Assembly: GCA_030699565.1 (NCBI GenBank)
Contig: JAUYLV010000042.1
Location: 1-33,251, forward strand
DNA from: a bacterium
Lineage (GTDB): Bacteria > Patescibacteriota > Minisyncoccia > JAUYLV01
DNA: 33,251 nt
Reading direction: 5' to 3'
Below are positions 1 to 33,251 of this stretch, one piece after another. How positions within the stretch are numbered: the first letter of the stretch is position 1; each line of letters opens with the position of its first letter. Both the position numbers and the translations under genes were made by a program. The notes under the pieces are model-generated. The model was not told the DNA's origin, ran no database searches, and saw only the letters and a list, made by a program, of their open reading frames with translations.

Positions 1-7
1 TCAGGGG

Positions 8-139
8 TTACAGGTTCTCGTACTTGGCCAGCAATCCTTTCATCTGGTCTAAAACCACGGTAGGATATTTGTACTCCTCCGCCCAGTCAAAAGTTCGAAA
101 ATCGTTGAGCAGGGCGAGCCCGATAGGACGAGAAGGCAC
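8..139 (-). other. Possible C-terminal end of an unidentified protein
   Basis: Read leftwards, this 43-residue frame from a GTG to a TAA has protein-like composition, including the stretches LLNDFRTFDWAEEY and DQMKGLLAKYENL. The frame is closed a few codons upstream of the GTG, so if real it is a very short protein or the truncated end of a longer gene. No family is recognised. Its start lies inside a hairpin that looks like a terminator for the other strand, which argues against an intact gene. Low confidence. Confidence 0.3.
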
Positions 140-153
140 GAAAGTGCCTTTTT
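133..153 (+). terminator. Rho-independent terminator-like hairpin
   Basis: A 7-bp stem (AAGGCAC / GTGCCTT) closed by a GAAA tetraloop runs into five T. Other terminators in this window have the same GAAA-loop design (4991 and 6670). It would end a rightward transcript entering from left of the window. Confidence 0.6.
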
Positions 154-154
154 G

Positions 155-336
155 TCTTTAATACCCGTAATCGAGCTTGATGATAAATCTCATGAGCGTC
201 CTGACCGACAAGAACGAGATAAAGAAGTCGAGCGCATTTTACAGCAAGTCGGAGCGCGCTTCTAAGAATAGAAAATAATGGAAACTTTATTGCCGGAGAC
301 TTGGTTGCAAAAATAAAGGCAGTCGCTTTGAAATAA
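155..336 (+). pseudogene. Frameshifted C-terminal remnant of a DUF2726 family protein
   Basis: The frame ending at TAA 263-265 contains PVIELDDKSHERPDRQERD, the hallmark of DUF2726 (a restriction-endonuclease-like fold with an ELDD-x-SH core). It stops after QQVGARF. The protein-like sequence resumes one frame over with LLRIENNGNFIAGDLVAKI and ends at 334-336, as expected for the usual 'G-x-P-L-L-R-I' ending of the family. One missing base near 257-258 explains the break. The N-terminal half of the family is not visible. The function of DUF2726 proteins is unproven; a nucleic-acid role is suspected from the fold. It is either a decayed gene or an assembly indel. Confidence 0.6.
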
Positions 337-370
337 CTTCCTACGCCAGAATAATCCATAATTGTTTATT

Positions 371-399
371 TTGACAACATACCCCCTAGGGGGTATATT
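371..399 (+). promoter_or_regulatory. Copper operon promoter with embedded CsoR operator
   Basis: TTGACA (371-376), a 17-nt spacer, and TATATT (394-399) form a near-consensus promoter. A perfect 18-nt palindrome, ATACCCCCTAGGGGGTAT (379-396), fills the spacer and enters the -10 box. It has the C-tract/G-tract form of known CsoR operators. Bound apo-CsoR would cover the polymerase site, and copper would release it. The predicted transcription start is at about 406, essentially at the first ATG, so the mRNA should be leaderless. Confidence 0.9.
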
Positions 400-407
400 T
401 GTTATAT

Positions 408-683
408 ATGAAATATATGGACGAAAAAAGTAAGGCAAAGGTAATCCGCCGTCTTAAGCTCATAGAAGGACAAGCTAGAGGGCTTCAAAAGATGGTCGAA
501 AGCGATACTTATTGCATCGATGTCATTACGCAAACATCTGCCGTGAAGCAGGGGCTTTCAAATGTCGAGGATCTTCTGCTTGAGAATCACCTAGATCATT
601 GTGTGAGCCATCAGATGTCATCTGGTCAAGCAGGTAAGGCGCGAGACGAGGTACTTAAGGTTTATAAGCTCAAGAGAAAATAA
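408..683 (+). CDS. csoR: CsoR-family copper-sensing repressor
   Basis: A small all-helical repressor of the CsoR/RcnR family that releases DNA when it binds Cu(I). Counting from the ATG at 417 (MDEKSK), the ligands are Cys33, His58 and Cys62. The spacings of 25 and 4 match the C-H-C set of characterised CsoR proteins, so copper rather than nickel or formaldehyde is the likely effector. The start is either 408 or 417. Neither has a Shine-Dalgarno site, and both lie almost at the predicted transcription start, so leaderless initiation is likely. First gene of a five-gene copper operon; the next ATG is 1 nt after its TAA. Confidence 0.92.
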   Translation: MKYMDEKSKAKVIRRLKLIEGQARGLQKMVESDTYCIDVITQTSAVKQGLSNVEDLLLENHLDHCVSHQMSSGQAGKARDEVLKVYKLKRK

Positions 684-684
684 T

Positions 685-942
685 ATGCATCATTCTAAAA
701 ACTTTTCAAATTATTCAACTCAAAAAAAGACTTTTCTTATTGTCGTACTGATCGGTAAGTTTGTCGTCTTTGCCGCTGTGTTCGCGGAACTAGCCTTTTT
801 CCTGAAAGACCGCACCTCGCCCACGACATTGCTTCTCCTCATGCATGTAATTCTCTTTGCTTGTGTGGGTTTTGTTATCTTTTTCCATAAGCGTAAGAAT
901 AATCACGAGCACGAGGAAGCGTGTAATTGCGAAGCTAAATAA
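685..942 (+). CDS. Small two-helix membrane protein with His/Cys-rich tail
   Basis: 85 residues, no family recognised. A polar N-terminus (starting MHHSK) is followed by two hydrophobic segments at about residues 17-40 and 47-67, then a short basic stretch and a metal-ligand-rich tail, NNHEHEEACNCEAK, with two His, a CxC pair and several acidic residues. Its position between csoR and copA (1-nt and 4-nt gaps) suggests a membrane-bound copper-binding helper, perhaps handing metal to CopA. That role is inference from composition and context. No Shine-Dalgarno site, so translation probably depends on coupling to csoR. Confidence 0.75.
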   Translation: MHHSKNFSNYSTQKKTFLIVVLIGKFVVFAAVFAELAFFLKDRTSPTTLLLLMHVILFACVGFVIFFHKRKNNHEHEEACNCEAK

Positions 943-946
943 TTAT

Positions 947-3262
947 ATGCATACACAAACCTATAGAGTAAAAGGAATGCATTGCGCGTCATGCTCCGCA
1001 ATCATTGAAAAGACCCTCAAAAAAACCGAAGGCGTGCAGTCGGTTGAGGCAAATTACGGTACGGAAACCGCAAAGGTATCTTTTGATCAGTCAAAGACAA
1101 ATCCGCACGAACTTTCAAAAAAGATTGAGCCTTTAGGATACTCGCTTGTTATACCGACACATTCAAATCATTCCAGCCAGACAGCAGAGGAAATGGGTAT
1201 GTCAGCCGAAGAGCATGCGGCACACACGGGACTAGGTCAGTCCAAACAGGAAAAACTTGCAGAAGTCGCAGATATGCGGACAAAAGTAATGGCAGCTATT
1301 CCTCTGGCTGTTTTCAGTATCATTCTCATGGGCTGGGATATTCTCGCTCAATTCGGCATTGTTTCAGAAATGTCTACTGTCGTATATGAGTTCGCGCATC
1401 ATCTTTTGCCGATCTTTGCGACATATGTACTCTTTGTAGTCGGCAAGCCGTATCTTTTGGGCTTTTACCGCTTCTTGCGCTATGGCAAGGCGAACATGGA
1501 CACATTGATCGGCATTGGTACCTCCGCCGCTTTTCTCTATAGTTTTATTATTACCGCCTTTGAAGAATCTTTGCGTCCGTTTCTAAATGTCGAGCATACC
1601 TACTACGATGTAACCATTGTAGTCATTGCGTTTATTACTCTTGGTAAATATCTTGAAGCAAAAGCGAAAATAAAAACTGGTGATGCCATTGAGAAACTTC
1701 TTAATTTACAGGCAAAAACAGCAATCGTAGTTCGGGACGGCAAAGAAAGGGAGATTTCTATCAATCAAGTGGTACACGGCGATCATATTGTAGTAAAGCC
1801 GGGTGCTCGCATTCCTGTTGATGGCGTAGTTACTGACGGTTCATCGTTTGTTGACGAATCTATGGTTACCGGCGAATCCATGCCTATTGAGAAAAATGTC
1901 GGCGAAACAGTTATTGCTGGCACAATCAACACCACCGGATCCTTCACGTTCAAAGCAACAAAAGTGGGCTCGGAAACACTACTTGCTCACATCATTAAAA
2001 TGGTGGAGGAGGCGCAAGGAAGCCGTGCCCCAATCCAAAAGCTGGCAGATAAGATTTCGGCGGTATTCGTTCCCATTGTAATTGTCCTAGCGTTTCTTGC
2101 CCTTGGTGTATGGCTTTTGCTTGGCACTAGCGCATTTGGCTTCTCTCAAGCTCTTTCCTATGGTCTTGTGTCGTTTGTAGGCATCCTTGTGATTGCCTGT
2201 CCATGTGCGCTCGGTCTTGCAACTCCCACAGCAATTATTGTTGGTGTAGGTAAGGGAGCAAGGGAAGGCATTTTAATTAAAGACGCGGCAACGCTCGAGA
2301 AACTTCACAAGGTCAATATGGTTGTGGTCGATAAAACTGGCACGATCACCAAGGGCAAGCCTGAGTTGGTGCATGTGCAGAATGTATCAAAATTGTCTGA
2401 CGAAAAAATCATCTCTATACTCGCCAGTCTCGAAAGCAAGTCGGAGCATCCGATTGCTCATGCCGTATCTCAATATGCAAAGGCACAAAAGATTGCGTTA
2501 GTGCCGGTTTCTCATTTTGAGATTATTCAAGGAAAGGGATTGAAAGGAATGGTCGAGAACGTCGAATACTTTGCCGGCAACACCAAGTTGATTTCTGACC
2601 TCAAGTTATCGTTTGATCTAAAGAAAATTGAAACGGAAACCCTGCAGGGTAAGACGCCAGCCATACTTGCCACAAAAGAGGATGTGCTTGGTGTAGTTAT
2701 GGTAGCCGATGCAATCAAACCGGAAGCGATTGAAGCAGTTAAAAATCTACATAAGCTCGGTATTAAAGTCATCATGCTTACCGGTGATCATAAAAATACT
2801 GCACTCGCCATTGCTAAAGAGGTCGGTATTGATGATGTGATAGCCGAAGTGCTTCCGGCTGACAAACTTAACAAAATAAAAGAACTACAGAATCAGGGTC
2901 ATATCGTTGCTATGGCTGGAGACGGTATCAACGACGCTCCAGCTCTCGCTCAAGCCGATGTCGGCATTGCGATGGGAACCGGTACGGATGTCGCCATTGA
3001 AACGGCAGGAATTACGCTCTTGCATGGCGATATCTCGAAGCTTGTAAAAGCGATCAGGCTTTCCAAGCTCACCATGAGAGGGATAAAACAAAATCTCTTT
3101 TGGGCTTTTATTTATAACATCATCGGCATTCCGCTTGCCGGAGGATTGTTTTTTCCGATATTCGGCTGGCTCTTGAACCCGATCTTTGCCGGACTTGCGA
3201 TGGCATTCTCAAGCGTATCGGTCGTAGGCAATTCATTACGGCTTAAGGCAAAGAAAATATAA
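947..3262 (+). CDS. copA: Cu(I)-exporting P1B-type ATPase CopA
   Basis: A 771-residue heavy-metal ATPase that pumps Cu(I) out of the cytoplasm. One N-terminal HMA domain carries GMHCASC (Cys13, Cys16). A His/Met-containing linker leads to the membrane part. The ion-site CPC motif is at residues 418-420 and the phosphorylated Asp of DKTGT is at residue 462. SEHP (nucleotide domain) and GDGINDAP (hinge) follow. The last helices carry the YN and MxxSS signatures of Cu(I)-specific P1B-1 pumps. The start at 947 matches the HMA domain and follows the previous stop by 4 nt; a longer in-frame extension upstream overlaps the preceding gene and is not likely used. Confidence 0.95.
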   Translation: MHTQTYRVKGMHCASCSAIIEKTLKKTEGVQSVEANYGTETAKVSFDQSKTNPHELSKKIEPLGYSLVIPTHSNHSSQTAEEMGMSAEEHAAHTGLGQSKQEKLAEVADMRTKVMAAIPLAVFSIILMGWDILAQFGIVSEMSTVVYEFAHHLLPIFATYVLFVVGKPYLLGFYRFLRYGKANMDTLIGIGTSAAFLYSFIITAFEESLRPFLNVEHTYYDVTIVVIAFITLGKYLEAKAKIKTGDAIEKLLNLQAKTAIVVRDGKEREISINQVVHGDHIVVKPGARIPVDGVVTDGSSFVDESMVTGESMPIEKNVGETVIAGTINTTGSFTFKATKVGSETLLAHIIKMVEEAQGSRAPIQKLADKISAVFVPIVIVLAFLALGVWLLLGTSAFGFSQALSYGLVSFVGILVIACPCALGLATPTAIIVGVGKGAREGILIKDAATLEKLHKVNMVVVDKTGTITKGKPELVHVQNVSKLSDEKIISILASLESKSEHPIAHAVSQYAKAQKIALVPVSHFEIIQGKGLKGMVENVEYFAGNTKLISDLKLSFDLKKIETETLQGKTPAILATKEDVLGVVMVADAIKPEAIEAVKNLHKLGIKVIMLTGDHKNTALAIAKEVGIDDVIAEVLPADKLNKIKELQNQGHIVAMAGDGINDAPALAQADVGIAMGTGTDVAIETAGITLLHGDISKLVKAIRLSKLTMRGIKQNLFWAFIYNIIGIPLAGGLFFPIFGWLLNPIFAGLAMAFSSVSVVGNSLRLKAKKI

Positions 3263-3266
3263 ATCT

Positions 3267-4286
3267 ATGAAAGCATACACATTCCACGTTGACGGTATGC
3301 ACTGCAGCGCATGTGTGGTGCTGATAGAGAGTGAACTCACTGATGTGCCGGAGGTAACAAAAGCAAAATCATCGCTTGCAAACCATACCGTTGAAGTAAC
3401 CGGTGATTTCGGCGACAAAGAACCGGAACATATTGCACGAGATTTGAGCGAGGTATTGAAACCGCACGGCTACACGCTATCTCTCGAAAAGCAGAATCAT
3501 TCAGTAAAATGGTCAGACTTTCGACTGGCATTTCCCATCGCGCTGGGCTTTATTGCATTGTTTATCATCCTGCAAAAACTCGGTATCGTGAATCTGGTAA
3601 CTGCCTCAAAAGTTGATTACGGCACGGCATTTGTGATCGGACTTATAGCTTCTGTTTCTACTTGCATAGCAGTGGTCGGCGGATTGGTACTTTCGATGTC
3701 CGCTAACTTTGCTAAAGAAAATGACAAAGTTCGTCCACAGATTTTATTTCACGCAGGTCGGCTTGTATCGTTCTTCATTCTTGGAGGTTTAATCGGCGCA
3801 CTAGGATCTACTTTTCAACTTGGTTCAACGGGTACTTTTATCTTGAGCTTTATCGTTGCCCTCGTGCTTCTGATTCTCGGTATTAACCTTCTTGATGTAT
3901 TCCCATGGGCGAAAAAACTCCAACCGATAATGCCAAGCTTTATCGGCAAACGAGTGCATGGTCTCAAAAATATGAACCATACGCTCACGCCTCTTTTAGT
4001 GGGCGTTGCCACATTTTTCTTACCGTGCGGCTTCACGCAGTCCATGCAGATTTATACCTTGGCCATGGGCAGTTTTTTAACCGGAGCTTTGATCATGTTC
4101 ACATTCGCACTCGGTACGCTTCCAGTGCTTGCGCTTTTGAGCTTCAGTTCGCTCGGCATCCACAAGAAAGCACAATCGGGAGTATTCTTTAAGACAGCCG
4201 GACTTGTCGTAATCTTTTTTGGTTTTTTTAATCTTATAAATGCTTTAGTTGCCGCCGGTATTATTCCACCGCTCTTCAGTTTTTGA
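3267..4286 (+). CDS. HMA domain fused to DsbD/TauE-like membrane protein
   Basis: 339 residues. Residues 1-70 form a second HMA domain with GMHCSAC. After a linker, about six to seven hydrophobic segments follow, of the kind classed as 'sulfite exporter TauE/SafE' or 'cytochrome c biogenesis transmembrane region' (DsbD_2/UreH-like). LPCGFTQ, with a conserved Pro-Cys in a helix, is typical of that family. In copper operons such fusions are thought to move copper or electrons across the membrane, but the activity is not established. It lies 4 nt after copA with no Shine-Dalgarno site. The TGA stop is followed by the next gene after 15 nt. Confidence 0.85.
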   Translation: MKAYTFHVDGMHCSACVVLIESELTDVPEVTKAKSSLANHTVEVTGDFGDKEPEHIARDLSEVLKPHGYTLSLEKQNHSVKWSDFRLAFPIALGFIALFIILQKLGIVNLVTASKVDYGTAFVIGLIASVSTCIAVVGGLVLSMSANFAKENDKVRPQILFHAGRLVSFFILGGLIGALGSTFQLGSTGTFILSFIVALVLLILGINLLDVFPWAKKLQPIMPSFIGKRVHGLKNMNHTLTPLLVGVATFFLPCGFTQSMQIYTLAMGSFLTGALIMFTFALGTLPVLALLSFSSLGIHKKAQSGVFFKTAGLVVIFFGFFNLINALVAAGIIPPLFSF

Positions 4287-4301
4287 TTCATATTTGATAA
4301 A

Positions 4302-4709
4302 ATGCGCATGACAATGAAAACAACCGCCATATCAATCCTAGTTGCTGCAGTTCTGATCGGAGGAGCGATCGTGTTTTCCAGTGGTAATAAAAGTTCAAGC
4401 AGTGATAATACTCAAGCCGCAAACAACGTGAGTATTGTTGATGGCAAGCAAATCATCACCATCAATGCTAAAGGTGGCTATTCGCCAAGATTAACGACAG
4501 CAAAAGCTGACATGCCGACAATAATAAAAGTTGCGACAAACGGCACATTCGATTGTTCGTCCGCACTTACTATTCCAAGTCTTGGCTATCGCACGAACCT
4601 TCCTCCATCCGGCTCAACCGATGTAAAAGTGCCTCCGCAAAAAGCCGGCACAATCATGAGGGGTCTTTGTGCCATGGGTATGTATAACTTTTCGGTCATT
4701 TTTAATTGA
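4302..4709 (+). CDS. Membrane-anchored cupredoxin-like protein
   Basis: 135 residues: an N-terminal hydrophobic anchor at about residues 5-25, a Ser/Asn-rich linker, then a beta-rich domain resembling EfeO-type cupredoxins. Possible copper ligands are the Cys in TFDCSS and the Cys/Met set in LCAMGMY near the C-terminus. The usual His ligands of type 1 copper proteins are not evident, so it may hold Cu(I) rather than act in electron transfer. It faces outward and ends the copper operon. Three in-frame ATGs (4302, 4308, 4314) are possible starts; a TGATAAAAT stretch directly before the first could act as an internal -10 box. Confidence 0.75.
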   Translation: MRMTMKTTAISILVAAVLIGGAIVFSSGNKSSSSDNTQAANNVSIVDGKQIITINAKGGYSPRLTTAKADMPTIIKVATNGTFDCSSALTIPSLGYRTNLPPSGSTDVKVPPQKAGTIMRGLCAMGMYNFSVIFN

Positions 4710-4755
4710 ACAAGGCGGCATGCCATCCTTTTGAAAAAGATTTTATAGTTTTGGG

Positions 4756-5016
4756 TAGGTGGGGGTGTCTTTGCTCGTGTTCTTGGATCCCAAATTATAT
4801 GGTTATAAGGAAGTTGGTACCCGATTTTTTGGGGCTGGGGGGTCGGTTCGAAAAAATATTCCAGCAGGAGAAAAATCTATGCTAAAGCTAAAAGATAGCG
4901 GATCTGAAGCACAGAAACATCAGGAAATTGGAAGATTTGCTCCCATTCTGTGGTTCGGAAGGCGTCCTTCCATGCGGGCCAAACAGGATGAACATCTGCG
5001 AAAGCAGGTGTTTTTC
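4756..5016 (+). ncRNA. Candidate small RNA or structured 3' region
   Basis: No convincing gene lies between 4710 and 5289. TATAGT at about 4744 could start a transcript near 4756. The stretch holds a GGAAGG/CCTTCC hairpin near 4957-4972 and ends in a strong terminator at 4991-5015. A 100-codon frame from GTG 4759 runs straight through that terminator and has poor composition, so I do not call it. It may be a free RNA or the tail of the copper mRNA. It does not resemble tmRNA, RNase P RNA or SRP RNA. Confidence 0.3.
4991..5015 (+). terminator. Terminator of copper operon or downstream RNA
   Basis: The stem AACATCTGC / GCAGGTGTT (9 bp, one G-T pair) has a GAAA loop and continues into a T-run. 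It is the first clear stop signal after the cupredoxin gene. Confidence 0.8.
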
Positions 5017-5146
5017 ATTTTATGTCAACGTTTTGAGAGGTTCGAGCGTGAGAGAGACTAAAAGTCGGCTTTTTGTTGAGGGCTAAGAATCATGATAAAA
5101 TAATGAGAAGGCGGTAAAAGCTTATAACATTGTTTGGCGTTAATTT

Positions 5147-5272
5147 CAGTGAATTACGAAACGCTGTATTTGTGTCATTCCCGCAAAGGTGGGAATCTAT
5201 ATAAACCAAGATCATTCTGGATTCCCGCCTCCGCGGGAATGACAATCGGATGGGTTTTGTAATTCATTGTAA
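5147..5272. repeat. Palindromic GTCATTCC repeat R1 (simple form)
   Basis: Outer ends are GTCATTCCCGC (from 5174) and GCGGGAATGAC (to 5243), with a second internal inverted pair (GGGAATC / GGATTCCC). They are flanked by longer imperfect inverted ends, CAGTGAATTACGAAAC on the left and the complement of CAATGAATTACAAAAC on the right. It is a miniature, probably non-autonomous element of the widespread 'GTCATTCCCGCG' class. It lacks the 79-nt inner module found in R2-R4. A weak promoter (TTGTTG 5073, TAAAAT 5096) lies upstream, so the repeat may be transcribed into the leader of the next gene. Confidence 0.8.
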
Positions 5273-5289
5273 TATGTTTCCGACTTACT

Positions 5290-5868
5290 ATGAGAAAATT
5301 TTCTATTATCATGGCGACGGCATTGCTTGTTTTTGGTTTTTACGACCACTTCATTCGGGATCCGTTAAATCATATTGCCGTAGAAAATAATTCGGTAACC
5401 GTCGATGCCGGTGACTATGATGTTAAATTTTCGTATTCCGGCGACTTTCAAGAGACCTATATGATATTCGGGGGACAGTATTATTCGGATGAAAATATGA
5501 TAAATCCGATCTGGCTATCGGGTTTACGTCTTACTGACGCAAAGGCTATGTATGCCCGCTACCCCGACTTTTACCAATGCAAATCAGCCGGAGCCCCGGT
5601 CGCGCAGCAGCTTGTGACTGATCTTAACCTGATACCCGCCAATGTGGGAGCGCTCGATGAGTTGCAAGAGGCGATCGAAGCGGCTGACGAAAACTTAAGA
5701 AATAACGGGGATCGGGTCTGTGTGGCGCTTGCGGGTAAAACATTGGTTATGCAATCGGCAGAAGTACCCGGTAAAAACATTGATATCAAAGATCAGCTTC
5801 AACCCCGATCTTTTCGTTCGGTGCACAGTAGTCAAAGAATAAATTGCAAAGATATACTTGAAAAATAA
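5290..5868 (+). CDS. Hypothetical secreted or membrane-anchored protein
   Basis: 192 residues, not recognised. A single N-terminal hydrophobic segment at about residues 4-20 suggests a signal peptide or anchor. The rest is soluble, with an acidic N-terminal half and a helical region around LDELQEAIEAADENLRNN. Three Cys (FYQCKS, RVCVA, INCKD) could form extracytoplasmic disulfides. It starts 18 nt after repeat R1, without a Shine-Dalgarno site. Confidence 0.7.
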   Translation: MRKFSIIMATALLVFGFYDHFIRDPLNHIAVENNSVTVDAGDYDVKFSYSGDFQETYMIFGGQYYSDENMINPIWLSGLRLTDAKAMYARYPDFYQCKSAGAPVAQQLVTDLNLIPANVGALDELQEAIEAADENLRNNGDRVCVALAGKTLVMQSAEVPGKNIDIKDQLQPRSFRSVHSSQRINCKDILEK

Positions 5869-5919
5869 TTCAAAAAGACCGTTTATTTATTCATCTTTAA
5901 TTTACAAAGATAGATACAT

Positions 5920-6618
5920 ATGGGAATTATCAGTGATCTATGGAAGAGCAAAGAAGAGGTCGCGTACAAGGCGGTTGTTTCGGATGTGTGCGACCGCCTA
6001 AAGGGCAGACTTGCAAGCGAAAACCCTTCTGCGAACATGTTGCTGGAAAAGTGCCTTGCGGTGGCCGCCAATTCCCTGCGCGGGGCGCTTTTTCTAACTC
6101 CCGAAAATTTCAACTTCAAAAAAACACTTTCAAAGGAAGAAGCCGAGACCTGGTTCGACAACGTTTGCCTGGCGCTTGTTTGCTACTCATATGGCTTTTT
6201 TTCTGTAGACGGCCAGCCCGAAGAGGTTCAGGCTCAATTCAAATCATTCTGGCAGGGAATGATCGATGCGTATAACAGGGTTTTCGAAGCCAACGCAACG
6301 CTTGAAATTGTGTATTATTATGTGCCTGGCATCTCTGAAGAAGTAAGGAATAAATATGCTTTGCTGAGCCCCGAGGAGCAAGGCACGAAGATGATGATGG
6401 AACTTTATATTGCGCTCGCCGGAGCATTATTGGTTTCCATCTGGCATGTAAATATTGAGCAGGCGTCGCTCGACGAGCTTCGCAATTACAGAACGGGAGA
6501 TAACATGGGCGCGCTTAGCATGAACGCGCAAAGAATCGTTCTCTTGGGCGAAGGGATATGGCAGACGCATTTGGAATTGATACAGCCGATACTTCCTACG
6601 CTTGCAGAGCAACAGTAA
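5920..6618 (+). CDS. Hypothetical helical protein
   Basis: 232 residues, not recognised. Mostly helical with many Glu, Ala and Leu, no signal peptide, and a moderately hydrophobic segment around residues 163-180 (LYIALAGALLVSIW) that could be one membrane helix or a buried core helix. No catalytic motif is visible. The ATG follows an A/T-rich stretch with possible -10 hexamers and no Shine-Dalgarno site. It ends before a strong terminator at 6670, so it is a single-gene unit. Confidence 0.75.
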   Translation: MGIISDLWKSKEEVAYKAVVSDVCDRLKGRLASENPSANMLLEKCLAVAANSLRGALFLTPENFNFKKTLSKEEAETWFDNVCLALVCYSYGFFSVDGQPEEVQAQFKSFWQGMIDAYNRVFEANATLEIVYYYVPGISEEVRNKYALLSPEEQGTKMMMELYIALAGALLVSIWHVNIEQASLDELRNYRTGDNMGALSMNAQRIVLLGEGIWQTHLELIQPILPTLAEQQ

Positions 6619-6669
6619 GAACAGCTGAAAACCCGCGGAGCGCCGAGGGTATATGCTTAGTCCGAGCGG

Positions 6670-6694
6670 CACTGGCGAAAGCCGGTGTTTTTTT
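6670..6694 (+). terminator. Rho-independent terminator
   Basis: CACTGGC / GCCGGTG (7 bp, one G-T pair) with a GAAA loop, followed by seven T. It ends the preceding gene. The -10 box TACCAT of the next gene begins 3 nt after the T-run. Confidence 0.9.
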
Positions 6695-6708
6695 GCTACC
6701 ATTGCAGT

Positions 6709-7329
6709 ATGCAAACAAAGATCCTGCTTTTCGATTTTGACGGGACGATCGCCGATTCTGCCGATGCGGCGATGCGGGCATATAACGAGGTGGCCAGCCA
6801 AAACAATTACAGAATGATCTCAAAAGCTGACCTTCCCGTCTTGCGCAGTCGCAGCGCAATGGATAATGTGCGTGATTTCGGCATTCCTTTGTTAAAATTA
6901 CCCTTCATCGTAAAAAAGGTGCGGACAGCCCTTAAAAAGGAAATACCCAACTTTAAAGCGATCGAGGGAATGGCGGAATCGCTGAAATTACTGAAAGGTA
7001 AAGGATATAAACTCTATATCATAAGTTCAAATTCAAGGGAAAATATGCGGAGCTTTTTGGAGCATAATCGCATCGACGAGTTCGATGATATATATTCCGT
7101 TTCAAGTTTTTTTGGCAAGCATGCAAAAATAAAGAGTTTGTTAAAGGCACATCATTGGGAAAAATCATTCGTGATGTACATAGGGGATGAAGTAAGGGAT
7201 ATTGAAGCGGCCAGAAAAGCAGACGTGACATCGGTAGCCGTTACCTGGGGATATAACACCGAAAAAGCGCTTGCAAAAAATAATCCCGACATACTACTTC
7301 GGAACCCATCCGAATTAAGTTCGCTCTAG
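6709..7329 (+). CDS. HAD-superfamily phosphatase (phosphoglycolate phosphatase-like)
   Basis: 206 residues. Motif I is FDFDGTIADS (nucleophile and acid Asp) near the N-terminus, motif II is the Ser of IISSNS, and motif IV is GDEVRDIEAA. A helical cap sits between motifs I and II, as in Gph/PGMB-type HAD hydrolases. It likely removes phosphate from a small sugar phosphate or glycolate phosphate; the substrate cannot be read from sequence. I chose ATG 6709 over a GTG at 6685 because the GTG is inside the upstream terminator and motif I starts right after 6709. TACCAT (6697-6702) lies 6 nt before the ATG, suggesting a leaderless mRNA. Confidence 0.88.
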   Translation: MQTKILLFDFDGTIADSADAAMRAYNEVASQNNYRMISKADLPVLRSRSAMDNVRDFGIPLLKLPFIVKKVRTALKKEIPNFKAIEGMAESLKLLKGKGYKLYIISSNSRENMRSFLEHNRIDEFDDIYSVSSFFGKHAKIKSLLKAHHWEKSFVMYIGDEVRDIEAARKADVTSVAVTWGYNTEKALAKNNPDILLRNPSELSSL

Positions 7330-7395
7330 CCAAATCGGATTTATCTTCATTTCATCCGAATAGACGGGTGCAACTAAAGGTGGTTATATGAATGT

Positions 7396-7548
7396 ATGAA
7401 ACCTATTTCGTATACAAATATCACCGTCTTTATCATCTTTTTTGGTATTGCCCTGATTGAGGCGCTACAAAAGGAGAATTGGATCGAGGCGGCACTTTTT
7501 GTCGCATTGGGAGTCATATCGCTGAAGGCTGATTTCGGAAAAAAGTAA
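7396..7548 (+). CDS. Small two-segment membrane protein
   Basis: A 50-residue frame, MKPISYTNITVF onward, with two hydrophobic stretches (about residues 10-23 and 31-44) around a short charged loop (ALQKENWIEA) and a basic C-terminus. It sits between two real genes with no overlap and ends 15 nt before the Rieske gene. TTATAT about 6 nt upstream may be its -10 box. No family is recognised. Confidence 0.6.
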   Translation: MKPISYTNITVFIIFFGIALIEALQKENWIEAALFVALGVISLKADFGKK

Positions 7549-7563
7549 AGCGTCATATTCTTT

Positions 7564-7905
7564 ATGGAAACTTTAGAGCCGGAGCCTCAAGGCGGGGAGG
7601 GGACGTATTGCGTCGCATCTCCTGCGGCCGATATAAAAGAAGGCATTCTCTATTGCCGATCCGTGGGCGGTAAAAAAATCATGCTTACGCGATATAAGGG
7701 TGTCTGCGTGGCATATGATAACCGCTGCACGCATGCAGGCGGGCCTTTATGCGCGGGAAAGATCGTGGAAGGCTCGGTGGAGTGCCCCTGGCATGGCGCG
7801 CGCTACGATCTTGCCGACGGAAAAGCGGTCAAACTTCCGGCGCAGATGGACATGCGCGCGTATGCGGTGCGGGAGAGAAATGGCAATATTGAAGTTCGGA
7901 TTTAA
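7564..7905 (+). CDS. Rieske [2Fe-2S] ferredoxin-like protein
   Basis: 113 residues. The cluster motifs CTHAGGPLC and CPWHG give the Cys-x-His and Cys-x2-His ligands that bind a [2Fe-2S] cluster with two Cys and two His. The additional Cys in GPLC could form the disulfide seen in some Rieske folds. It is about the size of soluble Rieske ferredoxins, with no membrane anchor, and so is probably a cytoplasmic electron carrier. The FAD oxidoreductase at 9864 is of a family often fused to such a domain, making it a plausible partner. Single gene without a Shine-Dalgarno site; CATATT lies just upstream. Confidence 0.9.
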   Translation: METLEPEPQGGEGTYCVASPAADIKEGILYCRSVGGKKIMLTRYKGVCVAYDNRCTHAGGPLCAGKIVEGSVECPWHGARYDLADGKAVKLPAQMDMRAYAVRERNGNIEVRI

Positions 7906-7923
7906 AAAAGACCGCTACTGGAA

Positions 7924-7952
7924 TTGGAAAGATGTTATTTTTGTGCTAGATT
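7924..7952 (+). promoter_or_regulatory. Promoter of the LOG-family gene, leaderless
   Basis: TTGGAA (7924-7929), 17-nt spacer, TAGATT (7947-7952). The ATG at 7959 is 6 nt after the -10 box, so transcription should start at or next to the start codon. Confidence 0.7.
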
Positions 7953-7958
7953 AAGCTT

Positions 7959-8681
7959 ATGAAACATAACGGGCGGGAAAATTCCGACGGATTAATGAAT
8001 CATCTCAATAAAAGCAACTCCGTTGATATGGGAGCCATAAATAATTGGCGCATTTTTAGGATTATGGCCGAATTCGTGGAAGGCTGGCAATTCTTAAGCA
8101 GCTACTTCAAAAAAGTCACGGTCTTCGGTTCTGCGCGCACGAGTCCCTCCGCAAAATGGTACAAAGAAGCCGCAAAATTTGCCAACTTGCTTGCCAAAGA
8201 TGGATTTGACGTCATCACCGGCGGAGGACCGGGAATCATGGAAGCGGCGAATCGCGGAGCGAGCAACGCCAAGAACGAAAATACGAATGGCAAAAAACCC
8301 GTCGGAGAATCGATTGGACTCGACATTCAACTTCCCATGGAACAGCGGAGAAACAAATACGTGCGAAAGGGGCGGGGATTTTATTACTTTTTCGTGCGGA
8401 AGGTCATGTTGTCGTATCATTCGCACGGATATATATTTTTTCCCGGAGGTTTTGGAACGCTCGATGAAGTATTCGAACTCTTGACATTGGTGCAAACGAA
8501 CAAGATCGAACGGGTACCGATCATTCTGGTTGGCAGGGAATTCTGGAATCCGCTCGTAGATTGGATCCGTACAACGGTTTATGGTGAGTTTAAGCATATC
8601 AGTAAAGAGGATCAGGATATATTTTCGCTTGTCGATACGGCGGAAGAGGCCTACGCGATCATTAAAAAGAGCGTTGCGTAA
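7959..8681 (+). CDS. LOG family protein (TIGR00730)
   Basis: 240 residues. The Rossmann-like core has VFGSAR, GGGPGIMEAANRGA and the signature PGGFGTLDE, which defines LOG-type nucleotide 5'-monophosphate phosphoribohydrolases (often misnamed lysine decarboxylases). The predicted reaction is release of a base from a nucleoside monophosphate; the bacterial physiological substrate is unsettled. About 45 residues precede the core, including a polar N-terminus. Single transcription unit. Confidence 0.9.
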   Translation: MKHNGRENSDGLMNHLNKSNSVDMGAINNWRIFRIMAEFVEGWQFLSSYFKKVTVFGSARTSPSAKWYKEAAKFANLLAKDGFDVITGGGPGIMEAANRGASNAKNENTNGKKPVGESIGLDIQLPMEQRRNKYVRKGRGFYYFFVRKVMLSYHSHGYIFFPGGFGTLDEVFELLTLVQTNKIERVPIILVGREFWNPLVDWIRTTVYGEFKHISKEDQDIFSLVDTAEEAYAIIKKSVA

Positions 8682-8726
8682 GCCATGGCAGCGAATGCCC
8701 GGAATTTACGATCCGGACTACCTCGG

Positions 8727-8755
8727 TTGACATGGTTTGATCTATCCTATATAAT
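8727..8755 (+). promoter_or_regulatory. Consensus promoter of cold-shock gene
   Basis: TTGACA (8727-8732), 17-nt spacer, TATAAT (8750-8755), a perfect consensus pair. The transcript would start near 8762, giving a roughly 52-nt leader with no Shine-Dalgarno site. That is longer than for neighbouring genes and could allow temperature-dependent folding, as in other cold-shock mRNAs (inference). Confidence 0.9.
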
Positions 8756-8813
8756 GGTTTCTTGTAAACCAAAGAGACATCGTCGACCTCTTATTTAAAC
8801 GTAAATCTCAAAC

Positions 8814-9011
8814 ATGACTGGAACAATCAAAACACTCACTGACCGGGGATTCGGATTCATTGCCGTCGAAGGACAGGCAAAGGATCTTTTTTTCCACTCC
8901 AAAGATTTGAACGGAATGACATTTGAAGATCTCAGGGCTGGCGACGCCGTCAGCTTTGATGTCGTTCAGGGCGAAAAGGGCCCGGCAGCCAAGAACGTAT
9001 CGCGTGCATAA
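8814..9011 (+). CDS. csp: Cold-shock domain protein (CspA family)
   Basis: 65 residues, the normal CSP length. The RNA-binding motifs are RGFGFI (RNP1) and DLFFHS (RNP2). A single OB-fold that binds single-stranded RNA/DNA and melts mRNA structure. It has the strongest promoter in this part of the window and a perfect terminator behind it. Confidence 0.95.
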   Translation: MTGTIKTLTDRGFGFIAVEGQAKDLFFHSKDLNGMTFEDLRAGDAVSFDVVQGEKGPAAKNVSRA

Positions 9012-9044
9012 AGCGTTTTCTTGGAAACATCTCAAGTGATGTAA

Positions 9045-9074
9045 ATCAAAACCCCGCTACGGCGGGGTTTTGAT
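9045..9074. terminator. Bidirectional rho-independent terminator
   Basis: A 13-bp perfect stem (ATCAAAACCCCGC and its complement) around TACG. A-tract and T-tract flank it on both sides, so it could stop transcription in either direction. Confidence 0.9.
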
Positions 9075-9109
9075 TAAGGCGGGGAATGAGTGGCAATAAT
9101 GCGCAAAGC

Positions 9110-9138
9110 TTGATTTTGGCATCGATACATGCTACGAT
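9110..9138 (+). promoter_or_regulatory. Promoter of small hypothetical gene, leaderless
   Basis: TTGATT (9110-9115), 17-nt spacer, extended TGCTACGAT with -10 at 9133-9138. ATG 9148 is 9 nt later, close to the expected transcription start. Confidence 0.7.
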
Positions 9139-9147
9139 TACCTTGCT

Positions 9148-9399
9148 ATGCGGGATAAACATGAAGGACCAAAACTTGCAGAGATTTTAACGCCGCCGTC
9201 GGTGTTTATGGAATCCTACAATAAGGGTATTCCTTCAGGTTTTCCCCATGCTTCAATCGAGTTATTGAAGCAATTCCAGGCGCTACACCCCTCGCTTTTC
9301 AAAAGCGGTGATGAATGGTCGATTGACCGGCACCGCAAGAAACTTATGGACTGGCTCGTTTCATACCGGCAGCCGCAAATGATTTCTGTTGTCTCATAG
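9148..9399 (+). CDS. Small hypothetical protein
   Basis: 83 residues, not recognised. Soluble, with aromatic- and His-containing segments (FPHASIELLKQFQALHP, WSIDRHRKKLMDWLVSY) suggesting a small helical fold. Bracketed by its own promoter (9110) and terminator (9432), which supports it as a real monocistronic gene. Confidence 0.65.
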   Translation: MRDKHEGPKLAEILTPPSVFMESYNKGIPSGFPHASIELLKQFQALHPSLFKSGDEWSIDRHRKKLMDWLVSYRQPQMISVVS

Positions 9400-9431
9400 C
9401 TCGGTTTATGGTGTCGGCAGAAGAACATTAT

Positions 9432-9454
9432 AAAAACACCGTTCGGGTGTTTTT
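9432..9454 (+). terminator. Rho-independent terminator
   Basis: AAAAACACC / GGTGTTTTT stem with a 5-nt loop (GTTCG) and a continuing T-run, after the 83-residue gene. Confidence 0.85.
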
Positions 9455-9543
9455 TGTTTATGCAGGGGTTGGCGGAGAGTATGGTGAATCCCCCGTACGT
9501 CGTAGGGTACTGCGAAAAATTTACAATGCGTATGCGGTAATTA

Positions 9544-9738
9544 TTATTGAGTGCCGTTAACGTCTATTTCTATCTTTTCGGGAATATTGATATCGGTTCC
9601 GCTGTTTTCGCGAATTGCCGGCAAGGCATAGATAAAAAATAACGCCACAATGACAATAATGACCAAAATACCGATAATGAGGCCCGCGCTTCCACCCGAA
9701 TCGCCGCTTCCGGGAGGATTGTTGATGATGGTTGGCAT
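9544..9738 (-). CDS. Small single-helix membrane protein (MPTIINNP type)
   Basis: 64 residues. The start MPTIINNPPGSGDSGGSAG, one hydrophobic helix (about residues 20-42), and a polar tail ending in PEKIEIDVNGTQ match small proteins of unknown function that recur in CPR and other bacteria. On the leftward strand TTAAGG, 17 nt, TATAAT precedes the ATG by 10 nt. Confidence 0.75.
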   Translation of the reverse strand: MPTIINNPPGSGDSGGSAGLIIGILVIIVIVALFFIYALPAIRENSGTDINIPEKIEIDVNGTQ

Positions 9739-9863
9739 AGTTTAAGAAATTATAAATATATTGCGATGCAACCTTAACTTTTTTCTGAACGTATTTTAAA
9801 ACTCGATCTTCTTGGTATTGCTGAATATACGTACAGAAGATGTTGTTCGTATGAACAATGGAA

Positions 9864-11177
9864 TTAGGTTTTTTGCCGTCGCAGCATATTTTTTGCGGCG
9901 CCACCCATGAATTCTCCGGTATAATCCAGGCCTTTGACGAGAAGCTGCTTCAGTGTCGGTATGCGCCGCGGGTTATAGAGTTCAGTCCAAGGATTCCGTA
10001 CGCCGCGCACGTGATCGGTAAACATCTCTGCGGCGATTCTACTCATCGTGATGCCGGTACCGGAGTATCCCGTTGCCACATAAGGCTGTCCGCTGCCAAG
10101 AGGACCGATAAAAGGCAGGCCGTCGATCGGTTCTATGATGCTCCACTTCCATTTGGTTCTGATCGGAAGGCGCTCATCGGGCACTATAGTCCGCATAAAT
10201 TCCTTAAGCGCGCTAAAAATTTTACGTTGGTCGATCATGATCTCGTGCCGATGATCTTCGCCGCCGAAAATAAGGCGATCACGCTTCTTTCCCGAATCGA
10301 CGCGAAAATAGTGATACGGGTTTTTTACATCCTGATACAGGGCTTCTGGAAGGCGCCTTTTGGCGATTTCGGATTCGATGATATATGTCAGGTAGCGGCC
10401 TGTACGTGCGAACAGCCGCCAAGGGTTATTGAAGGGATATTCGGTAGCGATAAGAACCCAAGGCGCCTCGGCTGAACCGTTCTTTACATGCACGAGAAAG
10501 CGATCGCCTTCTTCTTCTATGCTTTCTGCTTTTGTGTTGTCGAAGACCCGTACGCCGTACTTTCTTGCGGCAGCGCGGAGTCCGGCTAAATATTTAAGTG
10601 CATGGAATTTCGCTTGAGCCGACAATTCCAAGTAGCCGCCGTTGGGGAATGGCAGGCGATTATCCCGGCGAACATAGGCCTCAAAACCGAACATGCGCGC
10701 GCTTGTCGCCTCATGCATGAGCCGATTATATTCGGTATCGTTGGTGGCGTATATGTAATAAGGGCACCGCAAGAATTCGCAGGCGATCTCTTCCTCATGT
10801 GCGGTCGCCTCAATATGTTCGATGGCGTCGCGGCCCGATTGCCATATCATGCCGGCATTCTCGCTTCCGAACATTTTTTCAAGATCCGCCAGATTGGTAT
10901 CGATGCTTTGCGTGATGAAGCCGGTGGTGTAGGCACTAGTACTGTTTCCGATCGTCTCGTCCGTAATAAGAGTGACATCCGCGCCGGCTTTTGAGAGAAG
11001 ATACGCCGCAGTCGTGCCCGTCAGTCCCGAACCGATGATTACAACGTCAGCCTTATGCGCGCCCCTTAAAGACGGGGCGGGGCGACCTGTTTTTTTTGGT
11101 TTGTACCCATGTACTTTGCACAAGCGCATATTCTCGTTTGGCAATGGAATTGGAGTGAAGAGCGGGGGGATATGCAT
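9864..11177 (-). CDS. FAD-dependent oxidoreductase, DAO/DadA family
   Basis: About 437 residues. The N-terminal FAD-binding motif is VVIIGSGLTGTTAAYLL, then STSAYTTG (flavin contacts) and, near the C-terminus, GLPFIGPLGSGQPYVATGYS, which closes the FAD fold. This is the amino-acid/amine oxidase superfamily; the substrate is unknown. It resembles the N-terminal part of YhfW-like proteins, which continue into a Rieske domain; here the protein ends at that boundary (after WTELYNP...). The start is uncertain: the reading frame stays open to 11363, but 11177 or 11129 fits the family N-terminus better. Single leftward gene. Confidence 0.88.
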   Translation of the reverse strand: MHIPPLFTPIPLPNENMRLCKVHGYKPKKTGRPAPSLRGAHKADVVIIGSGLTGTTAAYLLSKAGADVTLITDETIGNSTSAYTTGFITQSIDTNLADLEKMFGSENAGMIWQSGRDAIEHIEATAHEEEIACEFLRCPYYIYATNDTEYNRLMHEATSARMFGFEAYVRRDNRLPFPNGGYLELSAQAKFHALKYLAGLRAAARKYGVRVFDNTKAESIEEEGDRFLVHVKNGSAEAPWVLIATEYPFNNPWRLFARTGRYLTYIIESEIAKRRLPEALYQDVKNPYHYFRVDSGKKRDRLIFGGEDHRHEIMIDQRKIFSALKEFMRTIVPDERLPIRTKWKWSIIEPIDGLPFIGPLGSGQPYVATGYSGTGITMSRIAAEMFTDHVRGVRNPWTELYNPRRIPTLKQLLVKGLDYTGEFMGGAAKNMLRRQKT

Positions 11178-11262
11178 CGCGCATAAAATGCTCTTTGTCC
11201 CCGAGGGCTGTTGCGAAAACCGGGACTTCCTACATTGATAGTTCACGCGAATTCGGTATATC

Positions 11263-11450
11263 ATGAAGTGCATACTATTAATCGAAGCATTCCTTATACA
11301 TACGAATCCCGTATCCCATTTTGAGATGCCGGCGGAAGATAAAAAGCGCATGGCGGATTTCAATAAAAAGTACGGTAAAGACCAAATGCCGATGCCCTTT
11401 GATATGAAGCGCTTTGCCTATGGGGGTTCAAGGCCGTTGTAGAAGCCTAA
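11263..11450 (+). pseudogene. Truncated, frameshifted DUF1428 family gene
   Basis: A 59-residue frame (11263-11442) contains MPMPFDMKRFAYGG, matching the C-terminus of DUF1428/YbaA proteins. After GG the family continues F-K-x-V-V-E. Here those residues (FKAVVEA, stop at 11448-11450) are in the neighbouring frame, so one base is missing in the GGGGGTT run near 11422-11428. The first two thirds of the family are absent. DUF1428 proteins are small ferredoxin-like-fold proteins of unknown function, often next to VOC/PhnB-like genes as here. Confidence 0.68.
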
Positions 11451-11474
11451 CAGGCGCCGCAAAAACCAAAAACT

Positions 11475-12362
11475 ATGAAACAAAAAATCACCCCACATCT
11501 ATGGTTCGATGCCCAGGCCAAAGAAGCGGCCGAGTTTTATGTTTCCATTTTTCCGGGCTCAAAAGTTAAAAATATTGCAACGTTGCACGATACGCCCTCC
11601 GGTGATGTCGATGTAGTTTCATTCGATCTTGTCGGCCAGCCGTTCATGGCTATCAGCGCCGGTCCGTACTTTAAATTTAATCCGTCGGTCTCTTTTCTGG
11701 TTATATGCAAGACCAAAGAAGAAGTTGACGCACTATGGGCCAAACTTTCCAAGGGTGCCATATTGATGGAGCTCGGCGAATACCCATTCAGCAAAAGATA
11801 CGGTTGGACTGAAGATAACTACGGACTTTCGTGGCAGATTATGCTTGCCGATGAGCATCATTATTTCAAGCATACAATAACGCCGACATTGTTGTTCGTG
11901 GGTGATGTTTGCGGTAAGGCGGAGGAGGCGATGAATTTCTATGCCTCGGTATTCCCCGACAGCAAGGCGGGTGATATGGCCAGATACCCGGCGGGGATGG
12001 ATCCGGAGAAGGAGGGGACCGTCATGCATGGCGCGGTTGATCTTGCCGGACAGGAATTCTTTGCGATGGATAGCGCAAGAGAGCATAAATTCGCTTTCAA
12101 TGAGGCGATCTCATTTATGGTGAATTGCGAAGACCAAAAGGAGATAGATTATTATTGGGAAAAGCTTTCGGCGGTGCCGGAGGCTGAACAATGCGGTTGG
12201 ATTAAAGACAAATACGGTCTGTCGTGGCAGATCGTTCCTGCGGCTATGAGCGAGATAATGGGAACCAAAGATGAAGAGAAGCGGGCGCGCGTGACCCGAG
12301 CATTTCTTAAAATGAAAAAGTTCGACATAGCCGAACTTATGCGAGCCGCTGAGGGAAAATAA
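11475..12362 (+). CDS. Tandem VOC/PhnB-like protein (3-dmu-9_3-mt family)
   Basis: 295 residues with two copies of the PhnB-like vicinal-oxygen-chelate unit, at about residues 1-125 and 133-265. Each starts with TPxLxF/HLWF and 'AxxFYxSxFPxSK' and ends with KYGLSWQI or [10 protein letters not shown]-terminal helical tail (about 268-295) follows. The family (PF06983) is often annotated as 3-demethylubiquinone methyltransferase, but it lacks a methyltransferase fold, and the real function is unknown. No Shine-Dalgarno site. Confidence 0.88.
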
Positions 12363-12475
12363 TAGGATCATGCGGTAATAAATGGCATAAACCTTTTTTA
12401 GTTCTTGTTCACCCCGCTATTCATTGGAAAAAATATGATTGGCGCGGGCTCGACTTGCCTGAAAATAAAAACAGT

Positions 12476-12907
12476 ATGACGAAATTGAACTTCTATCTTA
12501 ATTTTGCGGGCAATACGGAAGAAGCTTTTAATTTTTATAAGTCCGTTTTCGGCGGGGAATTTACCTCCCTTGTACGCTTCAAGGACATGCCGATGTCGGA
12601 CGTAAGCATTTCTGGGGAGGATGGAAACAAGATTATGCACATCAGCCTGCCCGTCGGTAAAGATGATGTATTGATGGCGACCGATATCTTGGAGTCGCTT
12701 GGGCAAACATTGGTGCCGGGCAATACTATCAACATTTCGGTTCATCCGGAAAGCAAAGAAGAGGCGGATAGAATATTTAACGCGCTTTCCGAAAGCGGGG
12801 CGGTGGAGATGCCGATTGCCGATCAGATGTGGGGCGATTACTACGGAAGCTTTAAAGATAAATTCGGCGTTCGGTGGATGGTGAATTACCGTTATCCGAA
12901 AAAATAA
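12476..12907 (+). CDS. Single-domain PhnB/YjdN-like VOC protein
   Basis: 143 residues. LNFYLNFAGNTEEAFNFYKS at the start, DVLMATD in the middle and DKFGVRWMVNY at the end are typical PhnB-like/YjdN features. Related to, but distinct from, the tandem protein just upstream (about 110 nt away). I chose ATG 12476 because the fold begins at LNFYL; a TTG at 12455 would add seven polar residues. Function unknown. Confidence 0.88.
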   Translation: MTKLNFYLNFAGNTEEAFNFYKSVFGGEFTSLVRFKDMPMSDVSISGEDGNKIMHISLPVGKDDVLMATDILESLGQTLVPGNTINISVHPESKEEADRIFNALSESGAVEMPIADQMWGDYYGSFKDKFGVRWMVNYRYPKK

Positions 12908-13059
12908 ATACGCTTTGAGAAAATCCGAAGCCAGAAAACTCAAAACCTGCAGCCGCGGCCACCGCTACTTTCGATCGAGTGCGCGCCCCGTCTGCCCTGT
13001 TTGCTGGCCAGGGTATTACAAAAAGCATGCCAGATCTGCGGGACGGATTTAGGAATAAG

Positions 13060-13090
13060 CCCGGCATTTTAGTTGCCGGGTGTTATTTTT
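13060..13090 (+). terminator. Rho-independent terminator
   Basis: CCCGGCA / TGCCGGG stem with a 7-nt loop, then TGTTATTTTT. The flanks AATAA / TTATT extend the dyad. It ends the VOC gene. The 150 nt before it holds no gene I can support. Confidence 0.75.
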
Positions 13091-13165
13091 ACGATGTTTG
13101 CCGCCGGGGAATTTTCATGGTAGCGTTTTTAGGTGTTCTTTAACTGTGAATGCGAAGGAGATTTT

Positions 13166-13606
13166 ATGGGAAAAATATTCCGCTCGGTATTTCATCTGTT
13201 TACCAAGATTCTCTCCGATGCCACGATTCAGAAGCGCTATGTGCGGGTCGGCGGCGCTTTTGGGGGTGCGGTGAGTTATAGCTATATGGGCGAATGCGTA
13301 GGCTTCAAGCGCATGCTGAATCGATGGGCGCGGTGGGAGGCGGAATATATCCGAAGGGGATATCGCGCCATTTCACTTGATGACTTCATTGATTACGGCG
13401 GCTACGGTAAGGAATTAGGTGAGCTTGCGGGCGCGCGGCGTTCCAAAGGGGAGGAGCCCGTGTTGCATGCGGAGATCTACCGGCGCGAATTTCTCGGCAA
13501 AATCGAGCCGACAATCGATCTTGCGAATCTTATGCAACCGGATGCAAAACCCCAGTCGGGCACATACGTTTTGCCGAGCACCAAAGACGTTGTCCGGAAT
13601 CGATGA
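13166..13606 (+). CDS. Hypothetical protein
   Basis: 146 residues, not recognised. Basic N-terminus (MGKIFRSVFHLFTKI), a Gly-rich stretch (VGGAFGGAVSYSYMG), and a mixed C-terminal region. The start is fixed by AAGGAG at 13155-13160, 5 nt before the ATG; a GTG at 13133 lacks this. It is the first gene in the window with a textbook Shine-Dalgarno site. Confidence 0.65.
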   Translation: MGKIFRSVFHLFTKILSDATIQKRYVRVGGAFGGAVSYSYMGECVGFKRMLNRWARWEAEYIRRGYRAISLDDFIDYGGYGKELGELAGARRSKGEEPVLHAEIYRREFLGKIEPTIDLANLMQPDAKPQSGTYVLPSTKDVVRNR

Positions 13607-13723
13607 AGGACGGATAACGGGAATCGCTGATCGAAAAAGTTTTGCGCATGTATATATTTTTGTCGAAAAGCTAACTTAAAACCGAGGCGTGGCAATAGTT
13701 GATCTGCGCGATATTGCAGTGAT

Positions 13724-13747
13724 AGCCGTCCTTTGTGGCGGCTTTTT
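13724..13747 (+). terminator. Rho-independent terminator
   Basis: AGCCGTC / GGCGGCT stem (one G-T pair) with a CTTTGT loop, followed by T-run. Confidence 0.7.
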
Positions 13748-13783
13748 GATAATCTGGTAATAACATCATAGATAAAAAACAAT

Positions 13784-13813
13784 ATCCTCACATTCTCAAG
13801 TATGTTGGTATGT
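13784..13813. repeat. Palindromic element A of the helicase-nuclease cassette
   Basis: ATCCTCACAT, loop TCTCAAGT, ATGTTGGTATGT. The reverse complement shares the 16-nt core ACATACTTGAGAATGT with elements B (16605) and C (16936). Its two arms differ: one equals the C-type arm, the other is one base from the B-type arm, so A is a hybrid. It lies 225 nt before the helicase gene. Confidence 0.75.
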
Positions 13814-14037
13814 GCGAGGTCCGCTTCTTTGTAGTAGTCGGATTGGGGTCGGGGCTAGGCGTGGGGTTAATGTGCTTTATATTTACTTTAACAATATTTT
13901 ATATTTATTTTATCTGGTCCTGCTATGCTATAAAGTGAAAATTTTGACGATATGCGTTTCCATTGCTAACTTATACAGGCGGAGATTGCAATTTACTAAC
14001 ACGTGATCGCTTTTACTCCGTATAACATAATCGAGAT
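13814..14037 (+). promoter_or_regulatory. A/T-rich leader region of the helicase gene
   Basis: No convincing gene; a 64-codon frame from GTG 13812 has poor composition. Two candidate promoters are visible: TTGACG (13944-13949), 17 nt, TAACTT (13967-13972); and CATAAT (14026-14031), 6 nt before the helicase ATG. Confidence 0.45.
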
Positions 14038-15771
14038 ATGATCCAACAAGATGCACTTGATATTTTAAAGACCGGAGCGAGCGTTTTTTTGACCGGAGAA
14101 CCCGGCAGCGGCAAAACGCATACGGTTAACCTGTATGTCGCCTGGTTGCGCGAACGCGGCATAGCGCCCGCCATTACCGCATCCACCGGTATCGCGGCTA
14201 CGCATATCGGTGGCATGACGATCCACTCATGGAGCGGCATTGGTGTTCGAAAAGAACTTACCCAACGCGATATTCATGCGATTGCTGCAAATCGCCGCAT
14301 CGCAAAGCGTATTGAGGGCGCCCATGTACTTATTATTGACGAGGTATCAATGCTTGCTGCCGAAACCTTGTCGATGATCGAAGCCGTGTGCCGTCATATT
14401 CGGGGCAAGACCGTACCATTCGGGGGATTGCAGGTTGTTCTGGTTGGCGATTTTTTTCAGCTGCCGCCCGTTACGGTGAACCAAGTGCGCAACCGGCAGG
14501 ACTATGCGGCGCCTGCGCCCTCGCAAAGACAACCATCGGAAAGCGAACATTCAACTATTGCTTACGCATTCCGATCGCCTGCATGGGAGTCGATCGATCC
14601 GATCATTTGCTATCTATCCGAACAATACCGGCAAGAAGATAAGCTGTTTCTGGAGATATTGGCATCGATCCGGAGCGGCGAAATCACCGATCAAATACGC
14701 GAAGCGCTTCTGTCGCGTCAAGCAAAAGAATATCGCTCACTGGAAAATCTGCCAAAGTTGTATTCGCATAATTTTGATGTTGATCGGGTCAATGCCGAAC
14801 GGTTGGCAGCCATTCCGGGCAAAGAGATTATATTTGCCATGCAATATCGCGGGCCGGAGTCGTTCGTGGCAACGCTTAAACGCGGCTGTCTCTCGCCAGA
14901 AACACTTACGCTGAAAGTCGGCGCACGGGTGATGTTTACCAAAAACAGCCATTCCGGCGCTTATGTGAATGGCACCATCGGGGAGATCGAAGGATTCGAC
15001 GAAGAGGACTATCCTATTGTACGCACCAAAGGCGGTCGCCGCGTTGTCGCGGAACCCGAAGAATGGTCTATGGCGGATGGACCTCGTACGCTTGCCCGGA
15101 TTACGCAGATTCCCTTGCGGCTTGCCTGGGCGCTGACGATCCATAAAAGCCAGGGCATGACGCTGGAAGAGGCCGTTATGGATCTTTCCGGGGTGTTCGA
15201 ATATGGACAGGGCTATGTGGCGCTCTCTCGCGTCAAATCACTTGCCGGATTGCACTTGCTGGGGTTAAACGATCACGCGCTCCAAGTGGATCCTGCCATC
15301 ATTGTAAAGGATGCGGATTTTAAGCAATGCGCTGAAAAGGCGAGAGTGCGTCACCGCGCCATGTCTGAAGATGAACGGCAACGGCGCGCGCAAGATTTTA
15401 TCCATGCGTGTGGCGGCAGCATGCAAGGAAAACGCATTCGTACTGATATGCGAAAAAAGCCTCCGCGCGGCGCGACGCTTGAGGTAACGCTGGCGTTGTT
15501 CGCAAACAAGCATTCGGTGGCGCAAATAGCTCAGGAGCGGGGACTTGCAATTTCGACGATATTTTCACACCTCTCCAATCTCTATATGGCCGGACGCATT
15601 GAGCAAAAGGATTTGGAGCGCATGGTATCCCCCATACTGCAAAGAGCCCTTCCGGTCATTCATGCCGCATTCGGGGAGCTTGGCGCCGAACGTCTTGCGC
15701 CCATACATGAAAAATTTGGCGGTCGATATTCATATGAAGATTTGCGTCTTGCGCGCTTGCTTATGAAATAG
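14038..15771 (+). CDS. PIF1-like superfamily 1B helicase with C-terminal HTH
   Basis: 577 residues. Walker A GEPGSGKT (20-27), motif II LIIDEVSML (Asp101-Glu102), GDFFQLPPV (about 137-145), SEQYRQ, and the UvrD-C-like end LTIHKSQGMTLE followed by YVALSRVKS identify a RecD/PIF1-type 5'-3' DNA helicase. The last ~90 residues carry a helix-turn-helix of the RecQ/UvrD-associated HTH_40 type (SVAQIAQERGLAISTIFSHL). PIF1 helicases unwind DNA, G-quadruplexes and R-loops. The nuclease gene starts 10 nt after its stop, so the two are probably co-expressed and act together. No Shine-Dalgarno site. Confidence 0.92.
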   Translation: MIQQDALDILKTGASVFLTGEPGSGKTHTVNLYVAWLRERGIAPAITASTGIAATHIGGMTIHSWSGIGVRKELTQRDIHAIAANRRIAKRIEGAHVLIIDEVSMLAAETLSMIEAVCRHIRGKTVPFGGLQVVLVGDFFQLPPVTVNQVRNRQDYAAPAPSQRQPSESEHSTIAYAFRSPAWESIDPIICYLSEQYRQEDKLFLEILASIRSGEITDQIREALLSRQAKEYRSLENLPKLYSHNFDVDRVNAERLAAIPGKEIIFAMQYRGPESFVATLKRGCLSPETLTLKVGARVMFTKNSHSGAYVNGTIGEIEGFDEEDYPIVRTKGGRRVVAEPEEWSMADGPRTLARITQIPLRLAWALTIHKSQGMTLEEAVMDLSGVFEYGQGYVALSRVKSLAGLHLLGLNDHALQVDPAIIVKDADFKQCAEKARVRHRAMSEDERQRRAQDFIHACGGSMQGKRIRTDMRKKPPRGATLEVTLALFANKHSVAQIAQERGLAISTIFSHLSNLYMAGRIEQKDLERMVSPILQRALPVIHAAFGELGAERLAPIHEKFGGRYSYEDLRLARLLMK

Positions 15772-15781
15772 TTTCACGCAT

Positions 15782-16603
15782 ATGCATGACCGCGGCGAAG
15801 TGGACCGATATAGCGGGCGCTTAGAACCGCAACAGCGCCTAGATGCGGTTGTCTTGGTTGGTGTGCTGAAAAATAAAAAGGATCTTCGGCTGCTTTTGCG
15901 GAAGCGTTGGTATCGGATTCCTGCCGCATATATGCCAAAGCGGAAGTTCACTTATTTGGCGTTTTACCAACCGGCATCTTTTGGAAAATGCGGGAAGCGC
16001 ATCGAGCGCTATGCGCGCGTTACTGGCCGCAACGTAGTGAAACGCATACACCTTTTGCCGTTCGAGCCGGATCATCCGCGACGCGACGATATGTATATAA
16101 AGCTGGCGGTGACAAATATTAAAAAACTTTTCCGGCCTGTCAAAAACGTCATTCCGCGCCGGATCAACTTTGGTTTTACGACGCTTGGGCGGCTGTTATC
16201 GGCTAAGAATATATTGGAGCTCTACGGGGTGCCGGCTACGGAACAGATGATCGAGAAAAGCCTGAAATTCTACGGCATCCGCCCCCGACCGCAGTATCCC
16301 GTCATAAGCGGACGCAAAAGATATCGCATTGATCTTGCGATTGTGTGCAGGAAGGGGATTGTCGCCATCGAGTGTGATAATTATAAGGCGCATGCCGGCA
16401 GGGTGCATCGCTTGCAAGACCGTCAAAAGGATTTTCGGCTTAGGCGCTTGGGTTGGTTGGTATTGCGGCTTACGGAGAGAGATGTCATTGAAAGGCTTAA
16501 TCAAAGCATGGAACGGATCAAAAGCGCCGTACATGCCCTTGGCGGGCAGGCGAGGCGGCGCATGAGCGTGTCCGCGTCCTTTAAAGATATAATTTCCCGC
16601 TGA
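15782..16603 (+). CDS. DUF559-type nuclease with conserved N-terminal domain
   Basis: 273 residues. The C-terminal ~95 residues fit the DUF559/Vsr-like PD-(D/E)xK fold: RYRIDLAIV (metal Asp), GIVAIECDN (Glu-x-Asp), a His in YKAH, and RQKDFRLRRLGWLVLRLTE. Residues ~20-150 form another conserved unit (RKRWYRIPAAYMPK, YLAFYQPASFG, HLLPFEPDHPRR, RINFGFTTLGRLLSA). I recall the same two-part layout in uncharacterised proteins of cyanobacteria and Chloroflexi. It likely cuts or nicks DNA. It follows the helicase by 10 nt and ends just before palindrome B. Confidence 0.78.
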   Translation: MHDRGEVDRYSGRLEPQQRLDAVVLVGVLKNKKDLRLLLRKRWYRIPAAYMPKRKFTYLAFYQPASFGKCGKRIERYARVTGRNVVKRIHLLPFEPDHPRRDDMYIKLAVTNIKKLFRPVKNVIPRRINFGFTTLGRLLSAKNILELYGVPATEQMIEKSLKFYGIRPRPQYPVISGRKRYRIDLAIVCRKGIVAIECDNYKAHAGRVHRLQDRQKDFRLRRLGWLVLRLTERDVIERLNQSMERIKSAVHALGGQARRRMSVSASFKDIISR

Positions 16604-16604
16604 T

Positions 16605-16646
16605 ATCCTGACATACTTGAGAATGTTAGGATGTTCTAAATATTAT
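16605..16646 (+). promoter_or_regulatory. Palindromic element B over the regulator's promoter
   Basis: ATCCTGACAT (16605-16614), loop ACTTGAGA, ATGTTAGGAT (16623-16632): 10-bp arms, one mismatch. TTGAGA (16617-16622) in the loop can serve as -35, with TATTAT (16641-16646) 18 nt later and ATG 16652 5 nt beyond. This is the geometry of an autoregulatory operator. Confidence 0.7.
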
Positions 16647-16651
16647 CGCGC

Positions 16652-16939
16652 ATGACAGCATTAAAAACGGCAAAACAAATGGAGCGGCACCTGAAGGGTA
16701 TTGCAAATCACTATCGAATTGCAATGCTCCTGCTTATTGCCGAAAACGAAGGCGTCACGCTGGAAGACATTATTCAGCGGATGGGCGCAAATCAAAAAAC
16801 GCTTGGTGAACATTCAAGGCGACTGGTGAATGCGGGATTGATCGTTAAAAAATATCGCGGCAGATTTGTAGCGCATTCACTTTCGCTATACGGTAAAACG
16901 TTCGTTCAATTTTTGCAATTATTTAGGCGCAACGGATGA
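16652..16939 (+). CDS. ArsR-like winged-helix transcriptional regulator
   Basis: 95 residues. The layout ERHLKGIANHYRIAMLLLIA, a recognition helix around ANQKTLGEHSRRLVNAGL, and a wing (IVKKYRGRFVAHSLS) is that of ArsR/MarR-type winged helices; closely similar small regulators are common in Parcubacteria. No metal-binding Cys cluster is present, so the signal is unlikely to be a metal. The gene is bracketed by palindromes B and C, C overlapping its TGA, so it is the obvious candidate to bind them and control the cassette. Confidence 0.85.
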   Translation: MTALKTAKQMERHLKGIANHYRIAMLLLIAENEGVTLEDIIQRMGANQKTLGEHSRRLVNAGLIVKKYRGRFVAHSLSLYGKTFVQFLQLFRRNG

Positions 16940-16973
16940 CATACCAACATACTTGAGAATGTTGGTATGTCAT
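16936..16973. repeat. Perfect palindrome C at the end of the regulator gene
   Basis: Arms of 15 nt, ATGACATACCAACAT and its exact complement, around ACTTGAGA. It begins inside the regulator's last codons (stop TGA 16937-16939). It may be an operator for the next promoter (17002), a terminator-like hairpin (only four T follow), or both. Confidence 0.8.
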
Positions 16974-17001
16974 TTTGGTATTTAATATTTAGCATTCAGC
17001 A

Positions 17002-17029
17002 TTGACAGCGGCGCATAATCCGTTATTCT
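17002..17029 (+). promoter_or_regulatory. Promoter of hypothetical gene
   Basis: TTGACA (17002-17007), 16-nt spacer, TATTCT (17024-17029), starting 29 nt after palindrome C. Confidence 0.65.
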
Positions 17030-17060
17030 GGCAGAAGTTCTTGCCGATGAGGAGGAAAAT

Positions 17061-17531
17061 ATGCGTGACGGCATTGACGGCTACGTTCCAAGGGAATATG
17101 CCATTCCGTCGTTTGAAGAAGTTTTTGCTACATTCGGACTTTCAGAAAAGGAACAATGGTATTCGCGGGAGGGGATTGACCGTCTGAACCGGCGGAAACT
17201 CCGATGGCTCTATCAGGCAGCCCTATGCGCGCATGCGACGTTGAATGTTGTTATCGCCTTCTATCCGCAAAAAGATCGGTGGCACCTTGAACCGATACTT
17301 AATGATCTTATTTCCCCGCTGGAAGTGATGCGAAAGCATTTTTTGGATGATGCGCGGGCCGGTGTCGATATGGATGCGCTCATCAGGGATGCGGAGGCGG
17401 CGGTTGCGCATGCGGGAAACGTATTCAATAATACATGTCATATTTTGCCGGAGAATGTCATCAGAGCAATTCTTGAGGCGAGAGATGTATGCGATGAGGC
17501 CGTTCGGCAGCCGAAGTTAATTGCCGGATAA
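17061..17531 (+). CDS. Hypothetical helical protein
   Basis: 156 residues, not recognised. Largely helical with no membrane segment, including WLYQAALCAHATLNVVIAFY, SPLEVMRKHFLDDARAG and RDAEAAVAHAGNVFNN. The start is supported by AGGAGG at 17050-17055, 5 nt before ATG. It has its own promoter and terminator. Confidence 0.65.
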   Translation: MRDGIDGYVPREYAIPSFEEVFATFGLSEKEQWYSREGIDRLNRRKLRWLYQAALCAHATLNVVIAFYPQKDRWHLEPILNDLISPLEVMRKHFLDDARAGVDMDALIRDAEAAVAHAGNVFNNTCHILPENVIRAILEARDVCDEAVRQPKLIAG

Positions 17532-17561
17532 TTGAATAAACGCCATTTTTGGTGGTCGTAT

Positions 17562-17599
17562 ACCCGGGCAGAGCGTTTTACGCTCCGATCCGGGTTTTT
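17562..17599 (+). terminator. Two-part rho-independent terminator
   Basis: Outer stem ACCCGG / CCGGGT encloses an inner stem GAGCG / CGCTC with a TTTTA loop, followed by a T-rich run. Confidence 0.85.
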
Positions 17600-17609
17600 A
17601 ATTTTTATC

Positions 17610-17739
17610 CTGGACGCACGCCATCTGCGGGATTTGGCGGCATCTGTGACTGCGTATGAAAGGGCGCGCCTTAAACCCAGTGGAGGAGGAGATTGACTGG
17701 CTGGTCAAGGTGGGAGAAGTTCCCGTAAACTCTGCGTAA
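17610..17739 (+). pseudogene. Possible small gene broken by a 1-nt shift
   Basis: One frame reads LDARHLRDLAASVTAYERAR, then leaves protein-like sequence; the next frame carries NPVEEEIDWLVKVGEVPVNS and a stop at 17737-17739. Removing one C from the CCC run at 17685-17687 would join them into LKPVEEEIDW. As it stands, ATG 17656 gives a 27-residue frame. No family is recognised and no start is seen for the long version, so this is speculative. Confidence 0.3.
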
Positions 17740-17752
17740 TAGCTATTAAAAC

Positions 17753-17777
17753 CGGATTCAAGGAATCCGTTTTTTTT
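17753..17777 (+). terminator. Rho-independent terminator
   Basis: CGGATTC / GAATCCG with an AAG loop and eight T. The last two T belong to the next promoter's TTGACA. Confidence 0.9.
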
Positions 17778-17804
17778 GACAGAAGTCTCGCTTTCGTGTT
17801 TACT
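17776..17804 (+). promoter_or_regulatory. Promoter overlapping the preceding terminator
   Basis: TTGACA (17776-17781), 17-nt spacer, TTTACT (17799-17804). The transcript would start near 17811 and carry AGGAGG at 17832. Confidence 0.75.
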
Positions 17805-17844
17805 TTTGATAGATTTTGATCTTTGTAAAATAGGAGGATGGCAT

Positions 17845-18234
17845 ATGGACGTTCATGACATAGCTTTCCGTATGCGTGCGCTATCAGAAGATGCGATAGG
17901 TGAATTCAGGCCGTTTGCAATATATAATAATCGCCTTGATCACATACTGGTGCAAACCAAGGATTGCAGCATGACAGAAGTGCGGATCAACGGTTGTCTT
18001 ACGCTTCTTGAGGATAACTATTCTCAAGAGGGAGAGGCGAATCTCGTTGGTTTTCTGATTGAAGGGGCTTCCCGACTTTGCGCGAAATATCGCATTCGAA
18101 CTGATCCCGCCAAATTGCTTGAAATTTTTGGCGCGTTACTGAAAGAATCTCCCGATGTCGCCTCACATGTGTTCCGCTTGATTGCTCTTTTGGATTATGG
18201 CCGTGACCGGCTTGATACGGTTGAGATTCGCTGA
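17845..18234 (+). CDS. Hypothetical protein, first gene of a two-gene unit
   Basis: 129 residues, not recognised. Soluble and mixed, with polar segments (AFRMRALSEDAIGEFRPFAI, HILVQTKDCSMTEVRI) and a helical second half (AKLLEIFGALLKESPDVASH). The start is set by AGGAGG at 17832-17837, 7 nt before ATG 17845; upstream in-frame codons precede the Shine-Dalgarno site and are probably untranslated. The HD-like gene follows after 24 nt. Confidence 0.65.
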   Translation: MDVHDIAFRMRALSEDAIGEFRPFAIYNNRLDHILVQTKDCSMTEVRINGCLTLLEDNYSQEGEANLVGFLIEGASRLCAKYRIRTDPAKLLEIFGALLKESPDVASHVFRLIALLDYGRDRLDTVEIR

Positions 18235-18258
18235 TCATTACCGAATCTGGAGGGAAAC

Positions 18259-18894
18259 ATGCAAGCACTGCAAGCGCGACTTCAAGAAGCGGGAATATGG
18301 GACGAAAAACTCGAGAGCGAGGTGAAGGCTCTCTGGAAATACGGCATCGAACGCATCGGCAATGAGGCATTGCGGGATGCGGTAGCTAGCTTTCTTTGCT
18401 TCGTACCCCTGAAATTCTTTACGGATCACGCTTCCCGGAGCGGACGCTTTCATCCGCATTGGCAGAACGAACGCCACGGCACGCTGCGCAGCATCATTGA
18501 GTCCTGCGTGCTGGTGCCGCCGATGGCGCAGTATGTTCCGCAACTTCTCGATGCCGACCTAAAACCCGATCAGGGCGCCATTGACATTGCGTTGGCCGCG
18601 ACCATCATCTCCGATACCTGGAAGAAAGAGGATATCGGCGACGTGCATCATGGATCCGCCCATGGGCGCGTTGCCGCCATGCATTGGATAAAGTTCGCCC
18701 ACGCGCAAAAACTCGATCCCGAGATTGCCGACGCGGTGGCGATCGGCTCGATTTGGCACTACGGCGTCTACACGCCCGGCTGGAATCCTGAAATGGAAAT
18801 TCCACCCATTGCCTGGCTGGTTCACTTATGCGATGCGTTTACGGCGCAGCCGACGCTCGCGACTATCTATGAAAACAAAACCGTCATTACGTGA
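18259..18894 (+). CDS. HD-domain-like protein with altered metal site
   Basis: 211 residues. The segment SGRFHPHWQNERHGTLRSII followed by LAATIISDTWKKEDIGD and HHGSAHGRVAAMHW resembles HD phosphohydrolases, in which the pattern is H...HD...H...D. At the HD position this protein has Ser-Asp (IISDTWK), so the metal site is altered and catalysis may be lost or changed. A later His in WHYGVYTPGW could contribute. GGAGG lies 5 nt before the ATG. The TGA stop is inside the terminator stem. Confidence 0.6.
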   Translation: MQALQARLQEAGIWDEKLESEVKALWKYGIERIGNEALRDAVASFLCFVPLKFFTDHASRSGRFHPHWQNERHGTLRSIIESCVLVPPMAQYVPQLLDADLKPDQGAIDIALAATIISDTWKKEDIGDVHHGSAHGRVAAMHWIKFAHAQKLDPEIADAVAIGSIWHYGVYTPGWNPEMEIPPIAWLVHLCDAFTAQPTLATIYENKTVIT

Positions 18895-18902
18895 CGGTTT
18901 TT
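18877..18902 (+). terminator. Terminator overlapping the stop codon
   Basis: AAAACCGTCA / TGACGGTTTT stem around TTACG, with T-run. The TGA of the HD-like gene (18892-18894) is the start of the right arm. Confidence 0.9.
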
Positions 18903-18936
18903 CTTGTTATGAATCCAGATCCCGATGTATGCGAAA

Positions 18937-19668
18937 TCAAAAACTGCTGTGGTCCCAGACGGTTTCGAATTGGATTCGCTGGGTTTGGGCGATATCCGGG
19001 TCGTCGATGATAAGACCGAACGGGTTTTTTGCCATGAGGGAAACGGTTGCCACTCGGTCGCCGTAAATGAAATTCGCCGTGGTGAACGAGGGGTTGCCCG
19101 GTAGAAATTTAGTTTGCCGCGACTCGGTCGAATCCTTCCGCTTCAACTCTATGCTGCGGGGGGTTTGGTTTGTCAGAAGCCGTACGCGCAGATGTTTTAC
19201 GTGCCGTCGCTCGATGAAGTTCTTCAGATCCTCTCCGAGCACCTCTTCGGCGCTGTCGATTGAGGTGATGGCGCAGAGGGGATGCTGGCGTTCGAGGATG
19301 TCATTCAAGATCGCGCGGAATCCTTCGCGTCCCTCATGCATATAAAGAATGGGCTTTTTGTCGTGTACCCGCCAGCGTCCTTTCAGCTGTGGCATCACGA
19401 GGCGTAATTGGGATTCCCGATCCTGCAGGATCGACAATAACTTTTCCGGGCATTCGGCCTTATATAATTTGCGCGCGCCCATTCTGAAGGTATTTATAAG
19501 CCCCAGCGCCGCAAGCGTTTTTATTGCGTCGTAACAGCTTGAGCGCGTTATATGCGCGGCGTTCGCGATATCGGACATCAGGCTTTCGCCGAGCTCCAGC
19601 GATGCCAGATAGATCCGTATTTCCGATTCTTTGAGTCCGAAGTTTTGCAAGGCCCTTTTTATTTCCAT
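18937..19668 (-). CDS. TrmB-family transcriptional regulator
   Basis: 243 residues. The N-terminal TrmB winged helix (LKESEIRIYLASLELGES, then ITRSSCYDAIKTLAALGLI) is followed by a short coiled region and a C-terminal ~160-residue sensor-like domain (about 105-243) resembling the phospholipase-D-like effector part of TrmB proteins. TrmB proteins often sense sugars in archaea; the ligand here is unknown. It is divergent from the YceI-barrel operon and may control it. Confidence 0.85.
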   Translation of the reverse strand: MEIKRALQNFGLKESEIRIYLASLELGESLMSDIANAAHITRSSCYDAIKTLAALGLINTFRMGARKLYKAECPEKLLSILQDRESQLRLVMPQLKGRWRVHDKKPILYMHEGREGFRAILNDILERQHPLCAITSIDSAEEVLGEDLKNFIERRHVKHLRVRLLTNQTPRSIELKRKDSTESRQTKFLPGNPSFTTANFIYGDRVATVSLMAKNPFGLIIDDPDIAQTQRIQFETVWDHSSF

Positions 19669-19673
19669 AAATT

Positions 19674-19730
19674 AAAAGTGTCGGTTATTCCGTCATCACT
19701 TTTTATAGCATTCAACACATAAGATGTCAA
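19674..19730 (-). promoter_or_regulatory. TrmB-gene promoter with inverted repeat
   Basis: On the leftward strand TTGACA (19725-19730), 17-nt spacer, TATAAA (19702-19707). Arms TTAAAAGTG (19672-19680) and CACTTTTTA (19698-19706, one mismatch), 17 nt apart, overlap the -10 box and the start site. That is a likely autoregulatory operator. The remaining intergenic DNA to 19958 is A/T-rich and holds the divergent promoter (TTGAAA near 19853, TATCTT near 19875). Confidence 0.7.
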
Positions 19731-19958
19731 TAAGTATCTCAAAAAAGACTTTAAAAGCAGTGATATTATAACTCATGAAAATATGTGGCAGATGAACAAC
19801 ATTATTATGCTCTAAAAATGTAGGCGAATCTCTACAAAAGATATACGCTAAAGTTGAAACCGCTCTTTGAAAAACTATCTTATGGCAACGCGATAAGAAA
19901 AATAATCCTGATGAACGGATTTTTCTGAGCGTGATTAATTCGGCCAAAGGAGGATGCG

Positions 19959-20609
19959 ATGTCAATACGAAAAACCATGATCGCGGCAATATGCCTGCTT
20001 GTTATGGGGCTATGGATTCCCGTGCGAGCGGGGACGCCGGAAGGACTCACAAGCAAGAACGTGAGTGCCACCATTACCATCAATGGCACATCGACCGTGC
20101 GCGATTGGTCGTGTAAAGGACCGGCGTACGTAGAAGTGGTTCGGAGCAATGGAGCCGAAGAGGTTCCCGGATTAGGCGGCGGAATCGAAAGCGTCCGCAT
20201 CACTGTTGGCATTGATAATCTTGATTGCGAAAACGGCAACAAGAAAATGAACGAACATATGCGCAAGGCGCTAAAGGCGAAGGATCACCCCGAGATCATC
20301 TACAGCATGACGAAATACAGCGTGCAAGATTCCGTGACGATTCACGTGCGGGGAGGGCTGTCGATCGGTGGCGTGATTCTGCCCGCAGATCTTACGGCAG
20401 TGCTGAAGGCGATCAACGGAAACGGAGTTCGGGCCAACGGCGAGACGGAAATCAATATGGAAGATTTCAGTCTGAAGCCCCCATCGCTATTTTTGGGGAC
20501 GGTGAAGGTCGATCCGAAAGTTCGTGTAAAATTTTCGGTCGACATTACGCCGACGGATGCGACTACGAATGCATTGCATGTTCTGCAAAATCCCGGGCAG
20601 GCGCAATAA
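19959..20609 (+). CDS. yceI: Secreted YceI-family lipid-binding protein
   Basis: 216 residues. Signal peptide with probable cleavage after PVRA (about residue 24). NGTSTVRDWSC, HMRKALKAKDHPEI, GGLSIGGVILPADL and EDFSLKPPSLFLGTVK are the successive YceI motifs of a lipocalin-like barrel that binds polyisoprenoids or similar lipids outside the cytoplasm. AGGAGG sits 5 nt before the ATG. It is followed after 71 nt by a barrel protein, a pairing that suggests an outer-envelope task. Confidence 0.9.
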   Translation: MSIRKTMIAAICLLVMGLWIPVRAGTPEGLTSKNVSATITINGTSTVRDWSCKGPAYVEVVRSNGAEEVPGLGGGIESVRITVGIDNLDCENGNKKMNEHMRKALKAKDHPEIIYSMTKYSVQDSVTIHVRGGLSIGGVILPADLTAVLKAINGNGVRANGETEINMEDFSLKPPSLFLGTVKVDPKVRVKFSVDITPTDATTNALHVLQNPGQAQ

Positions 20610-20680
20610 CGGGTATTTCCGCTGTTGCCTGCGTCGACCGGCAATAATCATCTCAAAATCGAATTGATGGGGAGGTTTTT

Positions 20681-22027
20681 ATGAAAACGCTACTTCGCTC
20701 GATGCTCGCGGTGATCGTATTGGCCACCACACCGATGTTTGCGCAAGATACGGCCAATGCGCCCGATACGGATACGACCGATGCCCCCAAGCCCTTTGTG
20801 CGCAAGATCACGATGCAGCACTTTCGTTCGATCGACCAGCGCGGTATTAACGTGTTCGAGACGCCGAAGCTTGATGACACGGTTCGATTCGAAGGATTCA
20901 AGCTCGACTTCAATGCGGCATTCAGCCAGCCGATCCAAGCGCTGCGGCATAGCAACGAGGCTACGCCGGTCATGGCGGGTGCGGTGAATCAGAATGAGTT
21001 GATGCGCATGGGATTCGGTTTTACGGGTGCCTCGGCGAATCTGTATCTGAACGCGCAGCTGGCGGACGGCATTCGGGTTATGATGACCAGCTACTTGTCG
21101 ACCCGGCACCACAATGAAACGTGGGTAAAAGATGGCTATATGCTTATCGACAAGCTGCCTTTCCGGCATGACCTTCTGGACTTCATGATGGCGTTCACCA
21201 CGCTCAAGGTCGGCCACTTTGAGGTCAACTACGGCGATGCGCATTACCGCAGGTCTGACGGCGGTCATGCCATGTACAATCCGTTCGTCGAAAATTATTT
21301 GCTGGACGCGTTCGCAACCGAAGTCGGCGCCGAAGTGGATCTGCGCGCCGCGGGGTTCCTGGCGGTGGCAGCGGTGACCGGTGCGGAGATCAAGGGCAAT
21401 ATTTTGAAGCCCGAAGATCGCGCCCCCGCTTTAATCGGCAAGTTGGGTTTTGACCGGCAGCTAACGCCGAAGCTGCGCGTGCGGTTGACGGGATCTACGT
21501 ATCGCAACGCAAAGTCGCCCGGCAATACGCTCTATGCGGGTGATCGCTCCGGATCGCGGTATTTCTATGTGCTGGAAAATACCCAGGCGGTCTCAACCTC
21601 GCAATTTCGCTCGGGCCGCCTCAATCCCGGCTTCGGCTACAGGGTCACTGCCAATCAGATCAACCCGTTCCTCAAGTACGGCGGTCTGGAAGTATTCGGT
21701 GTTATCGAACAGGCTTCGGGACGCAACAAGAACGAAGCCGCAGACCGAACATGGCGGCAATACGCGACCGACGTCGTTTATCGGTTTTTGGCCGATGAAA
21801 AGGCGTACATTGGGTTGCGACTGAACAAGGCCACGGGTCAGCTCGCCGGCATTACGGGTAATGTGGGCGCAAACCGCATTGCAGTCGGTGGCGGCATGTT
21901 CCTGACGCCGAACGTTCTTATGAAGGGCGAGTACGTCGTTCAGAAGATGCTTAACTTTCCTACCGACAACATCAATCACGGCGGAAAGTTCAACGGACTC
22001 GTGCTGGAAGCCGTCATCGCGTTCTGA
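20681..22027 (+). CDS. Outer-membrane beta-barrel (porin-like) protein
   Basis: 448 residues. Signal peptide cleaved around MFA-QD (residue 21). The mature part has alternating amphipathic strands with aromatic residues at turns, and it ends in VLEAVIAF: a terminal Phe preceded by alternating hydrophobics is the BAM-recognition signal of Gram-negative outer-membrane proteins. The barrel fills the whole mature chain. It looks like a porin but matches no porin class I can name. Such a protein is out of place in a CPR cell, which has no classical outer membrane. GGGAGG lies upstream; a terminator follows. Confidence 0.75.
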   Translation: MKTLLRSMLAVIVLATTPMFAQDTANAPDTDTTDAPKPFVRKITMQHFRSIDQRGINVFETPKLDDTVRFEGFKLDFNAAFSQPIQALRHSNEATPVMAGAVNQNELMRMGFGFTGASANLYLNAQLADGIRVMMTSYLSTRHHNETWVKDGYMLIDKLPFRHDLLDFMMAFTTLKVGHFEVNYGDAHYRRSDGGHAMYNPFVENYLLDAFATEVGAEVDLRAAGFLAVAAVTGAEIKGNILKPEDRAPALIGKLGFDRQLTPKLRVRLTGSTYRNAKSPGNTLYAGDRSGSRYFYVLENTQAVSTSQFRSGRLNPGFGYRVTANQINPFLKYGGLEVFGVIEQASGRNKNEAADRTWRQYATDVVYRFLADEKAYIGLRLNKATGQLAGITGNVGANRIAVGGGMFLTPNVLMKGEYVVQKMLNFPTDNINHGGKFNGLVLEAVIAF

Positions 22028-22045
22028 CCATGCAGCGATATATCC

Positions 22046-22069
22046 ACCCCGCCTCTTGCGGGGTTTTTT
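22046..22069 (+). terminator. Rho-independent terminator
   Basis: ACCCCGC / GCGGGGT with a CTCTT loop and six T, ending the YceI-barrel operon. Confidence 0.9.
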
Positions 22070-22244
22070 CATTTACGAGGCATATGCTTTCGGTGATTTG
22101 AGACGATCATTGGCTGGTTATGCGCCGTCGAAGCGACTGCGAGAGTTATTCCTTGATTTACCGTTAACGTAGCGTAGGATCTCAGTATGCAGAAGGCATG
22201 CATATCTTCTTTGACAATGTTCATTGCGGAAATGCGCTTACCAA

Positions 22245-22273
22245 TTGCGGGTTGTGGCAGGTGATTCCATTAT
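22245..22273 (+). promoter_or_regulatory. Promoter of small membrane protein gene
   Basis: TTGCGG (22245-22250), 17-nt spacer, CATTAT (22268-22273); ATG 22283 is 9 nt beyond, so the leader is minimal. Confidence 0.55.
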
Positions 22274-22282
22274 GATCGGCGA

Positions 22283-22534
22283 ATGCCGAAGAAGGGCGGT
22301 AACGGCATGCGTTATGCCAGAATGATCGTTGGCGCGGTACTCGCCGTGTTGTTTACGGGAACACTTCTGGGAACCTTGCTTTTGGCCTATCTTGGCCTAT
22401 TGGCGACCGATATCGGCGCTTTCGAATACATCATTATCGTCGGCGGACTTTTGCCGAATGCTCTGTTGGCGCTGCTTATTATCGCTTTCGCATGTGTGCT
22501 TTATCTGGTTTTTTGGCGGCGAAAAGAAAATTAA
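22283..22534 (+). CDS. Small two-helix membrane protein
   Basis: 83 residues, not recognised. A Lys/Gly/Arg N-terminus, two long hydrophobic helices (about 11-37 and 46-77) and a basic C-terminus (WRRKEN), which predicts both ends inside. ATG 22283 fits the promoter; 22307 is an alternative. Its terminator overlaps the next promoter. Confidence 0.65.
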   Translation: MPKKGGNGMRYARMIVGAVLAVLFTGTLLGTLLLAYLGLLATDIGAFEYIIIVGGLLPNALLALLIIAFACVLYLVFWRRKEN

Positions 22535-22553
22535 GGGATCATTTTTCGAAGGG

Positions 22554-22578
22554 CGTGTGCTTGACACACGCTTTTTTG
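22554..22578 (+). terminator. Rho-independent terminator
   Basis: GCGTGTG / CACACGC stem with a CTTGA loop and six T. Confidence 0.9.
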
Positions 22579-22590
22579 TTATATATAATA
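22562..22590 (+). promoter_or_regulatory. Perfect-consensus promoter inside a terminator
   Basis: TTGACA (22562-22567), 17-nt spacer, TATAAT (22585-22590). The -35 box is formed by the loop and right arm of the upstream terminator. It drives the cation-efflux and cytochrome genes. Confidence 0.9.
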
Positions 22591-22639
22591 TATATGCAAT
22601 ATTAAATTTCCTTTATAATTTAATGATTTAGGAGGCGAT

Positions 22640-23584
22640 ATGACGGCAAAGGAGCGGCTTGAACGACTTGGAAGCATCCAGCGCGTTTTAGGCTGGACGC
22701 TTGTCATGAATCTCGCATCATCGGTTATTAAAATTGCATTGGGTTTGACGACCGGAATGTTAATGATCGTCGCCGACGGATTCCATTCATTGGGGGATTC
22801 GCTTTCGAATGTCGTTGGTTTTGTGGGTATTAAGTTTGCCAAGCGTTCACCCGATGAAACGTATGCGTACGGATACGACAAGTTCGAATCGATCGCGACG
22901 ATGATCATTGTTTCGCTCATGTCCGTTACATGCTTTAAGGTTTTTGAGAGCGGCATTGGGCGCCTTATAGCGCCGCACGTCGTCGAGATTCCGTTTTTGG
23001 GCTTTGGGATCCTCGCGATCTCAATGGCGATCAATCTTGCAACCGTCCTCTATGAAGGCGGCGCCGGACGCAAATTAAAGAGCGATCTGCTTATTGCGGA
23101 TGCAAGCGAGACCAAATCCGATCTTTTGATCTCGGGCGGGGTCATGCTTAGCGTGCTGATCATTGCAAAAACCGGCTGGTGGCGGATTGACGGCATTGTG
23201 ACGATGATCATAGGATGTTTCATCCTGCGCGTAATCTGGGAAGTCATATCCCCAACCATTCGGCTGCTTGCGGATGCCCAAGTCGTATCGCCAAAGGCGG
23301 TGATCGATGTGGTTTCCGGCATTGAAGGCGTTGCGTTCTGCCATGCAGTGCGTTCGCGCGGTCGAAAAGACGGATTTTTTCTCGAGTTGCATCTGGGGGT
23401 TGCCAGGGACTTGTCCGTTGAGGAGGCTCATGACCGCGTCTGCCATCGCGTCAAGCACGCATTGCACCAGGCGTTTCCCGGCTTGCGATCGGCGAGCATT
23501 CACATCGAGCCCGATAACGAATCTGCCAAGCAACGCGCCAACAGCGTATTTAAAGGAACCGATCCGTACGATCATGCATCGTAG
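22640..23584 (+). CDS. Cation diffusion facilitator (CDF) metal exporter
   Basis: 314 residues. About six hydrophobic segments and a C-terminal cytoplasmic domain (about 215-290). The first metal motif in helix 2 is ADGFHSLGDS, a His-x3-Asp arrangement. The second, in helix 5, is ADASETKSD, in which Glu replaces the usual His or Asp, so specificity may differ from Zn exporters. It probably exchanges Zn(II), Fe(II), Mn(II) or similar for protons. AGGAGG (22630-22635) is 4 nt before the ATG. Cytochrome c follows after 46 nt. Confidence 0.88.
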   Translation: MTAKERLERLGSIQRVLGWTLVMNLASSVIKIALGLTTGMLMIVADGFHSLGDSLSNVVGFVGIKFAKRSPDETYAYGYDKFESIATMIIVSLMSVTCFKVFESGIGRLIAPHVVEIPFLGFGILAISMAINLATVLYEGGAGRKLKSDLLIADASETKSDLLISGGVMLSVLIIAKTGWWRIDGIVTMIIGCFILRVIWEVISPTIRLLADAQVVSPKAVIDVVSGIEGVAFCHAVRSRGRKDGFFLELHLGVARDLSVEEAHDRVCHRVKHALHQAFPGLRSASIHIEPDNESAKQRANSVFKGTDPYDHAS

Positions 23585-23630
23585 CGCTTCACGGAAGCGA
23601 CAAGACATTCTGCGTTAAGGAGGCAACACA

Positions 23631-23966
23631 ATGAAAGTATCTGTCATGTTCTTTATGGCGGTTATCGCGGTAAGTATGCTTGGGGTCGCGCCTGTCGCAA
23701 CTGCTGACGGCAAAACGGTCTATAATACCAAATGCGCGACATGTCACGGCAAGGACGGAACCGGAAACGCGAAGCTTGCCGCGATGCTGAAGGTTGATGC
23801 CGCAGCGGTCGATCTAACCGATGCAGAGACGGCAAAGAAGACGGACCAAGAACTTGTCCCGATTATCATGGATGGCAAAGACAAAATGCCCGCCTTCAAG
23901 GGAAAGCTTTCGAAGGACGAAGTAAGCGCAGTCGTCGCATACATCAGGACGCTGCAAAAAAAGTGA
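23631..23966 (+). CDS. Small secreted c-type cytochrome
   Basis: 111 residues. Signal peptide with cleavage around ATA-DG (residue 25), one heme-binding CATCHG, and a likely axial Met in KMPAFKGK: a class I mono-heme cytochrome c of the cytochrome_CBB3 type. It carries electrons outside the cytoplasmic membrane and needs a heme-attachment system, none of which is in the window. AAGGAGG precedes the ATG. It is co-transcribed with the CDF gene. Confidence 0.9.
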   Translation: MKVSVMFFMAVIAVSMLGVAPVATADGKTVYNTKCATCHGKDGTGNAKLAAMLKVDAAAVDLTDAETAKKTDQELVPIIMDGKDKMPAFKGKLSKDEVSAVVAYIRTLQKK

Positions 23967-23991
23967 ACGGCGCCTTGCGCGCCTCAACCTG

Positions 23992-24018
23992 CCGCCCGGA
24001 TTAAGGGCGGTTTTTTTT
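23992..24018 (+). terminator. Rho-independent terminator
   Basis: CCGCCC / GGGCGG stem with a 7-nt loop and eight T. Confidence 0.9.
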
Positions 24019-24045
24019 GACGAACATATGTCGTCATGTTATGGT
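24017..24045 (+). promoter_or_regulatory. Promoter overlapping the cytochrome terminator
   Basis: TTGACG (24017-24022) shares its first two T with the T-run; 17-nt spacer; TATGGT (24040-24045). Confidence 0.7.
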
Positions 24046-24094
24046 GAATTCCTGAAATTTTCAGATCCTTGAAAATATATTCGGAGGTGAGACT

Positions 24095-24844
24095 ATGAGC
24101 CGACATTTGAATAATGTCACGATTGCGACGGCGCAAGGCCCGCGAACCTATCAAGAGGACCGCGCGCATTTTCAGCGTATCGAAAAAGGTGATTGTGACG
24201 GTTGGCTTCTTGCCGTTATGGACGGACACGGCGGGGAAGCGGTTTCGGAATATTGCCGCCAGCGCATCGGTGAGTACTTTATGCTGTCGGAGGCGAGTAA
24301 AGCCAAAACTGCGCTTAGCAAACTCATTGCACGCCTTGCGCGAGAAACGGAAAATTTCCGGGCAGGATCCACCATCTCCATTGCCTGTATTTTGGAAAGT
24401 CATCGCAAAGCCGTTATTGCGGTGTTGGGAGATTCCCCGGTTATCGTGCTAGATGGCGCGGGGAAACTGCATGCAAGTCCCGAGCACAACGTCCGATCGA
24501 ATGCGAAGGAGCGGGAAGCCGCCGAAAAGCGGGGCGGCATATATATGGACGGATACATCTATAGTCGCCACGGCGATCTTGGGCTGCAAATGAGCCGCGC
24601 GCTGGGTGATCATAATCTTCATAGCGTTCTTTCACGGGATCCAGAGATATACACGATTGACGATCCGCGCTGGGTGCTTGTTGCCTCGGATGGCGTTGTT
24701 GATCCCGGCCATGCCAATACGGACGTTCTCATACGGGAACTCGAAGTGCAGGCAAAGCGGGGATCGGACGCCGATAGCATCATTCGCTGGACATCGAACC
24801 GCGGATTGCATGATAATGCCACCGCGGTTGCCTGGAGGCGTTAG
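24095..24844 (+). CDS. PP2C-family protein phosphatase
   Basis: 249 residues. Conserved metal-site and core motifs in order: YQEDR, VMDGHGG, GSTISIA, LGDSPVIVLD, MSRALGD, VASDGVVD and HDNATAVAW. It is a metal-dependent Ser/Thr phosphatase, compact, with no extra sensor domain. Partner kinases are not in the window. GGAGG lies 7 nt before the ATG. The next gene overlaps its stop by 1 nt. Confidence 0.93.
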   Translation: MSRHLNNVTIATAQGPRTYQEDRAHFQRIEKGDCDGWLLAVMDGHGGEAVSEYCRQRIGEYFMLSEASKAKTALSKLIARLARETENFRAGSTISIACILESHRKAVIAVLGDSPVIVLDGAGKLHASPEHNVRSNAKEREAAEKRGGIYMDGYIYSRHGDLGLQMSRALGDHNLHSVLSRDPEIYTIDDPRWVLVASDGVVDPGHANTDVLIRELEVQAKRGSDADSIIRWTSNRGLHDNATAVAWRR

Positions 24845-25071
24845 TGGCGGGGAAACATAATGCGGCCGCGGCAAGCCACGAAAAAAATATTACCAAGCTC
24901 ATAGAGCACTTTGGCGGCAAATTAAGCGTCGAAGAAATCAGAAGCATTTATGACGGCGTCCGCATAAAGCTCCAAACTAATGCGACCGTGAAGAACTTTC
25001 TTGCGATCGTTACGTTTCGGCAATCAGAAGAAATCATTATGCGGAAGATTAAATTATTACAAGCCCCGTAG
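24844..25071 (+). CDS. DUF3562-like three-helix protein
   Basis: 75 residues from a GTG that shares its G with the PP2C stop (TAGTG), a translational-coupling arrangement. HEKNITKLIEHFGGKLSVEE followed by SIYDGVRIKLQTNATVKNFL resembles the DUF3562 / three-helix-bundle family, normally about this length. Function unknown; coupling to PP2C suggests a linked role. Confidence 0.65.
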   Translation: MAGKHNAAAASHEKNITKLIEHFGGKLSVEEIRSIYDGVRIKLQTNATVKNFLAIVTFRQSEEIIMRKIKLLQAP

Positions 25072-25093
25072 CATGTGCAGTGCGGGGTTTTTT
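25064..25093 (+). terminator. Rho-independent terminator overlapping stop codon
   Basis: CCCCG / CGGGG stem with an inner GCA/TGC pair and six T; the left arm ends just before the TAG stop (25069-25071). Confidence 0.85.
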
Positions 25094-25272
25094 ACATTAC
25101 ATCCTGCGCAGATGCGCGCGATTACCCGTTTAATCTATTCCAAACTTTCTGTCGGCGAAAGCGCCGTCGGTGTCGAATGCATCGGCGGCTGCCGATTCTG
25201 TGCGTGGCCATATGCATTCCTTGTTGCAGAGTCTTATTCATGGTATGACACATACGTTCTTTAGTATTTCGG

Positions 25273-25278
25273 TATAAT
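25273..25278 (+). promoter_or_regulatory. -10 box of the malic enzyme gene
   Basis: TATAAT, with G/C bases in the extended -10 position and no good -35 box at 16-19 nt. The rest of 25094-25320 holds small G/C-rich hairpins but no gene I can support. Confidence 0.55.
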
Positions 25279-25340
25279 ACGATCCTGCTTTGGAAGGCGG
25301 GTAAGACCTTAAGAATCACATGAAGGGAGAAATTTCAAAA

Positions 25341-26627
25341 ATGATAACCGATAATGACGCGCTTTTGTATCACGAAGGCGATCGTCCCGGAAAAATCCAG
25401 ATCGTACCAACCAAGCCCTGCCTCACCCAGAGGGATTTAAGCCTGGCATATACGCCGGGAGTTGCCGTTCCGTGCCTGAAAATTCAGGAAGATCCCGAGG
25501 CCGCGTATCATTATACGGATAAGGGAAATCTGGTTGCCGTGGTGACAAATGGCACCGCGGTACTGGGCCTTGGCGATATCGGCGCTTTGGCGGGCAAGCC
25601 CGTCATGGAAGGGAAGGGCGTGCTCTTCAAGCGCTTTGCCGGAATCGACGTTTTCGATATCGAGCTTGATACGCACGATCCCGAAGAGATCATTCGGGTT
25701 TGCCAGCTTCTGGAACCCACGTTCGGCGGCATCAATCTGGAGGATATTAAGGCGCCGGAGTGTTTCCGTATCGAAGAGGAACTGAAGAAGACGATGAAAA
25801 TCCCCGTTTTTCACGACGATCAGCACGGAACCGCGATCATTTCGGGGGCGGGACTCTTGAATGCCCTGGAACTTGTCGGTAAGAACATTGCCGACGTTCG
25901 CGTGGTCTTTAACGGTGCGGGAGCCGCGGCGATCGCGTGCGCCGAGCATGTTATTCGCCTCGGCGTGCGGCGTGATCATATCACGCTTTGCGACACCAAA
26001 GGTGTTGTGTATGCGGGCAGAACCAATGGCATGAATCCGTACAAAGAACGCTTTGCGGCCGATACGCCTTTGCGGACGCTGCGCCAGGCTTTCGAGGGTG
26101 CCGACGTGTTCTTCGGTCTTTCGGCCAAGGGAGCCGTAGACCAAGATATGATCCGCAGCATGGCTGTAAAACCCATCGTATTTGCCATGGCCAATCCCGA
26201 TCCGGAAATCACGTACGACGAGGCCATGGCCGCGCGGGACGACGTCATTATGGCGACGGGACGCAGCGACTACCCTAACCAGGTGAATAACGTGCTGGGA
26301 TTTCCGTTCATTTTCCGGGGAGCGCTCGATGTGCGGGCGCGCACGATCAATGACGAAATGAAGATCGCCGCGACCAAAGCGCTCGCGAAACTCGCCAAGG
26401 ATCCCGTTCCGGATTCGGTTTTACACGCCTACGACATCGATCGCATTGCGTTCGGGCCCACATATATCATTCCCAAGCCCTTTGACCCGCGCGTTTTGGT
26501 ATCTGAGGCGTCCGCGGTAGCGGAGGCTGCTATGGCAAGCGGCGTCGCCCAAAAGCCGGTTAACATCGATGCCTACCGTATTCAGCTCGAAAAGCGCGCG
26601 CAACGCCTCGCCAAAGCATTCGACTAA
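25341..26627 (+). CDS. maeB: NAD(P)-dependent malic enzyme
   Basis: 428 residues. Close to the N-terminal catalytic part of Mae[65 protein letters not shown], the nucleotide-binding [11 protein letters not shown], and [20 protein letters not shown]. It oxidatively decarboxylates malate to pyruvate. The phosphotransacetylase-like C-terminal domain of full-length MaeB is absent, as in the shorter bacterial forms. I prefer ATG 25341, with AAGGGAG 11 nt upstream; ATG 25320 is also in frame. It links any C4-acid pool to pyruvate and reducing power. Confidence 0.95.
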
Positions 26628-26656
26628 GGCGTGTGAATCGAAGCCACGCAAAATGG

Positions 26657-26686
26657 AACCCGTTCGATTATCGAACGGGTTTTTTT
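26657..26686 (+). terminator. Rho-independent terminator
   Basis: AACCCGTTCGA / TCGAACGGGTT, 11-bp perfect stem with a TTA loop and T-run. Confidence 0.95.
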
Positions 26687-26740
26687 ATTCATGCAATTAT
26701 CACCAAGAACGTATAATGTTTTTTAAAGTTGATAAGTAAG

Positions 26741-26930
26741 CTCTGAAAACTTTGTCATTCCGGGCTTGACCCGGAATCCATGGTTTATATCCGCCACTTT
26801 TTATTGGATTCCCCCCTGGGCAGCCATTTATTCACTCGAAACAGGGAAGCTGCCCGTGAAATGCAAAGACATTTGCATTTCACCCTCCGCGGGAATGACA
26901 CAAATACAGCGTTTTTTAATTCAATGTAAT
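26741..26930. repeat. Composite palindromic repeat R2
   Basis: Ends are CTCTGAAAACTTTGTCATTCC on the left and, on the right, GGGAATGACACAAATACAGC continuing to TTCAATGTAAT; the right end equals the left end of R1. It carries the 79-nt inner module (26806-26884) in inverted orientation relative to R3 and R4. Confidence 0.8.
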
Positions 26931-26942
26931 TAACGCATTCTT

Positions 26943-27278
26943 ATGACATTTATCATCCAATGGTTGATTATGACCGTCGCGGTCATAGTAACCGCATATC
27001 TCCTTGCCGGCGTTACGGTTTCAGGCATCGGAGCCGCAGTGGTAACCGCACTTGTGTTAGGGATCATCAATGCATTCATTCGGCCCGTGTTGCTGGCGCT
27101 TACGCTGCCGCTCAATATCCTGACGCTTGGCCTATTTACCTTTGTTATCAATGCGATACTCATTATGCTTGCCGGATCGATCGTTCCCGGATTTGCCGTA
27201 AAGAATTTTTGGTGGGCTCTGCTTTTCAGCATCGTACTGACGATCGTGTTATACGCGATCAACAGCCTCTGGAGTTAG
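26943..27278 (+). CDS. DUF360 / phage-holin-family-4 membrane protein
   Basis: 111 residues with four hydrophobic segments. The family pattern ALVLGIINAFIRPVLLALTL, LPLNILTLGLFTFVINAIL and GFAVKNFWWALLFSIV is clear (PF04020, YvlD-like). It is usually a housekeeping membrane protein despite the holin name; its function is unknown. It starts 12 nt after repeat R2, whose TGTAAT end might supply the -10 box. Confidence 0.9.
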   Translation: MTFIIQWLIMTVAVIVTAYLLAGVTVSGIGAAVVTALVLGIINAFIRPVLLALTLPLNILTLGLFTFVINAILIMLAGSIVPGFAVKNFWWALLFSIVLTIVLYAINSLWS

Positions 27279-27416
27279 TGTTTGTAAAGATTCCGCATTC
27301 ATTATTTCTTCATCCGATGTCGGTTATAGTGAATCCTAGCGCAAGCGCGTGTCCGCCGTTGCCGATGAATGCGGCAGCGCGACATGGCGGCGAAATCCAT
27401 TTGAATAGGAGTGTGC

Positions 27417-27842
27417 ATGTTGAGTAGCCAGCCTTGGATCCTGTATCTCTATGATGAATGTGACATAAGCCCTTTGGTGATCGTGCAAGACATTAATTGC
27501 ATCATCGCCGTAAAAAAACGTCTTGACCAGACCATACCCATTGCCGTGGAACGATTCGATAAAGTAGTGCGTCTTGCGGTTGATGACATCGCAAGCAAGA
27601 AATTTCCCTACGCTACCATAGCGTTTCGCGACTTCATCCCGAAGAAATCACCGCAGAACGCATCCAGCATCAAGTGCATGCTCGATGAAGCCAATAATGA
27701 GCGGTATCGAAAAGGCATGACCGCCGTTGCCGTTATCGACATGGAAGAACTTGGATCGGAAGACGTACTGAAGGTTATTCGCAACGTGCAAAGACGCAGG
27801 ATCATGTCGGTGGATAAGTCAGTAATGATGAAGCCAACTTGA
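27417..27842 (+). CDS. Hypothetical protein
   Basis: 141 residues, not recognised. Soluble, alternating hydrophobic and charged segments suggesting alpha/beta structure (WILYLYDECDISPLVIVQDI, AVDDIASKKFPYATIAF), basic C-terminus. The start is set by AGGAG at 27407-27411, 5 nt before ATG 27417. Confidence 0.6.
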   Translation: MLSSQPWILYLYDECDISPLVIVQDINCIIAVKKRLDQTIPIAVERFDKVVRLAVDDIASKKFPYATIAFRDFIPKKSPQNASSIKCMLDEANNERYRKGMTAVAVIDMEELGSEDVLKVIRNVQRRRIMSVDKSVMMKPT

Positions 27843-27911
27843 AACAAGGCGCTGCGCTGACGTTCTTTCACAGCTCTTTGAGATCTGCTTTCTAGGGCTG
27901 CTAGTATCGAG

Positions 27912-27944
27912 CAAACAAAAGCCGGCATCTTCATGGTGCCGGCT
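27912..27944 (-). terminator. Leftward rho-independent terminator
   Basis: AGCCGGCA / TGCCGGCT with a 9-nt loop. The T-rich run (TTTTGTTTG) appears only when read leftwards, so it ends the small acidic gene at 28030. Confidence 0.7.
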
Positions 27945-28029
27945 CTCACTATCATTATTAATTACCCGTGCAATAATGCGGAAGCCCCGCTTCTCAATTT
28001 AAAGAAGGCGCGTCTTTTTCGTGTTGTCA

Positions 28030-28234
28030 TTATTGATTCGGGTAGATCTGCTTTTCCACTGTTTCCCCAAGGCTTTCGGGACTTTCTTCATCCTTATCCT
28101 TCTTGTCTCCGTCCTTCTCGTCGTCATCCGATGCATCTTGCGCCATAGTGTTTAGGATGATTAATAATAATGGACTTACTATGCCTACTATAAATAGTAA
28201 ACCGCTTTTTGATGAGGTTTTTGTGAGAGGCCAT
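28030..28234 (-). pseudogene. Small membrane protein with acidic tail, 1-nt shift
   Basis: From ATG (28232-28234) the frame begins MASHKNLIK and soon leaves protein-like sequence. One frame over lies a strong hydrophobic segment (GLLFIVGIVSPLLLIIL), then an acidic tail (DASDDDEKDGDKKDKDEE) ending QIYPNQ and TAA at 28030-28032. Dropping one A from the AAAAA run joins them into a 67-residue single-helix protein. An internal ATG (28144-28146) would give the tail alone (38 residues). A leftward terminator lies about 85 nt beyond the stop. Confidence 0.5.
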
Positions 28235-28243
28235 TCTATAAGG

Positions 28244-28422
28244 AACCTCTGAAAAACTAAGTTTTGTCATTCCCGCGAAGGGTGAAATGCAAATGTCTTT
28301 GCATTTCACGGGCAGCTTCCTTGTTTCGAGTGAATAAATGGCTGCCCAGGGGGGAATCCAGCAAAATAAGGCCTCATGGATTCCGGGTCACAAGCCCGGA
28401 ATGACAAAGTTTTTCAGAGGTT
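28244..28422. repeat. Composite palindromic repeat R3
   Basis: Terminal inverted repeat AACCTCTGAAAAACT...TTTGTCATTCC on both ends (left copy has a 4-nt AAGT insertion). The inner 79-nt module (28281-28359) has a 12-bp hairpin GTGAAATGCAAA / TTTGCATTTCAC and a GGGCAGC / GCTGCCC pair. It lies directly upstream of the small acidic gene. Confidence 0.85.
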
Positions 28423-28426
28423 ACTA

Positions 28427-28454
28427 TAAAAAGAGCCCGCAGCTATGTGCGGGC
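28427..28454 (-). terminator. Leftward terminator of the UMP synthase gene
   Basis: GCCCGCA / TGCGGGC with a 6-nt loop and, leftward, TCTTTTTATAG. It is 15 nt past the stop at 28470. Confidence 0.85.
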
Positions 28455-28469
28455 TTGAGTATGCTTAGT

Positions 28470-29783
28470 TCATACGATGAAAAGTTCTTCGGTAAGCAGG
28501 CGATGCACTTCTGCCACCGGATCCGGCGCATCCTTAAGGATCTGCCTTCCCATAACAAGGTAATCGGCGCCGTTTTGGCGCGCGGCAGCGGGTGTGGCGA
28601 TCCGCACCTGATCATTCGCGCTTACTCCAGCCGAGCGAATGCCGGGCGTTACCAGCGTAATATTCGGGTATAGGGCTCTTAAGATTTTTACCTCTTCGGG
28701 CGAACAGACGAGTCCGTGCGCTCCGGCGCGGTGGGCAATGGCGGCCAGTGCCTTTACTTCATCGAGCGGCAAGCGCGAGTATATTTCCTCGCATGTCGCT
28801 TTGTCGAATGACGTAAGCACCGTTACCGCAAGCACCTTCGTTTGCGTGCCTTTTAGCATTTCAACCGCCGCACGGATCATCTTCTCGCCACCCGAAGCAT
28901 GTACCGTAACCGCCCATGGGGGATTTTTCTTCAGGCGCGCGGCAATATTTGCCACGGTACTTTCGATGTCGTGGCTTTTGAGGTCCGCCATGACACGACC
29001 GTATACGGAAAGATCCGGAATAAGGTTTTCGATGCCTTTTTCGAACAAAAGATCATTTACTTTCAAAATACAGCCCGTGGGTCGCAGCCGGTCGATGACG
29101 GAGAGGATTTCATCCCATGATTTGCCGTCCAAAGCCACGATGAGGGGATTTTTTTCTTCGAGCGCTTTATCGCACCGTTCCATGACGCCGAGCACGGAAA
29201 TAAGCTGCTTGCGCACGTCGTGCAAGGTCATACCCGCCCATACGGGGAGGGTAATGCCGTTATCGGCAAAGTTCCTCTGCCAGCCTTGCTGACGGTCAAC
29301 CAGCACGACAAGCGCTTTAATGTCGAGCATCATGCGCTCGCATTCCCGGAACGGCTCTACTTTGGAAGCGCCATCCGTGATGACGTCGTCAATGACGGCG
29401 ACTTTTTCGCCTCGTCGGGGGTTTCCGATGACCTTTGCTTTGGCCACACGGCCAACTTTGGCCTGCTCCCGTATCGTCAGATACGGAATCCCGGTCAATT
29501 GCGCAAGGCTTCCCGCAAAGCAGCTGACCGAATCGGGCACTTCGACAAAACGATCGATGCCGAGTCGTAAGAGGGGATTGCGATAAATCTTTGCTAAATA
29601 ATCGATGGCTTCAGGATAATTTCGGGCGTTGCGCTCGTTGATGTAAATGTCGGTAGTTCCGCCCTTTTTCAAAGGCAGATCGCGCTTGTTGGAGAATTCC
29701 ATCAATTCATATTGCAACAACTTCTGGCAGACTTCCGCCTGTTCGGCGGGGTCGAGCCATGGGGCGCGGGGTGCATAACGCAT
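28470..29783 (-). CDS. pyrE/pyrF: Bifunctional UMP synthase: OPRT-OMPDC fusion
   Basis: 437 residues. Residues ~1-205 are orotate phosphoribosyltransferase, with the PRPP loop VAVIDDVITDGAS at 128-140. Residues ~212-437 are OMP decarboxylase, with Lys241 (KVNDLL), the DxKxxDI triad Asp267-Lys269-Asp272, VTPGIR, and a phosphate-binding MGRQIL near the end. Together they turn orotate into UMP. The order PyrE-PyrF is that of eukaryotic UMP synthase. AAGGAG lies upstream of the ATG, and the gene has its own promoter and terminator. Confidence 0.95.
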   Translation of the reverse strand: MRYAPRAPWLDPAEQAEVCQKLLQYELMEFSNKRDLPLKKGGTTDIYINERNARNYPEAIDYLAKIYRNPLLRLGIDRFVEVPDSVSCFAGSLAQLTGIPYLTIREQAKVGRVAKAKVIGNPRRGEKVAVIDDVITDGASKVEPFRECERMMLDIKALVVLVDRQQGWQRNFADNGITLPVWAGMTLHDVRKQLISVLGVMERCDKALEEKNPLIVALDGKSWDEILSVIDRLRPTGCILKVNDLLFEKGIENLIPDLSVYGRVMADLKSHDIESTVANIAARLKKNPPWAVTVHASGGEKMIRAAVEMLKGTQTKVLAVTVLTSFDKATCEEIYSRLPLDEVKALAAIAHRAGAHGLVCSPEEVKILRALYPNITLVTPGIRSAGVSANDQVRIATPAAARQNGADYLVMGRQILKDAPDPVAEVHRLLTEELFIV

Positions 29784-29824
29784 GAGCTTCTCCTTGTTAG
29801 ATTGTTTAAGAACATCGACGTGGT

Positions 29825-29853
29825 ACTATAGGCGAGTTGTGTTGCACTGTCAA
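29825..29853 (-). promoter_or_regulatory. Promoter of UMP synthase gene
   Basis: Leftward TTGACA (29848-29853), 17-nt spacer, TATAGT (29825-29830). The leader is about 35-40 nt, with a good Shine-Dalgarno site. Confidence 0.9.
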
Positions 29854-29950
29854 TGTATTCCTAAGGAGTTGTAAACGGGAAATGAAAATGTTTTACTCTG
29901 CAGGTTTTGGAAATATCCTTATTACAACAAACAATGGAGCGTAAAATCGT

Positions 29951-30043
29951 ATGGCTTCAAAAATGCGCGATAGCGGATGGTTTGAAGCCGTTGACTGTAT
30001 TATCATTTTCTGTACTACAATACTGATCGTCATGCATCTATAG
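29951..30043 (+). CDS. Very small single-helix membrane protein
   Basis: 30 residues: MASKMRDSGWFEAVD followed by one hydrophobic helix (CIIIFCTTILIVMHL) to the stop. The amphipathic start and clean helix look real, but there is no Shine-Dalgarno site and no homologue I know. The rest of 29870-30571 contains repeats R4 and R5, a terminator-like hairpin and otherwise A/T-rich DNA. Confidence 0.4.
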   Translation: MASKMRDSGWFEAVDCIIIFCTTILIVMHL

Positions 30044-30080
30044 AGTGGATTAGTCGTTTAGTGAACAATACTTATTTTCT

Positions 30081-30217
30081 GTCATCCCCGCGAAAGGTGA
30101 AATACAAATGTCTTTGCATTTCACGGGCAGCTTCCATGTTTCCAATGAATAAATGGCTGCCCAGGAGGGGATTCCTATATTGCAGATTTCAATAGATTCC
30201 CGCTTTCGCGGAATGAC
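30081..30217. repeat. Composite palindromic repeat R4
   Basis: GTCATCCCCGCG at the left, CGCGGAATGAC at the right, and an 80-nt inner module (30096-30175) in the same orientation as R3, with a few substitutions, one of which breaks a pair in the 12-bp hairpin. Confidence 0.8.
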
Positions 30218-30261
30218 AATCAGAAGTCTTTCTCGCGTTTTTCATAAAGCATCTTGTATAA

Positions 30262-30393
30262 TTTTTTGATGTGGATAACCGAACTTTGACTTCTCGTATC
30301 CATATCCGTATACTTGGATCAAATGCGTAAAAAGAGAAAAACAGCAAATAAGTTTTTAAAGGTCGCATGCGCCCCCAGGGGCGTAATTTTTTT
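30262..30393 (+). ncRNA. Possible short transcript ending in a terminator
   Basis: TATAAT at about 30255 could start a transcript that ends at a G/C-rich hairpin, CGCCCC / GGGGCG (30370-30383), followed by seven T (30387-30393). A 29-codon frame from ATG 30322 runs through the terminator and is unlikely to be a gene. Weak evidence for a small RNA; no known class recognised. Confidence 0.25.
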
Positions 30394-30449
30394 ATATGTA
30401 GAAGCGGATTAATATTATATGTACTTTGCATAATGAAGCGCTTCTCTCT

Positions 30450-30551
30450 GTCATCCTGATTCAATATGTTTGAACATAAAGGAAGGATCTCATATGTCGT
30501 ATCAGGAAGCAGATTCTTCTTCCATGTTTTTAATCAAGGTATCAGAATGAC
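30450..30551. repeat. Palindromic GTCATCCTGA repeat R5
   Basis: Ends GTCATCCTGAT and ATCAGAATGAC are inverted copies with one mismatch. Internal AGGATCT and AGATTCTT form a second imperfect pair. This is a different family from R1-R4. It ends 20 nt before the synthetase-like gene. Confidence 0.7.
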
Positions 30552-30571
30552 GCAGGGGTGGAGTTAGAACG

Positions 30572-31531
30572 ATGCAAGAGACGACGTTTCATTACTCAAA
30601 GTACTTACTTTCTATGCTCAACAATTATATTGCCACTAAAGACATAAAAGCGTATAGCGACGCGGTAAATGCATTGAGGCGCTTCTTTCTAGCCAAAGGA
30701 TTCTGCGAAGTCCACACGCAGGATCGCCTAAGCATTCTTGCCGCCTGCGAAGATCCCACAACGATCGCAACATACCGTTATTCGGGAAGTACGTGGCCCC
30801 TGCCCCAGACGGGGCAGATGTGGCTTGAATATGAGTTATTGAAAAACCCGGGTCTGCCCGGCGTTTTTTGTGTAAGCACGTCTTTTCGCCAGGAACCCAA
30901 TCCCATTCCCGGCAGGCATGAGCAAATATTCCCCATGTTCGAATTCGAAGCGCCCGGAACGATCGATGATCTGAAGGTGCTGGAGGCGGAACTGTGCGAA
31001 CACCTGGAGTTTGGCCTGCCGGATCGATTTGAAGCCAAGACATATGAAGACGCCGCGCTTCATTATGCCGCAGCAGAGCTTAACGCGGAGCATGAGATGC
31101 GCATGTGGAAGGATTTTGGCGATGTGATGTTCCTGGAGCGCTTTCCCATTCGCACGTCGCCGTTTTGGAACATGAGGCGTGATGGTTCGTATGCACGCAA
31201 AATAGACGTCGTTCTATGCGGCATGGAAACGATCGGCAGCGCCGAACGAAGTTGTGATCGTGACGAAATGCGCCGGCAATTCCACACGATCAGCGGCGGC
31301 CAATATGCCGAAAAACTTTACCGCGCGTTCGGTAAAGACCGCGTGGAAGCGGAACTGGAAGGTTTTTTATCGCTTAAGTTCTTTGAGCGGTTCGGGGGCG
31401 GCATCGGCATGACGCGCCTGATGCGCGCACTGCAGCTTAAAGTTCCGGCATCGGTTTCTGCGGTTTCTTCTATGGGTATGGCTGCGGCGAAAGTCTTACC
31501 TTGGCGAGAGGGGGAAAACGGGGCAAAATAG
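30572..31531 (+). CDS. Class II aminoacyl-tRNA-synthetase-like protein without anticodon domain
   Basis: 319 residues. It has the class II catalytic core: motif 2 at residues 101-126 (SFRQEPNPIPGRHEQIF then MFEFE), the amino-acid site METIGSAERS, and motif 3 GGGIGMTRLMRAL (275-287). The N-terminal OB-fold anticodon-binding domain of Asp/Asn/LysRS is missing; only ~30 residues precede the core. Size and layout resemble the archaeal AsnRS paralogue that makes asparagine, so a free-standing asparagine synthetase or another amino-acid-activating enzyme is likely. It is not the unrelated-length E. coli AsnA. A weak GGAG lies upstream. Confidence 0.8.
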   Translation: MQETTFHYSKYLLSMLNNYIATKDIKAYSDAVNALRRFFLAKGFCEVHTQDRLSILAACEDPTTIATYRYSGSTWPLPQTGQMWLEYELLKNPGLPGVFCVSTSFRQEPNPIPGRHEQIFPMFEFEAPGTIDDLKVLEAELCEHLEFGLPDRFEAKTYEDAALHYAAAELNAEHEMRMWKDFGDVMFLERFPIRTSPFWNMRRDGSYARKIDVVLCGMETIGSAERSCDRDEMRRQFHTISGGQYAEKLYRAFGKDRVEAELEGFLSLKFFERFGGGIGMTRLMRALQLKVPASVSAVSSMGMAAAKVLPWREGENGAK

Positions 31532-31585
31532 GTCCTATAGGCCTTATAAGACGTATAGGACTTATAGGTCCTATCGGTTTTATAA
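31532..31585 (+). repeat. Six tandem 9-nt units with TATA at fixed phase
   Basis: Consecutive units GTCCTATAG, GCCTTATAA, GACGTATAG, GACTTATAG, GTCCTATCG and GTTTTATAA follow each other exactly. Each carries TAT(A/C) at positions 5-8. The tract lies right after the synthetase-like stop, and its last unit provides TATAAA 9 nt before the next ATG. Confidence 0.75.
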
Positions 31586-31595
31586 AAACACCGTA

Positions 31596-33251
31596 ATGAG
31601 AATTTCAAAAAAACTGGGAGAAGCCGTGCGAGTAGCGCTCGTATTCATCCTCATTTCAAGCTGGGTGTTTTCGGCGTGGCCGCAGGTTTTCCGTATGCCG
31701 CCGAAAGTCGAGAAGGCCGAGGCCGGAGGGTGGTATGACGCGGCCTGGCAATATCGGCAGAAGATCACGATAGACACGTCGAAGGTTGCGGGGGCGGCGA
31801 CTTCTTTCCCCGTGCTGGTCAACCGAACGGATACGGCTTTGAAGTCCACCGACTGGGGCGGGCATATGGGAACCGCTACTGGGGCGGAGATTCTATTCAC
31901 CGCCGGAGACGGCACGACGAAGCTTGACCATGAAACCGAAAAGTTTGCGTCCACCACCGGGGAGCTTGTGGCGTGGGTGCGCATGCCGTTTTTGTCCTCC
32001 ACGTCCACGAATGAGCTCTATATGTATTACGGCAATGCGTCGCAGGCGGATCAGCAAAACAAGACCGCCGTGTGGGATGAGTTTTACAAGGGCGTGTGGC
32101 ACCTGACGACGACATCGGGGCCGACGACGATCACGTATGACTCAACGGTGAACTTGAATACGGGGACGAAACTTACCGCAACAGAACCCGTCGATGCAAC
32201 CTGACAGATTGATGGCGCGCAGGATTTTGACGGGAGTAATGACTATGTAGGTATTGCAAACGAAAGTAATTTCGACTTTGAGTGGTCGAACCCCTTTAGC
32301 GTATCTGCGTGGATTAGACCGGATTCGACGGCATTAGCATCGCAAACCATCGCAGCAAAAATGGAGTCTCCACCAAATAGAGGCTGGACACTTGATCTTT
32401 TTGATCCATCTTCTGGCAGCGATGCCGTGACGTTTCAGTTAGTTAATGTTGAGAGCGGAAGCCCTATCCAGATAGACGTGCGTTCGCCCTCTGGCGTAAT
32501 CGAGGCGGGTGGGCTCTACCACGTTGTGGCGACCTACAATGGCAATGGCTTGGCAAGCGGCGTTGCCATTCACATTAATGGTGTATCGCAGGCGCTAACG
32601 GTCGTCCATGACAACTTATCAGGCAACACGACCTTGAATGATTTTGAGCCACGAATCGGTAAGCGGACGGATAATAGTTGGCCGTTTGATGGCCTCATTG
32701 ATGAAGTTCGCGTCTCCAATGTGTCCCGATCCCCCTCGTGGATTCAAACCGAATACAACAACCAGGCGTCGCCTTCGACATTCATGTCGTTCGGCATCGA
32801 GGAAGATCAGGATCGCGGAGTGACGCCGACGGGTAGGAGCGACACGATGTCCGATTCGCGGACATCGGAGCCTTCAAATCACACACTTTCGTTTTCGGTC
32901 AATAGCGCCGTTGAGGCATCTCAAAGTTTGGAGTTCACATGGCCGGAAGGTTTTTCGTTCACGGGCGGAGACAGTTGGTATAGCAACGATTGGGGGTTTC
33001 GCAAGGAGATCGAGATAGACAAGAACAAGGTTGCGGGGGCGGCGACGAGTTTTCCGGTGCTTATCAATTCCACGTTATGGGAGTGGAAACACACGTCATC
33101 AGGCGGGCACGTCGGGAATACATCGGGCTGGGATTTTCTGTTTACGGGTTCGGATGGGACGACGAAGCTCGACCACGAGATTGAGAAATATGCTTCGTCC
33201 ACCGGAGAGCTCATCGCCTGGGTGGACGTGCCATTTTTGTCCTCGACTTCG
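31596..33251 (+). pseudogene. DUF2341-LamG-DUF2341 surface protein with in-frame TGA (runs off window)
   Basis: A signal/anchor (about residues 10-28) is followed by a DUF2341 domain (from WYDAAWQYRQKITIDTSKV), a linker, a LamG/concanavalin-like domain (DGAQDFDGSNDYVGI to PFDGLIDEVRVSN), and a second DUF2341 (WGFRKEIEIDKNKVAGAATS) running off the end. The frame is open except for one TGA at 32202-32204, after EPVDAT. The residue expected there is Gly (GGA to TGA is one change). This architecture is typical of large secreted proteins of Parcubacteria. Causes could be a mutation, a base error or readthrough. Without the rest of the gene its length is unknown. Confidence 0.85.

Follow-up and report, generated by a model that had tools for sequence, protein, structure and literature searches.

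REP elements are short palindromes dispersed mostly at gene ends and sometimes within genes, with no target duplication, and in REPtrons they bracket a protein gene, that of the RAYT transposase (PMC3733652, PMC8266576); they carry a terminal GTAG or CGTC tag (PMC3733652). Rickettsia palindromic elements (RPE), of ~150 bp, are mobile palindromes that lie in frame within unrelated protein genes, one reading frame being preferred (PMC10969869). A third comparison is offered by the ArsR/SmtB and MarR autorepressors, proteins of winged-HTH (wHTH) fold with a palindromic operator over their own promoter. The patescibacterial palindromes described here resemble the REPs and REPtrons in dispersal, position, and bracketing of a protein gene, and the RPEs in their in-frame copies, favored frame, and presumed mobility. 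They differ from REPtrons in that the bracketed protein is a putative wHTH repressor rather than a RAYT transposase, and from REPs in their longer, nearly symmetric stem. From the RPEs they are set apart in being ~32 to 46 bp long, belonging to another phylum, and having two copies that bracket a gene for a DNA-binding protein. In contrast to the operators of the ArsR/SmtB and MarR autorepressors, the candidate operator is repeated after the HTH stop codon and dispersed. We found no paper in the literature on such elements in Patescibacteria. The reading that we favor, at a probability of roughly 0.6, is that an autoregulated, mobile palindrome-wHTH-palindrome unit of ~367 bp is widespread in Patescibacteria, and that a helicase and a nuclease are its recurrent, not obligatory, neighbors.

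Genes and palindromes of the window

The window, a stretch of 33,251 nucleotides, is an entire contig (C9) of a 1.23-Mb genome (G000), and its open reading frames were called mechanically. An initial annotation had described a PIF1-like helicase, a DUF559-type nuclease with a second conserved domain, and an ArsR-like regulator lying in a row, the first two 10 nt apart, with related palindromes before the helicase, over the regulator promoter, and at the regulator stop. The gene order and motifs were confirmed, and all three palindromes are present above chance (Table 1).

Table 1. Features of the helicase-nuclease-regulator locus, in window positions
Feature	Positions	Strand	Basis or remark
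Solo palindrome, imperfect, family member	13782-13813		Scores 35 against the motif; below -19 in the reversed window (control)
PIF1-like SF1B helicase with C-terminal HTH_40 domain	14038-15771	+	Domain matches; recurrent HTH-unit neighbor
PD-(D/E)xK nuclease, REase MTES_1575/DUF559 type, plus N-terminal domain	15782-16603	+	Domain matches; relatives in 8/286 genomes
Whole palindrome-HTH-palindrome unit	16603-16970	+	368 bp here; class mode 367 bp
Left palindrome of unit	16603-16634		-35 element of the HTH gene formed by core TTGAGA (16617-16622)
-10 box TATTAT of HTH promoter	16641-16646	+	18-nt spacer from TTGAGA; class-wide pattern
95-aa wHTH (ArsR/MarR fold, cysteine-free), putative autorepressor predicted to bind the palindromes	16652-16939	+	Sequence, model, selection
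Right palindrome of unit	16939-16970		Begins on last base of HTH stop codon

The helicase has the domain content of PIF1-like helicases with HTH_40 (PF05970, E 2e-31; C-terminal HTH_40, E 5e-19), and its PIF1 domain passed the curated cutoff (109.7 bits versus 25.9). The nuclease, whose ORF opens 10 nt past the helicase stop, matched MTES_1575 (E 4e-13; 49.6 bits against a cutoff of 38.2) and DUF559 (E 6e-5). Its predicted PD-(D/E)xK core comprises D184, E197-C-D199, and K202-A-H204, in which D184, E197, D199, K202, and H204 are invariant across five relatives. In domain content it is like other MTES_1575/DUF559 nucleases, to which it adds a separate N-terminal domain that is also conserved among relatives, and the second conserved domain of the initial annotation was thus borne out. 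The AlphaFold model of this N-terminal domain (window 15782 to 16240; mean pLDDT about 85 to 90 across most residues) weakly resembles ASCH, YTH, and McrB-N domains, so that the domain could read modified bases, a hint rather than evidence. A structure search with the nuclease model gave weak matches, none reaching an E value of 0.001 or better.

The regulator is ArsR-like in the sense of an ArsR/MarR-like wHTH fold: its AlphaFold model (pLDDT 89) has SmtB, CadC, SqrR, and MarR among the top structure matches, and its match to NCBIfam HTH_metalloreg (35 bits) lies under the cutoff of 55. As it contains no cysteine, it has no ArsR-type cysteine metal site. The named genomes with its best relatives are Patescibacteria MAGs. 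No close phage or plasmid relative of the HTH protein was found, and the HTH unit is carried by one IMG/VR contig only (L280/L339; IMGVR_UViG_3300025323_000435). A TspO gene on that contig has the palindrome in frame, and the contig may come from Patescibacteria and not from a virus.

The symmetric part of the palindrome measures 32 to 46 bp, and each arm contains two half-sites, ACATNC, 8 bp apart, giving four half-sites per palindrome. When the loci were scanned with a 32-position motif, 246 to 266 sites were found, against 0 in the reversed control, the matrix being derived from the same loci on which it was scored and the controls being zero. Within the window, no palindrome beyond the three exceeded the motif threshold. 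The first base of the left palindrome overlaps the nuclease stop codon. The solo palindrome does lie before the helicase, but at 225 bp 5' of its start codon a role as helicase operator is unsupported; this palindrome and the left palindrome of the unit may together bracket the helicase-nuclease pair. No known RNA family was matched. Other, unrelated inverted repeat families with a MITE-like appearance (TGTCATTCCCGC... and GTGAAATGCAAA...) were seen at window positions 26799 to 26936, 28262 to 28366, 30076 to 30172, and 5137 to 5244.

The palindromes are not private to this locus, as had been suggested. The same family occurs on five other contigs of this genome (C5, C10, C18, C21, and C72), and exact-pattern matches were found in 63 of the 286 genomes of the class, namely this genome and 62 others, with the reversed pattern giving 0 in the genomes listed. 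The palindromes occur genome-wide without the helicase or the nuclease, an outcome that the initial annotation had named as one that would count against its proposal.

The palindrome-HTH-palindrome unit and its promoter

A profile search detected strong HTH relatives in 65 of the 286 class genomes, and 370 relatives were present in named genomes. Palindromes stood on both sides of 100 of the 109 distinct Patescibacteria HTH genes examined, with a modal outer length of 367 bp; typically, the center of the left palindrome lies ~33 bp before the HTH start codon and that of the right one ~14 bp past the stop. Forty-five genomes have both palindrome and HTH (Fisher P 2e-22), and regulator and palindromes therefore travel together. 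In one genome, G074, four identical palindromes lie on four contigs, and the only HTH match there is a distant one (E 2e-14).

The left palindrome has the geometry of a promoter. A -10 box was present on its HTH side in 86% of cases versus 2% in a control window, mostly 4 to 6 bp beyond the palindrome end, and of 90 left palindromes, 60 have TTGAGx (TTGAGA/T) facing the HTH gene and 2 have TCAAGx, which reads in reverse. The inward consensus is TGTGTATAAT. As the HTH start codon (ATG at 16652) follows close behind the -10 box in the window, the mRNA should be leaderless. The right palindrome usually has no promoter (-10 box, 22% versus 20% in control). As RNA, it is predicted to form a strong hairpin (-23.1 kcal/mol with flanks; z, -7.1) with no T-run after it; a role as terminator was rejected, since a T-run follows in 7% versus 5% of controls.

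The initial annotation had called the regulator self-regulated, and a palindrome over the regulator promoter, with the -35 in its core, fits autoregulation. Promoter geometry and co-variation indicate that the HTH gene is very probably autorepressed via the left palindrome, its own promoter. The HTH protein would bind the four half-sites of this palindrome, two per arm with an 8-bp period, and when bound would block the leaderless promoter. Among all column pairs, the highest mutual information was between recognition-helix residue X of N-X-KT and half-site base -12: F or I at X goes with T at base -12 in all half-sites and E with C or A, a co-variation that is confounded by phylogeny. The dN/dS ratio between close units was about 0.05, and the HTH protein is therefore kept by purifying selection.

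Helicase and nuclease as neighbors of the unit

To the regulator and its palindromes the initial annotation had joined the helicase and the nuclease as one self-regulated DNA-processing system, possibly defensive. Helicase relatives were found in 96 of the 286 genomes, and in about 90 of these 96 neither partner lay nearby, absence being weak evidence in a comparison of MAGs. Among the 26 genomes with both a helicase and a strong HTH, the two were no more than 1 kb apart in six (G000, G063, G107, G175, G185, and G257); the chance P value of about 3e-8 comes from a simple positional model, with position rows matched by eye and with G063 and G107 belonging to one genus. L084, L124, and L149 are additional cases in named genomes. 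Nuclease relatives are rarer (8 of 286 genomes) and adjoin an HTH or helicase gene in six. Its neighbor is a strong HTH unit both in G000 and in the genus of G201 and G285, and an ArsR-like gene in G228; named genomes have the nuclease beside HTH units at L101, L123, L086, and L104, the last two being G201 and G285, and a nuclease-only first search of named genomes gave no matches.

Helicase and nuclease adjoin in three of the four genomes that have both. In one (G218, L319) the helicase precedes the nuclease as in the window, and in another (G265, L320) nuclease, helicase, and an ArsR-like gene lie in a row; this is the one genome besides G000 with all three genes together, and its ArsR-like regulator is a different one. 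Gene order and orientation vary among the loci. The helicase-nuclease association is therefore genuine though rare, and each gene tends to lie in neighborhoods that contain an HTH. A conserved three-gene cassette as a fixed unit was rejected, as the nuclease is confined to those eight genomes and the helicase is mostly alone.

The non-random adjacency, together with the trio in G265, the shared order in G218, and the weak resemblance of the modeled nuclease N-domain to modified-base readers, speaks for the one-system proposal, which nevertheless appears improbable to us: the palindromes and the HTH gene mostly occur without either gene. Nothing supports a defense role. PADLOC assigned no system to the window genes and gave generic domain-level matches only, and the neighbors at these loci are mostly housekeeping genes, such as those for ObgE and TypA/BipA, with no defense-island context.

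Other recurrent neighbors of the HTH unit encode TspO, an MGMT-like DNA-binding domain protein, and a membrane-wHTH protein. Palindrome-separated gene arrays of the form PAL-gene-PAL-HTH-PAL-gene-PAL, reminiscent of cassette arrays, were seen at L210 (G070:C7), L211 (G201:C9), and L326 (G175:C31), and contain SNase, NYN, TspO, PIF1, and proteins of no known kind. A partner gene of ~113 aa also recurs beside HTH units (L228:5895-6236; also L048, L210, L211, and L220); with an N-terminal hydrophobic segment and a C-terminal HTH_11, its product is possibly a membrane-tethered regulator.

Boundaries, solo copies, and dispersal

Conservation falls sharply 4 to 6 bp outside the palindromes. No common flank was found in 719 of 754 unit pairs (at least 72% identity, both flanks available), although many of the 754 pairs join distant genomes, where flanks would differ anyway; exceptions such as L086/L104 are vertical copies within one genus. 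Congeneric genomes have the unit at different loci. When the congeneric genomes G205 and G082 were compared by blastn, the match at two loci of G205 reached from one palindrome to the other, and the flanks are unrelated; in a search of G082 for the empty sites of G205 loci, homology was too patchy, and no exact or strain-level empty site was found. From these boundaries and this dispersal, rather than from observed movement, we infer that the unit is mobile. The recurrence of TspO, helicase, and nuclease as neighbors is not predicted by random insertion and counts against this reading.

Solo palindromes often lie at gene ends, 17 between convergent genes and 2 between divergent genes. Where a gene starts within 150 bp, a -10 box follows the palindrome in 38% of cases versus 15% in control windows. 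Among the 18 intragenic copies in long ORFs, 14 use one reading frame, which reads [K/Q]H(T/P/S)N(I/K)LENV(G/R)M and is favored partly because other frames contain stops. In the MnmA of this genome, the solo palindrome is a 15-codon in-frame insert, and in the MnmA of L120 it occupies a different site, with 14 net codons. Clean net insertion everywhere was rejected, because in TspO (five genomes) and in an L215 membrane protein the palindrome lies in a variable-length loop. The MnmA of this genome (L004, G000:C5) has other odd stretches (SNFQFPNKQ..., WSMKHRKKM...) that are absent from solved homologues and are perhaps other repeat insertions.

Could the palindromes instead be operators, fixed in place, of a repressor that is conserved in Patescibacteria, with the helicase, nuclease, TspO, MGMT-like, and further genes as the targets of an ordinary global regulon? 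Because the TspO, MGMT-like, and membrane-wHTH neighbors recur, we keep this alternative in view, and the spread of recurrent neighbors across lineages (TspO about nine times, the nuclease at about four independent loci, and the helicase as counted above) favors it, as does the -10 box excess at solo sites. It fits poorly with the preponderance of convergent over divergent sites, with a right palindrome that is fixed after the HTH stop yet has no promoter, and with sites in frame within proteins, and we regard it as unlikely.

No excess of flanking direct repeats that would mark a target-site duplication was found around the units, which distinguishes them from MITEs, and no transposase or RAYT was linked to the palindromes. 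The lack of both suggests hairpin- or recombination-mediated spread by host enzymes. A REP/RAYT-type process, with a tyrosine (HuH) transposase elsewhere moving the palindromes and the HTH gene trapped between two copies, would likewise agree with the missing duplication, and the palindromes are like REPs in size, in their bias to 3' ends, and in having intragenic copies. Y1 transposases were present in 13 of 20 sampled palindrome genomes, but also in 9 of 20 palindrome-free ones; they are absent from this genome, G001, G201, and G265, and the palindrome was absent from all Y1 loci fetched. Neither a GTAG nor a CGTC tag occurs in the motif or its flanks. The elements are thus short and dispersed as in REPtrons, but lack the tag and a repeat-flanked RAYT (Y1) gene, and membership was rejected; movement by such a transposase seems to us improbable.

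In the mobile-unit reading, the palindrome that serves the HTH gene would spread as solo copies into gene ends and protein loops, by hairpin or recombination with host enzymes, and some copies would turn into promoters of the next gene. A more tentative extension, against which we would still bet, is a replicator that needs no transposase: the operator palindrome of the repressor would itself be the mobile DNA, and operator-repressor-operator the minimal selfish unit, copied by host enzymes via hairpins or recombination. If so, host genes would fall under repressor control, or host proteins would gain peptides, during spread.

How short palindromes such as the CGTC-type REPs and the RPEs spread without a dedicated transposase is an open question in the field. 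Here, a palindrome family is paired with a conserved DNA-binding protein that is under purifying selection and whose gene lies between two palindrome copies, all in reduced genomes, for which additional DNA is a burden, and the unit offers a concrete protein-DNA pair for testing. The palindromes also add to the ways in which conserved Patescibacteria proteins acquire peptides in frame, and their motif can be used to annotate regulation in a phylum for which regulatory data are very scarce.
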